DNA of 64,000 nucleotides. Source: Glycomyces salinus (GTDB lineage: Bacteria; Actinomycetota; Actinomycetes; Mycobacteriales; Micromonosporaceae). The stretch spans positions 1 to 64,000 of the forward strand of contig NZ_JAELXW010000017.1 in assembly GCF_016428645.1 (NCBI RefSeq), read 5' to 3'. The notes beneath the pieces are model-generated. The model searched no databases, was not told the DNA's origin, and was given only the letters and a program-made list of their open reading frames with translations. Numbering within the stretch: position 1 is the stretch's first letter; each line of letters opens with the position of its first letter. The position numbers and the translations under genes were made by a program. Of this stretch, positions 1-64,000 are shown one piece after another.

Positions 1-102
1 GATAACTACAGGCCGGTAACACCGTTAGATACACAGTCCCCGCAGCGCCGACGGATAGGCGACCTGGTTTCCGCCCTGCCGGTCGCTGGCGGCAGTTTCG
101 GT

Positions 103-1188
103 TCAGAGGTCGAGCGAGGCGAGGTCGAGGAGGTACCAGTCGCCTGCTTCAGTGAATCGGTGAAGCATTGAGGCGCGGTTGCAGCTCGCGACGTACGTTC
201 GCGGCGCGACAGCGTCCTCCCCTGTCACGCGGAAGGTCCGGTACAGGTCGGTGCCATCACCGGTGCGCCGTGCAACGGTCAGCCGCTCAGGCTCGATACC
301 GTGGCCGCCGACCCACCCGACGAAGTCATCGAGGACGAGGAAGTCGTAGGCTCCATTGACGAGATCGTTCTTCCAGACGTCGATTTGGCCGTCGTTGATC
401 CGAAGTACAGGGAAGTCCACGTGGATGCAGGCCCAGACGGTCTCGCCGACAACGTTCAAGGTGTAGGCGTCGGCGATCGGTGGAAATGCTGGCTCACCGG
501 TTTCGGATGCCCGCCATGACGGTGGGTATGACCAGACCAGGTTGAGATCGGCGTCGAACTCGACGAGCCCTGGGTCGCCGATCGGGATCTGGCCTGCGGC
601 ATCTGCCCAGCCGTAATTGCCACCGAAGACGCCTTCGTCGAAGTACCCGACGACGATGCGGCCACTTGGAGTGATCTGGATGTCCTCGATGCCGTCGCCG
701 AGCGAGCCGGATCGCCGGTGGGCGCCGTCCGGGCCGACGACGACCGCATTGTGCTCGGCCGCCCCATCACGGAACCAGCATCGATACCCGACCATGAGCA
801 ATTCGCCGCCGGGCATGGAATGCACGTGTGGGAAGCGGGGAAACGGACCCTTGATCTCGACGGTATCCGAGTGGCCGTCGTGGGATGTGCTGACGACGCG
901 GGCTCGCCACGAAGCCGTATCGGGCAAGAACGCCCCGGTGGCCTCGAACGGCGGACGAATCGGTGAGCGAGACCGATGAAGGAGGGCCTCCGGTCCCCAC
1001 AACGTGACCGCCTCCCCGGCAGCGCCAACCGAGGCGCTGATGAGCACATCGCCCTTCATCGGCGGCGAGATCTTGATGTGGCGCAACAGAGGTGCAGCAG
1101 AAGCAGCAAGGGATGGGGGCACGCTGCGAGTTTGACACATGCCCCCGGGAACGTTTGAGGTGCTCACGACGAAAAGAGCGGCCATCAA
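103..1188 (-). CDS. Hypothetical protein, possible beta-propeller fold
   Basis: I do not recognise this gene. The 361-codon frame is rich in Gly, Asp and Trp and contains recurring strand-like segments such as GGELLMVGYR, ITPSGRIVVGYF and LVEFDADLNLVWSYP. These resemble the blades of a beta-propeller; this is a resemblance only. No clear signal peptide or membrane segment is visible. The start is uncertain: ATG codons at 1188, 1140 and 1059 are all possible and none has a convincing ribosome binding site. The gene lies just outside the left att repeat (1224-1253), so it may be host chromosome or part of an older insertion. Its upstream region was replaced when the neighbouring element integrated, which may have removed its native promoter. 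Confidence 0.5.
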   Translation of the reverse strand: MMAALFVVSTSNVPGGMCQTRSVPPSLAASAAPLLRHIKISPPMKGDVLISASVGAAGEAVTLWGPEALLHRSRSPIRPPFEATGAFLPDTASWRARVVSTSHDGHSDTVEIKGPFPRFPHVHSMPGGELLMVGYRCWFRDGAAEHNAVVVGPDGAHRRSGSLGDGIEDIQITPSGRIVVGYFDEGVFGGNYGWADAAGQIPIGDPGLVEFDADLNLVWSYPPSWRASETGEPAFPPIADAYTLNVVGETVWACIHVDFPVLRINDGQIDVWKNDLVNGAYDFLVLDDFVGWVGGHGIEPERLTVARRTGDGTDLYRTFRVTGEDAVAPRTYVASCNRASMLHRFTEAGDWYLLDLASLDL

Positions 1189-1223
1189 CCTGATGACCGC
1201 TCTTCAACTGAATGTCTAACTCT

Positions 1224-1253
1224 GTGGAGCCAAGGGGAATCGAACCCCTAACC
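1224..1253. repeat. att repeat, distal copy of tRNA-Ala 3' end
   Basis: These 30 bases are identical to 5854-5883, the 3' end of the tRNA-Ala gene. After one mismatch the identity resumes for five more bases (CCTGC). A direct repeat of a tRNA 3' end is the hallmark of tyrosine-integrase insertion, so this is the far attachment site of the element ending at tRNA-Ala. No functional tRNA can be formed here because the 5' half is absent. Confidence 0.85.
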
Positions 1254-1328
1254 ACCTGCCCTAGATCCACGGTTTCACTACCTGCACGAACGTTCGATGA
1301 ATCCCGCGTGACCTCGAAAAACAGTCTC

Positions 1329-2543
1329 CTAGTATCCCGGCAATTCCCCGCCTGTCTTGACCTCGACCGTCCTGGAACCGTCCCGCAATAACCGTCCACT
1401 CTCACCGTCGAAGACCTCACGCAAATCCGCGGCGGCAGGGAGGCCGGCCTCGTCGACGACTCGGACGACCTCGGCCGCGCGCCACCGCGCCGAGGGCACC
1501 ACGCGGCCCGACAGGAGCGCCTTGAGTGTCGCGTCGGCGGCCTCGTCGAGCGCGCCCTTCGACACCAGGGCTAGCGCCAGGTCGATCTTCGCGGTAGCCA
1601 GCCGCCGCGGCCACCGCGTGTGGTCCTCGTCGGGATAGGCCGCGATCACCTCGCGGGCGGCCCGCTCGGCGGCGGCGTCGCCGACCCAAGCGAGCGTGGT
1701 CGCCGTGTAGCTCATGGCCTTCGCGGGGTCGTACTGGTAATGGTGCTTCGGCTGCGTCGGGTCGGTGGTCGCCATGGCTTGGACCCGGTTGACCACCGCC
1801 AGAGTCTCTTTCCGCTGCCCGAGGCGGGCCCGTGCGCGTCCCTCCTGCGCGGTGGCCTGAATCAGCGCCGAGGACCCGTCCGGGGCGGCCTCCTGCGCTG
1901 CCAGGGACAACTCCAGAGCGCTCGGATAGTTCCCGGCGGTCAAGGACGCCCACGCCCGGGTCTCGAGGGCCCACGCGGGAATGACGCGGTTTCCGGCCTC
2001 GGCGGCGAGACTGGCCGCGGTCCGCAGTTGCGCCGCGGCGGCCTTGCCGTTCTTCAAGTCGACGTTGAGCGTCGCGGCTAGTAGCGAGTACCAGCCGCCG
2101 AGGTCCAACAGGCGCTGGTGCTCGGCGAGCGTGGTCTGTTTGCCCAGCAGGCCCGACAGGTAGGCCAGGTGCGAGCGCACGTCGACCAGCAGCTCGATCG
2201 GATCGGTCCGCTGGTAGGCGATGGCGAGATCGTTGAAGGACTGCTCCAACAGGTCGACGGTGCCAGCGCCGACCTCGGAGGCGGCGGCAAGCCGTGCCAA
2301 CTCCAAGGCCGCGATCGAGTCGCCATCGAGCGCCGGGGCTGCCTGCTTCGTTAGGGCCTTGGTGAACCTCTGAATGCCCAGCAGCCGGTCCAGGTCTTCG
2401 GCCAGCGCTATCGAGGGCGCTTGCTTGCCGTTGACGACGCGCGAGAGGTAGGCGGGGTCTCGGTACATGGCCGCACACGCCGCGCGGAGCGTGTAGCCGC
2501 TTCGCTGGAGTTCAGCGCGCACCAAGTCGCCGAAGTCGCTCAT
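1329..2543 (-). CDS. HTH-type (XRE-like) regulator with TPR-like C-terminus
   Basis: Protein of 404 aa. Residues about 1-55 form a Cro/C1-type HTH (LVRAELQRSGYTLRAA, then DPAYLSRVVNGKQAPS). The rest is an Ala/Leu-rich helical array typical of tetratricopeptide regulators common in actinomycete mobile elements. I chose the ATG at 2543, which gives the usual HTH spacing and is preceded by a GGGGTTGG stretch; the frame is open further upstream to 2621. An inverted repeat directly upstream (2555-2587) suggests autoregulation. It is divergent from the small genes that start at 2780 and probably controls the element's maintenance genes; that role is inference. Confidence 0.75.
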   Translation of the reverse strand: MSDFGDLVRAELQRSGYTLRAACAAMYRDPAYLSRVVNGKQAPSIALAEDLDRLLGIQRFTKALTKQAAPALDGDSIAALELARLAAASEVGAGTVDLLEQSFNDLAIAYQRTDPIELLVDVRSHLAYLSGLLGKQTTLAEHQRLLDLGGWYSLLAATLNVDLKNGKAAAAQLRTAASLAAEAGNRVIPAWALETRAWASLTAGNYPSALELSLAAQEAAPDGSSALIQATAQEGRARARLGQRKETLAVVNRVQAMATTDPTQPKHHYQYDPAKAMSYTATTLAWVGDAAAERAAREVIAAYPDEDHTRWPRRLATAKIDLALALVSKGALDEAADATLKALLSGRVVPSARWRAAEVVRVVDEAGLPAAADLREVFDGESGRLLRDGSRTVEVKTGGELPGY

Positions 2544-2554
2544 GCCAACCCCTT

Positions 2555-2595
2555 GCGTTGACCGTTGCCCGCCTGAGAAGTCAACGCTGGTCAAC
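2555..2595. promoter_or_regulatory. Operator-like inverted repeat upstream of HTH regulator
   Basis: GCGTTGAC at 2555-2562 is exactly mirrored by GTCAACGC at 2580-2587 with a 17-bp spacer, and a third half-site GGTCAAC follows at 2589-2595. The position, 12 bp upstream of the regulator start and between divergent genes, fits a binding site for that regulator. Binding itself is inferred. Confidence 0.55.
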
Positions 2596-2779
2596 TCCCC
2601 TGTGACGGCCTTCTGGCTCAACGATAGCCGTAGGCCGCGGGTGTCCGGTCCTTGCTGTCCCGGCTCGGCCGGGTGGGCGACCGATCCGGACGGTGCCCGC
2701 GGTCGTCACAGAAGGCTCCGGCGACCGCTGGAACGGCCCTGGAGCACGGACTCACTTGCAAGGGAAGCGAGACGAGCAC

Positions 2780-2989
2780 ATGGTAAGCCGCCGCGAACGA
2801 ACCACAGCACCCGCCGAACCGCTGAGGCCGCCCGACGAGCACCCTGCCTTCCACATCCCCACACACGGCGGCTGCGGCTGCCAGAGCTGCACCGAGGTGC
2901 TCCGGGACAGCCCGATCTGCCAGTCCTGCCACGAGCCGTGGCCCTGCCCGGACGCCGACGCGAAGGAGTGCGGCCGTGACGCTGTATAG
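2780..2989 (+). CDS. Small cysteine-rich protein, hypothetical
   Basis: A 69-aa protein with seven cysteines in its second half, arranged CGCQSC, CQSC and later single Cys residues, which suggests a small zinc-binding or disulfide-linked fold. Start chosen at the ATG at 2780 (MVSRRERT), preceded by AAGGGAAGCGAG. It overlaps the next gene by 14 bases, so the two are likely translated together. Small Cys-rich proteins next to HTH/TPR regulators are frequent in actinomycete integrative elements. Function unknown. Confidence 0.55.
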   Translation: MVSRRERTTAPAEPLRPPDEHPAFHIPTHGGCGCQSCTEVLRDSPICQSCHEPWPCPDADAKECGRDAV

Positions 2990-3161
2990 CCGGAGCTTGA
3001 CCGAGGACGCCCACCGAACGAAGCGGTTCCACTTCAAGGACGCCGACGGCATGTGCGCAGGCTGCCGATTCGGCAAGGTACTCGTGAAGCACGGCGAATG
3101 CGACCCCTGGCTGTGGGCCGAGGCAGTCTTGAGCAAGGTCGCCTCGCCGTCCACGCAATAG
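2976..3161 (+). CDS. Small hypothetical protein (61 aa)
   Basis: Starts at GTG 2976 inside the end of the preceding Cys-rich gene and ends at 3161, five bases before the unusual tRNA. It contains a CAGC pair (GMCAGCRFGK) and a later Cys (GECDPW), so it may also bind metal. RBS-like GGAG lies at about 2966 (GAAGGAGTGC). No family is recognised. The tight overlap and the position just before the tRNA suggest one transcript covering 2780-3246; that is inference. Confidence 0.5.
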   Translation: MTLYSRSLTEDAHRTKRFHFKDADGMCAGCRFGKVLVKHGECDPWLWAEAVLSKVASPSTQ

Positions 3162-3165
3162 CCTG

Positions 3166-3246
3166 GGAGGGTAGCGCCACGGCGGCGAACCGGGCTTGAA
3201 ACCCGGGCCAGGCGCAAGCCTGGGGGTTCGACTCCTCTACCCTCCG
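3166..3246 (+). tRNA. Unusual class II tRNA, anticodon UGA, 9/3 acceptor/T-stem
   Basis: The 81-nt segment folds as a complete cloverleaf. A 9-bp acceptor stem (GGAGGGTAG with CTACCCTCC, 3166-3174/3237-3245) is followed with no linker by a 4-bp D stem (3175-3178/3184-3187). Then come a 5-bp anticodon stem (CCGGG/CCCGG) with loop CTTGAAA, a 6-bp variable arm (CCAGGC/GCCTGG, loop GCAA) and a 3-bp T stem with loop TTCGACT. The discriminator is G3246 and no CCA is encoded. The anticodon reads TGA, the long variable arm and G73 are serine identity features, and the acceptor plus T stems total 12 bp. A canonical 7/5 fold is also possible, but it needs two G-U pairs, breaks two variable-arm pairs and lacks U8. 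The 9/3 shape matches the class called allo-tRNAs. Charging with serine is inferred. Confidence 0.7.
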
Positions 3247-3389
3247 CTGATCGCTGATCCGGCCGATATGCCGGGGTAGGCGGTCCCTTCGCCGCGCACG
3301 GAGTCCTCGACGTGATCATCCGCGGCGTCAAGTTCCCGACTTGCTCGTCGCCGGACCCGCAAACCTGAACCTCGGCCGGGGGCTGGACC

Positions 3390-3425
3390 TGTGGATAACT
3401 CTGGGAACTCCACAAGTTATCCACA
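3390..3425. repeat. Inverted repeat made of two DnaA boxes
   Basis: TGTGGATAACT (3390-3400) is exactly mirrored by AGTTATCCACA (3415-3425) with a 14-base spacer. Each arm contains a perfect DnaA box (TTATCCACA). Such a site inside a mobile element could let host DnaA act on an element origin or promoter; this is inference. Confidence 0.6.
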
Positions 3426-3649
3426 TGCCGTTCACATGACCTGTAACTACGCGCATCCTTCCCATCAGTTCTGTTGCAGCGCTGAGTATTTGCGCACGTC
3501 GGGGCCCAGTGGACACTCAACTGGAATCGTGCATGCACTGTCGGTGTAGGGGTGTAGGGTCTTCTTCACCGTACAGAGGAGGCGTCCTCACGACGGACCG
3601 CCGCAGGAACCTCCGGCCCGGCGTCTCGGGCCTCAATCAGACATGACTA

Positions 3650-3684
3650 TGGCCGTCCCAGAATTGGAACCCCCGGGACGGCCA
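3650..3684. repeat. 10-bp inverted repeat before antirepressor-like gene
   Basis: TGGCCGTCCC (3650-3659) is mirrored by GGGACGGCCA (3675-3684). It lies 28 bp upstream of the ATG at 3713. It could be an operator or an attenuator hairpin; no U-tract follows. Confidence 0.45.
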
Positions 3685-3712
3685 ACTGCTAATTCGTTAG
3701 GAGCCCCACCCT

Positions 3713-4618
3713 ATGGCAGCGAGCCAGGCGGGTACAAGTGGTGTCCCGTCAGAAGGACATCACAAAAAGATCACGATCCCAGGCAACCAACAGGGCCTGC
3801 CGTTCGACGAGCACGTCGAGCAGTCCATGGCCGTCGCTAACAGCGCAGCACTCGAAGCGTTCGACTTCGAAGGGCTGGACGAGTCGGCGATCATTCTCCA
3901 TCCGGAGCATGGGCCGTGTTTCATGTCCGAGCGCCTCATCCGTTGGGCCGGGTGGTCCAGTCCTAGTGATGTCCGCCGTGACCACCTCCAACCCGGCGAT
4001 GAAGTCGAAATCTCGACCTCAATCAAACGAGGCCGCGGTACGACCACGGCCAAGGTGAAATTCCTGACCAAGCGAGGTGCTCGCCGCCTGCTGATGCGGT
4101 CGAATCACTCGCGCGCGATCGCCTATGCCGACCGTGTCCTGGATATGCTCGACGAACTCGACCAGCACGGCATGGTCGTCGACGAACAGCGCATCACCGA
4201 CGACCAGATCCAGGCCGGACGTGAACGCCTCGACGCGATTGCGAAGGCCCGGCTGGAGGAGCGGATGGACTACAAGTTCGTCCTCGACTCCATCAAGGCC
4301 GGCGGCGCCACCGAGTCGCTCGACTACGCGCGCGTCCAGAACGCCCTGTACTTGGAGCTGTTCGGGGCTACCGCCAAGCAGATCATCAAGACCCGGCCAC
4401 AGCTGACCGGGAAGCCGAAGAAGCGCGGTGAGGGGTTCTGCAAGTCGGTGGTAGCGAAGGACTACCTCACCGAGGCCGAGATACGGCGCATGCAGGGCGT
4501 GGTCCTGAACGTGGTCTCCCAGCTCCACGTGCTCCGTCCGAACGGGGCGACGGCCGAGGAGATCATCGCGATGGTCGAGCACGCGGTCTCGTTCCTCGAG
4601 CGACGCGGTGCCGCGTAA
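3713..4618 (+). CDS. Phage-type antirepressor-like protein (BRO-N/RhuM-like)
   Basis: 301 aa. The N-terminal half has a BRO-N-like pattern: RLIRWAGWSSPSDVRRDHL, then a charged loop and VKFLTKRGARRLLMRS, which resembles the 'serine-glycine, becomes-fixed' segment of antirepressors. The C-terminal half (KKRGEGFCKSVVAKDYLTEAE onwards) resembles the tail of RhuM/phage antirepressor-type proteins. The ATG at 3713 has an AGGAG nine bases upstream. The stop codon overlaps the start of the next gene (TAATG), so the two are coupled. In phages such proteins relieve repression, so it may antagonise the HTH regulator at 1329-2543. Family assignment is by motif resemblance only. Confidence 0.55.
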   Translation: MAASQAGTSGVPSEGHHKKITIPGNQQGLPFDEHVEQSMAVANSAALEAFDFEGLDESAIILHPEHGPCFMSERLIRWAGWSSPSDVRRDHLQPGDEVEISTSIKRGRGTTTAKVKFLTKRGARRLLMRSNHSRAIAYADRVLDMLDELDQHGMVVDEQRITDDQIQAGRERLDAIAKARLEERMDYKFVLDSIKAGGATESLDYARVQNALYLELFGATAKQIIKTRPQLTGKPKKRGEGFCKSVVAKDYLTEAEIRRMQGVVLNVVSQLHVLRPNGATAEEIIAMVEHAVSFLERRGAA

Positions 4619-5097
4619 TGCAGAACCTCAATTGGGTTGGCTGGGTCATCGCAGGACTCTCCCTCACGGCTCACCTCATCAAGTTCGCACGCGACCGGCG
4701 CCAGGGTGTAACGGTCAGAGCCGAGTCCGGCCCGAACGTCAAGGTCGCTCTCCCCGGGGATGCCAGGAGGCCGCGGGCACCGATGATGGTGGCCAAGCGC
4801 CGGGCCACGGCAAGCGAAGTGAGGACCAAGGTCCGCGTCTACGTCACGGCCACATCGCCAATCACGGTCGTCGACGCGGCAGTCTGTCAGTTCCGGTGGC
4901 TACTGCTCCGCCGTCTGGGAAGTTGCTCCGAGAAGATCGCCAAGCCGGTCGGGGTGTCAGCGGATGCTCGCGAGAAGTCGATCGTGTTGACCCTTGAGAA
5001 CAGCCAGGTGCTCGGATCTGCACCCTGGGTACGGGTCCGCACTGAGCGAGGTCATCACTACTACACCCGAGTCAAGCTCCTGAACGGCAACGAGTAG
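4618..5097 (+). CDS. Hypothetical single-pass membrane protein
   Basis: 159 aa. Residues about 5-23 (WVGWVIAGLSLTAHLIKFA) form an N-terminal membrane anchor followed by a basic stretch, so the rest probably faces the cytoplasm. The soluble part looks beta-rich (VRVYVTATSPITVVDAA, IVLTLENSQVLG). It overlaps the antirepressor-like gene by one base (TAATG) and is followed by a strong hairpin at 5110-5138. No family is recognised. Confidence 0.55.
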   Translation: MQNLNWVGWVIAGLSLTAHLIKFARDRRQGVTVRAESGPNVKVALPGDARRPRAPMMVAKRRATASEVRTKVRVYVTATSPITVVDAAVCQFRWLLLRRLGSCSEKIAKPVGVSADAREKSIVLTLENSQVLGSAPWVRVRTERGHHYYTRVKLLNGNE

Positions 5098-5109
5098 CAC
5101 AAGACGACA

Positions 5110-5138
5110 GCCCCGGTCACTTTCACGGTGGCCGGGGC
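5110..5138 (+). terminator. Hairpin terminator after membrane protein gene
   Basis: GCCCCGGTCAC pairs with GTGGCCGGGGC around a 7-base loop (11 bp, one G-U). No T-tract follows, as is common for actinobacterial terminators. Confidence 0.55.
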
Positions 5139-5249
5139 CGATTCGCGTCCCCGGCCGGGGCCGGTGGTCAGTTATCTTTGCTGGCGGCGCGGCGCATGGC
5201 CTTGCGCGCCGCCCCTGCACCACCTCGGGACGGGGGCGGATTCGCGCGC

Positions 5250-5418
5250 TCAACCGTGGTCGACTGCGAGGTCTTCCACGGGCTGAACGGTGGGCGTGTG
5301 CTCGTCGGAGAACTGCGGCTCCACCTCGAACTCGGGGCGGCGCTGCCAGTAGTCCAGGAGGCGGTGGCCAGCGTCGACCACGGCGGCGCCGTCGCGGAAG
5401 TAGACGCCTTCGCCGTGA
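5250..5418 (-). pseudogene. C-terminal fragment of an unidentified element gene
   Basis: The minus-strand frame from about 5418 down to the stop at 5250 reads like real protein (EGVYFRDGAAVVDAGHRL, LLDYWQRRPEFEVEPQ, then a TGA after VDHG). Above about 5420 the same frame is only the antisense of the integrase fragment. It therefore appears to be the last 56 or so codons of a gene whose 5' part was deleted when the two fragments were joined. Its original function cannot be named. Confidence 0.4.
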
Positions 5419-5817
5419 GGGAAAGTCCTGGTCGACGAGTTGAAGCCGTTCGTGGCCGGTCGCGACGACGGCGAGCTGGTGTTCACCTCCCCGCAGGGCG
5501 GACCGATCCGGGCCCACAACTTCCGCCCGCGCATCTTCAACCCTGCCGTGGCGAAGTCGAAGCTGCCGAAGGCGATCACGCCGCACAGCCTGCGCCACAC
5601 CTTCGCGTCCCTGTCGATCGCGGCCGGGGCCGACGTGAAGACGCTTCAGGCCGCCATGGGGCACGCCACCGCGGCGATGACCTTGGACGTGTACGCCGAC
5701 CTGTTCCCCGCCCGGGTCGGGGAGGTCGCCAACGCGCTCGACGCCGGGCGGTCGAAAGCCCTCGGGACGATTCCCGACCGTCCTGAATCCGTCCCAGAGA
5801 CCCCAGAACAGCAGTGA
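5419..5817 (+). pseudogene. Truncated tyrosine-family integrase (C-terminal part)
   Basis: About 132 codons remain of a phage-type integrase. The catalytic C-terminus is clear: ITPHSLRHTFASL gives the His-x-x-Arg box, AAMGHATAAM the second His and MTLDVYADLF the nucleophilic Tyr. The frame opens at 5419 right after a stop (TGA 5416-5418), and the first catalytic Arg, the core-binding domain and any start codon are missing, so the protein would be inactive. It lies 37 bp from the tRNA-Ala att site, as expected for an integrative element. The closest internal start would be the TTG at 5440. Confidence 0.85.
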
Positions 5818-5842
5818 GGCCGGGTACTAGACCCGGCCTCAC
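5814..5842. terminator. Perfect 12-bp hairpin between integrase and tRNA-Ala
   Basis: GTGAGGCCGGGT pairs perfectly with ACCCGGCCTCAC around the loop ACTAG. It lies between the convergent integrase fragment and tRNA-Ala and can stop transcription from both sides. Confidence 0.7.
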
Positions 5843-5853
5843 CTGGTGATTTA

Positions 5854-5883
5854 GTGGAGCCAAGGGGAATCGAACCCCTAACC
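5854..5883. repeat. att repeat within the tRNA-Ala 3' end
   Basis: Identical over 30 bases to 1224-1253. It covers the 3' acceptor strand and the T arm of tRNA-Ala; it is the tRNA-proximal attachment site of the element. Confidence 0.85.
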
Positions 5884-5927
5884 TCCTGCTTGCAAAGCAG
5901 GTGCTCTGCCAATTGAGCTATAGCCCC
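5855..5927 (-). tRNA. tRNA-Ala(UGC)
   Basis: A 73-nt cloverleaf on the minus strand: acceptor GGGGCTA with TGGCTCC, anticodon arm CCTGC-TTTGCAA-GCAGG (anticodon TGC), T loop TTCGATT, discriminator A. CCA is not encoded. The gene stays intact after integration because the element restores its 3' end. Confidence 0.95.
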
Positions 5928-6028
5928 GAAACCCCCTGAGGGGTAGCGCCTCCGGTGCGAGTATCCCCGCCGGGCTCAGTGCACCAGCGAGGATACCCGG
6001 AGCGCGGTGAGTTGGCCAACGCCTTCGT

Positions 6029-6160
6029 TCAGCGCACGTCCTCGGCGGACGTGGTGGCCTCGTGCCAGAGCGTGCGCTCGTCGTTGATGGACTTGACCTT
6101 CCTGGCCACGACCACCGCGACGGTCGCCACGCCGGCGACGATCAAAAGCTTCTTCCACAT
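6029..6160 (-). CDS. DLW-39-like small membrane protein (43 aa)
   Basis: The peptide starts MWKKLLIVAGVATVAVVVA, one N-terminal membrane helix, followed by a basic segment and an Asp/Glu-rich tail containing ERTLWHEAT. This matches the layout of the DLW-39 family, small actinobacterial membrane peptides with a conserved LW motif encoded near gyrA and tRNA-Ile/Ala. ATG at 6160 with a GGGGGCC stretch upstream. Function unknown. Confidence 0.7.
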   Translation of the reverse strand: MWKKLLIVAGVATVAVVVARKVKSINDERTLWHEATTSAEDVR

Positions 6161-6279
6161 GAACCCAGGCCCCCTAGAAGCAGAGCTTGCTCGGTTACGC
6201 AACGTCCGGTTCGGCATTGCACGATGCGACACAGCATAGCGAACAGCGCCACGCGTTCCCGGCGGGCCAGCGCGGACCG

Positions 6280-6852
6280 CTACGAGCCGGGCGCGTCGAG
6301 TTCGAGGAAGGTCTTCGCCTCGGCCAGCGCGTCGTGGTCGCTGAGGACGTCGCCGGGGCGGCTGCCGTTGCCCAACAGCAGGCCGCGCCATTCCATGCGC
6401 AGGTATCCGGCGCTCAGTCGGAGGGTCCCGGCCAGCGGGTCGGCCGCGGCGGGGTCCGGGTCGGAGACGGCGCTGACGCCCCACAGCCGCTTGCCGGCCA
6501 TGCGGGAGCGGAACCCCAGACCGGACACGCGCATCCAGCCGGACCAGTAGTCGAGGTAGGTCTTGACCGTGCCGCTGACCGAGTACCAGTACAGCGGGGA
6601 GGCGATGACGATGTCGGTGGCCGCGAGCGTGGCGTCCTGGACGCGCTTCTCGGCACCCGCGGCGGGCGGGGCGGTGCCGTCGCCGGTGTGGCGGCGGTCG
6701 GTGAACGGCGGCAGGCCCGCCTCGTCGAGGTGGATCCACTCCTGCCGGTCGGTCTCGGGCAGGCTTTCGGCGGCCGCTCTGGCCAAGGTCTCGGTGTTGC
6801 CGCCGGGGCGGGCGCTGCCGAGGACGAACAGGAAGCTGCGCGGTGCGCTCAT
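6280..6852 (-). CDS. NAD(P)H-dependent flavin oxidoreductase (flavodoxin-like)
   Basis: 190 aa. The N-terminus FLFVLGSARPGGNTETLARAA is the flavin phosphate-binding loop (G-S-x-R-x-x-G-N-T) of NADPH-dependent FMN reductases, and DIVIASPLYWYSVSGTVKTYLD is the conserved second flavin-contact region (SPxYWYSVSGxxKxxLD). The start at 6852 (MSAPRSF) is preceded by GAAGGAGCG; the frame continues upstream but without an RBS. It acts in the cytosol, probably on quinones or free flavins; substrate unknown. It sits between tRNA-Ile and tRNA-Ala genes, separating two tRNAs that are often adjacent. Confidence 0.8.
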   Translation of the reverse strand: MSAPRSFLFVLGSARPGGNTETLARAAAESLPETDRQEWIHLDEAGLPPFTDRRHTGDGTAPPAAGAEKRVQDATLAATDIVIASPLYWYSVSGTVKTYLDYWSGWMRVSGLGFRSRMAGKRLWGVSAVSDPDPAAADPLAGTLRLSAGYLRMEWRGLLLGNGSRPGDVLSDHDALAEAKTFLELDAPGS

Positions 6853-6982
6853 GCGCGGTCGCTCCTTCGGGATCGGGGGCGTCTCCCCCTTCAAGGCCGC
6901 CGCGCGCTCTGGTATTCCAAGGCGAATCGGTCCAGAAAACCGAAAATCCCAGACCAGTGGCGATACCGGCCTGGGATTATGG

Positions 6983-7056
6983 TGGGCGTACCTGGACTCG
7001 AACCAGGGACCTTTGAGTTATCAGCTCAACGCTCTAACCGCCTGAGCTATACGCCC
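6983..7056 (-). tRNA. tRNA-Ile(GAU)
   Basis: 74-nt cloverleaf on the minus strand: acceptor GGGCGTA with TACGCCC, anticodon arm TTGAG-CTGATAA-CTCAA (anticodon GAT), T loop TTCGAGT, discriminator A. CCA is encoded directly after it (6980-6982), unlike in the tRNA-Ala. Confidence 0.95.
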
Positions 7057-7213
7057 GGGATTCGTCGCTCCGTCGGCGACGCTGAGAAAGGTTACCCCAC
7101 TGCGGCCCTTCGGACGCAAGCGGCCCCCCGCAGCGAGGGACGGCCGTCACTCGGGCGCGAAGACGGCCCGCGCGGACGAATCCTCGTCGTCGCGGGCCGT
7201 CCCGTCCGAGAGC

Positions 7214-7897
7214 CTAGTCGCGTTCGGCGAGGGTCACCTCGATGCCGCCGACCAGGTCGGAGCAGACGTTGTAGATGAACGAGCCGAGCGTCGCCAGCGC
7301 CGTGAACAGGACCATGTTGACCACCCCGAGCAGCGCGGCCGCGCCGATCACGCCCTTGGCGGTGATCCGGATGTTCTCGGTGTCGACCCCGCCGCCGGCG
7401 GCGTCGGAATTGGTGCCCATGAGCATCGCGAGCATGTCGTTGACGGTGTCGAACACGCCCATCGCGTCCAGCGCGATGTAGAGGACGGTCGTGGCCACCA
7501 CCATGACGATGAACAGCACGATCGAGACCGCGAAGGAGAACTTCATCACCGACCACGGGTCGATCCGCTTGAGCCGCAACCGGGCCCGCCGCGGACCCCG
7601 CCCGGCCGCCTGCGTGACCGCGGCCCGGGCCGCGCGCACCGCGTCGGCCACACGCGCCGAACTGGTCACGGCCGCGCCCGGAGGCGGACCGGGCTGCATC
7701 TGCGGGACCGCCTCGGGGCTCACCGGCGGCGGCGTCATGCCAGGCGGGCGACGGATCGTCAGGGTCTTGTCCTGGTCGTCAGCGGACGAATCCGACGAGG
7801 GCGCACCGCCCTCCGCCTTCGGCTCCTCGACCGGATCGGGGGAGGTCTCGACCTCCTCGCGTTCGGTCTCGGCAGCGGTGGCCTTCGCTTCGGTCAT
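7214..7897 (-). CDS. DUF3566 membrane protein downstream of gyrA
   Basis: 227 aa. A cytoplasmic acidic and Pro-rich N-terminus (about 1-110) is followed by the conserved entry RLKRIDPWSVMKFSF and two membrane helices, about 125-150 (VSIVLFIVMVVATTVLYIAL) and 185-210 (GAAALLGVVNMVLFTALATL). This is the DUF3566 architecture that follows gyrA in most actinobacteria. Its ATG directly follows the gyrA stop (TAG ATG with no gap), so translation is coupled. A role near the membrane or divisome has been proposed for such proteins; none is shown here. Confidence 0.85.
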   Translation of the reverse strand: MTEAKATAAETEREEVETSPDPVEEPKAEGGAPSSDSSADDQDKTLTIRRPPGMTPPPVSPEAVPQMQPGPPPGAAVTSSARVADAVRAARAAVTQAAGRGPRRARLRLKRIDPWSVMKFSFAVSIVLFIVMVVATTVLYIALDAMGVFDTVNDMLAMLMGTNSDAAGGGVDTENIRITAKGVIGAAALLGVVNMVLFTALATLGSFIYNVCSDLVGGIEVTLAERD

Positions 7898-10396
7898 CTA
7901 CTCGTCCTGCTCGTCGTCGGGTTCTTCGGCGCTCTTGGTGATCGCGAGCAGCGAGACCTCGTCGGGCAGATCGATCAGCTTGACACCCATGGTGTTGCGG
8001 TCCGTGGTCTTACGGACCGGCTTGACCGGAGTCCTGATGACGCCTCCCTCCGAGGTGATCGCGAACAGCTCGTCGTCGGGCTTGACCGACAGCGCCCCCA
8101 CCAGATCGCCACGTCGTTCCGTGATCTTCGCCGTCAGAACGCCCTTTCCGCCGCGGCCCTGCTGCGGATACGCCTCGACCGGAGTCCGTTTCGCATATCC
8201 GCGGCTGGTCGCCACGAGGATGTCCATATTATCGCGCAGCACGATCATCGTGAGCAATTCGTCGTCGCCGACGAAGCGCATCCCGATCACACCGCTGGTG
8301 GCCCTGCCCATCGGCCGCAGACTCTCGTCGGACGCCTGGAAGCGGATCGACTGGGCCTTGCGGCTGACCAGCAGCAAGTCGGCGGTGGCCTCGATGAGCG
8401 CCGCCCCGACGAGCTCGTCGCCGTCCCGCAGGTTGATCCCGACGATACCGCCGGTGCGGGAAGAGTCGAAATCACTCAGCCGGCTCTTCTTGACCAGGCC
8501 GTTCCTGGTGGCCAGCACCAGGTACGGGTACTGCTCGTAGGACTGGAGCTGGATGACCTGCGCGATCGTCTCGTCCGGCTGGAAGGCCAGGACGTTCGCC
8601 ACATGCTGGCCGCGCGCGGTGCGACTGGCCTCCGGCAGCTCGTACGCCTTCGCCCGGTACACCCGGCCCTTGTTGGTGAAGAACAGGATCCAGTCGTGCG
8701 TGGTGCACACGAAGAAGTGGCTGACGATGTCGTCCTGCTTCAGCTGCGCGCCCTGGACGCCCTTGCCGCCGCGCTTCTGCGAGCGGAACGAGTCGACCTT
8801 GGTGCGCTTGACGTAACCGCCTCGAGTGATAGTCACCACAATGTCTTCGCGGGCGATGAGGTCCTCCATGGACACCTCGCCGGCGTCGGGCAGGATCGTG
8901 GTGCGCCTCTCGTCGCCCCAGCGCTGGACCACCGCTGCCAACTCGTCGCGCACGATCGAGCGCTGCCGCTCGGGCCGGACCAGGATGTCCTCGAAGTCGG
9001 CGATCTTCTCCTCGATCTCGGCCAGCTCGTCGAGGATCCGCTGCCGCTCCAACGCGGCCAGGCGGCGCAGCTGCATGTCGAGAATCGCCGTGGCCTGGAT
9101 CTCGTCGACGTCGAGCAGGCTCATCAGGCCGGACTTCGACTCCTCTGCCGAAGGCGAGCGGCGGATCAGCGCGATCGTCTCGTCCAGCAGGTCGAGCGCC
9201 TTGGACAGGCCGCGCAGGATGTGCGCCCGCTCCTCGGCCTTGCGCAGCCGGTACTGGGTGCGCCGGACGATCACGTCGATCTGGTGGGCCACGTAGTAGC
9301 GCACCATCTGCGCGATGTTCAGCGTGCGCGGCACCCCGTCGACCAGCGCGAGCATGTTCGCCCCGAACGTCTCCTGCAACTGGGTGTGCTTGTAGAGGTT
9401 GTTGAGCACCACCTTCGGGACCGAGTCGCGCTTGAGCACGACCACCAGGCGCATGCCGGTGCGCCCCGAGGACTCGTCGCGGATGTCGGCGATGCCGGTG
9501 AGCTTGCCGTCCTTGACCAACTCGGCGATCCGCTCTGCCAGGTTGTCCGGGTTGACCTGGTAGGGCATCTCGGTGACCACCAGGCACGCCCTGCCCTTGT
9601 TGTCCTCCTCGACCTCGACGACGGCGCGCATCTTGATCGAGCCTCGTCCGGTCCGGTAGGCGTCCTCGATGGCCGCCCGGCCCAGGATCGTCGCGCCGGT
9701 CGGGAAGTCCGGGCCGGTGATGATCCCCAGCAGCGCCTCCAGAGCCTCCTCCTCGGTCGACTCGGGGTGGTCCAGGCACCAGTTCACGGCCGCGGCGACC
9801 TCGCGCAGGTTGTGCGGCGGAATCTTGGTGGCCATGCCGACCGCGATCCCCTCCGAGCCGTTGATCAGCAGGTTCGGGATCCGCGAGGGCAGGATCGTCG
9901 GCTCGGTGGTCTTGCCGTCGTAGTTCGGCTCGAAATCGACGCACTCCTCGTCGATGTCGCGCAGCATCTCCATCGCCAGCGGGTCCAGGCGGCACTCGGT
10001 GTACCGCATCGCCGCGGCCGGGTCGTTGCCCGGCGAACCGAAGTTGCCCTGCGGGTCGATCAGTGGGTAGCGCAGCGACCAGTGCTGGGCCATGCGGACC
10101 AGCGAGTCGTAGATCGCGCCGTCACCGTGCGGGTGGTACTGGCCCATGACGTCGCCGATGACGCGCGAGCACTTGACGTAGCTGCGGTCGGACCGGTAGC
10201 CGCCGTCGTACATCCCGTACAGGATCTTGCGGTGGACCGGCTTGAGGCCGTCGCGCACATCCGGCAGCGCGCGCCCCACGATCACGCTCATCGCGTAGTC
10301 GAGGTAGGAGCGCTGCATCTCCACTTCGATCCCCACCGGATCGATGCGGCCGCCGCCCTCCGGGAGGTCCAGCTGGTCTTGGTTGTTCTCAGGCAC
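7898..10396 (-). CDS. gyrA: DNA gyrase subunit A
   Basis: 832 aa, normal length. GyrA cuts and rejoins DNA in the A2B2 gyrase complex, adding negative supercoils. The winged-helix region holds the catalytic Tyr132 ([11 protein letters not shown]); the quinolone region reads [20 protein letters not shown], with Gly93 where E. coli has Ser83 and Asp97 equal to Asp87. The C-terminal beta-pinwheel contains the GyrA-box QKRGGKG (in [13 protein letters not shown]) and repeated blades such as GRGGKGVLT. It follows gyrB by 58 bp on the same strand and is directly followed by the DUF3566 gene. An acidic tail (EEPDDEQDE) ends the protein. Confidence 0.98.
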
Positions 10397-10454
10397 CAGT
10401 GCTTCCTTGCTCTGTAAGACGGATCGTGGTCATCGGGGCCGTCGGCCGCCCGGG

Positions 10455-12413
<1,959 letters not shown>

Positions 12414-12673
12414 CGGCAACTCCTTCTGTCGTCGTTCACGGTCGGTGAGAACGCTAGTCCACGGGTGTGACACTTGCGGCCGTCCGCGTTCGGTGTCCGT
12501 TCCGGGACGGGCTCCCGCCCACCAAGGAGGCGGCCGAACGAATCGGCCGCCGATCAATTGTCAAGTCTACTGCGTCCGAGCTCGGATTTCCCTATCTCTG
12601 CGCCTTGGCGTCGTCACAGTCGCGACGGGAGGCGAGGATGTGAACCCCCCTACGGACCTAGGGTCGTCCGGCT

Positions 12674-13132
12674 TCAGAACGTGTCACGGGAGCCATTAAA
12701 CCGTACTCGCCTCGGACCGAAGGAACGAGTCGGCTGTTTCGGCCCCACGATCCGCAGCCGCCGCACCACTCCGGGTCCGAGCGCGGCCGCGATCTTGCGG
12801 TACATCTGGCTCGACAGCAGCCGCAGCTGCGTCGCCCAGGCGCTGGACTCGGCCACGACCAGCAGCTCCCCGTCCTCGAGCTTCTCGGGGCGGCAGTGGG
12901 AGGCGATGTCGGGACCCACGATCTCGGTCCAGCGTCCGAACACCGAGGCGTTCGAGACCTTCGCGGTCCAGCCCTTCTTGCGCACCACCTGGCCCAGCAG
13001 GCTCCCGATCGTCTCGGGGTCGCGCTTGTCGGGGCCGGGCCCCGACCACTCCCTGCGGAAGCGCGGATCGTCCGACCGGCCGCCGGAGCGGCGCGGCCCG
13101 CGGTACGCGAAACCGTCCGACCTATAGGACAC
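12674..13132 (-). CDS. DUF721/DciA-like protein
   Basis: 152 aa. The conserved DUF721 region covers about 35-135: IGSLLGQVVRKKGW, FGRWTEIVGPDIASHCRPEKLEDGEL cut into these parts, and SSAWATQLRLLSSQM. This KH-like fold is shared with DciA, which loads or supports the replicative helicase DnaB in bacteria lacking DnaC. The gene overlaps the 3' end of recF by 11 bp, the standard actinobacterial order recF-DUF721-gyrB. The helicase role is inferred from family. Confidence 0.85.
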   Translation of the reverse strand: MSYRSDGFAYRGPRRSGGRSDDPRFRREWSGPGPDKRDPETIGSLLGQVVRKKGWTAKVSNASVFGRWTEIVGPDIASHCRPEKLEDGELLVVAESSAWATQLRLLSSQMYRKIAAALGPGVVRRLRIVGPKQPTRSFGPRRVRFNGSRDTF

Positions 13133-14258
13133 GACGGATCTCCCCCTCCCAGACGTCGAACCGGGCCCCCGTCAGCCGATCGGGGACGTCGGCGGCCACC
13201 GCGCAGGTGATGAGGGTCTGCTCGGCGGCCTCGGCGTATTCGGCCAGGCGCTCGCGCCTGGTGGTGTCGAGCTCGGCGAAGACGTCGTCGAGGATCAGCA
13301 CCGGCGCCGAGCCCTCGGACTTGAGCAGCTCGAACGAACCCAGCCGCATCGCCAGCGCGACCGACCAGGTCTCGCCGTGCGAGGCGTAGCCCTTGACCGG
13401 GAGCTCGCCCAGGGTCAGCTCCAGGTCGTCGCGGTGGGGGCCGACCAGCGTGGTGCCGCGCTCGACCTCCTTGCCGCGGGCGGCGGCCAGCGCCGCCGAG
13501 ATCCTGGCGGTGAGCACCTCGCGGTCGGCGGTCAGGTCCCCGCCCAGCTCCGAGGTGTAGACCATCGACGCTTCGCTGCGTCCGTCGGCGATGCGCGCGT
13601 GGGCTTTGGCGACGGGCTCGGCCAGGTCGGCCACCAGCGCCAGGCGCCCGGCCATGAGCTCGGCGCCGTGCTCGGCCAGGTGCGCGTCCCAGGCGTCGAG
13701 CGTGGCCAGCTCGGCCCCGCCCGGCCCCCGACCGCCGTTCTTCTTGGCCAGGTAGGCCGTCCGCAGCAGCGTGTTGCGCTGTTTGAGGACCCGCTCGTAG
13801 TCGCCGCGGACGGCGGCGAAGCGCGGGTAGCGCGAGCACAGGAGCTCGTCGAGGTACCGGCGGCGGACGCTCGGTTCGCCGCGCACCAGCGCCAGGTCCT
13901 CGGGCGCGAAGGCGACGGCCTTGAGCGCTCCGATCAGGTCGCGCGGCCGCGGCAGCGCGGTGCGGCCCAGCCGGGCGCGGTTGGAGCGGCCGGGGACGAT
14001 GGCCAGCTCGGCGAGCAGGTGCCGGGAGTCGCTGACGATCTCGGCGCGCACCACGGCCTGCTCGGCCCCGGCGCGGACCAGCGGGGCGTCCGAGGACACC
14101 CGGTGGGAGCGGAGGTTGGCCAGGTAGATCAGGGACTCCACGAGGTTGGTCTTGCCGTGTCCGTTGGGCCCGACCAGGATCGAGGGGCCCTCGTCGAGCG
14201 CGATCTGGGCGTGCGCGTAGGACCGGAAGTCGCTGAGATGGAGCTGGCGTACGCGCAC
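13122..14258 (-). CDS. recF: DNA replication and repair protein RecF
   Basis: 378 aa from GTG 14258 (VRVRQLHLSDFRSY), which gives the usual RecF N-terminus; AGAGG lies just upstream. Walker A is LVGPNGHGKTNLVE at about 33-46, the signature-like region lies around GETWSVALAMRLGSFELL and Walker B is PVLILDDVFAELD. RecF is an SMC-like ATPase that helps load RecA at gapped DNA. The DUF721 gene overlaps its end, and gnd precedes it with 53 bp between. An upstream in-frame ATG at 14315 would overlap gnd and lacks support. Confidence 0.96.
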   Translation of the reverse strand: MRVRQLHLSDFRSYAHAQIALDEGPSILVGPNGHGKTNLVESLIYLANLRSHRVSSDAPLVRAGAEQAVVRAEIVSDSRHLLAELAIVPGRSNRARLGRTALPRPRDLIGALKAVAFAPEDLALVRGEPSVRRRYLDELLCSRYPRFAAVRGDYERVLKQRNTLLRTAYLAKKNGGRGPGGAELATLDAWDAHLAEHGAELMAGRLALVADLAEPVAKAHARIADGRSEASMVYTSELGGDLTADREVLTARISAALAAARGKEVERGTTLVGPHRDDLELTLGELPVKGYASHGETWSVALAMRLGSFELLKSEGSAPVLILDDVFAELDTTRRERLAEYAEAAEQTLITCAVAADVPDRLTGARFDVWEGEIRRVL

Positions 14259-14311
14259 GCCTCTATTGTGCCGCCTGCCGCTGACGCGCCGCGGACCAGC
14301 CCCGATTCGGC

Positions 14312-15187
14312 TCACTCGGGCCTGACGGCGTGCCCACCGAACTGGTTCCGGAGGGCGGCGACGGCCTTCATGGCCGGGGAGTCGTCCTGGCGGGAGGCGA
14401 ACCGCGCGAACAGGGAGTCGCTGATCGCCGGGAGCGGCACGCGCAGCCGGACGGCCTCTTCGACCGTCCAGCGGCCCTCACCGGAGTCCTCGACCCAGCC
14501 TTTGATCTTGGCCAGTTCGGGGTCCTCGTCGAGCGCGCGGTCGAGCAGGTCGAGCAGCCAGGAACGGATCACCGTGCCCGACCGCCAGGACTTGAAGACC
14601 TCCGGCACGTTCTGGACGTGCTCGCTGGCCTCGAGCAGCTCGTAGCCCTCGGCGTAGGCCTCCATCATCGCGTACTCGATGCCGTTGTGGACCATCTTGG
14701 CGTAGTGGCCGGCGCCCACGCCCCCGGCGTGGACGAAGCCGTACTCGCCCTCGGGCTTGAGCGCGTCGAAGACCGGCATGAGCTTCTGGACGTCGGCCTC
14801 GGCCCCGCCGACCATGAGCGCGTAGCCCTCGGTGAAGCCCCACACGCCGCCGGAGACGCCGACGTCGACGTAGCCGATGCCGTGGTCGGCGAGCACCGCC
14901 GCGTTGGTCTCGTCGTCGGTGAACCGGGAGTTGCCGCCGTCGACGACGATGTCGCCGGCCGAGAGCAGCCCGGCGAGCTCGGCGACGGTGGAGCGGGTGG
15001 GTTCGCCGGCCGGGACCATGACCCAGACGGCCCGAGGGGCCTCGAGCGCCTGGACCAGTTCGGCCGGCGAACCGACGTCGGTCTTGTCCGGGTCGCGGTC
15101 GTAGCCGACGACCTGGTGCCCGACCTCTTGGAGCCGCAACTTCATGTTGCCGCCCATCTTTCCGAGCCCGATCATGCCCAGTTGCAT
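14312..15187 (-). CDS. gnd: 6-phosphogluconate dehydrogenase (decarboxylating, short form)
   Basis: 291 aa, the short GndZ/YqeC-type rather than the 470-aa Gnd. The N-terminal Rossmann motif is MIGLGKMGGNM (GxGxMG). Further marks are VDGGNSRFTDD, the GVSGGVWG substrate loop and the catalytic Lys in HYAKMVHNGIEY. It oxidises 6-phosphogluconate to ribulose 5-phosphate and CO2 in the pentose phosphate pathway; short forms usually prefer NAD. Its place between dnaN and recF is conserved in many actinobacteria and has no evident replicative meaning. Confidence 0.93.
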   Translation of the reverse strand: MQLGMIGLGKMGGNMKLRLQEVGHQVVGYDRDPDKTDVGSPAELVQALEAPRAVWVMVPAGEPTRSTVAELAGLLSAGDIVVDGGNSRFTDDETNAAVLADHGIGYVDVGVSGGVWGFTEGYALMVGGAEADVQKLMPVFDALKPEGEYGFVHAGGVGAGHYAKMVHNGIEYAMMEAYAEGYELLEASEHVQNVPEVFKSWRSGTVIRSWLLDLLDRALDEDPELAKIKGWVEDSGEGRWTVEEAVRLRVPLPAISDSLFARFASRQDDSPAMKAVAALRNQFGGHAVRPE

Positions 15188-15224
15188 GCCGCGCCCCCTT
15201 CCGCTCCGCTGGTGTCCGCGCCTT

Positions 15225-16373
15225 TCAGGCGTCCCAACGCAATGGTTGCAGCATGTACAGGTAGCCGTCGTGGTTTGTGTCCGATTCCTCAGCGTCGGGC
15301 TCGGCCTCCCCGGACATGACGACCGGCTTGCCCAGTTCGTTCATGTTGAAGGCGGTGTACGGGGTGTCGACGACGCCGAGCCCGTCGAGCAGGTAGGCGG
15401 GGTTGAAGGCGATCTTGCCGGACTCGCCGGTGAAGGTGCAGTCCATCGCCTCGCTCGCCTTGGCGTCCTCGGCGCCGCCCGCCTCGACGACGAGTCCGTC
15501 GTCGTCGAAGGACAGCCGGATCGGCGAGTTGCGGTCGCCGACCAGGGCCACGCGGCGGGCGACCTCGATCAGCTCGGAGGTCTTGACCCGCAGCGTGGTC
15601 GAGTAGCTGTTGGCCAGGAGGCTGCGCAGCGGCGGCAGCTGGCCGTCGAGGACGCGGGAGGTGGTCTGGCGGCCCCCGGCGGTGAACCCGACCATGCCGG
15701 GCGCGCCGTCGGTGCCGGTCGGGACGGCGATGGTGACCGGGCCCGACATCGACCCGAAGGTGCGGGCGGTGTCGGCCAGGGCCTTGGCCGGGACCAGGAC
15801 GGTGACGTTCACGTCGGACTCGGCCGGTTCCCAGCCGGTGTCGCAGATGGCCATCCGGTATCGGTCGGTGGCAAGGAAGCCGATGCCGCCACCGGTCATC
15901 TCGACCTGGACGCCGGTCATGGTCGGCAGGGTCTCGTCCTTGCCGGCCGCGACCGCGGTCTGGGCGACGGCCTTGGCGAACCGGTCGGCGTCGATGGTGC
16001 CGATCGTCTCTGGCATCTGCGGCAGGCTCGGGTAGTCCTCCAGCGGCATGGTCGGCAGGGTGAAGCGCGCCGAGCCGCAGGTGAGCTCGGCGTGGGGGCC
16101 GTCGACGGTGAAGTCGACCGGCTTGCCGGGGAGGGCCTTGACGATCTCGGCCAGCAGCTTGCCCGACACCAGGGCCGTGCCGGCGGACTCGCCGGTCACC
16201 TCGACCTCGACGCGGGTGGAGATCTCGTAGTCGAAACCGGAGATGGTCAGGGTGCCCTCGTCGACCGACAGGCGGGCGCCGGCGAGCACGGGAACGGACG
16301 GCCGGGCCGGGAGGCTCTTGGCGGTCCAGGAGACCGCGTCGGCGAAGGAGTCTCGATCTACTTGGAACTTCAT
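15225..16373 (-). CDS. dnaN: DNA polymerase III beta sliding clamp
   Basis: 382 aa from ATG 16373 (MKFQVDRDSFADAV), with AGGAGCG upstream; an earlier in-frame ATG at 16391 covers that RBS. Three tandem clamp domains are visible by length and pattern, with the hydrophobic pocket residues in the C-terminal YLYMLQPLRW segment. The clamp tethers polymerase III and repair factors to DNA. It lies immediately next to oriC, transcribed away from dnaA in the same direction, with oriC in the intergenic gap. Confidence 0.97.
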   Translation of the reverse strand: MKFQVDRDSFADAVSWTAKSLPARPSVPVLAGARLSVDEGTLTISGFDYEISTRVEVEVTGESAGTALVSGKLLAEIVKALPGKPVDFTVDGPHAELTCGSARFTLPTMPLEDYPSLPQMPETIGTIDADRFAKAVAQTAVAAGKDETLPTMTGVQVEMTGGGIGFLATDRYRMAICDTGWEPAESDVNVTVLVPAKALADTARTFGSMSGPVTIAVPTGTDGAPGMVGFTAGGRQTTSRVLDGQLPPLRSLLANSYSTTLRVKTSELIEVARRVALVGDRNSPIRLSFDDDGLVVEAGGAEDAKASEAMDCTFTGESGKIAFNPAYLLDGLGVVDTPYTAFNMNELGKPVVMSGEAEPDAEESDTNHDGYLYMLQPLRWDA

Positions 16374-16442
16374 GGCGTGCTCGCTCCTCATCTGGCTGAA
16401 GCTCGGTTGTTCACAGCGCTATTACTAATGAACTCTCTATAG

Positions 16443-16768
16443 ATATAACTGTCGTCGTAGTCGTCGGTGCTGTGGAAACTGTGGAAAACCCTTCTTTTCG
16501 CAGCTAGGCATCGATATGAGGTTGTGGACGAGCTGTGGAGAACCTGTGGATGAATCGGCAGTTTATCCACAGCCCCCGACACCCGAGGCGCTTTCCACAT
16601 TCTGTCCACAGCTGTTTCCACAGCTTTTCCACAAGTTCTCCACAGGGTTGTACACAGGGAGAACGCGAGTTGAATTCTCACTTCGGCCCGTCGTCCACAC
16701 GCTGTCCACAGGCTTTCCACAGAAATCCGGGTTTATCCACAGCTTTTCCACAGGCTTGTCCACAGGGG
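16443..16768. other. Origin of replication oriC (DnaA-box cluster)
   Basis: The gap between dnaA and dnaN holds about 18 DnaA-box variants on both strands. Perfect TTATCCACA occurs at 16563-16571 and 16733-16741, and near matches such as TTTTCCACA (16625-16633) recur every 12-25 bp. An AT-richer patch (16410-16450, containing CTATAGATATAACT) next to dnaN may be the unwinding region. The position and box density match actinobacterial oriC. The remaining part of the gap (16374-16442) probably holds the dnaN promoter. Confidence 0.93.
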
Positions 16769-16770
16769 TG

Positions 16771-18534
16771 TCAGTCGTCGGTGTGTTTGAGACGGTTGGT
16801 CAATTCGGCGATCTGGTTGTACAGGGCCCGCCTTTCGGCCATCTGCTTGCGGATCTTCTTGTTGGCGTGCATGACCGTGGTGTGGTCGCGGCCGCCGAAT
16901 GCCTGCCCGATGCGCGGCAGCGACATGTCGGTCAGCTCCCGGCACAGGTACATCGCGACCTGCCTGGCGTTGACCAGCACCCGGGAGCGCGAATTCCCCT
17001 TCAGATCGGCGGCCTCGACGCCGAAGTAGTCGGCGCTGGCCTGCATGATCTGGTCGACGGTCACCTCGGCGGCTTCGCCGCCCTCGGGAATGAAATCGTG
17101 CAGGACCTCCTCGGCCAGCCCCAGGTCGACCGGCTTGCGGTTCAGGCTCGCGTAGGCCGTCACCCGGATCAGCGCGCCCTCCAGCTCGCGGATCGAGTGG
17201 TGTATCTGGGAGGCGATGAACTCGACCGCGTCGGTCGGCACGTTCAGGTTGTCCTGCACGGCCTTCTTGCGCAGGATCGCTATCCGCGTCTCCAGGTCCG
17301 GCGGCTGGATGTCGGCCAGCAGCCCCCACTCGAACCGGGTCCGCAGCCGGTCCTCGAGCGTCTGCAACTGCTTCGGCGAGCGGTCCGAGGAGATCACCAG
17401 CTGCTTGTTGGCGTTGTGGAGCGCGTTGAAGGTGTGGAAGAACTCCTCCTGGGTGCGCTCGCGGTCCATCAGGAACTGGATGTCGTCGATCAACAGGATG
17501 TCGACGTCCCGGTAGCGGCGCTGGAACGCCTGCTGGCGCCGGTCCGACAGCGAGTTGATGAAGTCGTTGGTGAACTCCTCGGTCGTCACATAGCGCACCG
17601 ACCCCGCTGTGCCCAGGTCATGGGCGTAGTGGCCGACCGCGTGCAGCAGGTGGGTCTTGCCCAGCCCGGATCCGCCGTAGATGAACAGCGGATTGTAGGC
17701 CTTGGCGGGCGCCTCGGCCACGGCGAACGCCGCGGCGTGCGCGAAGCGGTTGGACGAGCCGATCACGAACGTGTCGAAGTTGTAGCGCGGGTTGAGGCGA
17801 CCCACCCCGTCGGCCGCGGTGGGGGCCGGGGCCGACTTCGCCGGCTTGGAGACCCCGCCGCGCCGCTCAGGGTCCGGGTCGGCGGCCGGAGGCGGAGCCA
17901 CCGCCGGAGCGCCCGCGGACCCTTCGGCCGAGGCGTTGTCGGCCCGGGCCTGCTGCGGGATCGGCGGCTGCTCGGCCTCCTCGTCGACCGGGTCGTCCGC
18001 CTGGTGCCCCGCCGACTCGGCGGCCGGCTCCGGCCTGGGCGCCGGGTCGGGCTCGGGGGCGCGCCGCTGGGCCGCTCGGAAGGCATCGGTGTCGAACAAG
18101 CTCGGCGGTCCGGGCGAATCATCGGGGGCGGCCGGAGGCGGCGCCAGCGGCTCGGACCTGGGCATCTCGAAGATCAGCGTGTCGTCCGAGCGGGAGGCCC
18201 GGTCGGACTGCGCGGGCGGAGCAGGCGGCAGCGGAGCGGACGGCGCGACGGGCGCCTCGGTCGCGCCCTCGGTGCCGTTGTCCTGCATCGTCACCGCGAT
18301 CTGCGTCGGCTGGGCAAGCTGCCGGGTCAGCGCCGCGCTGATCGGATCGCGCAGCTTCGACTCGAAGGCGGCCCGCGCGAACTTATTGGGCGCGGCGATG
18401 ATGAACGTGCCGTTCACCGCCACCACCGGCTGCGTCAGACGCATCCAAGCCTGCTGCTGGCGGGTCAGCTCCGACGCCTCGGTCAGTTCCGCGGTCACCG
18501 CCGACCAGACGGTCGACAGATCTCGGTCGGTCAC
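16771..18534 (-). CDS. dnaA: Chromosomal replication initiator DnaA
   Basis: 587 aa from GTG 18534 ([10 protein letters not shown]); GTG 18543 is an alternative and neither has a well-spaced RBS. Domain I covers about 1-90. A long Pro/Ala/Glu-rich linker (about 90-240) is typical of high-GC actinobacteria. The AAA+ domain has Walker [10 protein letters not shown] at about 285, Walker [11 protein letters not shown] and sensor SSDRSP. Domain IV ends with the DnaA signature [18 protein letters not shown] that binds DnaA boxes. DnaA melts oriC, which lies directly downstream. DnaA boxes upstream (18684-18703, 18839-18847) suggest autoregulation. Confidence 0.97.
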
Positions 18535-19123
18535 CTTCCCCACCCCTTGCCGTAGTCGTTCGCTTCTCCGCGTGCGCCGACGCGGAATGCGGTAAACTGC
18601 TGTTCTCGCCCGGCCTCCGGATTCGCCGCGACGGTCCTCGCCCCACACTCGCCACCGCGCTCGAGCGCGGTGCGTCTAAGCAGTTTTCCACAGGTTATCC
18701 ACAGGTCCGCAGTTGGCCTGGGGATGTGCACCGCTCGTGACAGAGTCTCTCGAATCGCGGCTGCGACCAGCGATTACACTCGCACTCGATTGCGAAGCCG
18801 TTGCGGCGGCCCCGAAAATGTCCACCGTTCGGGCGAGGTTATCCACAGGCTGCCCACACGCCCGCCGGTCCTGTGGAGAACACCCTGCGCGCACCGCCGC
18901 CGGACCGGGCGGCCCCTGACCGGCGCCACTCGGAGACGAGTAACATGAGTGAGTTGCCCTCCCCGCTGGAGGGGCATGCCACACCCGCCGTCCGCGGCGC
19001 CGGAGCCACGCGAAAGCCCTGCTAGTCTGAACTTTGCGTCCCGGGACCCGCGACGGCGTCAGGACAGGCGGCCGGCGCGGAGGCGACGCGAGAGCAACCA
19101 GATACGTATTGGGAGTGTCCGAC
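18535..19123. promoter_or_regulatory. Divergent dnaA/rpmH control region
   Basis: 589 bp with no convincing gene. It holds two adjacent DnaA boxes, TTTTCCACA at 18684-18692 and TTATCCACA at 18695-18703, and a third TTATCCACA at 18839-18847 followed by further CCCACA/CTGTGGAG variants. These fit DnaA autoregulation or a secondary part of the origin. Exact promoters could not be assigned. Confidence 0.65.
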
Positions 19124-19261
19124 GTGAGCAAGCGCACCTACCAGCCGAACAACCGCCGGCGCAAGCGCACCCACGGCTTCCGGCTGCGCATGCGCACCCG
19201 TGCCGGCCGCGCCATCGTCAACAACCGCCGCCGCAAGGGCCGCAAGAACCTGACCGTCTGA
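19124..19261 (+). CDS. rpmH: Ribosomal protein bL34
   Basis: 45 aa, highly basic: [18 protein letters not shown], then [17 protein letters not shown], ending GRKNLTV. GTG at 19124 with GGGAG eight bases upstream. bL34 is a small large-subunit protein; its place next to dnaA and rnpA is nearly universal in bacteria. Confidence 0.97.
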
Positions 19262-19350
19262 AGGCGGCGCTCGGAGCGCTCGCTCCCACGGTGAAGCCCG
19301 CGAGCCGCGGATCGGTTCACCGGGAGTCGGCGGGAGGACGTGACCCAGAG

Positions 19351-19779
19351 GTGCTACCAGCCGAGGCGCGCATTCGACGCAGCCGAGACTTCAGCGCGGT
19401 GCTGAAGCGCGGCCGCAGAGCTGCCCGAGGCGGCGTGGTCGTCCACTGGGCGCCCCCCGCGGGCGCGGCGACAGAACCCGAGACACCGTCCGATGCCGAG
19501 GCGCGATCCACGGCACGGGCGGGTTTCGTCGTCTCCAAGGCCGTGGGCAACGCCGTCGTTCGCAACAGAGTCAAACGCCGGCTGCGTCACGCCGCGGCCG
19601 AGCAGCTGGCCTCCTGGCCCGTCGGCTCCGACGTGGTGGTTCGGGCCACACCCAAGTCCGCCGGACGCGACTTCGCCGCGTTGAGCCGCGACCTGGCCGA
19701 GGCCGTCGAGGCGGCCCGTTCCGGGAAGGACCGCCGCCGAGCCCGGCATTCGGGCGGCGCCGACCGGAGAAAGACATGA
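19351..19779 (+). CDS. rnpA: Ribonuclease P protein component
   Basis: 142 aa from GTG 19351 ([17 protein letters not shown]). The RNP motif is [19 protein letters not shown], the RNA-binding helix of RnpA. The protein supports the RNase P RNA in cleaving tRNA 5' leaders. A Pro/Ala/Glu insertion (about 35-52, [17 protein letters not shown] region) lengthens the usual first loop. Its stop overlaps the yidD start by four bases (ATGA). Confidence 0.93.
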
Positions 19780-20078
19780 CCGTCCGCCTGTCGGCGCTGG
19801 CCACCCGGGTGCTGAGCCTCCCCGTTGTCGCGTACCGTCGGTGGGTGAGCCCGGCGATTCCGAACCGCTGCCGGTTCTACCCCAGTTGCAGCGCCTACAC
19901 CCTCGAGGCGCTGTCCCGACACGGTGTCGTCCGTGGCCTATGGTTGAGCCTGCGGCGACTGGGACGGTGCCACCCCTTCCATCCGGGAGGCTATGACCCT
20001 GTGCCTCCCTCGCGGTCCGAAGCGCGGACCGCGTCCGAGCCGTCCGTTGGTACTGAGATGACTGGAGTCCGTCAGTGA
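19776..20078 (+). CDS. yidD: Membrane protein insertion efficiency factor YidD
   Basis: 100 aa. The family core is intact: [17 protein letters not shown], then [18 protein letters not shown]. An N-terminal amphipathic helix precedes it. YidD is a peripheral inner-membrane protein that helps YidC-dependent insertion. It overlaps rnpA by ATGA and yidC by GTGA, so all three are translationally coupled. Confidence 0.95.
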
Positions 20079-21208
20079 CTTTGCACTGGATCTACATCGC
20101 GGTGTCGTGGCTGCTGCTGCGCTGGCATGACCTGTGGAGCAGCGTGTTCAACGGCGCTGAGGCCCTGTCCACCGACTGGGCCTGGGTGCTGGCGATCATC
20201 TGCATGGTCATCACCCTCAGGGTGATCCTGTTCCCGTTGTTCGTCAAGCAGATCCGGTCGCAGCGGGCGATGCAGAAGCTGGCGCCGGAGCTCAAGGCGC
20301 TGCAGGAGCGCTATCGGGGGGACCGGGAGACGCTCCAGCGCGAGACGATGGAGCTCTACCGCAAGGAGAAGGCCAACCCGCTGATGGGCTGCCTTCCGAT
20401 CCTGATCCAGGCGCCGGTGTTCCTGGGCCTGTTCTGGGTGCTGCGGCGTCCCGACCCGCACCAGACGATCAACACCACCGAGTACTTCTGGACCGGCTAC
20501 CACGACGGCCCGAACTCGGACTGGAACACCTACGTCGACGCGAAGCTGTTCGGTGCCCCGTTCTGGTCCTCTCTGGGCTCCCCGGCCAGCGACCTCACCC
20601 ATGTCGGATCGGACCCGATCGTGGTGAGGGTCGTCGCGGTCATCCTGATCGCGGCCATGATCATCACGACGTTCCTGACCACCCGCCAGATGATCCTCAA
20701 GACCGGCTGGTCCGAGGACTCCAACCAGCGGATGATCCAGAAGGTGATGCTGTACGGCATCCCGGTGATTCTGATCTTCTCGGGCTCGATCTTCCCGATC
20801 GGCGTGGTCATCTACTGGACCGTCAACAACCTCTTCTCGTTGGCGCAGCAGCAGTACGTGCTGCACAAATACCCGCCGCCGGCGCAGAACTCCGCGAACA
20901 AGCCGCCGAAGCCAGGCACGAAGGCGCACGAGAAGATGGTCGAGGAGCAGCGCGAGGCCGAGGAGCGCCGCAAGGCGCTCGCGCCCAAGCCCGGTCAGAA
21001 GCCCGGTCAGAAGCCGAAGCAGCAGAAGACTCCGCCGAACAAGAACAACGCGAACGGCGGCAACCAGAACCCGCCCAAGGGCGGACCGGGCTCGGGCAAG
21101 AATCTCTCGCGGTCCGAGCGGATCGCGCGCGCCAAGAAGGTCAGCGGTGCCCAGCAGGCCAACGGCAAGAAGAAAAAGGGCAAGGGGGGCGGCTCGAAGG
21201 CCGCGTAA
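20075..21208 (+). CDS. yidC: Membrane protein insertase YidC/Oxa1
   Basis: 377 aa. The first helix is about 29-49 ([20 protein letters not shown]), followed by the cytoplasmic coiled hairpin [19 protein letters not shown] and [17 protein letters not shown], then [20 protein letters not shown] and three further helices. The C-terminal 100 residues are Lys/Gln/Pro rich with KPGQ repeats, a ribosome-binding type tail. YidC inserts proteins in the membrane with or without Sec. GTG 20075 overlaps the yidD stop. Confidence 0.96.
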
Positions 21209-21276
21209 GCGGTTTTCGATCACGCACAATGGGGCAAACTAAGCTTGTAACTAGCGATAGGACATAGTTGACAATT

Positions 21277-21771
21277 ATGGGAGCAACGGTGCGGGAGGAC
21301 GAGGTGGCCTCCGAAGACGAACTGTTCGAGCAGAGCGAAGTGGCGGCCGACTACTTGGAAGGGCTGCTGGACATCCTCGACCTCGACGGAGACATCGACG
21401 AGCTCGTGGTCGGCGACCGACCCCAGGTCGAGGTCGTCGGCGAGGAGCTGTCGAATCTGGTGGGGCAGAAGGGCCAGACCCTGGAGGCCCTGCAGGAACT
21501 GTGCCGGCTGGCGGTGTACCGCAAGACCGGTGAGCACTCGCGGCTGATGCTCGACATCGGCGGCTACCGTGCGGGCCGCCGCAAGAAGCTTGCGGAGCTG
21601 GCCGAGAAGACCGCGAAGCGCGTCATCGAGTCTGAAAGCGTCGTGAAGCTCGACCCCATGAGCGCCTTCGAGCGCAAGTGCGTGCACGACGTCATCAACG
21701 CCACCGACGGAGTGATGAGCGAATCCGAGGGCGCCGAGCCACGCCGCCGGGTCGTGGTCAAGCCCGAGTAA
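21277..21771 (+). CDS. jag: KH/R3H RNA-binding protein Jag (KhpB)
   Basis: About 164 aa. A KH domain (EEVVGEELSNLVGQKGQT region, with IDELVVGDRP before it) is followed by an R3H domain ending with FERKCVHDVIN and EPRRRVVVKP. Jag/KhpB binds RNA and affects cell elongation. The start is uncertain: ATG 21277, GTG 21289 (GGGAG upstream) and GTG 21304 (GGGAGG upstream) all work; I list the ATG. The stop overlaps the ATG of rsmG (TAATG). Confidence 0.85.
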   Translation: MGATVREDEVASEDELFEQSEVAADYLEGLLDILDLDGDIDELVVGDRPQVEVVGEELSNLVGQKGQTLEALQELCRLAVYRKTGEHSRLMLDIGGYRAGRRKKLAELAEKTAKRVIESESVVKLDPMSAFERKCVHDVINATDGVMSESEGAEPRRRVVVKPE

Positions 21772-22454
21772 TGAACACGGAGCCGATGAGCTCGGAAGAT
21801 GAAGAGGCCAATGTTTCACGTGAAACGTTGGCCTCTGTTTTCGGAGACGACGAGGAGCGGATCCGGCAGGCCGAGGACTTCGTGGGCCTGCTGCGGACGG
21901 CGGGAATCGAGCGCGGCCTGATCGGGCCGCGGGAGGTGCCGCGGCTGTGGGGACGGCATGTGCTCAACAGCGCGGTGATCGGTGAGTTGATCGGGCCGGA
22001 GTCTGACGTGCTCGATGTGGGCTCGGGAGCGGGCCTGCCGGGAATCCCGCTGGCGGTGGCGCGACCGGACCTGTGGGTGACACTGGTCGAACCGATGCAG
22101 CGGCGCGTGACCTTCCTGGAGGAGATCGTCGACGCCCTGGGAATCGAGAACGTGGAAGTGCTGCGGGCCAGGGCTGAAGAGGTCGACCCGAAGGGCAAGG
22201 CGGACGTGGTGGTGTCGAGGGCCGTGGCGCCCTTGGGCAAGCTGGCGCGGTGGTGCCTCCCACTGGCGAAGACCGGGGGGACGATGCTGGCCATCAAGGG
22301 CCAGAGCGCATCCGAGGAGATCGAACGAGACGGACGCCAGATCCAGAAGGCCGGCGGAGGCCGGGCCGAGGTGCTGCTGTGCGGGGAGAAGAAACTGGCC
22401 GCACCGGTCTTCTCCGTGCCCACCACGGTGGTGCGAATCAAGCGAACCCGATAG
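21771..22454 (+). CDS. rsmG: 16S rRNA 7-N-methylguanosine methyltransferase RsmG
   Basis: 227 aa from ATG 21771; ATG 21786, preceded by CGGAG, is an alternative. The SAM-binding motif is VLDVGSGAGLPGIPLAVARP, followed by LVEPMQRRVTFL and VVSRAVAPLGKLARW. RsmG methylates G527 (E. coli numbering) of 16S rRNA; its loss causes low-level streptomycin resistance. The N-terminus (codons about 15-20) contains a perfect parS site, read as VSRET, inside a 32-bp near-palindrome. Confidence 0.95.
   Translation: MNTEPMSSEDEEANVSRETLASVFGDDEERIRQAEDFVGLLRTAGIERGLIGPREVPRLWGRHVLNSAVIGELIGPESDVLDVGSGAGLPGIPLAVARPDLWVTLVEPMQRRVTFLEEIVDALGIENVEVLRARAEEVDPKGKADVVVSRAVAPLGKLARWCLPLAKTGGTMLAIKGQSASEEIERDGRQIQKAGGGRAEVLLCGEKKLAAPVFSVPTTVVRIKRTR
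21813..21826. other. parS site 1 (inside rsmG)
   Basis: Perfect GTTTCACGTGAAAC within the rsmG coding region. Its flanks extend the palindrome to 32 bp (21804-21835, GAGGCCAA ... TTGGCCTC) with one mismatched pair. ParB binds such sites. Confidence 0.95.
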
Positions 22455-22598
22455 CGCGGCACAGCAACACCGTCGCGCCCGGACCGGACCTCAACCTGTA
22501 CGCCTCCAACAAGACCCACCACCGAGCCGACGAAAGCACGGAGCTCGGGCCCACGACTGGCCCGCACCTCGAACAACGGCCCGCCGAACAGCTTCACC

Positions 22599-22612
22599 GT
22601 TCCACGTGAAAC
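22599..22612. other. Degenerate parS site 2
   Basis: GTTCCACGTGAAAC differs from parS at one base. It is the first part of composite repeat A. Confidence 0.6.
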
Positions 22613-22720
22613 CTCACCCTGTGGAAAACCCTGCAGCGGCCCGAATCTGTCGGACCAATGCCGTACTTTCGAGCCAAGGGGTCCCCCAGGGCGGACAAGT
22701 CGGCATATTTCCGCTTTCAC
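22599..22720 (+). repeat. Composite parS-linked repeat, copy A
   Basis: Order: parS-like site, CCCTGTGGA, CTGTCGGAC, then GCCGTACTTTCGAGCC and AAGGGGTCCCCC, GGCGGACAAGTCGGC and TTTCCGCTTTCAC. The block 22661-22720 matches copies B and C at most positions. Function unknown; see findings. Confidence 0.8.
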
Positions 22721-22887
22721 TTTCCGTCACCAGCGTTGCCGCACTCCGGATCGCCATGCGGCTCCCACTTGTCTTGGGAGAGAACCGAACCCAGTTCGGG
22801 ATTCCGATGAGCGCCCTCCGGAGACGCCGAGGTTCACGTTCTTGGGTTAATGTATGGCTCGTAAGGTTCTCCAAGCACGGGGTCGAT

Positions 22888-22901
22888 GTTTCACGTGAAA
22901 C
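22888..22901. other. parS site 3 (parA promoter region)
   Basis: Perfect GTTTCACGTGAAAC within the 20-bp palindrome 22885-22904 (GATG ... CATC), 16 bp upstream of the parA GTG. Confidence 0.95.
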
Positions 22902-22917
22902 ATCAGGCCCGTAATCT

Positions 22918-24348
22918 GTGGCGGTGAATGTGCGCGACCCCCTTCCTCCCGAAGATCGTGAACAACCGAAGTCCCTTGGCGGCGAAACCCCTGAACGCCG
23001 CATCAAGAACGTCCTCGACGCCGCTGTGAGCGAGGAGATTCCGACCAGTCGACGGCATCGCTATCGAGAAACTTCGGAGTCGCCGGGTGGCGCAGCCGAC
23101 CCCTATGCGCAGGCTGGGACAGAATCGGACACAGGTGAGACCGGTCCGGGCACGCGCCATGCGTCACTGAAGACCGAGCCGGTCCTCCGCAGCCAGAACG
23201 AGCGGTCCGAAGATAGCGGGGAACAGGACGGGATGCGCAAGTCCACATCACAACGGGGAAGGTCGGGGCGTCACACCGCACCGGAGGCGTCGGCCTCACG
23301 AGCGGGACGCCGGTCGGGGGAGAAGTCGGAGACGACGGCGAAGAAATCGCGTTCATTCACCTCGGAATCGAGCACGCCACGCAATGGATACGACGCCGAG
23401 ACAGAAGAACGGAGCTCCGAGATCCCCGCGCAGACCGATCCGCTAGCGGACGACCTTCCCTTGGCCCGAGAGGCGCAGCGCGCCGTCCGGGTCCTGAACC
23501 CGGCCGGCAACGTGTCCATGCCGCGCCCGTCGCGCCGCCGCGTGCTCGCCGTGGCGAACCAGAAGGGCGGGGTCGGCAAGACCACCAGTGCGGTCAACCT
23601 CGCGGTGGCGTTGGCGCTCCACGGCAACCGAGTGATGGTCATCGACCTCGACCCGCAGGGGAACGCCTCGACCGGGCTCGGAGTCGAGCACGGCGCGGGC
23701 GTCCCGAGCGTCTATGAGGCACTGGTCGACGGGACCCCGCTCGAAGAGGTCGCCCAACGCGTCGACGGCATCCCTTCGCTGCAATGCATTCCGGCGACCA
23801 TCGACCTGGCCGGCGCCGAAGTCGAGTTGGTGAACGTGGTTGCACGTGAAGCACGGCTGGAGAAGAGCATCGCGGCCTACGGCGGCGAAGTCGACTACAT
23901 CTTCATCGACTGCCCGCCCTCGCTCGGGCTTCTGACGGTCAACGCGCTCGTCGCCGCCGAAGAAGTCCTCATCCCGATTCAGTGCGAATACTACGCGCTG
24001 GAGGGCCTGGGCCAGTTGCTGCGGAACATCGAGCTCGTCAAGGCGCACCTGAATTCTCGCCTTCGAGTCTCTACGATTCTGCTGACGATGTACGACAAGC
24101 GGACCAAGCTCGCGGATCAGGTCGAGCAGGAAGTTCGCGGCCACTTCAACGAGATCGTGCTCGATTCGGTGGTTCCTCGGAGCGTCCGGGTTTCGGAAGC
24201 GCCCGGTTATGGGCAGTCGATCATGACCTATGATCCGGGCTCTCGAGGTGCGTCGAGTTACTTCGAGGCTGCCGAGGAGATCGCGCTTCGCGGCGTCAAG
24301 ATGAGCCCGGGGCGTCAGGGACGAGCGAACCAGAAGGGCGGGGAGTAG
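22918..24348 (+). CDS. parA: Chromosome partitioning ATPase ParA with long N-terminal extension
   Basis: 476 aa, versus about 260-330 for typical ParA. Residues about 1-200 are a low-complexity, charged, Ser/Thr/Glu/Arg-rich extension predicted disordered. The ATPase core follows: deviant Walker A NQKGGVGKTTSAVNLA at about 216, switch DLDPQGNASTGLG and IFIDCPPSLGLLTVNAL. ParA binds DNA nonspecifically with ATP and moves ParB-parS complexes. The GTG at 22918 has no RBS and a second GTG lies two codons later (22924); an internal start nearer the core cannot be excluded. parB follows after 3 bp. Confidence 0.93.
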   Translation: MAVNVRDPLPPEDREQPKSLGGETPERRIKNVLDAAVSEEIPTSRRHRYRETSESPGGAADPYAQAGTESDTGETGPGTRHASLKTEPVLRSQNERSEDSGEQDGMRKSTSQRGRSGRHTAPEASASRAGRRSGEKSETTAKKSRSFTSESSTPRNGYDAETEERSSEIPAQTDPLADDLPLAREAQRAVRVLNPAGNVSMPRPSRRRVLAVANQKGGVGKTTSAVNLAVALALHGNRVMVIDLDPQGNASTGLGVEHGAGVPSVYEALVDGTPLEEVAQRVDGIPSLQCIPATIDLAGAEVELVNVVAREARLEKSIAAYGGEVDYIFIDCPPSLGLLTVNALVAAEEVLIPIQCEYYALEGLGQLLRNIELVKAHLNSRLRVSTILLTMYDKRTKLADQVEQEVRGHFNEIVLDSVVPRSVRVSEAPGYGQSIMTYDPGSRGASSYFEAAEEIALRGVKMSPGRQGRANQKGGE

Positions 24349-24351
24349 TCG

Positions 24352-25428
24352 ATGGCAGCGGCGAAACGTGGGGGGCTGGGCCGAGGACTCGGAGCGCTTA
24401 TCCCGACCAGTCTGGCGGAGAGCGCGACGACCGAGACCGAGGAGGACGAGGAGTCGGCGGAGCCGACTCCGAGCGCGCCGCGACAGGCGGCTCCGGTCAA
24501 CGGCAGTGTTTCACGTGAAACACCTGCGGTCGCCACGATCGATGTTTCACGTGAAACGGAGTTGGAGGCCGACTCGCTCCAGGAGCTCGTGCCGGTACCC
24601 GGGGCGAGCTTCCGTCTGATCGATCTGTCCGAGATCGCGACCAACCCGAAGCAGCCGCGGCAGATCTTCGACGAGGAGCACCTGGCCGAGCTCGAGACCT
24701 CTCTCAACGAGGTGGGGATGCTTCAGCCGATCGCGGTGCGCGAACGGGGCACCTCGGACGGCCCGCGCTATGAACTGGTGATGGGCGAGCGCCGCCTCCG
24801 GGCGGCCACGACTCTCGGATGGGAGACCGTCCCGGCCATCGTGCGGCAGACCTCGGACGAGGAGCTGCTCCGCGAGGCGCTGTTGGAGAACATCCACCGG
24901 GTGGAGCTCAACCCGCTCGAAGAGGGCGCGGCGTATCAGCAACTCCTCGAAGAGTTCAACGTGACGCAGGAGGAGCTGGCCAAGCGGATCGGCCGCAGCC
25001 GCCCACAGATCTCCAACACGATCCGACTGCTGAGCCTCCCGGGAACCGTGCAGACGAAGGTGGCCGCCGGGGTCCTCACCGCGGGCCACGCTCGCGCGCT
25101 GCTGGGCCTCGACAGCAGCGACACGCAAGAGCACATCGCCGAGCGGATCATCAGCGAGGGCCTGTCGGTGCGAAGCACCGAGGAACTCGTGACGGCCTGC
25201 CGCCTGGAGGAGACGCCGGAGCCCGACGACCCGAAGGGGACCGGATCGAAGACGGCGGCGAAGGACCGCATCAAGGCTCCCGGACTCGAGGAGTTGAAGG
25301 AGCGGCTCTCGGACCACTTCGAAACGAAAGTGTCGGTCACCTGGGGCCGGAAGAAGGGCAAGATCGTGATCGAATTCGGCTCCCTCTCCGACCTCGACCG
25401 GATCGTGGAGCAGATCGGCATCGACTGA
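24352..25428 (+). CDS. parB: Chromosome partitioning protein ParB
   Basis: 358 aa, GGGGAG upstream of ATG 24352. The N-terminus RGGLGRGLGALIP is the ParA-interacting motif. The CTPase/N domain has box motif VMGERRLRAATTLG (GERRLRA) with the ENIHRVELNPLEEG stretch, and the HTH follows (EELAKRIGRSRPQISNTIRLL). The C-terminal dimerisation domain ends the protein. ParB loads as a clamp at parS. Two parS sites lie inside its own N-terminal coding region, both read as VSRET. The linker (about 25-80) is acidic. Confidence 0.96.
   Translation: MAAAKRGGLGRGLGALIPTSLAESATTETEEDEESAEPTPSAPRQAAPVNGSVSRETPAVATIDVSRETELEADSLQELVPVPGASFRLIDLSEIATNPKQPRQIFDEEHLAELETSLNEVGMLQPIAVRERGTSDGPRYELVMGERRLRAATTLGWETVPAIVRQTSDEELLREALLENIHRVELNPLEEGAAYQQLLEEFNVTQEELAKRIGRSRPQISNTIRLLSLPGTVQTKVAAGVLTAGHARALLGLDSSDTQEHIAERIISEGLSVRSTEELVTACRLEETPEPDDPKGTGSKTAAKDRIKAPGLEELKERLSDHFETKVSVTWGRKKGKIVIEFGSLSDLDRIVEQIGID
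24508..24521. other. parS site 4 (inside parB)
   Basis: Perfect GTTTCACGTGAAAC in the parB coding frame; flanks extend the palindrome to 18 bp (24506-24523). Confidence 0.95.
24544..24557. other. parS site 5 (inside parB)
   Basis: Perfect GTTTCACGTGAAAC, 36 bp after site 4 and in the same reading frame (VSRET). Confidence 0.95.
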
Positions 25429-25473
25429 TCCACTACCACCGAACGCACCGGCGCTCGCTGGACTCCTCGAAAT

Positions 25474-25592
25474 GTGAAAGCGGAAATTTGCCGACTTGTC
25501 CGCCCCGGGGGACCCCTTGGCTCAAAAGTACGGCGGGGGTGTGACAAGGCGGGGGCAGCGGCGAGTCATCCACAGGGTGTTTCACGTGAAAC
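25474..25592 (-). repeat. Composite parS-linked repeat, copy B
   Basis: Read on the minus strand from 25592: perfect parS (25579-25592), CCCTGTGGA, then GCCGTACTTTTGAGCC, AAGGGGTCCCCC, GGCGGACAAGTCGGC and TTTCCGCTTTCAC. Same order and nearly the same spacing as copy A (119 versus 122 bp). Confidence 0.8.
25579..25592. other. parS site 6
   Basis: Perfect GTTTCACGTGAAAC at the start of composite repeat B. Confidence 0.95.
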
Positions 25593-25782
25593 AGTATGGA
25601 GCGAGAACCGACGTGGTTCGCGCTCCTGTCGTGGGGGCCGCGGCTGGCCGGGGCCGAGGACCGGACTCTTGGCGGACGCCATCTGTCGGATCATCGGACG
25701 GATGATTCGGAGCGCATCAGGTTGCTGGCCGGGAGAGATGCGGTCGATCGGAGACCGGCAGATTCGAATACGGGGCTGGACG

Positions 25783-25822
25783 AGCTTCGGGCGGTGTTTC
25801 ACGTGAAACACCGCCCGAAGCT
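25783..25822. repeat. Perfect 40-bp palindrome with parS site 7 at its centre
   Basis: AGCTTCGGGCGGTGTTTCAC is followed directly by its own reverse complement. The parS 14-mer is 25796-25809. It lies 31 bp from the stop of the convergent acetyltransferase gene, so it may also act as a terminator hairpin. Confidence 0.9.
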
Positions 25823-25852
25823 TCTTATCGGCTGGATAGCTGGCTTATGTGA

Positions 25853-26428
25853 TCAGACGAGCTCGCGCCACATGATGATGTCGTCGCGGTAGTCGTCGTC
25901 GGCCACGCGCACCGCGCGCGGCAGTCGGCCTACCTCGGTGAATCCGTGGCGGCGGTAGAACGCGTCCGCTCCGGTTCCCGAGCGAACCTTGAGGCTCAGC
26001 GCCTCGAGCTTCAATTCCTCGCGCGCCACCCGGTCAACGGCTGCCAGGAGCTTTCCGCCAACGCCGCTTCCCTGGCGTTCCGGGTCGACCTGGACGTGGC
26101 GGACGGTTCGCCATCCCTGCCTCGGCGGGCTGTCGTTTGATGTGAGAACACACCAAGCGACAATGGCGGCTCCTTCCTTTAGAGCGACCAGGGTGTCAGT
26201 CTGGTCGATCACGCGCGCGAGAATGGAAACGGTGTGAGGACGGACCTCTTCGAGGTTCACCGGCGGGACGAACCCGACGGAACCGCCGGCGTTCGTAACC
26301 CGTACCCAGAGATAACTGAGTTCATCGACGAGCGCGGCGGTGACCGGCGGGTCCACCAGCACTGAGGTTTCGTCGCCCTTGCCGGACGACGCCTCTGGTG
26401 TGGAACTGTCAGTCACTGTTGCTTGCAC
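25853..26428 (-). CDS. GNAT-family N-acetyltransferase
   Basis: 191 aa. Acetyl-CoA binding motif VDPERQGSGVGGKLL (R-x-x-G-x-G/A) at about 116-130, preceded by the beta-strand VRHVQ. The C-terminal strand has DAFYRRHGFTEVGR, the usual GNAT tail. Cytosolic; acceptor substrate unknown. Start at ATG 26428. It converges on parB and ends beside the parS palindrome. Confidence 0.85.
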   Translation of the reverse strand: MQATVTDSSTPEASSGKGDETSVLVDPPVTAALVDELSYLWVRVTNAGGSVGFVPPVNLEEVRPHTVSILARVIDQTDTLVALKEGAAIVAWCVLTSNDSPPRQGWRTVRHVQVDPERQGSGVGGKLLAAVDRVAREELKLEALSLKVRSGTGADAFYRRHGFTEVGRLPRAVRVADDDYRDDIIMWRELV

Positions 26429-26624
26429 GCCTACCAGCTTGCCTCATGCCCGGGGTCTCCCGACAGCCGCTTCCCGCGATATGGGCGCACGTCACTATCG
26501 GCTTTCTATGGGGGAATCCGACCGGGATGTGCATCAATCCGGTCCTCTGTCGACGGTGTCGCTACGGCACGGCACGCAAGCGCCACCAAAAAGGGGGATT
26601 CCGGTGGTTTCCAGGCTCGCCTCG

Positions 26625-27380
26625 ATGAGGTACCTTTCGGAGGTGGCATCAGCGAGTACCCCCGGCCAAAGTCCCAAGCCAGGTCTAGCGAACCAACAGC
26701 AGCCGCACAACCGACGCAACGGTGGCTCAGATTCCCCGCTGCCCGCCTTCGTCGACTGGCCCGCGTTCCCCTTCGAGGGGGAGATGAATCTCAAGCCGCT
26801 GCAGGAGCCGGTCGGCACCGAGCCCCCGCGGCGTGGCGACCGGCAGGAGCAGTGCAGTTCCTGCCATACCCCCGACAGCGCCTATCTGTGGACCGACGAG
26901 CGCTGGCGCCTCAAGAGCCCGCCCTCGCCCAGCGGGCTCCCGGTCGTGGTGATCCTGGAGCCCCGGGCGCACCTCGACCTCGGTGATCTCTCGACCATGC
27001 ACGCCGCCGAGCTCGGTGTGCTGACCGTGCGCCTGGAACGGGCGATCCGGTCCCTGGAGTCCGTGGCGCAGGTGCACGTCAACCGCTGGGGTGACGGGAC
27101 CGCGCACCTGCAGATGTGGTTCCTGGCCCGGCCGAAGGGCTACCTCCAATTGCGGGGGCCGTTCATGACCATGTGGGACGAGATCCTGCCCGCGGTCGAC
27201 GAGCACGAGTGGCGGATGAACCTGGAGTACATCTCGGCCTGGCTCTCCGATGATTTAGAGCGAACCCCGAAGGGCCGAGACCCGAGCGGCACCGATGTTT
27301 CACGTGAAACCGCGAGATTCTTGAGATCGGCCTGTGGACATCGCCGCCGCCGGACCTGGCCTGTCGGACCCCCGACGTAG
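26625..27380 (+). CDS. HIT-like protein (histidine-triad-type hydrolase/transferase)
   Basis: 251 aa from ATG 26625; GTG 26643 has a better RBS (CGGAG) and may be the true start. Residues about 85-100 show a CSSCHTPDSAYLW metal-binding-like pair. The HIT-type segment is QVHVNRWGDGTAHLQMWFLARP, shown here in parts as VHVNRWGDGTAHLQMW; the triad is imperfect (H-x-N and H-L-Q). The C-terminal about 30 residues (TDVSRETARFL onwards) are encoded by composite repeat C and are likely not part of the original fold. Located near parAB in many actinobacteria; function unknown. Confidence 0.65.
   Translation: MRYLSEVASASTPGQSPKPGLANQQQPHNRRNGGSDSPLPAFVDWPAFPFEGEMNLKPLQEPVGTEPPRRGDRQEQCSSCHTPDSAYLWTDERWRLKSPPSPSGLPVVVILEPRAHLDLGDLSTMHAAELGVLTVRLERAIRSLESVAQVHVNRWGDGTAHLQMWFLARPKGYLQLRGPFMTMWDEILPAVDEHEWRMNLEYISAWLSDDLERTPKGRDPSGTDVSRETARFLRSACGHRRRRTWPVGPPT
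27297..27310. other. parS site 8 (3' end of HIT-like gene)
   Basis: Perfect GTTTCACGTGAAAC read as VSRET in the HIT-like gene and forming the start of composite repeat C. Confidence 0.95.
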
Positions 27381-27434
27381 TTTCGAGCCAAGGGGTCCCC
27401 CTGGCGGGACAAGTCGGTATATTTCGGCTTTCAC
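27297..27434 (+). repeat. Composite parS-linked repeat, copy C
   Basis: Same order as copies A and B: parS, CCTGTGGA, CTGTCGGAC, then TTTCGAGCC, AAGGGGTCCCCC, GACAAGTCGG and the pyrimidine-rich GGCTTTCAC. It is 138 bp, longer than A and B mainly through about 18 extra bases between parS and CCTGTGGA, and it overlaps the end of the HIT-like gene. Confidence 0.75.
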
Positions 27435-27465
27435 GTTCGGGCGGAACCAAGCGGCCGGGAACCGG

Positions 27466-28437
27466 CTAGGAGCGCGCCAGTGCGAGGCGGACCATCCTGG
27501 TCAGGGTCTCGCCGGTGTCCATGCCCGCCGCTTCGATCGCCATCGGCAGCAGCGAGGTCTCGGTCATCCCCGGGGCGACGTTCGCCTCCAGGATCTGGAT
27601 GGTTCCGGCGTCGTCGACCATGAGATCGACCCGCGAGATGTCGCGCAGCCCCAGCGTCTCGTGGGCGGCCACCGCGATCTCGGCGACCCGGTCCGCCGCG
27701 GCCGCGTCCAGGTCGGCCGGGACCGTCCAGCGGGTCGCGCCCGGGTTGTAGCGGGCCGCGTAGTCGTAGTCGCCCAGCAGCGGCGTGATCTCGACCGGAG
27801 GCAGCGCCGTCGGGCCCTCGCCCAGGTCGACCACGCCCACGGCGATGTCGCGCCCGTCGACGAACGACTCGACCAGGGCCTCGTCGCTGTAGGAGAAGCA
27901 GCCCATCATCGCCGACGGGAAGTCGTCCTCCTTGCGCACCGACTGCACGCCCAGCCCCGAACCGCCCGAGTTGGGCTTGACGACCAGCGGCAGCCCCATC
28001 TTCGCGGCGATCCGGTCCAAGAGCTTGCGCGCCCCGAAGTCCGAGAACGCCTGGCGCGGCATGACCGTCCAGTCCGCCGTCGGCAGTCCCGCCGACCGCA
28101 GCAGGTCCTTGGCCGCGGACTTGTTCCAGGCTCGCCTGGCTCCCACCGAGTCCGTGCCCACGAACGGGACGCCCGCCAGTTCGAGCACGCTCCGCAGCGA
28201 GCCGTCCTCACCCGGGGCACCGTGGACCAGCGGGAACACCACGTCCGGCGGAAAATCCTGGAGCGTCGGCAGCAGGTCCCCGTCCAGGTCGCGGATCTCG
28301 CAGGACATGCCCTGGCGCTGCAGCGCGGCCGCGACCCGGCGACCGGACTTGAGGGACACCTCGTGCTCGTACGACATGCCCCCGGCGAGGATCAGGACCC
28401 GCAGGTCCGAGGCTGCCGCGCCGCCCGATGCGCTCAT
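27466..28437 (-). CDS. ddl: D-alanine--D-alanine ligase
   Basis: 323 aa. ATP-grasp enzyme making the D-Ala-D-Ala dipeptide of peptidoglycan. Motifs: N-terminal LILAGGMSYEHEVSLKSG, substrate loop HGAPGEDGSLRSVLELAG, ATP loop VVKPNSGGSGLGVQSV and the Mg site ILEANVAPGMTETSLLP (normally N-x-x-PGxT). Shorter than many Ddl (about 350-370). Its start overlaps the aminotransferase stop (ATGA), so the pair is coupled. Confidence 0.93.
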   Translation of the reverse strand: MSASGGAAASDLRVLILAGGMSYEHEVSLKSGRRVAAALQRQGMSCEIRDLDGDLLPTLQDFPPDVVFPLVHGAPGEDGSLRSVLELAGVPFVGTDSVGARRAWNKSAAKDLLRSAGLPTADWTVMPRQAFSDFGARKLLDRIAAKMGLPLVVKPNSGGSGLGVQSVRKEDDFPSAMMGCFSYSDEALVESFVDGRDIAVGVVDLGEGPTALPPVEITPLLGDYDYAARYNPGATRWTVPADLDAAAADRVAEIAVAAHETLGLRDISRVDLMVDDAGTIQILEANVAPGMTETSLLPMAIEAAGMDTGETLTRMVRLALARS

Positions 28438-29681
28438 GCCTCACCTCCGGAGAACGTGTCGCGCAGTTCGATGTCGCCGGCGACCACCCCGGCCAGCCGG
28501 CGCACGCCCTCCCGGATCGAGTCCGAGTTCTGCGTGGAGAAGTTCAGCCGCATCTCGCGGCGGCCGTTGCCGTCGGCATAGAAGCCCGTGCCCGGGACGT
28601 AGGCCACGCGCTCCTGGAGGGCGCGGGGCAGCATCGCCTTCGAATCGAGGCCCTCCGGGAGCGTCGCCCACACGAACAGGCCGCCGCCCGGATTGGTCCA
28701 GCTCATGCCCTCCGGCATGTAGTCGGTCAGCGCCGACAGGAGCGCGTCCCGCCGGTCGCGGTAGAGGGTGGCGAAAACCTTCACCTGCTGGCGCCACTCC
28801 ATCTCCGTGAAGAAACGCAGCGTCGCCTCCTGGATGAGCGAGGACGGGCACAGGATGGCCGCCTCGACGGCCAGCAGCAGCTTGTCGCGGACCGCCGGCG
28901 GGGCCAGGACCCAGCCCAGGCGCAGGCCCGCGGCGAAGATCTTGGAGACCGTGCCCAGGTAGATGACGCCCCGCTCGGCGCGGGCGCGCAGCGGCGCGGG
29001 CGGAGCGCCCTCGAACGAGATCATGCTGTACGGGTCGTCCTCGATGACCAGCAGACCGTGGGCCTCGGCGATCGACAGGATCCGCTCGCGGCGCTCCTCG
29101 GTGAGGGTGACGCCGGCCGGGTTCTGGTAGGTCGGGACGGTGTAGAGGAACTTCGCCTGCCGCCCTTCGCGTTCGAGGCCGGCGAGGGCCTCGGAGAGCC
29201 CCTCGGGGATGAGGCCGTCCTCGTCCATCGGCAGGTGCCGGACGTCGGCCTGGGCGGCCTGGAAGACGCCGAGCGCGCCCACGTAGGTGGGCCCTTCGGC
29301 CAGGACGATGTCGCCGGGGTCGAGGAAGGTGCGGGCGAGCAGGTCGAGTCCCTGCTGGGCGCCGTTGGTGAGGACGAGGTCGTCGGCCGATGCCTGGATG
29401 CCCGACAGCGCCATGACGTCGCACAGGGCCTCGCGCAGGACGGTGCTGCCCTGGCCGGGGCAGTAGCCGAGCGCTTCGGCGCCGCGCTGCTCGAGCAGGC
29501 GGGTGAACATCTCGCCGAGCTCGTCCATGGGGAGTGCGGCCGTGTAGGGGTTGCCTCCGGCGAGGGAGACCACCTCGGGGCGCGATGCGACCGAGAACAG
29601 TGCGCGGATCTCCGACTGTGCCATCCCGTGCACCCGGGATGCGTACCGACCGGTGTAATCATCGAGTGTTGTACCGGACAC
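28434..29681 (-). CDS. PLP-dependent aminotransferase, class I/II (2-aminoadipate/LysN-like)
   Basis: 415 aa. Motifs: SLAGGNPYTAALP, LGYCPGQGSTVLREAL, TNGAQQGLDLLAR, TYQNPAGVTL, IEDDPYSMISF and the PLP Schiff-base Lys in GTVSKIFAAGLRLGW. This set matches the LysN/MocR-catalytic type aminotransferase often encoded next to parAB in actinobacteria. It is cytosolic; the amino-acid substrate is not predictable. RBS-like GAGGTC precedes ATG 29681, and a strong hairpin sits about 48-80 bp upstream. Confidence 0.88.
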   Translation of the reverse strand: MSGTTLDDYTGRYASRVHGMAQSEIRALFSVASRPEVVSLAGGNPYTAALPMDELGEMFTRLLEQRGAEALGYCPGQGSTVLREALCDVMALSGIQASADDLVLTNGAQQGLDLLARTFLDPGDIVLAEGPTYVGALGVFQAAQADVRHLPMDEDGLIPEGLSEALAGLEREGRQAKFLYTVPTYQNPAGVTLTEERRERILSIAEAHGLLVIEDDPYSMISFEGAPPAPLRARAERGVIYLGTVSKIFAAGLRLGWVLAPPAVRDKLLLAVEAAILCPSSLIQEATLRFFTEMEWRQQVKVFATLYRDRRDALLSALTDYMPEGMSWTNPGGGLFVWATLPEGLDSKAMLPRALQERVAYVPGTGFYADGNGRREMRLNFSTQNSDSIREGVRRLAGVVAGDIELRDTFSGGEA

Positions 29682-29728
29682 GCGGAGACCTCCTCAGACG
29701 GGTCTATTCGATGCGGCCACATTTCGCG

Positions 29729-29761
29729 GATCGGCGACCTCCCGACGGGAAGTCGCCGATC
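29729..29761. repeat. Hairpin upstream of aminotransferase gene
   Basis: GATCGGCGAC pairs with GTCGCCGATC; inside it TCCC pairs with GGGA around GAC, with one internal mismatch. It may be an attenuator or operator for the aminotransferase-ddl pair; no ligand or regulator is visible. Confidence 0.5.
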
Positions 29762-29811
29762 GATCCACACTACTAGCACATTGGCTGAGATCCGAGCGTG
29801 TTTTCCAGCAT

Positions 29812-30004
29812 TTGGCATCCTCTCCTTCCGGAGGAGATTCCCGGCTGACGTGCCGTTTTCACGACACAGGTACGGGTGGGTTCCTGCTTCCTTCCCTCGC
29901 GGGTGCTGCGCCCACTGCCACGATCCGCGGTCTTATACGGGCTCCACAGGCTTGAGATTCCGCATGCCCTGCGGTACAGCTCTCCAGGCTTGGTTCTCGC
30001 CCAT
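29812..30004 (-). pseudogene. Remnant of IS200/IS605- or IS607-type tnpB 3' end with omega-RNA-like tail
   Basis: On the minus strand an open stretch starting at 30004 (or further upstream to about 30040) reads MGENQAWRAVPQGMRNLKPV and stops at TAA 29933-29935. The following about 90 bases are rich in short purine runs and end at 29840-29812 with GAATCTCC, TCCGGAAGGAGAGGA and TGCCAA: a 6-bp stem-loop followed by GAGGATGCCAA. This is the pattern I associate with the 3' end of tnpB-associated omega RNAs (GAGGATGTCAA-type endings). The RuvC core and any left end are missing. Assignment rests on pattern memory only. Confidence 0.45.
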
Positions 30005-30024
30005 AGCTCCACGAAGACTAGCAT

Positions 30025-30049
30025 GTGTGGAAATCCCCGATTTCCACAC
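30025..30049. repeat. Hairpin before acetyltransferase gene
   Basis: GTGTGGAAATC pairs perfectly with GATTTCCACAC around CCC. It lies 23 bp before the acetyltransferase GTG and could be a repressor site or attenuator. Confidence 0.5.
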
Positions 30050-30071
30050 TGAGGAAAGTTAACCTTGGTAG

Positions 30072-30782
30072 GTGCATCGGCGCCTGGTCAACCTCACACT
30101 GGACTCCTTGGACGCCCTGCCGCGGCGGTGCCGCTCGTGCGTGTTCTGGGAGCTGGCGCCGCTGTGCTCGGAGCCGGGCGAGATCGGCGACGCGTCTCTG
30201 GAGAAGGAGGCGTGGCTGTCGCGGACGCTGCTGGAGTGGGGCGGGTGCGGCCGGATCGCCTACGACGGGGAGACGGTGGCCGGGTATGTCACGTACGCGT
30301 CGCCGAAGTTCGTGCCGCGGTCGATGGAGTTCCCCTCCGGTCCGGTCTCGCCGGACGCAGCGCTGCTGATGACGGCGCTGGTGATGCCCGCCTACGCGGG
30401 GACGGGGCTGGGGCGGCAGCTGGTGCAGGCGGTGGCCTCGGACGTGTCGCGGAAGGGAATCCACGCGATCGAGACGTTCGGGGACGCGCGCGGGGAGTCG
30501 AACGCGTGCCTGGTTCCGGCTGATTTCTACCGGTCAGTGGGGTTCAAGACGGTCAGGTCCGATCCGCGATATCCGCGGCTGCGGCTGGAGCTGCGGCCGC
30601 CGACGTCACGCGAATCGGCCTCCGAGGACGAGCTGGAGCTGCCGGAGGACGTGGAGTGGTTCGGGCTCGACGATTCGGAGCTGGAGGAGTTCTTCACCGG
30701 CGAGGGCCTCGGCGGGCCGGGCGAGGAGCAGCCGGGGATCGTCAGGCCGCGGCAGGACGGTCCGGTCCGGCGCCGGGCGTGA
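30072..30782 (+). CDS. GNAT-family N-acetyltransferase with acidic tail
   Basis: 236 aa from GTG 30072; GAGGAAAG lies 15 bp upstream. An N-terminal CRSCVFWELAP segment precedes the GNAT core: ALVMPAYAGTGLGRQLVQAVA (acetyl-CoA loop, cut here as YAGTGLGRQLVQ), DFYRSVGFKTVR. This arrangement matches actinobacterial GNAT proteins encoded beside trxA/parB. The last about 40 residues are acidic (ELELPEDVEWFG). Substrate unknown. A very stable terminator follows. Confidence 0.8.
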   Translation: MHRRLVNLTLDSLDALPRRCRSCVFWELAPLCSEPGEIGDASLEKEAWLSRTLLEWGGCGRIAYDGETVAGYVTYASPKFVPRSMEFPSGPVSPDAALLMTALVMPAYAGTGLGRQLVQAVASDVSRKGIHAIETFGDARGESNACLVPADFYRSVGFKTVRSDPRYPRLRLELRPPTSRESASEDELELPEDVEWFGLDDSELEEFFTGEGLGGPGEEQPGIVRPRQDGPVRRRA

Positions 30783-30793
30783 GGGCGGACGCA

Positions 30794-30832
30794 CCGGGGC
30801 GGGGCGGGCCATGCGGGCCCGCCCCGCCCCGG
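30794..30832. terminator. Bidirectional terminator, 17-bp GC stem
   Basis: A perfect 17-bp inverted repeat (30794-30810 with 30816-30832) around ATGCG, followed by TTTCGG. It lies between the convergent acetyltransferase and trxA genes. Confidence 0.85.
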
Positions 30833-30839
30833 GTTTCGG

Positions 30840-31154
30840 CTACTTGTCCAGGAACTTCCTGATGGCGGCCTTGGGCTGGGCCCCGACGAGCTGGTCGGCG
30901 GGCTGGCCGTCCTTGAACAGGATCATGGTCGGCACGCTCATCACCCCGAACTTGCGGGTGGTCTCGGGGTTGGCGTCGGTGTCGAGCTTGCGGATCACGA
31001 CGGCGTCGGATTCGGCGGCGAGCTCTTCGAGCACCGGGGCGACCTTCTTGCAGGGGCCGCACCATTCGGCCCAGAAGTCGACCAGGACCGGCTTGTCGGC
31101 CTCGAGCACCTCGGTCTGGAAGTCGGTGTCGCTTACTGCCTTGATGGCGCCCAT
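30840..31154 (-). CDS. trxA: Thioredoxin
   Basis: 104 aa, normal length. Active site WAEWCGPCKKVAPVLEEL, cis-Pro in VMSVPTMILFKDG. It reduces disulfides in cytosolic proteins and is reduced by TrxB encoded just upstream (30 bp). Start chosen at ATG 31154 because AGGAGG sits six bases before it; an ATG two codons earlier overlaps that RBS. Confidence 0.97.
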   Translation of the reverse strand: MGAIKAVSDTDFQTEVLEADKPVLVDFWAEWCGPCKKVAPVLEELAAESDAVVIRKLDTDANPETTRKFGVMSVPTMILFKDGQPADQLVGAQPKAAIRKFLDK

Positions 31155-31184
31155 GGGCATCCTCCTGTGTTGGGTTCGGTGGGT

Positions 31185-32117
31185 TCAGTCGTCGAGACTG
31201 GAGACGAAGCGCTCGGCGTCGAGCGCGGCGGAGCAGCCGGTTCCGGCGGCGGTGACGGCCTGCTGGTAAGTGTGGTCGACCAGGTCCCCGGCGGCGAAGA
31301 CGCCGTCGAGGTTGGTGCGGGTGCTCGGCGCGTCGACCTTGACGTAGCCGGCCTCGTCGAGCTCGACCTGGCCCTTGACCAGCTCGGAGCGGGGGTCGTG
31401 GCCGATGGCGATGAACAGCCCGGTGACGGGCAGCTCGCGCGTCTCGCCGGTGATGGTGTCGGCGATCTCGACGCCGCCGACCTTGCCCTCGGAGCCGACC
31501 ACGCGCTTGACGGCGGTGTTCCACTCGACTTCGATCTTGGGGTTGGCCAGGGCGCGCTCGGCCATGATCTTGGAGGCGCGGAAGGCGTCGCGGCGGTGCA
31601 GGATGGTGACCTTGGAGGCGAACTTGGTCAGGAACGTGGCCTCTTCCATGGCCGAGTCGCCGCCGCCGACGACGGCGATGCGCTGGTCGCGGAAGAAGAA
31701 GCCGTCGCAGGTGGCGCAGGCGGAGACGCCGCGGCCCATGAGTTCGTCCTCGCCGGGGACGCCGAGTTTGCGGTAGGCCGAGCCCATCGCGAGGATGACG
31801 GTCTTGGCCTGGTACTCGGTGTCGCCGACCCAGACGCGCTTGACCGGGCCGGTCAGTTCGACGGCGGTGACGTCGTCGGCGACCAGTTCGGCGCCGAAGC
31901 GCTCGGCCTGCTTGCGCCAGTTGTCCATCAGGTCGGGGCCCATGATGCCGTCGGGGAAGCCCGGGTAGTTCTCCACGTCGGTGGTCTGCATGAGCGCGCC
32001 GCCGAACTGGGAGCCCTCGAAGACCAGCGGGCGCATGTTGGCGCGGGCGGTGTAGAGCGCGGCCGTATAGCCGGCCGGTCCCGACCCGATGATGATGACG
32101 TTGCGTGTTTCGCTCAC
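31185..32117 (-). CDS. trxB: Thioredoxin reductase (NADPH)
   Basis: 310 aa from GTG 32117 with AAGGAG upstream. FAD site [17 protein letters not shown], redox centre [16 protein letters not shown] site [12 protein letters not shown], and the second FAD site [11 protein letters not shown]. It passes electrons from NADPH to thioredoxin; trxA follows in the same operon. In actinobacteria trxAB and the neighbouring sigM gene are part of the thiol-stress response. Confidence 0.97.
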
Positions 32118-32156
32118 CGGAATGTGCTCCTTGAGGTCTTTCGGCGGTTCTCGCGT

Positions 32157-32240
32157 CTCCTCGGCGGAGCTTGCGGGCCGGAGGTTCGGCTCTGTCCAGG
32201 GCGCCTGACCGCGTCCTGGGCTCGCAGGCTCCCCGAGGGG
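32157..32240. repeat. Two degenerate copies of the dispersed 36-bp element, inverted
   Basis: A minus-oriented degenerate copy lies at about 32157-32186 (CTCGGCGGAGCTTGCGGGCC) and a plus-oriented one at 32214-32240 (GGGCTCGCAGGCTCCCCGAG). Both match the element seen at 60630 and elsewhere. They lie upstream of trxB. Confidence 0.5.
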
Positions 32241-32370
32241 GCGAGGCTGTCAGCTACAACGCCATCCTATGGGCCCGAAATTCCGGGCCATGGTGCTGTG
32301 TGCGCGCTGTGACAGGCGAGTCCTGCGAACGTGCCCGAGCTCACGTTGCCGGGCCGACGCGTGCCGGGCG

Positions 32371-33204
32371 CTACTGGAGGGCGAGCTGGTCGATGGTGCC
32401 GTCGCCGCAGGCGGGGGTGACGGCGACGGCGATGTCGCCGGAGTCCGAGGCCAGGAGCGCGACGACGGCCGGTTCGGTCTCGTAGCGGGCGAAGTCGACC
32501 GCCACCAGGAGGCTGCTGTAGCGCTCGGCGAGGGCGTCCTGGCAGGTCTGCCATTCGGTGCCGCCTTCGGCGAGGGTCTCCAGTTCGGGCGGCGGGCCGG
32601 CGTAGGTGCTCTCGTTGCCGAGGTCGCGCAGCTCGGTGAGCAGGTCGTCCCGGCCGGTGTAGTCGCTGCCGGTGGCGAAGGTCTCGACGCTGCTGGACTC
32701 CTCTGTGTCGCTGGGCTCCTCGGCCTGGTCGGGTGCGTCCTCGTTCTGCTCGCCGCTGAGCTCCTGGTCATCGCCGGTCCCGGCCTCGGTCTCGCCGGTC
32801 TCGGGCGCGGCGGCCTCATCGTCGCTGCCGCCGTCGTCCTCGCTGTCGGCCGCGCCGACCTCGTTCTGCGCGGAGCCGGCGGAGTCGGTGGGCTGGTCGG
32901 AGACGTACTGGACGGCGACGGCGACGCCGCCGATGACGAGCAGGAGGGCGGCGACGCCGCTGAGGAGCGCGTAGCGGACGCGGGCCGGGGCCGACCAGCT
33001 TATGGCTCGCAGGCTTCGCCGAGAGGACCGCTCGGCCCAGGTCGGTCCGGGCTCGGCGGCGGCCCCGTGGAGGGTGTCGGCGGCCGGGAGCTGGTCGAGT
33101 ACGCGGTCGAGCCGGGCGGCGACGGGGTCGGGGAGGTCGCCGTAGTGTTCCGAGGCGGCGCGCAGGGCGCCTGAGACTGCGGCCTCGTCGCGATCCTGCG
33201 TCAT
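32371..33204 (-). CDS. SigM-associated membrane protein, possible anti-sigma factor
   Basis: 277 aa. A soluble N-terminus (about 1-58), then one membrane helix at about 72-95 (LLSGVAALLLVIGGVAVAV), an acidic Asp/Glu/Ser linker and a C-terminal extracytoplasmic domain with Cys residues (WQTCQDALAERY, AVTPACGDG). It overlaps the sigM stop (ATGA). Location and topology suggest a membrane regulator of SigM; no zinc-binding ZAS motif is seen, so this is inference. Residues about 60-70 (RRSLRAISWS) come from a copy of the dispersed 36-bp element in reverse orientation. Confidence 0.6.
   Translation of the reverse strand: MTQDRDEAAVSGALRAASEHYGDLPDPVAARLDRVLDQLPAADTLHGAAAEPGPTWAERSSRRSLRAISWSAPARVRYALLSGVAALLLVIGGVAVAVQYVSDQPTDSAGSAQNEVGAADSEDDGGSDDEAAAPETGETEAGTGDDQELSGEQNEDAPDQAEEPSDTEESSSVETFATGSDYTGRDDLLTELRDLGNESTYAGPPPELETLAEGGTEWQTCQDALAERYSSLLVAVDFARYETEPAVVALLASDSGDIAVAVTPACGDGTIDQLALQ
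32994..33026 (+). repeat. Dispersed element copy inside the SigM-associated gene
   Basis: TTATGGCTCGCAGGCTTCGC and CGAGAGG match the consensus seen at 60630-60665; the first bases are degenerate. It is read in frame on the minus strand. Confidence 0.7.
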
Positions 33205-33857
33205 CGGTGGCCTCCCTCCTTCCGTATCGTTCCGTTCGGTGCCGCACCTGGTTCGACGTCCGGCCGCCAGTCGGGGTTCCCGCCGCGGTGCGGGTCGAGG
33301 TCGGGCAGGGCTGCGGCCAGGCGGCGCCGGGCCCGGGAGGCCCGTGACTTGACGGTGCCGGGCCGGACCTTGAGGATCGCGGCGACCTCGTCGACGGGGT
33401 AGCCGAGCATGTCGATGTAGACCAGGACGGCCCGCTGGTCGAACGGCAGTTCGGCCAGGGCCCGGTGGACGCTCAGGCGCAGCGCCGCGTCGGCGGGGTC
33501 GCCGGAGGAGGCCGGGAGGCGCTCGTCCTCGGTCAGGGGGACGGTGGGGCGGCGTCCGGCGGCGCGGATGCGGTCGAGGCAGGCGTTGACGACGATGCGG
33601 TGCAGCCACGTGGTGACCGCCGCGTTGCCTTTGAAGGTGCCGGCTGCCTGGTATGCCTTGATCATGGCGTCCTGGACGGCCTCGGCGGCGTCCTCGGGGT
33701 TGGCCAGGGTGCGCACGGCCACGGCCCACAGTCGGCCGCGGTGGCGGCGGAACAGCTCGCCGAAGGCGTCCCGGTCGCCGGCGACGTGGCGGGCGAGCAG
33801 GTCGCGGTCGGTCGGCTCGGGGGGCGAACCGCGGTCGGCTGGGCGCGGGGCGGGCAT
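33201..33857 (-). CDS. sigM: ECF RNA polymerase sigma factor SigM
   Basis: 218 aa. Region 2: DAFGELFRRHRGRLWAVAVR and ANPEDAAEAVQDAMIKAYQ, with WLHRIVVNACLDRIR as region 2.4. Region 4: LAELPFDQRAVLVYIDMLG and VDEVAAILKVRPGTVKSRASRARR (shown in parts). It matches SigM-type ECF factors encoded between trxB and murJ in mycobacteria and streptomycetes, which respond to oxidative or wall stress. It starts 6 bp after the pseudokinase stop region. Confidence 0.9.
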   Translation of the reverse strand: MPAPRPADRGSPPEPTDRDLLARHVAGDRDAFGELFRRHRGRLWAVAVRTLANPEDAAEAVQDAMIKAYQAAGTFKGNAAVTTWLHRIVVNACLDRIRAAGRRPTVPLTEDERLPASSGDPADAALRLSVHRALAELPFDQRAVLVYIDMLGYPVDEVAAILKVRPGTVKSRASRARRRLAAALPDLDPHRGGNPDWRPDVEPGAAPNGTIRKEGGHR

Positions 33858-33863
33858 GGGCTC

Positions 33864-35348
33864 CTACCGGACGAAGACTTTGATGTCTGAGATGGTGATC
33901 TTGTAGCCGTCGGGTGCGGGCGGGAGCTCGGTGATCCACACCAGGACGTATCGGGTGGACTCGTCTCCGGCCTTGAGCTCCAGGTTGGTGTCGGCGTCCT
34001 CGACCGGTTCGGCCAGGTCGGTGTAGGAGTCGACGATGGCCTGGTCGCCGTCGGAGTCGTCGCCGGGGTCCTCGTCGCCGGCCTTGAGTCCGACGGTGGC
34101 GCCGGCGCTGGTCATCTGGAGGCGCACCGAGGCGACTTCGGTGGCCTCGCCGAGGTCGATGAGGACGCCCATGCCGGGTTTGAGGTTCCCGAAGTTGGCG
34201 CGGTTGTAGTAGGTGTTGGTCGACCAGCCGGTGGAGGCGTTGCCGTCGACGAGGGATTCGACGCCTTCGAGCTCGGTGCGGGTGCCGGGCGGCGGGTCGA
34301 CGATGCGCAGGTCCTCGGCGGCGAGCTCGACCTCGGTGGGGGCGGCGACCTCGGTCTCGGACTCGGAGGAGGGCTCTTCGTCCTCGGAGCCGGTGCCGTC
34401 GCCGGTCAGGCCCATTTCGGCGTCGCCGCCGTTGGCCGGTTCGTCGCCGTCGCTCCATACGAGGGCGGTGGTGACCACGCCGGTGAACACGACCAGGGCG
34501 ACCACGGCGGCGACGACGGCCAGGCGCTTCATGCCGGCCGGGGGCGCCTCGGCCTTGGTCTCGACGGCGCCCGGGCCGATCGACTCGAGCGGGCCGGCCC
34601 CGCCGGTCTCGGCCAGGCGGCGCAGCTCGACGGCCAGTTCGGCGGCCGAGGGCGGGGCCTCGGCGGCGTCGAGCAGGTCGGAGGTCAGGCGGCTGAGGGA
34701 GGCGGGGATGGCGGCGTTGACCTGGGAGGCCTCGAGCGGGCTGCCCCATTCGTCGGCCGGTGCGGGCGGCAGCCCGGTGTCCTCGGCCGGGACGGTCTGC
34801 GGCCATGCGCCGGTCAGGCAGGCGTAGAGGGTCGCGCCGAGGGCGCGGACGTCGCCGACCCGGGTGTGTCCGGGTTCGTTGCGCGGCTCGGTGACCATGA
34901 CCCGGTCGTCCTCGGACAGCAGGATCGATGCGGGGTGCAGGTTCCCGTGGGTGACCTCGCCTTCGTGGAGGGCGGCGACGGCGTCGGCGACGGAGGCGAC
35001 CAGTTCGAGGGCGTGGGTCGGCTGGAGCGGCTGGTTCTCCAGCACGTGCCGCAGCGACGACCCGGCGACCCATTCGCGCACGACGTAGGCGAACCGGCCC
35101 TCGTCGACCGCGTCGTAGACGCCGACCATGGAGTCGGTGGCGGTCCGAGAGGCGGCCACGGCGGCGGTGAGGGTGTGGGCGGCGTCCTCGCCGCCGGGGG
35201 AGCGCAGCACCACCGCGACGGTCCGGTGCAGCAGGACGTCGGTGCCCCGCCACAGCTGGCGGTGGCCGTCGGCGCCTCCGACGTGCTCATCGAGCCGGTA
35301 CCGTTCCGCGAGCAGGTCTCCCACGGACGGCACGTCGACAGAACTCAT
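33864..35348 (-). CDS. Membrane-anchored pseudokinase of the MurJ locus
   Basis: 494 aa. Residues about 15-260 have a serine/threonine kinase outline, but the key residues are gone: the VAIK Lys is missing (TVAVVLRSP), the HRD loop reads HGNLHPASILL and there is no DFG. It is therefore a pseudokinase. A membrane helix lies at about 275-297 (LAVVAAVVALVVFTGVVTTA). The extracytoplasmic C-terminus (about 380-494) looks like a galactose-binding jelly roll (STGWSTNTYYNRANF, VLIDLGEATEVASVRL). In mycobacteria the same parts are fused to MurJ (MviN), where phosphorylation recruits an FHA protein. Here murJ is a separate gene 102 bp upstream. Confidence 0.82.
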   Translation of the reverse strand: MSSVDVPSVGDLLAERYRLDEHVGGADGHRQLWRGTDVLLHRTVAVVLRSPGGEDAAHTLTAAVAASRTATDSMVGVYDAVDEGRFAYVVREWVAGSSLRHVLENQPLQPTHALELVASVADAVAALHEGEVTHGNLHPASILLSEDDRVMVTEPRNEPGHTRVGDVRALGATLYACLTGAWPQTVPAEDTGLPPAPADEWGSPLEASQVNAAIPASLSRLTSDLLDAAEAPPSAAELAVELRRLAETGGAGPLESIGPGAVETKAEAPPAGMKRLAVVAAVVALVVFTGVVTTALVWSDGDEPANGGDAEMGLTGDGTGSEDEEPSSESETEVAAPTEVELAAEDLRIVDPPPGTRTELEGVESLVDGNASTGWSTNTYYNRANFGNLKPGMGVLIDLGEATEVASVRLQMTSAGATVGLKAGDEDPGDDSDGDQAIVDSYTDLAEPVEDADTNLELKAGDESTRYVLVWITELPPAPDGYKITISDIKVFVR

Positions 35349-35390
35349 GGTGCGGGGTCCTCCCCTCTAAAAGCGACCCAAGACTCGCCT

Positions 35391-35427
35391 GGACCAATAT
35401 ATGGCTCTCAGGTTTCGCCGAGGCAGG
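35391..35427 (+). repeat. Dispersed element copy between pseudokinase and murJ
   Basis: CCAATATATGGCTCTCAGG and TTTCGCCGAGGC are a diverged copy of the element at 60630-60665, between the two genes. Confidence 0.65.
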
Positions 35428-35450
35428 CACACTCAAGGATGGTACTTGGC

Positions 35451-37241
35451 TCATCGCCGCAGCTTCGCCCGCACCGTCGAGCCGAAGGACCGCATCTCGG
35501 GGACCCGCAGGGCCAGGCAGGCGGCGAAGTAGACCGCCAGCAGGGCCGTGCCCAGGACCGCCGCGGACGCCAGCTGGCCTATCTTGGAGCCGGACACGTC
35601 CGGCCAGGCCAGCCACCCGGCGTAGGCCGCCCCGCCCGCGACGGCCGCGGCGGCGACGGTGCGCACCATGCCGAGAGCGACCTTGCGCATGCCGAGCAGG
35701 CCGATCCGCTTGCGCAGCAGACTCATCGACAGCAGGAGGCTGACCAGGTAGGAGAGGCCGTTGGCGGCGAACAGGCCGACCACGACCCATTCGAGGGGGA
35801 GCAGCGCGAACGCCAGCAGGTAGCCGCCGATGCGGATCGCGATGACCGGCAGGTTGAACAGGGCGACGGTCCTGGTGTCGGTCTGGGCGTAGAAGGCGTA
35901 GATCTGCAGCTGGGCGACCGAGTACGGCAGCAGCACGACACCGGCGACGGCCAGCACCAGTCCGGTCGCGTACGCCTCCTCGGGCGCGTAGGCGCCCCAC
36001 TGGAAGATCGCGCGCGCGAACGGCTCGTGGAGGGCGACGAAGGCCGCCGCGATCGGCACCAGCAGGAAGGCGGCCATGCGGATCCCGCCGGAGAGGTGGT
36101 CGGCCAGGTCGCGGAAGCGGCGGTCGTCGGCGGCGCGGGTCATGCGCGGCATGAGCGCGGTGATGACCGAGACGGCCACGATCCCGTGGGCCATCATCAT
36201 CATCAGGTAGGTGTTGTTGTAGACGGTGGTGCCGGGCACGAACAGGCCCTCGTCCGGGGCGTCTCCGGTGGCGGCGTTGGCGACCTTGAGCACGGCCATG
36301 ACCGCTATCTGGTTGGCGGCCACGAACAGCAGCGTCCAGGCGGCCATGCGGCGGATGTCGCGCAGCGGCAGGCGCGAGAAGTCGAAGCGCAGCCGCCAGT
36401 GGAAACCGGCCTTGCGCAGCGCCGGGAACAGGCAGGCCACCTGGATGACGACGCCGGCGGTGGTGCCGCCGCCCAGCAGCAGAAGCATGCCGGTGCTGAT
36501 CTGGTCGGCCGAGGTGAACAGCCGGCCGTCGGCGTCGGGGACCGCGTCGCGGGTGTAGACGAAGAAGAAGGCCGCGCCGACGGTGATGACGACCAGGTTG
36601 TTGATGATCGGCACCCACATCGGCGCGCCGAACCGCTCGCGGGAGTTCAGCACGCCCGACAGGATCGCGAACAGGCCGTAGAACATCAGCGCCGGCAGCA
36701 TCAGGTACGACAGCTGCGTGACCAGGTCGTGCTGGGCCGGTTCGGCCATGCCGCGGGCGATCAGTGGGGCCGCGAGGGTGACGATGAGGGCCGCGCCGCC
36801 GAGGACGAGCAGCGCGAGGGTCAGCATCCGGGAGGCGAAGGCGTCCCCGCCGTCGGCGTCGTTCTTGTGGGACTTGACGAACAGGGGCAGGATGATCGCG
36901 GCGAACACGCCGCCGAGGACGAGCTCGTAGATCATCTGGGGGAAATACTGGGCGGTGGTGTAGGAGTTGCCCAGCAGCCCGGCGCCGATGGCGGCGCTGA
37001 TGACGACCGTCCGCCCGAACCCGGTGACGCGGCTGACCAGGGAACCGGCGCCCATCAGGAGGCTGGAGCGGGCCACGCCCTGGTTCCCGCCGCCTCCGGA
37101 CTCGCCGGGCGCCTCCGGAGGAGGCGCTCCGTAGACTCGGCCCGGGTATCTGCCGTTCGCGCGGTACCCGTCACCGGTGTGGGGACCGCGCACCGGACCC
37201 GGAGTCGTCGCGCGGCCCGGACCCGCGCTGTTTTCGGCCAT
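35451..37241 (-). CDS. murJ: Lipid II flippase MurJ
   Basis: 596 aa. A cytoplasmic Pro/Gly-rich N-terminus (about 1-58) precedes about 14 membrane helices. MurJ marks: SLVSRVTGFGRTVVISAAIG with the conserved Arg in the first helix, ILSGVLNSRERFGAPM and YNNTYLMMMMAHGIV. It flips lipid II across the membrane for peptidoglycan synthesis. It is divergent from cca with only 30 bp between the two start codons, so both promoters must overlap the coding starts or be very compact. Confidence 0.95.
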   Translation of the reverse strand: MAENSAGPGRATTPGPVRGPHTGDGYRANGRYPGRVYGAPPPEAPGESGGGGNQGVARSSLLMGAGSLVSRVTGFGRTVVISAAIGAGLLGNSYTTAQYFPQMIYELVLGGVFAAIILPLFVKSHKNDADGGDAFASRMLTLALLVLGGAALIVTLAAPLIARGMAEPAQHDLVTQLSYLMLPALMFYGLFAILSGVLNSRERFGAPMWVPIINNLVVITVGAAFFFVYTRDAVPDADGRLFTSADQISTGMLLLLGGGTTAGVVIQVACLFPALRKAGFHWRLRFDFSRLPLRDIRRMAAWTLLFVAANQIAVMAVLKVANAATGDAPDEGLFVPGTTVYNNTYLMMMMAHGIVAVSVITALMPRMTRAADDRRFRDLADHLSGGIRMAAFLLVPIAAAFVALHEPFARAIFQWGAYAPEEAYATGLVLAVAGVVLLPYSVAQLQIYAFYAQTDTRTVALFNLPVIAIRIGGYLLAFALLPLEWVVVGLFAANGLSYLVSLLLSMSLLRKRIGLLGMRKVALGMVRTVAAAAVAGGAAYAGWLAWPDVSGSKIGQLASAAVLGTALLAVYFAACLALRVPEMRSFGSTVRAKLRR

Positions 37242-37271
37242 TCCTGCTCTCTCCGCTAAGCTTGCCCGGCG

Positions 37272-38696
37272 ATGTCAGACAACACTAGCGGTACCCAGAT
37301 CACCGTTCCTCCCGTGGCCGACGACCTCGGCCGGGTGTTCGCCGACGCCGGTTTCGAGCTGCATCTGGTCGGCGGATCGGTGCGGGACGCCGTGCTGCGG
37401 CGACCGACGAACGACCTGGATTTCACCACCGACGCGCGCCCGGAGGACACCGAGCGGCTCCTGGCGGGGGCGTGCTCGACGGTGTGGACCACCGGTGCCG
37501 AGTTCGGGACGATCGGGGGCATGTTCCGGGGCCGCCAGGTCGAGGTGACCACGTTCCGCGCCGACGCCTACGACGGGGTCACCCGCAATCCGAAGGTGCG
37601 TTTCGGCGACAGTCTGACCGACGATCTGGAGCGGCGCGACTTCACCGTCAACGCCATGGCCGTCTCGGTGCCCGGCCACGTCTTCGCCGACCCGTTCGGG
37701 GGGATCGCCGACTTGGCGCGGCGCACCGTCCGCACCCCCGCGGCCCCCGAGTCGTCCTTCGCCGACGACCCGCTGCGGATGCTGCGGGCCGCACGCTTCG
37801 CCGCCCAGCTCGACTTCGCGATCGAGGCCGACACGCTGCGGGCGATGACCGGCATGGCCGCCGAGCTCGAGCGGATCACCGCCGAGCGGGTCCGCGACGA
37901 GTTCACCAAGCTCATGCTCGCGCCCGACCCGGTGGTCGGGATCCGGGTGCTGGTCGAGACCGGCCTGGCCGAGCGCTTCGTGCCCGAGGTCCCGGCGATG
38001 CGCATGGAGATCGACGAGCACGCCCAGCACAAGGACGTCTACGAGCACTCGTTGCAGGTGCTGCGCAACGCCATCGGCCTGGAGGACAGCGAGCCCGACC
38101 TGGTCCTGCGGCTGGCCGCGCTCCTGCACGACATCGGCAAACCGGACACCAAGGGCGTCAACGAGTCCGGAGGCGTCACCTTCCACCACCACGACGTGGT
38201 CGGGGCCCGCATGGCCCGCGCGCTGATGCGGCGGCTGCGCTTCCCCAAGGCCGAGGTCCAGTCCGTGTCGCAGCTGATCTCGCTGCACCTGCGGTTCTAC
38301 GGCTACGGCGACGCCGGCTGGACCGACTCGGCGGTGCGCCGGTACGTCACCGACGCCGGCGGCGAGCTGGAGCGGCTCCACAAGCTGGTGCGCAGCGACT
38401 GCACCACCCGCAACCGGCGCAAGGCCGAGCGGCTGCGGCGCGACTACGACGCCTTCGAGGAGCGCATCGCGCGCATCCGCGCCGAGGAGGACCTGCGTGC
38501 CGTCCGACCCGACCTGGACGGCAACGCGATCATGGAGCTGCTGGGCCTGCCGCCCGGCCCCGAGATCGGCCGGGCCTGGAAGTTCCTCAAGGACCTCAGG
38601 TTGGAGCGGGGCCCGCTTCCTCGTGAGCAGGCCGAGGCGGAGCTGCTGGCCTGGGCCGAGCGCGAAGGCCTCGGACCGCGTCCAGACGCGGGTTGA
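37272..38696 (+). CDS. cca: CCA tRNA nucleotidyltransferase
   Basis: 474 aa. Nucleotidyltransferase motif LVGGSVRDAVLRRPTNDLDF with the DxD pair, then RRDFTVNAMA and the EDxxR-like DDPLRMLRAARFAAQ. A C-terminal HD domain shows LLHDIGKP and HHHDVVGARMA. It adds CCA to tRNA 3' ends, needed because most tRNAs in this window lack an encoded CCA. No RBS precedes ATG 37272, so it may be translated leaderless. Its 3' end overlaps the convergent GT87-like gene by 101 bp. Confidence 0.94.
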   Translation: MSDNTSGTQITVPPVADDLGRVFADAGFELHLVGGSVRDAVLRRPTNDLDFTTDARPEDTERLLAGACSTVWTTGAEFGTIGGMFRGRQVEVTTFRADAYDGVTRNPKVRFGDSLTDDLERRDFTVNAMAVSVPGHVFADPFGGIADLARRTVRTPAAPESSFADDPLRMLRAARFAAQLDFAIEADTLRAMTGMAAELERITAERVRDEFTKLMLAPDPVVGIRVLVETGLAERFVPEVPAMRMEIDEHAQHKDVYEHSLQVLRNAIGLEDSEPDLVLRLAALLHDIGKPDTKGVNESGGVTFHHHDVVGARMARALMRRLRFPKAEVQSVSQLISLHLRFYGYGDAGWTDSAVRRYVTDAGGELERLHKLVRSDCTTRNRRKAERLRRDYDAFEERIARIRAEEDLRAVRPDLDGNAIMELLGLPPGPEIGRAWKFLKDLRLERGPLPREQAEAELLAWAEREGLGPRPDAG

Positions 38697-40098
38697 GGAT
38701 CTCGAACACGACCCAGGCGCACATGGCCGCCACCGCGAGCCAGCGCGCCGAGGCGGCGGTCAGGAACAGCCATTCGGGGATGCCGCGGTCGCCCCCGTCG
38801 GCCGAGACCTGGAGCATCTTGCCGTAGAAGGCGAAGAAGTAGAACAGCTCGGCGGCCTGCCAGAGCATGAACATGCCCCACTTGGGGCGGGCCAGGACCG
38901 CCAGCGGCAGCAGCCACAGCACGTACTGCTGGGACCAGACCTTGCCGAACAGCAGGAACGCCGCGACCACCAGGAAGCACAGCTGCGTCAGGCGCGGGGC
39001 CAGGTCGTCGGCGCCCCTTGGCGAAGCTTGCGAGCCATAAATTGGCACAGTGGCCCGCCGGTGCGCGAAGTATCCGAGGGCGGCGATACCCAGGCAGGCC
39101 GCGGCGAACAGGACCAGGTAGGCGTCGTTGACGAACTCGGCCTCCAGCTCCCACTCGGTCAGGCCGCGCAGGACGTACCAGCCGGTGCCCCAGTCGACCG
39201 GGCGCTCGGAGTTGAGCTCGAAGAATCTGAGCCAGGAGTCCTGCCACAGGGCCGCGACGGGGGCGTTGATGGCCGCCCACGTGGCCGCGGCGGTCGCGAT
39301 CGAGGTCAGGGCCGGGATCGGGCGTCGGTTGCGCACGGCCAGGACCAGCAGCGGGCCGGCGAACAGCAGCGGGTAGAACTTCGCGGCCGTGGCCAGGCCG
39401 AGGAACAGTCCGGCCATGACGGGTCTGCCTCGCTGCCAGAACAGGAAGAACGGCAGCGCCAGGGCGACCGCGAACAGGTCCCAGTTGACCGTGGCGGTCA
39501 CCAGGATGACCGGGGCGGCGGCCAGGAGCATCGCGTCCCATGGCCGGGAGGGTCTGGCGGGGGGCGGTTCGGGGCCGAACGGGTCGGCGGTGTTGCGGTC
39601 GCGGATCGCGTACAGCACGGCGATGGCCGCGATGCCGCAGGCGAACAGGGTCACGGCGTTGAGCTGGTAGAAGATCGAGGCGCCGGCCTGGCCGTCGACG
39701 TCGAGGACGCCTTGGAGCATGTAGGCGATGCGGCCGAGGATGCCCATGAACACGCCGGTCAGCACCGGGTACTCGACCTCGTGGTCCCGGTAGGGCACGG
39801 CTCCCTCGTTGAGCCGCTCGGCCCACCACAGCGCCTTGATGTCGGTGTAGCAGGCGTTGGTGTACTGCGACCAGTCGACCCAGCTGTTCGGGGTGGCGCA
39901 CGGGTATTTCTGGAGCCAGTGGATCGCGAAGAAGACCAGTCCGAAGAACAGGATGACCCGCAGCGGGCTCCAGAAGCGGCGCCTCGGCGGGTTCACCGCG
40001 TGGCCGCCGGCCGGGCCGCCGATGAGTCCGGAGGCGAAGCGGGCGAGGCGGTCCTGCATCGTGGGGGCGACGGGGGTGTCGGAACGCGGCGACGGCAT
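38596..40098 (-). CDS. Polyprenol-phosphate-dependent glycosyltransferase (GT87/DUF2029-like)
   Basis: 500 aa, about 10-11 membrane helices. The N-terminal periplasmic loop has CATPNSWVDWSQYTNACYTD, and EVEYPVLTGVFMG carries the acidic site near the second helix. It resembles the actinobacterial membrane mannosyl/arabinosyltransferases encoded next to ponA1 (Rv0051-like). It probably adds sugar from a polyprenyl donor to a wall glycan. Residues about 350-362 ([12 protein letters not shown]) are encoded by a copy of the dispersed 36-bp element, placed in a loop between two helices. The 3' end overlaps cca. Confidence 0.75.
   Translation of the reverse strand: MPSPRSDTPVAPTMQDRLARFASGLIGGPAGGHAVNPPRRRFWSPLRVILFFGLVFFAIHWLQKYPCATPNSWVDWSQYTNACYTDIKALWWAERLNEGAVPYRDHEVEYPVLTGVFMGILGRIAYMLQGVLDVDGQAGASIFYQLNAVTLFACGIAAIAVLYAIRDRNTADPFGPEPPPARPSRPWDAMLLAAAPVILVTATVNWDLFAVALALPFFLFWQRGRPVMAGLFLGLATAAKFYPLLFAGPLLVLAVRNRRPIPALTSIATAAATWAAINAPVAALWQDSWLRFFELNSERPVDWGTGWYVLRGLTEWELEAEFVNDAYLVLFAAACLGIAALGYFAHRRATVPIYGSQASPRGADDLAPRLTQLCFLVVAAFLLFGKVWSQQYVLWLLPLAVLARPKWGMFMLWQAAELFYFFAFYGKMLQVSADGGDRGIPEWLFLTAASARWLAVAAMCAWVVFEILNPRLDAVRGLRARPRPAAPPRPAHEEAGPAPT
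39013..39048 (-). repeat. Dispersed 36-bp element inside the GT87-like gene
   Basis: It differs from the copy at 60630-60665 at two positions only. Read on the minus strand it is in frame with the gene and gives [12 protein letters not shown]. Confidence 0.85.
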
Positions 40099-40144
40099 GG
40101 GTCACAGTATGTCCCATGCCGCCGCGCGCGCTCGTTACGGTCTT

Positions 40145-43100
40145 CTATTCGTTTCCTCGCCCGTTCTCCTCATTCTCAGGAGTGGTGCTCCCCTCCTCGG
40201 TCGGTTCGGAGCTCGGGTCGGTGTCCTCGTCCTCGCAGTCGGGGGGCGGGAAGAAACCGTCGCAGTCCCCGTCGTCGGTCGGACTGGACGGGCTGTCAGT
40301 CGGAGGATCGGGGAGCGGATCGCTGCCGTTGTCATCGCAGTCCTCACCGCCTCCGGGGCCCTCGCAGTTCTCGTCCCCGTCCTCGTCATCGTCATCGTCG
40401 GGCGTCCCGCACTTGGGGTCGTCGCCGTTCTCCTGGCAGTACTTGCTGTCGGGGTCGATCGTGCCGTCGGAGTTCTCGATGTCCCAGGTGCTGAGCGCTC
40501 CGTTGAGGGACTTGCCCTGCCATTCGATCGGTTCCCAGCCGTCGTTGTCCTCCTTCTTCTCCAGGATGGAGCTCATGGCTTGGAACCACACCGGATAGGC
40601 GGTGTTGGAGCCGAAGACGCCGGAGGGATCGCCGCTGGGGTCGAAGACCGGGTCGGACTCGGTGGTGGCGTTCCCCACCCAGGCCGCGATGGAAAGCTGC
40701 GGAATCGCCCCCACGTACCAGGCGTGGGCGTTGTACGAGTCCGGGTACTTCTGGCACTGCTCCTCGACGTCGGTCGTGTCCGGGTCGTTCCGGCAGGACG
40801 CCTCGTAGCCCGCCGCCTCCCACGTACCGGTCTTGCCGAAGTAGTCGCGCGGCAGCGTGTCGGTCTCGGTCTCGCCGCCGATCTCGGAGCCGACCCACTG
40901 GAGGTCGCGGGCGGTCTCGACGGCGATGACCTGCTCGCCCTCGATCTCCTGGCCCTCCAGGGGCTCGACGATGTTGTCGTTGCGGTCACGGACCTCGGCG
41001 ACGAAGTGGGTCGGCATGTACTCGCCGTCGTTGGCGATGGTCGCGTACATCGCGGCCATGTCGCGGACGCTCGTCGGGTACTGGCCGAAGGCGAGGTGGT
41101 GGTAGAACGGGTCGGTGCCGCCCTTGCCGCCGATTTCGCAGCGTTCGGCCTCGCCGTCCTCGGCGATCAGGGGGCGGCCCTCGCCGTTCAGGATCGGGTT
41201 GCAGCTGCCGTCGATGCGCAGCGGCGACTCGGCGGCGATGTTGCCCAGATCGTCCTCGACCCAGTTGCCGTCGTCGTCGACGGCCTGGCCGTACTGGGTG
41301 TAGGTGGCGTCGTCGTGGAGCTTGTAGGTGATGTAGACGTCGGTGCCGTCGATGTTCCGGGTCTGGCTCATCTCGCTCAGACCCATCTCGTCGGCCAGGC
41401 TGAGGATCTCGTTGGCGCCGTAGTGCTCGGAGATGGCGTACATCGGCGTGTTCTTGGAGTCGCGCACCGAGTCGGTGAGGTCCAGCTCCAGTGGGTAGTC
41501 CTGGCCGCCGTTGCGGAGCGTGCAGTCGGGGTAGGTGCCGCCGCCGATGCAGGTCTCGGAGTCTTCGTTCTTGAGCGATTCGAATTCGCGCGGCGAACTG
41601 GCGTTGAACCAGGACTCGATCGAGTCGCCCTGCTCGATGGCGGTGGCGGCGGTGATCATCTTGAACGTCGAGGACGGCGGGTGCGGGGACTCGGGTCCGG
41701 CCTTGTCGATGCCGAAGCCGTCGTCGCCGCCGTAGTAGCCGACCACCGCGCCGGTCTCGGGGTCGATCGCGACCATCGCGTCGGTCATCGACGGGTCGTA
41801 GTCGACCAGCGCGGCGTTCTCGTTGTCGTTCTCGAACTGCCAGTAGCCGTCGTCGGACAGGACCGGTTCGCCCTCGTCGTCGACCTTGATGTCGCCGCGC
41901 GAGCCGGTCTCGACCAGGCTGTCCTGGATCTCCTTGTCGACGGTGAGGGTGACCGAGTAGCCGCCCTCCTGGCCCTCGCCGCCCCTGAGCTGCTCCTTGG
42001 TGATCCCGTAGCGCTCCTCGAGTTCGTCGAAGACGTAGCCGTCCTGCTCGTTGACGATGAAGCCCATCGGAGTGTCGCCGCCCCAGGAGCCGGAGACCTC
42101 GAAGTCGTCCATGATCGGCATGGGGAACTCGGTCTCGTCGCGCTCGGACTGGGTGATGGCGCCGGTCTCGACCATGGCGTCCATGGCGTAGCCCCAGCGC
42201 GTCTCGCCGCGTTCGAGCGCCTCGTCGCCGCCGAAGAACGGGTCGTAGCTGCCGTCGGGGGCCTTGACCTGGATGACGATGTAGGCGGCCTCGGCATAGG
42301 TGAGGTCGGCCAGCGGCTTGTCGTAGTAGACCTGCGCGGCGGCCTCGATGCCGGTGGCGCCCCGCCCGAAGTAGGCGAGGTTCAGGTAGAACATCAGGAT
42401 CTCGTCCTTGCTGTACTCCTGCTCCAGCTTCATCGCCATGACCGCTTCTTTGGCTTTGCGGCCGTAAGAGATGTCGTTGCGGATGTCGGCGACCATGCCC
42501 GCGTACTGCTGGGTGATGGTCGAGGCGCCCTGGGTGTCGCCGCCGGTGATGTTGTTGAACAGGGCGCGCATGGTGCCGGTGTAGTCGACCCCGGAGTGGT
42601 CGTAGAACTTGCGGTCCTCGGAGGCGATGAGCGCGTCCTTGACCGTCTGGGGGATCTCCTCGGGGGAGTCGACGAGTTTGCGCAGCGTCTCGCCGTAGCC
42701 CCCGGCCTCGGTCGTGCCGTTGTCGTAGTAGAAGCTGCTGGACTCGCCGGCGCGCCGCAGGTCCTGCGGCAGTTCGACGTCCTGGAAGAACCAGGTGCCG
42801 ACGACGGTGGCCCCGGCGACGAAGAGGACGGCCACGGCGATCAGGCCGGCGTAGATCTTCTTGCGGCGGCGTTTCTTCTTGAGCTTCTTCTGCGCGGCGA
42901 GGTCGTCCTCGCCGAGCGGTCCGGCGCCGGAGGCGCGTCGTTTGCCGGCGACTCTGGCGCGGCCGGAGCCGGCCGGGGACACGGGGTGGTCGCCGGCCTC
43001 GCCGGGACCGAGCGGGCGGGCAGCGCCGACCGAGGCGCTGCCGACGGATGCGGATCCGACCGTTGCGCGGCCGCCGCCGACCGAGGCGCTGCCCGCGGCT

Positions 43101-43402
43101 CCGCCTACGGAGGCGCTGCCGGAGGCCCGGCCCACCGAGGCGCTGCCGGAGGACGGTCCGCGCTGCTGGCCCGGTCTGGCGCTGCCGCTGTAGGCACCGG
43201 TCGGCGGCTGCGGCGGCTGCGGCGGCTGCGGCGGCTGCTGCTGGCCCCAGCCGTAGTCGTTGCTGGGCGGCTGGTTCGAGGCACCGCCGTACGATGCCCC
43301 GGGCACGGACGCGCTCCCGCGGGAGCCGCCCGGTCGCTCGGCGCCACCGTATGGCCGTCCTTCCTCCGGGGGTGGAGTGGGACGATAACCGTAGTCGCTC
43401 AT
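40145..43402 (-). CDS. ponA: Class A penicillin-binding protein (PBP1-type)
   Basis: 1085 aa from ATG 43402. The N-terminus (about 1-175) is cytoplasmic and low complexity, with repeats GSASVG/ASVGG. One membrane helix at about 185-210 follows (IYAGLIAVAVLFVAGATVVG). The GT51 glycosyltransferase has ALIASEDRKFYDHSGVDYTG and GASTITQQYAGM and YFGRGATGIEAAA. The transpeptidase has SSTFKMI (Ser-x-x-Lys), SKN and YFGKTGTWEAAG (KTG). An acidic Pro/Ser tail of about 90 aa ends the protein. It polymerises and cross-links peptidoglycan. Same locus as ponA1 in mycobacteria. Confidence 0.94.
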   Translation of the reverse strand: MSDYGYRPTPPPEEGRPYGGAERPGGSRGSASVPGASYGGASNQPPSNDYGWGQQQPPQPPQPPQPPTGAYSGSARPGQQRGPSSGSASVGRASGSASVGGAAGSASVGGGRATVGSASVGSASVGAARPLGPGEAGDHPVSPAGSGRARVAGKRRASGAGPLGEDDLAAQKKLKKKRRRKKIYAGLIAVAVLFVAGATVVGTWFFQDVELPQDLRRAGESSSFYYDNGTTEAGGYGETLRKLVDSPEEIPQTVKDALIASEDRKFYDHSGVDYTGTMRALFNNITGGDTQGASTITQQYAGMVADIRNDISYGRKAKEAVMAMKLEQEYSKDEILMFYLNLAYFGRGATGIEAAAQVYYDKPLADLTYAEAAYIVIQVKAPDGSYDPFFGGDEALERGETRWGYAMDAMVETGAITQSERDETEFPMPIMDDFEVSGSWGGDTPMGFIVNEQDGYVFDELEERYGITKEQLRGGEGQEGGYSVTLTVDKEIQDSLVETGSRGDIKVDDEGEPVLSDDGYWQFENDNENAALVDYDPSMTDAMVAIDPETGAVVGYYGGDDGFGIDKAGPESPHPPSSTFKMITAATAIEQGDSIESWFNASSPREFESLKNEDSETCIGGGTYPDCTLRNGGQDYPLELDLTDSVRDSKNTPMYAISEHYGANEILSLADEMGLSEMSQTRNIDGTDVYITYKLHDDATYTQYGQAVDDDGNWVEDDLGNIAAESPLRIDGSCNPILNGEGRPLIAEDGEAERCEIGGKGGTDPFYHHLAFGQYPTSVRDMAAMYATIANDGEYMPTHFVAEVRDRNDNIVEPLEGQEIEGEQVIAVETARDLQWVGSEIGGETETDTLPRDYFGKTGTWEAAGYEASCRNDPDTTDVEEQCQKYPDSYNAHAWYVGAIPQLSIAAWVGNATTESDPVFDPSGDPSGVFGSNTAYPVWFQAMSSILEKKEDNDGWEPIEWQGKSLNGALSTWDIENSDGTIDPDSKYCQENGDDPKCGTPDDDDDEDGDENCEGPGGGEDCDDNGSDPLPDPPTDSPSSPTDDGDCDGFFPPPDCEDEDTDPSSEPTEEGSTTPENEENGRGNE

Positions 43403-43861
43403 GCTCAACCATCCACGTGAATTGCCAGGTTATGGCCGCACGCCAGCGTCTGGGCGCTCGCGAGGAGTCTTGCGGCCCCGCGGGGAGGCCCCACAGTCCT
43501 GCGGACTCGGCCTCGTTGTCGCGCCCGGCGTGGGGTGCCCGGTCGCGGCGGCGTTTGTGATCCGGGCCGCCCTGCGGCGGCCTGGTCGCTTCGCAGTCTC
43601 GCACATTGAAACTGAGAGAACCCTGCCAGATCGCTTAATCCTGCCGAGCTTAGCGGATGCGGCCTGCTCTGACCAGGGTCTCGGGGCTGGGGTTGACGTG
43701 ATCTGCGACCGAGGCTATGGTTACCGCAGATGTATCGGTCCGATACATCGAATCGTCAGATCGAAACGCGATGTCGTGAGCGTACCCGCGCCGCGGCGTC
43801 CGGCCGGAGAGCGGCCGAGGCCATGTCGCGGCCGGCACACTTCGCGGAGAGGGGGACGGCC
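43403..43861. promoter_or_regulatory. Divergent ponA/PadR control region
   Basis: 459 bp. The half near ponA (43403-43690) shows no convincing gene and only short GC hairpins. The half near the PadR gene holds a promoter and operator (43693-43749). Confidence 0.6.
43693..43749 (+). promoter_or_regulatory. PadR gene promoter with PadR-type operator
   Basis: TTGACG (43693-43698) and TATGGT (43716-43721) form -35 and -10 boxes with a 17-bp spacer. Start-site-proximal lies a 21-bp inverted repeat, GATGTATCGG-T-CCGATACATC (43729-43749), which contains the PadR consensus ATGTAT ... ATACAT. This predicts autoregulation of the PadR-ino1 unit. Confidence 0.75.
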
Positions 43862-44518
43862 ATGCTCGAGCTCGCCATTCTGGGGCTCCTGCACGAATCC
43901 CCCATGCACGGATACGAACTGCGGAAACGCCTGCTGTCCCTGCTGGGGGCGATCCGGGCGGCCTTCAGCTACGGCTCCCTGTACCCGACGCTCAAGCGGA
44001 TGCGTCAGCGCGGACTCATCGCCGAGGAGGCCCCCGGGACCCCGGGCGCCGAGAAGCCGCTGCTCACCGGCCGCCGCGCCCGCAAGGTGTACCGGCTCAC
44101 CCCCGAGGGCAAGGAGCACTTCGCCCAGCTGATGTCGGAGGCCGGACCCGAGACGGCGGACGAGGCACTGTTCGGGGTCCACTTCGCGTTCTTCTCCCGC
44201 ACCGACCCGGCCACGCGCCTGCGGATCCTCGAGGCCCGCCGCCGCCGCGTCGAGGAGCGGCGCGAGCGCATCCGCGAGGCCCTGGCCCGGACCGCCGAGC
44301 GGCTCGACTCCTACGGGTTCGAGCTCCAGCGGTACGGCCTGGAGACCGCCGAGCGGGAAGTGCGGTGGCTCAACGAGCTCATCGCCTCCGAGCAGGGGCG
44401 GAACCCCGGACAGAACGACTTCGGCGACCGGCTCGCCGATCCAGGGCGGCCGACGAGGTCCGCCACGGAGGATGAAGATTCAAGTGAACCAGACAAAGGA
44501 GGCATGCGCGATGGGTAA
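43862..44518 (+). CDS. PadR-family transcriptional regulator
   Basis: 218 aa from ATG 43862 ([20 protein letters not shown]), preceded by GAGGGGGACGG; the frame opens earlier at 43730. The winged helix covers about 1-85 ([37 protein letters not shown]). A C-terminal helical dimerisation domain follows. It overlaps the next gene, ino1, by eight bases, and the pair PadR-ino1 is conserved in actinobacteria. It likely represses its own operon through the operator at 43729-43749 and so controls inositol synthesis. Confidence 0.88.
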
Positions 44519-45581
44519 GCTACGCGTGGCCATTGTCGGCGTGGGCAACTGCGCCTCGTCGCTCGTGCAGGGTGTCGAGTACTACCGAGACGCAGCGGTG
44601 GACGACCGCGTCCCCGGCTTGATGCACGTGCAGTTCGGTGACTACCACGTGCGTGACATCGAGTTCGTGGCCGCTTTCGACGTCGACGCCAAGAAGGTCG
44701 GGCAGGACCTGTCGAGCGCCATCAACGCCTCGGAGAACAACACCATCCAGTTCGCCGAAGTCCCCCCGACCGGTGTGAACGTCCTGCGCGGCCCCACCCT
44801 CGACGGCATGGGCCAGTACTACGACGAGATGGTGACCGAGTCCGCCGAAGCGCCGGTCGACGTGACCGCCGCGCTGCGCGAGGCCCGCGCCGACGTCGTG
44901 GTCTGCTACCTGCCGGTCGGCAGCGAGGAGGCCGCCAAGTTCTACGCCCAGGCGGCCATCGACGCCGGTTGCGCCTTCGTCAACGCCCTGCCGGTGTTCA
45001 TCGCCTCCGACCCCGAGTGGGCCCAGAAGTTCGTCGACGCCGGACTCCCGATCGTCGGCGACGACATCAAGAGCCAGGTCGGCGCCACGATAGTCCACCG
45101 GGTCCTGGCCAAGCTGTTCGAAGACCGCGGAGTCCGCCTCGACCGGACCTACCAGCTCAACTTCGGCGGCAACATGGACTTCATGAACATGCTGGAGCGC
45201 CAGCGGCTGGTCTCGAAGAAGATCTCCAAGACCCAGTCGGTCACCAGTCAGATCCCGCACGAGATGCGCGGCGCCGACGTCCACATCGGCCCCTCGGACC
45301 ACGTGCCGTGGCTGACCGACCGCAAGTGGGCCTACATCCGCATGGAGGGCACCACCTTCGGCGACGTGCCGCTCAACGCCGAGCTCAAACTCGAGGTGTG
45401 GGACTCGCCGAACTCGGCCGGGGTCATCATGGACGCCGTCCGCGCCGCCGGGATCGCCAAGGACCGCGGCGTCGGCGGCCCGGTCCTGAGCGCCTCGAGC
45501 TACTTCATGAAGTCCCCGCCCGAGCAGTACTCCGACGAGGAGGCCCGCGTCTCGGTCGAGGAGTTCATCGCCGGCGAGTAA
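44511..45581 (+). CDS. ino1: Inositol-3-phosphate synthase
   Basis: 356 aa. AAAGGAGG lies seven bases before ATG 44511, which decides the start. NAD motif [16 protein letters not shown], then [27 protein letters not shown] and the catalytic stretch [12 protein letters not shown]. It converts glucose 6-phosphate to inositol 3-phosphate for phosphatidylinositol and mycothiol. A rho-independent terminator follows at 45602. Confidence 0.95.
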
Positions 45582-45601
45582 CCGGCTTCTCGCCTCAGAG
45601 G

Positions 45602-45638
45602 GGAGGCCCCCGGCGAAAATGGGGGTCTCCTTTCTCTT
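45602..45638 (+). terminator. Terminator after ino1
   Basis: GGAGGCCCCC pairs with GGGGGTCTCC (one G-U) around CGGCGAAAAT, followed by TTTCTCTT. Confidence 0.85.
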
Positions 45639-45659
45639 ACCCGGAGTTATCCTCGGACA

Positions 45660-47012
45660 ATGCGCACCGACCGGCACGTTCGGAACCTCGCCTCGAGCAG
45701 CGGTTTTCGGAAGCTGCTGGCCGTCAGGCTGACCTCGCAGGCCGCCGACGGCATGTTCCAGGCGTCCCTGGCGCTCAGCGTGTTCTTCAACCCCGCGCTG
45801 GGCGACAACACCAAGCCGTTCACCTACGCGGCCGCCGTCGCCCTCCTGCTCGGCCCCTACTCGCTGCTCGGGCCCTATGTCGGTGTCGTCCTCGACCGGT
45901 TCAGCCGCCGCAACCTCATCGGCGCCGCCAACGTCCTGCGCGCCGCCCTGGTCTTCACCATCGCCATGACCCTCCAGACCGGCCTGGACTGGACCTGGGT
46001 GCTGTGCGCGATGGTGGTGCTGGCCGCCAACCGCTTCGTCCTGGCCGGCCTCGGCGCCGCCCACCCGCACGTGGTCGAGGCGCCCGAACTGGTCACGGCC
46101 AACTCGCTGGCCTCCACCCTCGGCGCGATGGCCTACGGCCTCGGCCTGGCCATGACCGGCCTGGCCCGCCTCCTGTTCGACTCCGATATCTCCTATTCGA
46201 TGCTGGCCCTGGCCGCCGGACTCGGCTATCTGGCCTCGGCGGTGATCGTCTCGGCCTCCTTCCGCCCCGACTCGCTGGGACCGGGCCCGCAGAAGCGGGT
46301 CGCCGAGGGCCTGTGGAAGGGGGTCGCCTCCACCACCTCTGGAATGGTCGACGGCCTGCGGCACCTGCGCCGCCGCCGCGGACCGGCCCTGGCGATGGCC
46401 CTCCAGGGACTCCACCGGCTGCTGTACGGCATCGTGTTCATCGTCGCGATCGCCCTGTTCATGGGCTTCTTCTGGGACATCGAATCCGACCCGAGCCGGA
46501 CGACCACCATCAGCTGGCTGCTGGTCCTGGCCGTCCTCGGCAACATCGGCGTCTTCGTCGCCGCCGTCGTCACCCCGCGCGCCACCCGGCACTGGGGGCC
46601 GAAGAACTGGTCGGTGGTGCTCATGGCCATGTGCGCGGTGGTCGTGGCCGCCCTGGCGGGGACCATGAAACCGGTCATGTTCGCCGTCGCGGTGCTGCTG
46701 GTGAACATCGCCTCCCAAGGCATCAAGATCACCGTCGACACCGGGATCCAGCGCGGCGTCGAGGACTCCTACCGCGGCCGCGTCTTCAGCCTCAACGACA
46801 CCATCTACAACGTCGGCTACCTGGCCGGACTGTTCGCCGCCGCCCTGGTCGTCCCCTCCGACGGCTACTCCCCGGGCACCCTGGCGGGCGTTGCCATCTC
46901 TTACGGGCTGATTTGCGTCGGATACGCGTATCTGGCACGGGACGACGCCCCGTACGATTCACAAGCGTGGAGCCCCGCGACGCCAGAACCGAGACCGAGT
47001 ACGAGCCGGTAG
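45660..47012 (+). CDS. Major facilitator superfamily transporter
   Basis: 450 aa with 11-12 membrane helices. It has the motif-A-like GPYVGVVLDRFSRRN after helix 2 and the helix FVLAGLGAAHPHVVEAPELV of a conserved actinobacterial oriC-region transporter. Substrate unknown. ATG 45660 has a weak RBS and lies 21 bp after the ino1 terminator. Its end overlaps the cyclophilin-like gene by 46 bp. Confidence 0.82.
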   Translation: MRTDRHVRNLASSSGFRKLLAVRLTSQAADGMFQASLALSVFFNPALGDNTKPFTYAAAVALLLGPYSLLGPYVGVVLDRFSRRNLIGAANVLRAALVFTIAMTLQTGLDWTWVLCAMVVLAANRFVLAGLGAAHPHVVEAPELVTANSLASTLGAMAYGLGLAMTGLARLLFDSDISYSMLALAAGLGYLASAVIVSASFRPDSLGPGPQKRVAEGLWKGVASTTSGMVDGLRHLRRRRGPALAMALQGLHRLLYGIVFIVAIALFMGFFWDIESDPSRTTTISWLLVLAVLGNIGVFVAAVVTPRATRHWGPKNWSVVLMAMCAVVVAALAGTMKPVMFAVAVLLVNIASQGIKITVDTGIQRGVEDSYRGRVFSLNDTIYNVGYLAGLFAAALVVPSDGYSPGTLAGVAISYGLICVGYAYLARDDAPYDSQAWSPATPEPRPSTSR

Positions 47013-47860
47013 CCGCCAACCCGTACAAGGGCACTCCGCCGTGGCAGCGCCGCGGCGGGTGGAAGGCCGGCCTGGCCGGCCTCGCCGCGCTCGTCCTCAC
47101 CGCCGGTTCGATCGTGGGGGTCGCCTGGCTGGCCTTCCGCGACGGCGGCGACCGAGCCGACGGCGGCGAACAGGTTATCTCCGAGCGCTGCCAGGTCGTC
47201 GAGTCCGACGACGCCGGGCCCGAGGCCGACCCGCCCGGCGGCGGCGCCCCGGCCGACCGCACCGTCGTCTCGATCGAGACCAGCCACGGCACCCTCGACG
47301 TCATGCTCTGGGGCGACCTGGCCCCCTGCGGGGTCGAGGCGTTCCTGCAACTGGCGCAGTCCGGCTACTACAACACCCACGACTGCGACCGGCTCACGAC
47401 GCAGGAGACCAGCCCGTGGGTGATCCTGCAATGCGGCCGCCCCGGATGGGAACCGGACAACGACCTGACCTACGGCCCCGGCTGGCGCTACCAGACCGAG
47501 GTCGGCATGGAAGGCAACGACGTCCAGGACGTGCTCGCGCTGGTAACCGACGAGACCGGCCGCGCCGGCAGCGCGTTCACCCTCATCCGCGGACAGGCCG
47601 TCCCCACCGCCAACGTCAGCGTCATCGGCGGCATCGTCGACGGCTTCGAAGTCCTCGACGCCCTCGCCTGGGTGCCCGACCAGAGCACCTACGACGGCCA
47701 ACCTCCCGAGTCGATCACGATCTACGGGATCACCGTGATCGACGAATCCGACCTGCCCACCGGGGACGGACCGACCAGCCCCGGGGCCGGCGACCAGACG
47801 ACCGTCCCGACCCCGACCGACGAGGCGACCGACACGCCCACGACCGACGAGCCGTCCTAG
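46967..47860 (+). CDS. Membrane-anchored peptidyl-prolyl isomerase (cyclophilin-type)
   Basis: 297 aa from GTG 46967. N-terminal cytoplasmic segment, one membrane helix at about 35-58 (LAGLAALVLTAGSIVGVAWL), then a cyclophilin domain outside: VSIETSHGTLDVMLWGDLAP, GVEAFLQLAQSGYY, LIRGQAVPTANVSVIGGIV. Key catalytic residues of classic cyclophilins (R-x-x-x-F near HR) are partly altered, so activity is uncertain. The tail is Thr/Asp/Pro rich. Its stop codon overlaps that of the convergent acyltransferase gene (CTAG). Confidence 0.75.
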   Translation: MEPRDARTETEYEPVAANPYKGTPPWQRRGGWKAGLAGLAALVLTAGSIVGVAWLAFRDGGDRADGGEQVISERCQVVESDDAGPEADPPGGGAPADRTVVSIETSHGTLDVMLWGDLAPCGVEAFLQLAQSGYYNTHDCDRLTTQETSPWVILQCGRPGWEPDNDLTYGPGWRYQTEVGMEGNDVQDVLALVTDETGRAGSAFTLIRGQAVPTANVSVIGGIVDGFEVLDALAWVPDQSTYDGQPPESITIYGITVIDESDLPTGDGPTSPGAGDQTTVPTPTDEATDTPTTDEPS

Positions 47861-48546
47861 TCGGTCTCTTCCCTGTCCTTGCCGGGCCGTTCGCGCTTGG
47901 CGTACTTGTCGACGTACTCCTGGCCGGTCAACTGCCGGATCGCGTCCATGATCTCGTCGGTGACCGCCCGGATGATGACGCGGTCGTTCTCCATCCCCGC
48001 GTAGCGGCTGAAGTCCAGGGTCTTGCCGATCCGCACCCCGACCGGCGCCACCCGCGGGCGCGATTCCCCGATCGGCAGCACCTTCTCGGTGCCGATCATG
48101 CCCACCGGCACCACCGGCGCCCCCGAGGCCAGCGCCAACCGCGCCACGCCCGGCTTGCCGCGGTAGAGGCGCCCGTCCGGCGAGCGCGTCCCCTCCGGGA
48201 AGATCGCCAGAATCCGGTCCTCGGCCAGGACCTCCAGCGACGGCTCCAGGCTGGCCGCGCTGCGGCGACCCCCCGAGCGGTCCACGGCGATCTGGCCGAG
48301 GGCCTTGACGGTCTTGGAGATGAGCTTGCCCTTGACGCCCGCGCCGGTGAAGTACTCGATCTTCGCCATGGTGGCGATGTGGCGCTTGGTGGTCAGCCCC
48401 AGGAAGTAGTGGTCGGCGACCGAGAGGTGGTTCGACGCCAGGATGACCGGTCCGGTCTCGGGAATGTGCTCCCGGCCGTCGATCCACGGTCGCCAGATGA
48501 CCTTGATCGCGGGGGCGGCCGTCCATTGCAGCGTCTTGTACAGCAC
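47857..48546 (-). CDS. 1-acyl-sn-glycerol-3-phosphate acyltransferase (PlsC-like)
   Basis: 229 aa. Acyltransferase block I is SNHLSVADHYFLGL (H-x4-D), then block III IFPEGTRSPDGRLYRGKPG and block IV VVPVGMIG. It acylates lysophosphatidic acid at the membrane in phospholipid synthesis. Fused stop with the cyclophilin-like gene (CTAG). ATG 48546 without clear RBS. Confidence 0.88.
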   Translation of the reverse strand: MLYKTLQWTAAPAIKVIWRPWIDGREHIPETGPVILASNHLSVADHYFLGLTTKRHIATMAKIEYFTGAGVKGKLISKTVKALGQIAVDRSGGRRSAASLEPSLEVLAEDRILAIFPEGTRSPDGRLYRGKPGVARLALASGAPVVPVGMIGTEKVLPIGESRPRVAPVGVRIGKTLDFSRYAGMENDRVIIRAVTDEIMDAIRQLTGQEYVDKYAKRERPGKDREETD

Positions 48547-48595
48547 CTTGTTCAGCTCTCCAATGGTCCTCGCCCCGGCGGCGGAAGAAGGGGCT

Positions 48596-48686
48596 CTCCC
48601 AATCTACGGCTCACCCGTCTCGCCGCGATCGGACGATCCACGGCTCGCCGAGCTCGCCCGATCTGCGGCTCGCGGGCTTCGCCGAG
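48596..48686 (+). repeat. Three tandem degenerate copies of the dispersed 36-bp element
   Basis: Approximate units CCAATCTACGGCTCACCCGT (from 48598), GATCCACGGCTCGCCGAGCT and GATCTGCGGCTCGCGGGC, the last ending TTCGCCGAG at 48686. They lie in the 175-bp gap upstream of the acyltransferase gene. Confidence 0.55.
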
Positions 48687-48721
48687 TCAGGCCGGAACCG
48701 AGTGTATGGCATCAGTGGTGG

Positions 48722-49348
48722 CTACAGGTACTGCCCGGGGTGGTGGTCGTGATCGTCACCGCGCGCGGCGCGCTCTGCCATTATGGCCTTCAACTGGGGC
48801 GGGAGGTCGCCGCCGCCGGCCGGCAAAGCCTTCATATCGCCCTGCCGCATCTGGTCGAGCTGGAGCCGCGCGGCCATCTGCTGGGCGACCAGCGCCGCCT
48901 GGATGCCGTGGAACAGGCCCTCGAGCCATCCGACGAGCTGGGCCTGGGCGATGCGCAGCTCGGCCTCGCTGGGGATCTCGTCCTCGCCGAACGGCAGCGA
49001 GAGCCGCTCGAGCTCGTCGCGCAGCTCCGGGGCCAGGCCCGACTCGAGCTCGGCGATCGACCGCGCGTGGATTTCGCGCAGCCGCTGGCGGCCCTTGTCG
49101 TCGAGATCGGCGGCGCGGACCTCCTCGAGCAGCTGCTTGATCATGGAGCCGACGCGCATCACCTTGGCGGGCTCGGCCACCAGCTTGGACGGGTCGGACT
49201 CGATCGGTCCGTCCTCTGCGGCGGCCTCCAGCTGCCGCCGGGCCTCGTCCGCGGAGATCGGGTTGCCCTCGGCGTCGACGATAACCAGCTCGTCGTCCTG
49301 CTCCTCGGGGCGCTTCTCGCGTTCGTCCCTGGTGTTCTCTTCGGTCAT
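48722..49348 (-). CDS. bpa: Bacterial proteasome activator Bpa (PafE-like)
   Basis: 208 aa from ATG 49348; GGGGAAAC lies upstream. The helical core is VGSMIKQLLEEVRAADLDDK, REIHARSIAELESGLAPEL and RIAQAQLVGWLEGLFHGIQA. It ends with HPGQYL: the C-terminal GQYL motif docks into the 20S proteasome alpha ring. Bpa opens the gate without ATP, releasing misfolded proteins. It implies the organism has a proteasome. The acidic N-terminus is typical. Confidence 0.9.
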   Translation of the reverse strand: MTEENTRDEREKRPEEQDDELVIVDAEGNPISADEARRQLEAAAEDGPIESDPSKLVAEPAKVMRVGSMIKQLLEEVRAADLDDKGRQRLREIHARSIAELESGLAPELRDELERLSLPFGEDEIPSEAELRIAQAQLVGWLEGLFHGIQAALVAQQMAARLQLDQMRQGDMKALPAGGGDLPPQLKAIMAERAARGDDHDHHPGQYL

Positions 49349-49516
49349 GTCGTGCCGTTTCCCCATGTCGTCTCGGCGGTCTCTAGATCCCTCCACTCCG
49401 AGCCTAACGCGGCCCGGACAGGCGTTGTTCCCGCGGCGGACACGACCTTGTCGGATTCGGCCTGTACCGGCCGAGGCCGCAGCACCCGAGACCTTGCGGG
49501 TGAGGAGAGAAAGAGA

Positions 49517-49543
49517 AAGCCCGGTGGCCGAGCCACCGGGCTT
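49517..49543. terminator. Terminator after tRNA-Leu
   Basis: AAGCCCGGTGGC pairs perfectly with GCCACCGGGCTT around CGA. On the minus strand it is followed by a T/C-rich tail (TCTCTTTCTCTCC), downstream of tRNA-Leu. Confidence 0.85.
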
Positions 49544-49549
49544 GTTCTG

Positions 49550-49632
49550 TGCGCGAGGTGGGAGTTGAACCCACACGTCCTTTCGGACACTGGCACCTGA
49601 AGCCAGCGCGTCTGCCATTCCGCCACTCGCGC
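49550..49632 (-). tRNA. tRNA-Leu(CAG)
   Basis: An 83-nt class II tRNA: acceptor GCGCGAG/CTCGCGC, anticodon arm CTGGC-TTCAGGT-GCCAG (CAG), long variable arm GTCC-GAAA-GGAC, T loop TTCAACT, discriminator A; CCA not encoded. Confidence 0.95.
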
Positions 49633-49716
49633 GAGTGCTGATCAGCAACGCGATGATACTACCTTGTTCGGAACCAGGGTGGCGAACGGGTATTGGGTGG
49701 ATTGAGAGCTGTGCCG

Positions 49717-50694
49717 CTACAGCAGCGTGCGGAGCCTGCCGACCGGCTGGCCGCCGCCGTAGACCTCAGGCCAGGACATGGCCTCGACGACCGGCTTCGA
49801 CTCGGCCGGGAACTCGTAGCCGGCCATCGTGTCCAGCGCCCGCAGCGCCACCGGCATCGAGGCGCGGCCCGCGCCGTCGTCGATCTTGACGGCCACGGCT
49901 CCGGCCCCGGGCACGGCCAGGGCGTGTACGCCCTCGGCGCCGCCCTTGGCGACCAGGCCCGGCACGGCCGACATCGAGCGGTGGTCGGGGGCCTCGGAGC
50001 CGTCGACGAGCCTCGAGTGGGCGCGCATCGCGTCGACCACGCGCCGCTCCGGCGTGCCCTCTTCGGCGGTGACCAGGCGCGCGAAGGCCCTGGCCAGGCC
50101 GGTCAGGGAGATCGCCAGGACCGGGGCGCCGCAGCCGTCGACGCCGACCGCCCGCACCGACTCGCCGGTCAGCTCCTCGACGGTGGCCGCGATGAGCTCC
50201 TGGAGTGGGTGGCCCGGTTCGCGGTAGGACTCGGTGTCCCAGCTGGCGGCGGCGCAGGCGGCCAGCATCCCGGCGTGTTTGCCCGAGCAGTTCATGTAGA
50301 CCCGGCGGGCCTCCCCTCCGCGGGCCACGACCGAGCGGCGCGCGGCCGGGTCGCCGGGGAGGTCGGGCGGGCACTGGAGGCTGTCCTCGCCGAGCCCGGC
50401 GTGCGAGAGCACCGAGTCGACCCTCTCCAGGTGGAACGGCTCGCCCTTGTGGCTGGCCGCCGCGATCGCCAGGTCGGCCTCGCTCGCGGGCTCCCATCCG
50501 GCGCGGAGCATGGCCACCGCCTGCATCGGCTTGTTGGCCGAGCGGGGGAAGACCGGCGAGGCGGCGTCGCCGACGGAGGCGGTCAGCTCGCCGGACGGAT
50601 CGGTCACGGCCACGCTGCCCCGGTGGAGGCTCTCGGCGAAGCCGGATCGGACGATTTCAGCGACGGGTTCGCCGCCGCGATAGGTAGCACTCAT
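49717..50694 (-). CDS. L-asparaginase II (Ans-type, PF06089-like)
   Basis: 325 aa from ATG 50694. N-terminal EPVAEIVRSGFAESLHRGSV, the catalytic regions SANKPMQAVAML and ASHKGEPFHLERV, YMNCSGKHAGML and VDGCGAPVLAISL. This is the family of actinobacterial asparaginases that differ from E. coli AnsB. It hydrolyses asparagine to aspartate and ammonia. No RBS is clear; divergent from the next gene with 144 bp between. Confidence 0.88.
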   Translation of the reverse strand: MSATYRGGEPVAEIVRSGFAESLHRGSVAVTDPSGELTASVGDAASPVFPRSANKPMQAVAMLRAGWEPASEADLAIAAASHKGEPFHLERVDSVLSHAGLGEDSLQCPPDLPGDPAARRSVVARGGEARRVYMNCSGKHAGMLAACAAASWDTESYREPGHPLQELIAATVEELTGESVRAVGVDGCGAPVLAISLTGLARAFARLVTAEEGTPERRVVDAMRAHSRLVDGSEAPDHRSMSAVPGLVAKGGAEGVHALAVPGAGAVAVKIDDGAGRASMPVALRALDTMAGYEFPAESKPVVEAMSWPEVYGGGQPVGRLRTLL

Positions 50695-50838
50695 ACCGCG
50701 GAGACTATCGCCGCCGCTCAGCGGTCGCGGTCGGATCGCCAAGGATGAGACCCGTGCCCGCCCGAGGCGCGGGCGGTGTCGCATGCGGTCGCTAGGTTCG
50801 TTGCGCGAGAGCGACAGACGAGTGGAAGTGAGGACTCT

Positions 50839-51309
50839 ATGGGCATGTACATCGATTTCGTGAAGGTCACCCCGGCGGAGTTGGAGCGCGCGTCCGACGA
50901 CCCGGAATTGGCAGCGGCCCTGATCGGCGCGGAGGTGGACAGCGAGGTCGATTCCGGACCGTCGGGCGAAGTCGGCAAAGCCTGGGCCGGCATCGAATAC
51001 CTGCTGGACGAGGCCGGCTACGGATTCGAGTTCCTTATGGAGGGCGACAGGATCATCGACGAGGACATGTATTGCGTGGACGGCTGGTGGCCCGGGCTGG
51101 TCAGCGAGGTCGCCGCGCGGCTCGAGGACCTGCCTTGGGAGCGCCTGTCGGCGCACTTCGACGCCGCGGCCATGCGCGCCGCCAAGGTCTACGCGTGCGG
51201 GGCCGAAGGAGATCGCGAGTTCCTCGAGGAGTACTACGTGATGATGAGGGCCTTCTTCAAGGACGCGGCCGCCTCGGGGGCGGCCGCGATCATGGAGTTC
51301 TCCGGCTGA
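50839..51309 (+). CDS. DUF1877 family protein
   Basis: 156 aa. Starts MGMYIDFVKVTPAELERA, then AGIEYLLDEAGYGFEF, a DUF1877 (YfbM-like) pattern: the family is small, acidic and of unknown function. GAGGAC precedes ATG 50839. It is in the plus strand between asparaginase and ygfZ and converges on ygfZ with a 12-bp gap. Confidence 0.72.
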   Translation: MGMYIDFVKVTPAELERASDDPELAAALIGAEVDSEVDSGPSGEVGKAWAGIEYLLDEAGYGFEFLMEGDRIIDEDMYCVDGWWPGLVSEVAARLEDLPWERLSAHFDAAAMRAAKVYACGAEGDREFLEEYYVMMRAFFKDAAASGAAAIMEFSG

Positions 51310-51321
51310 CCGGCCGCGGCC

Positions 51322-52374
51322 TCACTGGCTCGCGGCCTGGCCCCCGGCGGTCAGCCGCGCTCCGGTGTCGTCGGCGGTGTTGCGCTTGAGCATGGCCAGG
51401 GCGATCTGGCCCTCCTCGTAGTGCTGGACGGCGGTGCCGATGAAGCCGACTTCCTTGTCCCCCAGCAGGACCGGCGTGCCCTGCGCGGGCGGGTGCTCGT
51501 CGGTGCCGTCCAGGTGGAGCCGGACCAGGCGGCGCGGCGGCTGGCCGAGGTGGTGGACCTTCGCGACGGTCTCCTGGCCCCGGTAGCAGCCCTTGTCGAG
51601 GTGGATCGCGGCGCCCAGCCACGCGGGGACCTCGTGCGGGACGGTCCGGTCGTCGGTGTCGACGCCGAAGCGCGGCACAGCTGCCTGTACCCGCAGCGCG
51701 TCGAACGCCCAGGTTCCGGCCGGGACGGCGCCGGAGTCCGCGATCGCGCCGATGTCCGTGCGGCGCACCATCGAGTCGCGCGTGCCGGGGCCGAGCGCGT
51801 CGGTGCGGCGCGTCCAGCCTTCGGTCGAATCGAGCGGGCCCCCGTCGTAGACGGCGGTGGTCACGGCCTTGATGTCGCGCGAGACGAATTTCGGGGGCGG
51901 CACCGGCTGGAGCTGGGGAGCCTCGGCGGAGTCCGGCTCGCCGGTGAAGGTGAACAGCGCCCATTCGTCGCTCTGGTCGCGGATGTCGACCTCGGTGCGG
52001 AACTTCATCATCTGGAGGAACTTCAGCAGCGCCTCCCCGGCGCCCGGCTCGGTGTCGAGCCAGGTGGTCCCGCCGTCGTCGAAGACGGCGGCGTGGTGTT
52101 CGATCCGGCCGGTCGGCGACAGGAACAGCGTCTCGGTGCCCTGATGCGGGCGCAGGCCGGTCAGGTGCTGGGTGGAGAGCGAGTGCAGCCACTCCAGGCG
52201 CGCCTCGCCGGCCACGGTGACGATGTCCCGGTCGGAGCGGTCGAAGACCGCTCCGACCGTCGCGGCCCGGCGCTGCTCGCCCAGCGGGTCGCCGTAGTGC
52301 CAGGCGGTCCGCCCGGCTTCGGTGGCGACGGCGCCGGGGAGGCCCAGCAGGGGGGACGGGGCGGTCTCGGTCAT
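51322..52374 (-). CDS. ygfZ: Folate-binding protein YgfZ (iron-sulfur cluster repair)
   Basis: 350 aa. The family mark is the conserved KGCYRGQE motif in IHLDKGCYRGQETVAKVH, preceded by tetrahydrofolate-binding folds (LGDRDIV-like RSDRDIVTVAGEARLEWLHS, cut here). It supports repair or assembly of some iron-sulfur enzymes. It overlaps the fur stop by ATGA on the same strand, so the two are coupled. Confidence 0.9.
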   Translation of the reverse strand: MTETAPSPLLGLPGAVATEAGRTAWHYGDPLGEQRRAATVGAVFDRSDRDIVTVAGEARLEWLHSLSTQHLTGLRPHQGTETLFLSPTGRIEHHAAVFDDGGTTWLDTEPGAGEALLKFLQMMKFRTEVDIRDQSDEWALFTFTGEPDSAEAPQLQPVPPPKFVSRDIKAVTTAVYDGGPLDSTEGWTRRTDALGPGTRDSMVRRTDIGAIADSGAVPAGTWAFDALRVQAAVPRFGVDTDDRTVPHEVPAWLGAAIHLDKGCYRGQETVAKVHHLGQPPRRLVRLHLDGTDEHPPAQGTPVLLGDKEVGFIGTAVQHYEEGQIALAMLKRNTADDTGARLTAGGQAASQ

Positions 52375-52811
52375 CAACGCTTCTCCAAGCATTCGGCGCA
52401 GGTTCCGAACAGCGCGACGTGGCCGACGTCGAGGACGAATCCCGTCCGGTCGGCGACAGCCCGGCGCGCGTCCGCGAACACCGCTGGTTCGACTTCGGTG
52501 ATCCGTCCGCAACGGTGGCACACCAGGTGAGCGTGCCCTCGGTCGCCGGCCGGATGGTAGGTGGGGGCGCCGTGGGAGAGGTGGGTGTGGGAGATCAGTT
52601 GCAAGTCCTCGAGCAGGTCGAGGGTGCGGTAGACGGTGGTGATGTTCACCCCGTCGACCTGGTCCCGGATGCGCTCGTGGATCTGCTCGGGGGTGGCGTG
52701 CCCGAGGTCGCGGACAGCATCGAGGACGAGCTGGCGCTGAGCGGTCATGCGCAGGCCCCTGGAGCGCAGCACCGCCGCCAGTTCTGTGTCTGACTCGGCT
52801 TCGGTGGGCAT
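52374..52811 (-). CDS. Fur-family metalloregulator
   Basis: 145 aa from ATG 52811. DNA-binding winged helix: RLMTAQR-type RGLRMTAQRQLVLDAVRDL, then DGVNITTVYRTLDLLEDLQLI cut here. Metal site: HLVCHRCGRITEVE and the tail FGTCAECLEKR give two CxxC zinc ligands. It is a Fur/Zur/FurB-like repressor; which metal cannot be told. It is followed by ygfZ (ATGA overlap), a likely target of iron control. Confidence 0.9.
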   Translation of the reverse strand: MPTEAESDTELAAVLRSRGLRMTAQRQLVLDAVRDLGHATPEQIHERIRDQVDGVNITTVYRTLDLLEDLQLISHTHLSHGAPTYHPAGDRGHAHLVCHRCGRITEVEPAVFADARRAVADRTGFVLDVGHVALFGTCAECLEKR

Positions 52812-52848
52812 GTCTGCATCGTACTTCCCGTGGGAGGAGAATGACCGC

Positions 52849-53703
52849 ATGGCGATAGTTACAGCAGTACTGCACCGGGGCGTCGTCGATTCCGACGAGC
52901 CGATCCTGTGCGCCGACGATCTGGGCGTGCTCCGCGGTGACGGGGTGTTCGAGACGATCAATGTGCGCGAGGGGCGCGCGTTCCTGCTCGACGCGCACCT
53001 GGACCGGATGGCGAATTCGGCCCGCCGCATGGAGTTCGAGCTGCCGGACAAGGCCGAGCTGGCCGGTCTGGCCGAGCAGGCCCTGGCCGCCTGGCGCGAG
53101 CGCGAGAGCGGCGAGGGGGCGCTGCGGCTGATCGCGACCCGCGGGCGCGAGCACGGCGGGCCGCCCACGGTCTACGCGACGATCGATCCGGTGCCGCGCG
53201 AGCGGATCCTGCCGCGGCGGGACGGGCTGAAGGTCGTCACGGCCTCCTTGGGGGTGAACGCGGATGCACGGGGCGAGGCCCCGTGGCTTCTCGGCGGGGT
53301 CAAGGCGCTCTCGTACGCCACGCAGATGGCGGTGACGCGCTGGGCGAAGTCGCAGGGCGCCGACGACGCGCTGTGGGTCTCGGCCGACGGCTACGCCCTG
53401 GAGGGCCCGACCTCGTCGCTGCTGTGGCTGGACGGGGACCAGCTGTGCACCACGCCGGTCTCGAGCGGGATCCTGCCGGGGACGACCAGCGCGCACCTGA
53501 TGGAGCGGGCCTCGAAGATCGGGCTGGAGGCGGTCGAGCGCCTGGTCACGGTGGAGTCGCTGCTGGAGATGGACGGGGCCTGGCTGACCTCCTCCGTCCG
53601 TGGTGTGGCGTTTATCACCAGCATCGATGGCCGGGAGGTTTCTCAACGCCCGGGCGTTACCGCTGAGCTGGATAAACTCGCCGGTTTCGAGGTTCCTTCG
53701 TAA
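52849..53703 (+). CDS. Class IV aminotransferase (aminodeoxychorismate lyase/branched-chain type)
   Basis: 284 aa, GGGAGGAG ten bases before ATG 52849. Motifs: LGVLRGDGVFETINV at the N-terminus, FLLDAHLDRMANSARRM, the PLP Lys in LLGGVKALSYATQMAV and SGILPGTTSAHLM. It could be 4-amino-4-deoxychorismate lyase (folate) or a branched-chain aminotransferase-like enzyme; the short length favours the former. It is divergent from fur with 37 bp between. Confidence 0.82.
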   Translation: MAIVTAVLHRGVVDSDEPILCADDLGVLRGDGVFETINVREGRAFLLDAHLDRMANSARRMEFELPDKAELAGLAEQALAAWRERESGEGALRLIATRGREHGGPPTVYATIDPVPRERILPRRDGLKVVTASLGVNADARGEAPWLLGGVKALSYATQMAVTRWAKSQGADDALWVSADGYALEGPTSSLLWLDGDQLCTTPVSSGILPGTTSAHLMERASKIGLEAVERLVTVESLLEMDGAWLTSSVRGVAFITSIDGREVSQRPGVTAELDKLAGFEVPS

Positions 53704-54007
53704 CGGTTTCGCATCGATTCCCAGCGAGTTCTCAGCCTCGCCACAGGCCGCGCTCAGAGACGGTCCTCATAGTAATAATTGTTCCGGTCACGCCGACACG
53801 CCGAACAGATGGACATGGGCAGTCTTCTGGGAGGCACGGAACAATCCGGGGGCACATACCGGTAAGGGCAATCGGGCACAGCCCTACCGGTGCCAATGAA
53901 AAGTGGAGCTCCTCCACTTTATCGGGGCCGCAGTGAATGGGCAAGCACTGCGGCCCCATTTCCATGTCACGGAATCGACACGACCAGGTCGCTCTCCGAT
54001 CGCCGCC
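53704..54007. other. 304-bp intergenic region with two hairpins
   Basis: No gene is visible. Two strong hairpins, 53900-53920 and 53924-53957, lie at its right side between convergent genes. Confidence 0.6.
53900..53957. terminator. Double hairpin between convergent genes
   Basis: AAAGTGGAG pairs with CTCCACTTT (53900-53920), then GGGGCCGCAGTG with CACTGCGGCCCC (53924-53935/53946-53957). Two adjacent stems are typical of bidirectional termination. Confidence 0.75.
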
Positions 54008-55369
54008 TCATCCGGCCAGGACCTTGCCGGGGTTCATGATCCCGAGTGGATCGAGCGATTCCTTGATGCGCCGCTGGACGGCCAGGTTCACCGGATCGAC
54101 TTCGCGCTCAAGCCATTCGCGCTTGAGCATCCCCACCCCGTGCTCGCCGGTGACGGTCCCGCCCATGGACAGGGCCATCTGGAGGATCTCGTCGAAGGCG
54201 GCTCTCCCGGCCGCCAGCGAGTCCTCGTCGCCGGCGTCGACGACGATGTTCGGATGGAGATTTCCGTCACCGGCGTGTGCGATGACGCCGATGAGCACGC
54301 CGTGCCGTTCGGCGGTCGCCCGGATCCGGTCGAGGGACTCGGCCAGGCGGGAGCGCGGGACGGCCACGTCGTCGACCAGGACCGTGCCGAGGCGCTCCAT
54401 CGCGTGGAGGGCCGAGCGCCGCGACTCCATGAGCGCGTCGGCCTCGGTCTCGTCGGTGGCCCGGAAGACCTCGGCGGCCCCGGCCTCGGCGCACAGCCGC
54501 TCGATCTCGACCAGTTCGGCCTCGGGGTCGCCGTCGGCGGCGGCCAGCAGCAGCGCGGCCGCGTCGGTCGGCAGGCCCATCGGACGCAGCTCCTCGAGGG
54601 CCTTCAAGTGGACGTCGTCGATCAGCTCGAGCAGGCTCGGCTGGGCGCCTGCGGCCATGATCGCGGTGACCGCGCGCCCGGCGGCGGCGGTGGAGTCGAA
54701 GACCGCCGCGAGGGTCAGCCGCCCGGCCGGGACCGGCGAGAGCTTGACGGTGGCCTCGGTGATCACGCCGAGGGTTCCCTCGGAGCCGCAGAACAGGCGG
54801 GCCAGGTCGTATCCGGCCACGCCCTTGGCCGTGCGGCGGCCGCAGCGCATCACCTCACCGGAGGCCAGGACCACCTCCAGGCCCAGCACGTATTCGGCGG
54901 TGACCCCGTACTTGACGCAGCACATGCCGCCGGCGGCGGTGGCGATGTTGCCGCCGATGGTCGAGATCTCCCACGACCCGGGGTCGGGCGCGTAGCGCAG
55001 GCCGTGCTCGGCGGCGGCCCTGGAGATGTCGGCGTTGATGACGCCGGGCTGGCAGACAGCGATCCGGTCGACCGGGTCGATCGAGAGGATCTCGTTCATG
55101 CCGGACACGTCGAGCAGGATCGCGGCGTCGACGGCGGTGGCCGATCCGGCCAGGCCGGTGCGGGCGCCCTGAGGGACGACCGGGACGCGCAGCTCGCTCG
55201 CGACCCGCAGTACCGCCTGGACGTCCGCGGTGGAGCGGGCCCGGACCAGAGCGGCGGCGCGGCCGGGGTCGACGAGGCGGGCGTGGTCGACCGAGTGCGC
55301 GGCGATGACGTCGGAGTCCGAGACGGCCCGGACCCCCGCCTCGGTCAGGGCGGTGTGCAGTTCGCTCAT
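54008..55369 (-). CDS. FAD-linked oxidase, glycolate oxidase/D-lactate dehydrogenase GlcD-like
   Basis: 453 aa. N-terminal FAD-PCMH domain: VVPQGARTGLAGSATAV, PGVINADISRAAAEHGL, STIGGNIATAAGG and GVAGYDLARLFCGSEGTLG. C-terminal domain: AHAGDGNLHPN, TGEHGVGMLKREWL and NPGKVLAG, which ends the protein. It oxidises a 2-hydroxyacid such as glycolate or D-lactate with FAD, probably membrane-linked via quinones. Substrate not predictable; no FeS partner (GlcE/GlcF) is next to it. Confidence 0.88.
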   Translation of the reverse strand: MSELHTALTEAGVRAVSDSDVIAAHSVDHARLVDPGRAAALVRARSTADVQAVLRVASELRVPVVPQGARTGLAGSATAVDAAILLDVSGMNEILSIDPVDRIAVCQPGVINADISRAAAEHGLRYAPDPGSWEISTIGGNIATAAGGMCCVKYGVTAEYVLGLEVVLASGEVMRCGRRTAKGVAGYDLARLFCGSEGTLGVITEATVKLSPVPAGRLTLAAVFDSTAAAGRAVTAIMAAGAQPSLLELIDDVHLKALEELRPMGLPTDAAALLLAAADGDPEAELVEIERLCAEAGAAEVFRATDETEADALMESRRSALHAMERLGTVLVDDVAVPRSRLAESLDRIRATAERHGVLIGVIAHAGDGNLHPNIVVDAGDEDSLAAGRAAFDEILQMALSMGGTVTGEHGVGMLKREWLEREVDPVNLAVQRRIKESLDPLGIMNPGKVLAG

Positions 55370-55397
55370 GCGGTGATTGTCACAGCCGCGGCGCGTA

Positions 55398-56363
55398 CTA
55401 GGCGTAGGGGTCGGTGTCGATGACCTCGCGGGCGATCTGGGCCAGGTCCTCGACCATGTCGATGCCCGCCTGGTGGGAGGGCAGGCCGCCGGTGAGGATC
55501 GAGATGCTGATCGGCTCGTCGGTCTCGCCGGCGATGACGCCGATCGAGTTGACCACCCACTCCCCGCCCATGTTCGAGCGGGTGTCCCAGCCGTTCTTCA
55601 TCCACACCGTCTCGCCGTCCTCGGCGGCGGCCGAGACGCCCCAGTCCTGGGAGTCGGCCAGGTCGCCCATCAGCTCGCGCGACACCTCGACCTGCTCGGC
55701 GCTCAGCAGCCCCTCGTAGAGGACCTGTTCGAGGACGGTGAGCTGATCGAGCGCGGTCGTCTCGGTCAGGCCCCACCGCTCAGTCTCGTCGGGCCGGGTC
55801 TGGTCCAGTCCGAGGACCTCGTGGGCCTCGCGCATGGTCTCGTGCCCGTCGAGGACGCCGAACAGGATGCTGTTGGTGGCGTCGTTGTCCGAGTCCTTGA
55901 TCATCTTCTCGAGGTCGTACATGGCCCAGTCCGGGATGTCCTCCACCGAGTCGTAGTGGAGCAGCAGCATCGCCAGGATCTCGGCCTTGACGATCGAGGC
56001 GGTGTCGTGCAGGGCCTCGCCCTCGTGGTCGAGGGTAAACTCCTCGTCGGACACGGCCAGGGAGACGTAGAGGTTCTCGTTGTCGATCTCGGAGAGGTAG
56101 TCCTCGACCGCGGCGTCGAGCTGGTCCTGGAGCTGGTCTTGGGCCTGCTCGTGCAGCTCGGTCGGGTCGGGTTGGAGATCGGTGCCGAGTTCGGACTCGT
56201 TGAGCTGCGATCCGGGCAGCTCCGAGCCTCCGCGGCCGGCGTCGGCGGGGTCGTCCGCGGCGGTGAAGTCCCCCAGGAACATGGTCGCGGCCACGACGAC
56301 GGCCAGCGCCGGCACGGCCAGGTAAGGCCACAGCCGCCGCGAGGATTTCGGCTTCGCACTCAC
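55398..56363 (-). CDS. Membrane-anchored serine hydrolase, class A beta-lactamase-like
   Basis: 321 aa from GTG 56363 (VSAKPKSSRRLW). A membrane helix at about 12-34 (WPYLAVPALAVVVAATMFLG) is followed by an acidic stalk and a hydrolase domain. It shows Ser-x-x-Lys as SIVKAEIL, SDN in KDSDNDATNS and, where beta-lactamases have KTG, the sequence KNG in VWMKNGWDT. The absence of a clear Glu166-type loop argues against a real beta-lactamase; it may be an esterase or wall-related enzyme. It lies 28 bp from the FAD oxidase on the same strand. Confidence 0.7.
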   Translation of the reverse strand: MSAKPKSSRRLWPYLAVPALAVVVAATMFLGDFTAADDPADAGRGGSELPGSQLNESELGTDLQPDPTELHEQAQDQLQDQLDAAVEDYLSEIDNENLYVSLAVSDEEFTLDHEGEALHDTASIVKAEILAMLLLHYDSVEDIPDWAMYDLEKMIKDSDNDATNSILFGVLDGHETMREAHEVLGLDQTRPDETERWGLTETTALDQLTVLEQVLYEGLLSAEQVEVSRELMGDLADSQDWGVSAAAEDGETVWMKNGWDTRSNMGGEWVVNSIGVIAGETDEPISISILTGGLPSHQAGIDMVEDLAQIAREVIDTDPYA

Positions 56364-56448
56364 TGGGGTACCAATGCTCGGGGGGTATGGGGATGTCAGC
56401 TCAGCGCCCACGCTAGAGCAGGAGGGCAAGAGGCGACAAGTCGGGGCT

Positions 56449-56484
56449 GTGCCAATTTACGGCTCGCAGGCGTAGCCGAGGGTG
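56449..56484 (+). repeat. Dispersed element copy upstream of serine hydrolase gene
   Basis: GTGCCAATTTACGGCTCGCA followed by GGCGTAGCCGAGGG: nearly identical to 60630-60665 except GGCGTAGCC for AGCTTCGCC. Intergenic. Confidence 0.8.
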
Positions 56485-56662
56485 CGAGAAAAGTAACACT
56501 TGAGTAACGCTGCGCCGGGCTCGGTCAGTCCGCCGATTCCGGCGCAGGCCGCGAGGCACTGGCCCTGTCTTTCGTTGTGGGACCTGGGGAGGAAATGACC
56601 ACCGCGATCACCAGGGACCAGTGCCTCACGGAGTTCCCACCGTGTGGCGGCTTCGGGTCGCC

Positions 56663-57610
56663 TCAGGCCGCGGCGCGCTGCTTGAGGATCGTGCGCATGA
56701 CGGCGGCGCTGACGCCCACCAGGCAGACGATCGCGACCAGGGCGAGCAGTCCGCTGGCGCCGTCGGAGACGGCCTCGGGGTCGACCGCGGCGACCTCTTC
56801 CTCGCCGCCGGCGGGAGCGAACTCGTCGTCTCCGGCGGCTTGGTCCTCATCGGAGGGGCCGAAGGCGTTGATCTCCTCTTCCCCGGCGGTCTCGCTCTCC
56901 TCGTCCGACGGGTCCTGCTCCTCGGCCGAGGGCTGGTCGCCCTGTGCGACCCCCGAGCCGTCCTGCGGGCTCGAACCGGCCGCGGGCTCGTCGCCGCCTG
57001 AGTCCTGCGCCGGGGCCTCGCCGTCGTCGTCGGGGGCCGGCAGTTCGGCGGTGGAGCCGCCGCCGGAGTCCGGCTCCGGCTCGTCGCCCTCGGCCGGGGC
57101 GGTGACCTGGACCTGCGCGGAGTCGTAGTCGGCGAACAGGCCCGCGCATTCGGGGATCATCGCGATCTCGGCCGAGCTGTTCATGACGAACACCTGCGTG
57201 GAGCCCTCGCCGATGTCGTAGACGTCGCCGCCCACGTGCAGCTCGGCTTCGGAGCCCAGGTCGTTGGTGTAGCTCACCTGGCTGCCCTTGGCCACCGACA
57301 GCTCCGAGGAGTCGGGCTTCGAGGTCGGGGACAGCAGGCCGAGGGTGCCGCAGCCGCCGCTGAAGACGATCCCCTCATCCGAGCCCGCCTCGGGCTCGTC
57401 GGCCATGGCCATGCCCACCCCGGCCGCGCCGCCCAGCGTGAGCATCGCGGCCGCCGACAGGGCCGCCAGGCGCGACCTGCGCCGCTGCGAGCGCCGCTCC
57501 ATCGCGGCCTTCGCCGTCGGCGCCACGCGCCCGTCGCTCACCGGATAGGGCAGCGGCGGACGCGCCTCGGCTCGTGAGGCTTCTCCGGCCTTGGTGGCGT
57601 GTCGTCCCAT
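56663..57610 (-). CDS. Secreted/membrane-anchored surface protein, hypothetical
   Basis: 315 aa. A basic N-terminus leads to a signal peptide-like helix at about 48-70 (LAALSAAAMLTLGGAAGVGM). A beta-rich domain of about 100 aa with two Cys (SGGCGTLGLL, IPECAGLFADY) follows, then a long acidic Asp/Glu/Ser/Gly linker. A C-terminal membrane helix is at about 288-308 (GLLALVAIVCLVGVSAAVM) with a basic stop. No sortase motif. It probably displays the Cys domain at the cell surface. Function unknown. Confidence 0.65.
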   Translation of the reverse strand: MGRHATKAGEASRAEARPPLPYPVSDGRVAPTAKAAMERRSQRRRSRLAALSAAAMLTLGGAAGVGMAMADEPEAGSDEGIVFSGGCGTLGLLSPTSKPDSSELSVAKGSQVSYTNDLGSEAELHVGGDVYDIGEGSTQVFVMNSSAEIAMIPECAGLFADYDSAQVQVTAPAEGDEPEPDSGGGSTAELPAPDDDGEAPAQDSGGDEPAAGSSPQDGSGVAQGDQPSAEEQDPSDEESETAGEEEINAFGPSDEDQAAGDDEFAPAGGEEEVAAVDPEAVSDGASGLLALVAIVCLVGVSAAVMRTILKQRAAA

Positions 57611-57790
57611 GCCTGCGTCTCTCCAACCGCGTAACCGTGCTTCGCCCCGCCTGATCGACAGCGGGAATCAGGTCTCAACCCCGTTCAACGAGTCACCGCC
57701 GGGAAGGTGACGGCTCCCGGCCACCCAATCGGGACCGACCGTAGGATGTGCTCCAGAACCCGACTACAGCGAGACGGCGGGACCTCCCCT

Positions 57791-59656
57791 ATGGCGATCA
57801 CCGACACCGACACGGCACCAGAGGCAGGAGACGGGCCCCGGGGCGACGGCGAGCCCGAGGCCGACTCCGAGGACCGCTGGCGGCGTTTCGCGAGCGGCGA
57901 GGGCAAGGGCCCTGAGGCCCGGCCCGGCCCGCTGCGCCGCCTCGCCTCGGGGACGCGCCGCCTCCTCCGCAGCGAGTGGACCCTCGCCGCGTTCTTCAGC
58001 GCCGCGCTGTCGGTGGCGATGACCTGGCCGCTGGCCCGCGACGTCCACCGGGTCATCCCGCACGACACCGGCGACCCGCTGCTGCTGACCTACACCCTCG
58101 GCTGGCTCGGGCACTCGCTGCGCGAGGACCCGGCCGGGATCTGGACCTCCAACAGCTTCTGGCCCGCCCAGGACTCCTACCTGTTCACCGACACGCTCCT
58201 GGGCTACGCGCCCGCCGCGCTGTTCGCCACCGACACCACCAGCGCCCTGATCGTCTACAACGTCCTCTACATGGCCACGTTCGCGCTGGCCTTCCTCGGC
58301 GCCTACGCCCTGCTGCGGCAACTGGGCGCGCGCGTCGCCGGATCGGCCGTCGGCGCGGCCGCCTTCGCCTACGCGCCCTGGAAACTCGGCCAGGCCGGGC
58401 ACCTCCAGGTCCTGTCCTGCGGCGCGATCGCCCTGGCCCTGGCGATGCTGGCCCGCGGCCACGGCTGGTCCATGCGGGACGGTTTCAAACCCGAGCGCCA
58501 GCGCCCCGGCTGGATCGTCGCCGGCTGGGCGACCGCCCTGTGGCAGTTCAGCATCGGCGCCGGACTCGGCATCCCCTTCGTGTACCTGCTGCTGGGCATC
58601 GGCGTCGTGGTCGGCCTGTTCTGGCTCATCAGGCGCCCCCGGCTGCGCTGGCAGACGGTCGCGGCCGACGGTCTGGGCGGCGCGGTCTTCAGCCTCGGCG
58701 TCCTGTGGATCGCCGACAAGCACGCCGTGGTCGCCCGCGCCCACCCCGAGGCCATGCGCGACCCCGACTACATCTCCTGGTTCAGCCCGACCTGGCAGAG
58801 CTTCATCATCGCCCCCGAGGAGTCGCGGGTCTGGGGCGCCGCCCACGAGGCGGCGCGAGCCGATCTGACCTGGGCCCCCGAGCAGGCGCTGCTGGTCGGT
58901 TTCACGCTCCTGTCGCTGGCGGTGGCCGGACTGATCTGGTCTTCGTGGACCCGCTGGAAGCGGTTCTGGCTGTTCCTGGGCGCCGGGGCGACCCTCGCGG
59001 TGGCGATGGGCCCCAACTTCCTCGACGACGGGCTCTGGGCGTGGCGGCCGCTGTACGACTACGTGCCCGGCTTCGACGCCATCCGGACCCCCGGCCGCCT
59101 GGTCATCTACCTGACGCTGATCCTGGCGGTCCTGGCCGCCGGAACCCTGACCCGGATCGCCGACGAGGCCGACGCGCTCGCCCACGAGGGCCGGGTGGAC
59201 CGCCGGATCACCGTGCGCGCGCCCCGGCGGGTCCACGCGCTGCTGTTCGCGCCGATCCTGCTGGTCCTGGCAGAAGGACTGACGGTGGCGCAGAACCACG
59301 AACCCGAGGCGGCCCCGCTGGACATGTCAGAGCTGGACGGACCGGTCCTGGTGCTGCCCTCGGACGGTCGCGACACCCGCGTCCAGTACTGGAGCGTCGA
59401 CGGCTTCCCGGAGATGGCCAACGGCGTCGCGGCCTTCACCCCCGACGAGCAGGCCGCCATCCGCGAGGTCTCCAAGGCGTTCCCCAGTCCCGACGCGGTC
59501 GAGGACCTGCGCCAGGCCGGGATCGAAACGGTCGTGGTGGTCCCCGACTGGCTGCCCGGAAGCGACTGGTCCGGCCTGGACCACGAGTCCGACCCGCTCG
59601 GCGTCGAGGTCGAACGCGACGACGACGCCGTCGTCTACCACCTCGACGAACCCTAG
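57791..59656 (+). CDS. Large polytopic membrane protein, glycosyltransferase-like
   Basis: 621 aa with about 11 membrane helices from residue 75. The first extracytoplasmic loop reads RDVHRVIPHDTGDPLLLTY, which carries the Asp pair seen in GT-C transferases, and ends in a soluble C-terminal domain of about 130 aa. ATG 57791 has no good RBS; upstream in-frame starts exist. It may transfer sugars from polyprenyl donors; this is from topology only. It converges on the gene at 59671 with a 14-bp gap. Confidence 0.65.
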   Translation: MAITDTDTAPEAGDGPRGDGEPEADSEDRWRRFASGEGKGPEARPGPLRRLASGTRRLLRSEWTLAAFFSAALSVAMTWPLARDVHRVIPHDTGDPLLLTYTLGWLGHSLREDPAGIWTSNSFWPAQDSYLFTDTLLGYAPAALFATDTTSALIVYNVLYMATFALAFLGAYALLRQLGARVAGSAVGAAAFAYAPWKLGQAGHLQVLSCGAIALALAMLARGHGWSMRDGFKPERQRPGWIVAGWATALWQFSIGAGLGIPFVYLLLGIGVVVGLFWLIRRPRLRWQTVAADGLGGAVFSLGVLWIADKHAVVARAHPEAMRDPDYISWFSPTWQSFIIAPEESRVWGAAHEAARADLTWAPEQALLVGFTLLSLAVAGLIWSSWTRWKRFWLFLGAGATLAVAMGPNFLDDGLWAWRPLYDYVPGFDAIRTPGRLVIYLTLILAVLAAGTLTRIADEADALAHEGRVDRRITVRAPRRVHALLFAPILLVLAEGLTVAQNHEPEAAPLDMSELDGPVLVLPSDGRDTRVQYWSVDGFPEMANGVAAFTPDEQAAIREVSKAFPSPDAVEDLRQAGIETVVVVPDWLPGSDWSGLDHESDPLGVEVERDDDAVVYHLDEP

Positions 59657-59670
59657 GTCCCGAGGCCGGC

Positions 59671-60123
59671 TCAGTGCGGGCCGACCGGGGTCAGGAAGAC
59701 CAGGGCCCCGATCGCGTCGAGCTGCGGCGGGGAGTGCAGGGGCGAGGCGGCCACGTCGAAGGTCCGGTGGACCCGGCCCTGGTCCAGGCGGATCAGGCCG
59801 CGCTCCAGGACGTCGGTCTGCAACGCCTGCACCGGAGCGAGCCTCCCCAGCTCCGAGTCGATGAGCGGATTCGCCGCCGCGGTGAAGTCCAGAAAGATCA
59901 GTCCTGATTCGAGGAATCCGGGCCTGATAGAATCCACATCAGACTCAAGGTGCAGCAGATGGCTCGCGGCCGCCGAGACCGCCACGATCCGCGTCCCGCC
60001 GTCCAGCAGCAGGCACGGATCACTGCTGGCGCACACGGCGGCGCGCCAGGGCACCAGGCCCGGATGGAGGTGCCGCCCGTTGTCGCCGGGGTACGGCGCT
60101 CGGAGCGGGATCACCAAGTCCAT
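59671..60123 (-). CDS. Small PAS-like protein, hypothetical
   Basis: 150 aa from ATG 60123. Central segment [32 protein letters not shown] (cut: [20 protein letters not shown]) reads like the first strands of a PAS domain, and [14 protein letters not shown] like its last. No output domain follows. It may bind a small ligand or a partner. No family recognised with confidence. Confidence 0.5.
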
Positions 60124-60224
60124 GTTCGTCAACGGTTATCCCGGGGGTCAGTCATCACGCTCAGTCGATCCACGTTAACAGAGAAAAGTTGATCTTCGGT
60201 CCCCGTGCCTCTATTGTCTGGATC

Positions 60225-61463
60225 ATGAGTTCGAGTGAGCATTCGTCATACCGGGTCGACTCGGAGACCGGTCGACTGCGCCGGGTCATCCTCCACCGCC
60301 CCGGCGGCGAGCTGCGCCGCCTGACCCCCCGCAACAACGGCGCACTCCTGTTCGACGGCGTCCCCTGGGTCGAGCGGGCCCAGGCCGAACACGACCGGTT
60401 CGCCCGCACCCTGCTCGACCACGGCGTAGAGGTCCTCTACATCGGCGCGCTCCTCACCGAGTGCCTGTACCTGCCCGAGGCCCGCGAGGAGGTGGTCGCC
60501 TCGGTCGCCGCCGACCGCAACCTCGGTGAGACCCTCGGCCGCGAGCTGCGCGCCTACCTGTCCGACCTCGACCCCGAGCGCCTGGCCGCCGTCCTCATCG
60601 AGGGCCTCACCAAGGACGAGTTCGGCACCGTGCCAATTTACGGCTCGCAAGCTTCGCCGAGGGGCGGCAGCCTGCGCCACCGCCTGATGCGCGGCACCGA
60701 CTTCGTCATCGACCCGCTGCCGAACATGATGTTCACGCGCGACTCCGCGGTGTGGATCGGCGACGCGGTGGCCGTCACCAGCCTGGCGATGCCGGCCCGC
60801 CGCCGCGAGACCACCCTGACCGGGGTCATCTACCGCCACCACCAGCGCTTCACCGACATCCCCAAGATCTACGACCCGAGCCTCGAACACCTCGAAGGCG
60901 GCGACGTCCTCGCCCTGGCCCCGGGCGTGCTGGCCGTCGGCGTCGGCGAGCGCACCACCCCGGCCGGGGTCGAGCGGCTGGCCCGCCGGGTGTTCGAACG
61001 CGGCACGATCCGCACCGTCCTGGCCGTCCCGATCGCCCAGCGCCGCGCCACGATGCACCTGGACACCGTGTGCACCATGGTCGACGCCGACCGCATGGTG
61101 ATGTATGCGCCGGCCGAGCGCCGCCTGGAGGCGTACACGATCACGCCCGGCGACTCCGGCGGCCTCGACATCGGCGGGCCGCGACTGTTCATCGACGCCG
61201 CGGCCGAGGCGATCGGGGTCGAGCGCCTCGAGATCATCCACACCGGGGAGCGGGACGTGGTGACCGCCGAGCGCGAGCAGTGGGACGACGGCAACAACAC
61301 CCTCGCCCTGGCCCCGGGCATGGCGGTGGCCTACGAGCGCAACACGGTCACCAACGCCCGCCTGGAGCGCGCCGGCATCAAGACCATGACCATCCCCGGC
61401 TCCGAACTCGGCAGCGGCCGCGGCGGACCGAGATGCATGTCGTGCCCGATCACCCGCGACTAG
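60225..61463 (+). CDS. arcA: Arginine deiminase
   Basis: 412 aa. N-terminus [36 protein letters not shown] (catalytic Asp), HLEGGDVL (Glu), [11 protein letters not shown] (His-x-Asp) and the C-terminal [11 protein letters not shown] with the nucleophilic Cys. It makes citrulline and ammonia from arginine. ATG 60225 lies eight bases after a TATTGT box (60212-60217), so the mRNA may be leaderless. Residues about 136-147 ([12 protein letters not shown]) come from a copy of the dispersed 36-bp element inserted before the FTRD region. arcB and arcC are not nearby. Confidence 0.9.
60630..60665 (+). repeat. Dispersed 36-bp element inside arcA (reference copy)
   Basis: GTGCCAATTTACGGCTCGCA followed by AGCTTCGCCGAGGGGC. 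It contains an imperfect inverted repeat (CTCG ... CGAG) centred on AAGCTT. It is read in frame on the plus strand. Confidence 0.9.
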
Positions 61464-61473
61464 CCGGTCGGGT

Positions 61474-62694
61474 TCAGATGCCGGCGGCGATGTCGCGGCG
61501 GTAGTGGGAGCCTTCGAGCTTGACGCCCTCGGCCCGGGCGTAGGCCTCGGTGCGGGCCTGCGCCACCGAATCGCCGGTGCCCACGCAGTTGAGCACCCTC
61601 CCGCCGGTGGCGACCAACTGCCCGGAGGCGTCGATGGCGGTCCCGGCGTGCAGGACGCCCACCTCGTCGGCCCCGTAGACCGGGCGGCCCTTGACCGGCT
61701 CGATCGGGTAGCCCTCGTTGGCGATCACCACGCAGACGGCCGCGCCCTCGCGCCACCACAGCGGCCCGAAGTCGGCCAGCCTGCCGGTGGCCGCGGCGTG
61801 CAGCAGCTCGCCCAGCGGCGTCTCCAGCAGCGCCAGGATCGGCTGGATCTCCGGGTCTCCGAAGCGCGCGTTGAACTCCACGACCTTGAGGCCCTTGGCC
61901 GTCAGAGCCAGGCCGCAGTAGAGGGTGCCGACGAACGGGATGCCCCGGGAGGCCATCTCGGCCAGGGTCGGCTCGGCGACCTTGCCCATGATCTCCTCGA
62001 CCAGGTCGTCCGGCGCCCACGGCAGCGGCGTGTACGCGCCCATGCCGCCGGTGTTCGGACCGGTCCCGTCCTCGCCGACCCGCTTGTAGTCCTGCGCCGG
62101 CAGCATCGCCCGCGCGCTCTTGCCGTCCGAGACCACGAACAGCGACACCTCGGGGCCGTCCAGGTACTCCTCGATCACGACGCGGTCGCAGTCCAGCGCG
62201 TGCGCCAGGGCCGCCTCGCGGTCCTCGGTCACCACCACGCCCTTGCCCGCGGCCAGGCCGTCGTCCTTGACCACGTAGGGCGCGCCGAACTCGTCGAGCG
62301 CGGCCTCGGCCTCCTCGCGGGTGCGGCACGCGCGCGCGGCGGCGGTCGGCACGCCCGCGGCGGCCATGACCTCCTTGGCGAACGCCTTCGAGCCTTCGAT
62401 GCGGGCCGCCTCGCGGCTCGGCCCGTAGACCGGGATGCCCTTGGCGCGGACCGCGTCGGCCACGCCCGCCACGAGCGGCGCCTCGGGCCCGATCACGACC
62501 AGGTCGGCCGCTCCGGTCACCGCCAGCGACGCGACCGCGGCCGGGTCGTTCTGGTTGACCTGGGCGCACTCGCCTAGAGCGGCCATGCCCGGGCTACCGG
62601 GCGCGCAGATGAGCGCGTCGACGGATTCGTCGGCGGCCAGCGCCGCCGCCAGGGCGTGCTCGCGGCCGCCGGAACCGATCAGGAGTACTCGCAC
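61474..62694 (-). CDS. purD: Phosphoribosylamine--glycine ligase (GARS)
   Basis: 406 aa. N-terminus MRVLLIGSGGREHALA, GPEAPLVAGVADAVRAKGI, then the ATP-grasp loop PYVVKDDGLAAGKGVVVTED and the metal site VVEFNARFGDPEIQPIL. It makes glycinamide ribonucleotide in purine synthesis. It is divergent from purB with 89 bp between the starts, and both belong to the pathway. Confidence 0.96.
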   Translation of the reverse strand: MRVLLIGSGGREHALAAALAADESVDALICAPGSPGMAALGECAQVNQNDPAAVASLAVTGAADLVVIGPEAPLVAGVADAVRAKGIPVYGPSREAARIEGSKAFAKEVMAAAGVPTAAARACRTREEAEAALDEFGAPYVVKDDGLAAGKGVVVTEDREAALAHALDCDRVVIEEYLDGPEVSLFVVSDGKSARAMLPAQDYKRVGEDGTGPNTGGMGAYTPLPWAPDDLVEEIMGKVAEPTLAEMASRGIPFVGTLYCGLALTAKGLKVVEFNARFGDPEIQPILALLETPLGELLHAAATGRLADFGPLWWREGAAVCVVIANEGYPIEPVKGRPVYGADEVGVLHAGTAIDASGQLVATGGRVLNCVGTGDSVAQARTEAYARAEGVKLEGSHYRRDIAAGI

Positions 62695-62783
62695 ACCGCC
62701 AGTTTACGGCCTGCACACGGGCCGGTTAACAGGCGCGCCGACGCACATGTCACACCGTGGGAACCGAGTGCGATCATGGGCGC

Positions 62784-64000
62784 GTGACTCCGAATGTGCT
62801 CGCCGAGCGGTACGCCTCCGGTCAAATGCGCGACATCTGGGACCCCGTCGGCAAGGTCAAGGCCGAGCGGCGCCTGTGGCTGGCCGTGCTCCGGGCCCAG
62901 CACGAGCTGGGCGTGACCGTCCCCGACGGCGTCATCGCCGACTACGAACGGGTCCTCGACACGGTCGATCTCGACTCGATAGCCGCCCGCGAGCGCGTCA
63001 CCAAGCACGACGTCAAGGCCCGCATCGAGGAGTTCTCCGACCTGGCCGGGCACCAGCACGTGCACAAGGGCATGACCAGCCGGGACCTGACCGAGAACGT
63101 CGAGCAGATGCAGGTGCGGCAGTCCCTGGAGCTGGTCCGCGACCGGACCGTGGCCGTCCTGGTGCGCCTGGCCGCCCGCGCCGAGCAGTACCGGGACCTG
63201 GTCATGGCCGGACGCAGCCACAACGTGCCCGCCCAGGCCACCACCCTGGGCAAGCGCTTCGCGTACTGGGCCGAGGAGCTCCTGGCCGCCTACGAGCGGA
63301 TCGAGGACCTGCTGGCCCGCTACCCGCTGCGCGGCGTCAAGGGCCCGGTCGGCACCGCCCAGGACATGCTCGACCTCTTCGGCGGCGACACCGCGAAGCT
63401 CGCCGAGCTGGAGCGCCGCGTCGCCTCCCACCTGGGGTTCGAGCGGGTCATGGACTCGGTCGGTCAGGTCTACCCGCGCTCGCTGGACTACGAGGTCGGC
63501 TCCGCGCTCGTGCAGGCGGTGGCCGCCCCGTCGAGCGCGGCGGTCACGATCCGCCTCATGGCCGGGGCGGAACTGGCCACCGAGGGCTTCGTCGAGGGCC
63601 AGGTCGGTTCCTCGGCGATGCCGCACAAGATGAACACGCGCTCGTCCGAGCGCGTGGGCGGCCTGGCCGTGGTCGCCCGCGGCTACGCGGCGATGCTCGG
63701 CGAGCTGGCCGGGGACCAGTGGAACGAGGGCGATGTGTCCTGTTCCGTGGTGCGCCGGGTGGCCCTGCCCGACCTGTTCTTCGCCGTCGACGGCCTCTAT
63801 GAGACGTTTCTCACCATCCTCGACAATTTCGGGGCCTACCCGGCGGTCGTCGCGGCCGAGCTCGACCGGTACCTGCCGTTCCTGACCTCGACGAAGATCC
63901 TCATGGAGGCGGTGCGCCGGGGCGCCGGGCGCGAGGACGCGCACGAGGCGATCAAGGAGCACGCCGTCGCCGTCGCCCGCGCCATGCGCGAATCCGGGCA
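62784..64000 (+). CDS. purB: Adenylosuccinate lyase, 3' end outside the window
   Basis: 405 codons are present from GTG 62784 (VTPNVLAERY) to the window end; the usual length is 430-480. Motifs: GHQHVHKGMTSRDLTENVEQ, the His in GRSHNVPAQATTLG and the signature GSSAMPHKMNTRSSER. It converts SAICAR and adenylosuccinate with release of fumarate, two steps of purine synthesis. The start shares a short divergent region with purD. Confidence 0.96.
   Translation, partial: MTPNVLAERYASGQMRDIWDPVGKVKAERRLWLAVLRAQHELGVTVPDGVIADYERVLDTVDLDSIAARERVTKHDVKARIEEFSDLAGHQHVHKGMTSRDLTENVEQMQVRQSLELVRDRTVAVLVRLAARAEQYRDLVMAGRSHNVPAQATTLGKRFAYWAEELLAAYERIEDLLARYPLRGVKGPVGTAQDMLDLFGGDTAKLAELERRVASHLGFERVMDSVGQVYPRSLDYEVGSALVQAVAAPSSAAVTIRLMAGAELATEGFVEGQVGSSAMPHKMNTRSSERVGGLAVVARGYAAMLGELAGDQWNEGDVSCSVVRRVALPDLFFAVDGLYETFLTILDNFGAYPAVVAAELDRYLPFLTSTKILMEAVRRGAGREDAHEAIKEHAVAVARAMRESG

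Follow-up and report, generated by a model that had tools for sequence, protein, structure and literature searches.

The parAB region of Glycomyces salinus raises the question of what a composite sequence that is repeated three times around these segregation genes might be. The window, the 64,000-nucleotide stretch of contig NZ_JAELXW010000017.1 that was analyzed, had been predicted to carry three units in which parS and a DnaA-box-like motif precede a conserved 60-bp block, and all three units (A, B, and C) were found at the positions and in the order given. The parS sites, to which no strand was assigned, lie at 22599..22612 (GTTCCACGTGAAAC, one mismatch) in unit A, 25579..25592 in unit B, and 27297..27310 in unit C, and the DnaA-box-like TGTGGA lies at 22620..22625 (plus strand), 25569..25574 (minus), and 27333..27338 (plus), placing it 28, 28, and 29 nt upstream of TGTC against a background of about 0.012 per 60 nt. 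The blocks (22646..22720, plus; 25474..25548, minus; 27360..27434, plus; ~ 75–80 bp) aligned with a pairwise identity of 84–87% (A–B 0.87, A–C 0.85, B–C 0.84), and the conserved portion extended over ~ 80 bp instead of 60, from TGTC to about 51 nt beyond the A of AGGGG. Copy A, with neighbors identified by Pfam, stands between rsmG and parA and points at parA; copy B stands between parB and a GNAT gene and points into the 3′ end of parB; copy C lies immediately ahead of the 3′ end of ddl, which runs the opposite way (27466–28437, minus).

A search of the 5.37-Mb assembly with unit C as the query returned A (E = 3.9e-19) and B (E = 1.5e-18) and no further match at E ≤ 0.001. Searching this genome with profiles brought up weaker matches confined to the head of the block, along with a second tail class in three copies, the same three from which that profile had been built. 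The short word AAGGGGTCCCCC, with three exact occurrences in the window, was by itself marginal against chance, as at least three matches with no more than one mismatch occurred in 6 of 100 shuffles. The pattern TGTCRNACC-N7-TANNNT was found four times in the window against 0.01 expected, in A, B, and C and at 12451..12472 (minus), where the head motif stands alone, with no further element sequence, immediately before gyrB (named by resemblance alone, as are rsmI, thioredoxin, thiolase, and HIT).

Extending the search to relatives, as the original prediction had proposed, produced matches in 20 of 22 Glycomyces genomes at a minimum of 1–31 per genome, these counts being lower bounds since 150 candidates were scored per genome, and no match in the remaining two (G003 and G021). 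The blocks in the window are three copies of a dispersed intergenic Glycomyces element family, which also has relatives in another family of the order, probably the Pseudonocardiaceae. Matches summed over genomes came to 329, and the 122 pooled Glycomyces copies analyzed below were retrieved from the places with the better scores; this pool excludes six copies that came from another family. The AGGGG anchor was present in 115 of 128 copies, with 113 in the profile and 121 of 122 in the head count. A literature search found no paper on such a Glycomyces repeat, which does not prove that there is none.

Copies in different species hold the same gene borders, and in many site groups the spacing to the neighboring stop codons is near-constant across species. 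Identity was higher within the element than in the upstream spacer for 10 of 11 site groups, and higher than in the downstream spacer for 7 of 8, so that most copies look to be under selective constraint while their flanks decay. Placement is also biased, with an opposing downstream gene at 29 of 35 distinct sites (p about 1e-4) and 22 convergent against 4 divergent spacers holding copies, although the orientation bias in tandem spacers was not significant alone (7 vs 2, p = 0.18). At many sites the tail lies within tens of bases of the stop codon of the opposite gene. These neighbors were called, in the other family as well, with our own codon-usage caller trained on ten open reading frames of the window, rather than taken from annotation. 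The excess in convergent spacers could also reflect insertions kept away from gene starts.

Elements form a hotspot in the par region. Profile R1 was built from window-seeded matches and the hotspot is best judged by a tail-neutral pattern, for which 13 of 32 Glycomyces matches fell in 8-kb stretches containing parS. Two or three copies surround parABS in most genomes that have par-neighborhood copies, and the par copies within one genome are more alike (identity 0.794, 14 pairs) than copies at the same site in different genomes (0.714, 86 pairs), with a permutation p of 5e-4 that ignores phylogeny beyond the site labels and excludes L006 of G016, whose neighbors are not rsmG-parA.

The original prediction had suggested a duplicated or mobile parS cassette. 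Eighteen of the 122 pooled copies do have a parS within 300 bp, at 36–186 bp, all of them at par-neighborhood sites, and the presence of parS beside three copies of the par locus is a feature in common with parABS centromere sites. However, blocks far from parS, which the prediction had itself named as telling against a cassette, are the majority, as parS is missing from the 300 bp around 104 of the 122 copies (some fetched stretches end at contig ends, and a parS beyond these would be missed). The association fails in the other direction as well, because G003, G005, and G013 keep parS sites around parB and have no block within 1.5 kb of it. Within the window, the stretch from parS to the block is poorly conserved (0.63 for A–B, 0.56 for A–C, 0.51 for B–C), and the alignment of unit C orthologues places parS mostly on the opposite side of the block. 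The cassette was rejected on the copies far from parS and the persistence of parS without the block, and is extremely unlikely.

A broader proposal is that the element is a double-stranded site for a protein that organizes the origin and par region, be it DnaA, a ParB-associated protein or a nucleoid protein, the promoter-like head described below being incidental. The par hotspot and the likeness of par copies within a genome would fit such a site, as would the fixed distance of TGTGGA in A, B, and C and its recurrence in 11 of 12 copies from the other family. The predicted DnaA-box-like motif is real in these copies but rare in the genus, where only 5 of 121 copies have TGTGGA in the 60 nt before them. 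What stands of the predicted segregation-assisting site is a conserved and probably functional site with a hotspot at par; the scarcity of parS near most copies, the three genomes without a copy near parB, and a head spacing that, together with leaderless genes, fits a promoter make the protein-site proposal quite unlikely.

The head of the element reads TGTCRNAC-N8-TANNNT, and over 121 copies TGTC was present in 106, R in 118, and TANNNT at the exact spacing in 113, with none displaced by one base in either direction; the bases inside TANNNT vary among copies. The RecA-NDp promoter consensus is tTGTCRgtg-8nt-TannnT, in which the lower-case gtg denotes weak letters (PMC5656591), and the -26 motif is bound by PafB, with single-stranded DNA activating PafBC (PMC11804915). 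The element heads share TGTCR, the 8-nt spacing, and TANNNT with these mycobacterial promoters, and judged by its sequence the head has the layout of a RecA-NDp (PafBC, LexA-independent DNA-damage) promoter. Where that consensus has gtg, the element heads read NAC(C); the gtg form stands before SRAP in the G. salinus genome. With -26 and -10 types assigned by the consensus of PMC5656591, the putative promoters lie at 22648..22669 (plus; TGTCGGACC, TACTTT) in A, 25525..25546 (minus; TGTCACACC, TACTTT) in B, and 27362..27383 (plus; TGTCGGACC, TAGTTT) in C. The A of AGGGG follows the -10 by 6–7 nt, and in three TnpB loci of the same genome the start codon follows it by 7 nt. Transcription is predicted to start at the A of AGGGGTCCC, that is, at 22677, 25517 (minus), and 27391, and in copy A would run into a conserved downstream segment (22677..22720, plus).

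The same motif was found at leaderless gene starts, with 99 matches in 20 of 22 genomes and none in the reversed control; the 99 include at least one element match (G012:C23:149101). Thirty were fetched, of which six had only a short frame behind them, and 19 genes were scanned with Pfam. These comprised two AlkZ-like genes, one each for a PD-(D/E)XK nuclease, an RNase_T exonuclease, MgsA/RarA, a YgjP-like protein, and DinB_2, four Glyoxalase_6 genes, five in families without a plain damage link (RibD_C, GNAT, ABC, AraC, hydrolase), and three with no Pfam match. By position, the motif thus precedes DNA-damage genes in Glycomyces, among other kinds of genes, as RecA-NDp promoters do for some repair genes. 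At L260, an AlkZ-like gene with the head lies downstream of two tandem element-like units. DinB_2 and Glyoxalase_6 (PF18029) also recall promoters of the SiwR type of WYL regulator, which use the -26 region and have DinB_2 and PF18029 neighbors, although the SiwR site as described is a 19-bp imperfect palindrome (PMC10693628), unlike the element head.

Taken together, we consider it somewhat probable that each copy is a LexA-independent DNA-damage-type promoter of RecA-NDp layout, followed by a conserved segment that would be transcribed first and starts with AGGGGTCCC, and that damage would activate the promoter. This reading is supported because the exact head spacing matches the published layout, because the motif stands at leaderless starts, and because G003 and G021, which have no elements, are also the genomes in which no leaderless start carries the motif. 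The constraint on the element, its placement against opposing genes, and the likeness of par copies within a genome count in its favor as well. The activator would be a WYL-family protein, either PafBC or a relative, that senses single-stranded DNA and brings housekeeping RNA polymerase to the head. Through copy A, parAB would gain damage-inducible transcription, the short RNAs from B and C would enter parB and ddl in antisense at their 3′ ends, and most copies elsewhere may likewise produce short antisense RNAs at other gene ends. Several observations weigh against a promoter: conservation to +51 is not required of a plain one, NACC differs from the published weak letters, the tandem arrays at L259 and L260 have CANNNT in place of TANNNT, and some leaderless genes have no damage link, with element and leaderless-motif counts correlating weakly (Spearman 0.31, p = 0.16). 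The elements further differ from known RecA-NDp/PafBC promoters in carrying the conserved ~ 50-bp segment, predicted to be transcribed, and in mostly facing the 3′ ends of opposing genes rather than preceding coding sequences.

The conserved tail could alternatively belong to a structured RNA, also suggested in the original prediction, read from either strand, for example as the 3′ UTR of a neighboring gene. Its closeness to opposite stop codons would suit this, and shuffles give a somewhat poorer fold than the tail (+9 to +52; mean z -1.2). However, the two strands fold alike and the upstream control does as well (z -1.1 to -1.25; downstream -0.6 to -0.7), so folding energy is not evidence of an RNA. 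Of two stems chosen by eye (pairing in 83% and 81% of cells), the first had compensatory changes in two of its six pairs and the second in one of six, but 35 and 157 of 500 shuffles attained their covariation scores, as did slid partners. One to five compensatory pairs were found in 3 of 12 site groups and none in the other nine; a 15-copy alignment had none among 8 predicted pairs, fixed-register covariation was weak, and Rfam at the gathering score matched only three tRNAs in the window and not the block. A structured RNA is very unlikely on this evidence.

REP/BIME and MITE-type interspersed repeats are short, intergenic, multicopy, and enriched between convergent genes, and the elements share all four properties. 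They might be remnants of such a non-autonomous mobile element, retained today at the ends of genes in the role of terminator, insulator or DNA-structural site; the source could be TnpB transposons, some of whose genes carry the same head. The tandem arrays, the palindromic stretches in the tails, and a second tail class that is common mainly in one species add to this case. Against it, the core AGGGG(T/C)CCC was absent from all 30 TnpB loci, rejecting a tail derived from them, and no transposase link was found. Near-constant spacing to stops argues against recent movement, conservation is of sequence and not of shape alone, and this constraint together with a promoter layout sets the elements apart from such repeats. 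A plasmid or phage origin was rejected, as these collections returned no phage match and six short, unconvincing plasmid matches (E 0.3–0.9). On casual inspection the copies showed no terminal inverted repeats, and the empty parB–GNAT spacers are too diverged to show a junction. Such remnants are possible, if rather unlikely.

If the damage-promoter reading is right, its three precise predicted starts make it testable. This promoter class is already known from repair genes; in Glycomyces its layout recurs in stand-alone, selectively kept units, up to about thirty per genome, that carry a conserved segment and mostly face the ends of other genes. Should the copies fire on damage, the LexA-independent damage response would gain a new layer, and DNA damage would be tied directly to segregation genes. 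More speculatively, and with doubt that the whole picture holds, Glycomyces and some members of another family in its order may possess, throughout the genome, non-coding transcription units that lie at the 3′ ends of genes and are triggered by damage, including a co-evolving par cluster, through which an activator of the WYL family that senses single-stranded DNA would couple replication damage to the expression of segregation genes.

The three composite units that the original prediction placed around parAB are real and present in the window as described, their repeat blocks lying, each near a parS, at 22646-22720 (copy A, plus strand), 25474-25548 (copy B, minus strand) and 27360-27434 (copy C, plus strand). 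Pairwise comparisons gave E values of about 1e-18 and 84-87% identity, and sequence and profile searches found full-length blocks of this tail class nowhere else in the 5.37-Mb assembly. The adjoining genes were assigned by Pfam as rsmG (GidB), parA, parB, a GNAT gene and ddl. Between the last two lies a gene that had no Pfam match and looks HIT-like, by resemblance only.

The blocks are members of a family: a sequence-only profile made from 15 copies matched 20 of the 22 Glycomyces genomes searched, with from at least 1 to at least 31 matches per genome. Conservation across 113 copies spans about -29 to +51 around the AGGGG anchor and drops outside, the conserved stretch thus including some 50 bp beyond the predicted transcription start. 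The head consists of TGTC-R-N-A-C-C followed by TANNNT at a single fixed distance in 113 of 121 copies, with TANNNT shifted by one base in none of the 121, and of the 117 copies in which an AGGGG core was found, 111 have it starting 28 or 29 nt past the beginning of TGTC. There are at least two tail classes, the AT-rich type of the window and GGGACTACCTGCTTCGGCGTGCC; the latter is frequent in genome G010 and has three copies in the window's genome, as found with a profile into which several copies from these two genomes had themselves gone. Evidence for an RNA structure of the element was weak and mixed. Genome G012 carries two tandem arrays of element-like units with CANNNT replacing TANNNT, one of three units with a period of about 129 bp (L259, G012:C12) and one of two units at 109 bp (L260, G012:C31), the latter running toward an AlkZ-like gene whose head is intact.

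Beyond the genus, the same profile run on 200 genomes of the order matched eight, five of Glycomyces and three of family f15, and an exact tail-neutral pattern matched 26 Glycomyces stretches plus a single stretch from each of Kibdelosporangium, Saccharothrix and Actinosynnema. These last three genera belong to Pseudonocardiaceae, so f15 is probably this family. One f15 genus has a related form at 12 places in 2 of 16 genomes (up to three mismatches; reversed control 0), with TGTGGA shortly upstream in 11 of 12 copies and an opposing downstream gene at 10 of the 11 having a called downstream gene.

Copies occupy identical gene borders across species, often at nearly the same spacing. Within 12 site groups, element identity was 0.67-0.85. 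It was higher than upstream-spacer identity in 10 of 11 groups (the remaining group, 0.67 vs 0.72) and higher than downstream-spacer identity in 7 of 8 (the remaining group, 0.76 vs 0.76). As judged from sequence, the copies are kept by selection and not by recent copying. Convergent genes flank 85 of 128 copies, and 23 are in tandem with an opposing downstream gene, the remainder being tandem along the gene direction (8), divergent (6), without a called neighbour (4) or within a called gene (2); the 35 distinct Glycomyces sites comprise 22 convergent, 7 tandem with an opposing downstream gene, 2 tandem along the gene direction and 4 divergent. Copy A belongs to the minority aimed at a gene start, that of parA.

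The head has the same layout as the LexA-independent damage promoter, whose published consensus is tTGTCRgtg-8nt-TannnT (PMC5656591); PafBC works through sigma adaptation at a -26 motif and is turned on by ssDNA (PMC11804915). The pattern TGTCRNACC-N7-TANNNT followed after 4-8 nt by ATG had 99 matches in 20 of 22 Glycomyces genomes (reversed pattern, 0). Of thirty such leaderless loci, 24 opened into frames of 110 codons or more and the other 6 into short frames. The 19 genes scanned included two AlkZ-like genes, four Glyoxalase_6 genes and one each of PD-(D/E)XK nuclease, RNase_T exonuclease, MgsA/RarA, YgjP-like and DinB_2; five belonged to yet other families, and three matched none. DinB_2 and PF18029 genes have been tied to another WYL activator, SiwR, acting at -26 (PMC10693628). 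Among the 22 genomes searched, G003 and G021 had neither elements nor leaderless heads; were two genomes lacking at random from each list, the same two would be expected once in 231. A fourth head in the window (12451-12472, minus strand) lies directly upstream of gyrB.

A stricter head pattern ending TANNNTTG had six matches in the window's genome (reversed control, 0): one is copy B, another is L051, an element of the second tail class, and a third is a relict next to a thiolase gene. The other three precede TnpB genes or what is left of them, assigned by Pfam (L098), by overlap with a TnpB match (L100) and by resemblance (L099). This genome has 22 TnpB (OrfB_IS605, PF01385) matches, the most among the 22 searched.

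Several other features were observed near parB and dnaA. Between parB and the GNAT gene, a very strong hairpin of 18-19 bp (25781-25825; z -6.7 on one strand and -9.1 on the other) has parS as its loop-proximal stem, as though one stem served as both terminator and parS, and alignment showed the arrangement in several other Glycomyces. The palindrome TCACTCGAACGAGTGA or a variant lies between the parS hairpin and the parB-side element in several species (L005, L023, L028, L030, L042). Two perfect parS, 36 bp apart, lie within the parB coding sequence at 24508 and 24544, with equally spaced pairs in four other Glycomyces parB loci. Adjoining dnaA, a dense cluster of DnaA-box-like TCCACA/TGTGGA at 16471-16760 is the probable oriC. 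In G005 (L231), a long GCCTCGC tandem run stands beside parB, about 400 nt beyond its stop.

The par region is a hotspot, with 13 of 32 tail-neutral Glycomyces matches in 8-kb stretches holding parS. In G001 a single copy lies within 1.5 kb of parB; G003, G005 and G013 have none at that distance. The 26 par-neighbourhood copies lie between rsmG and parA, between parB and GNAT, before the end of ddl, and beside a thioredoxin-like gene. Their identity was 0.794 within a genome (14 pairs), compared with 0.714 at the same site between genomes (86 pairs) and 0.702 at different sites between genomes (225 pairs), and the greater within-genome likeness had a permutation p of 5e-4. Given this pattern, duplication of a parS unit, which had been offered to account for A, B and C, is probably not the source of their likeness; within-genome homogenisation or a shared factor is the probable one.
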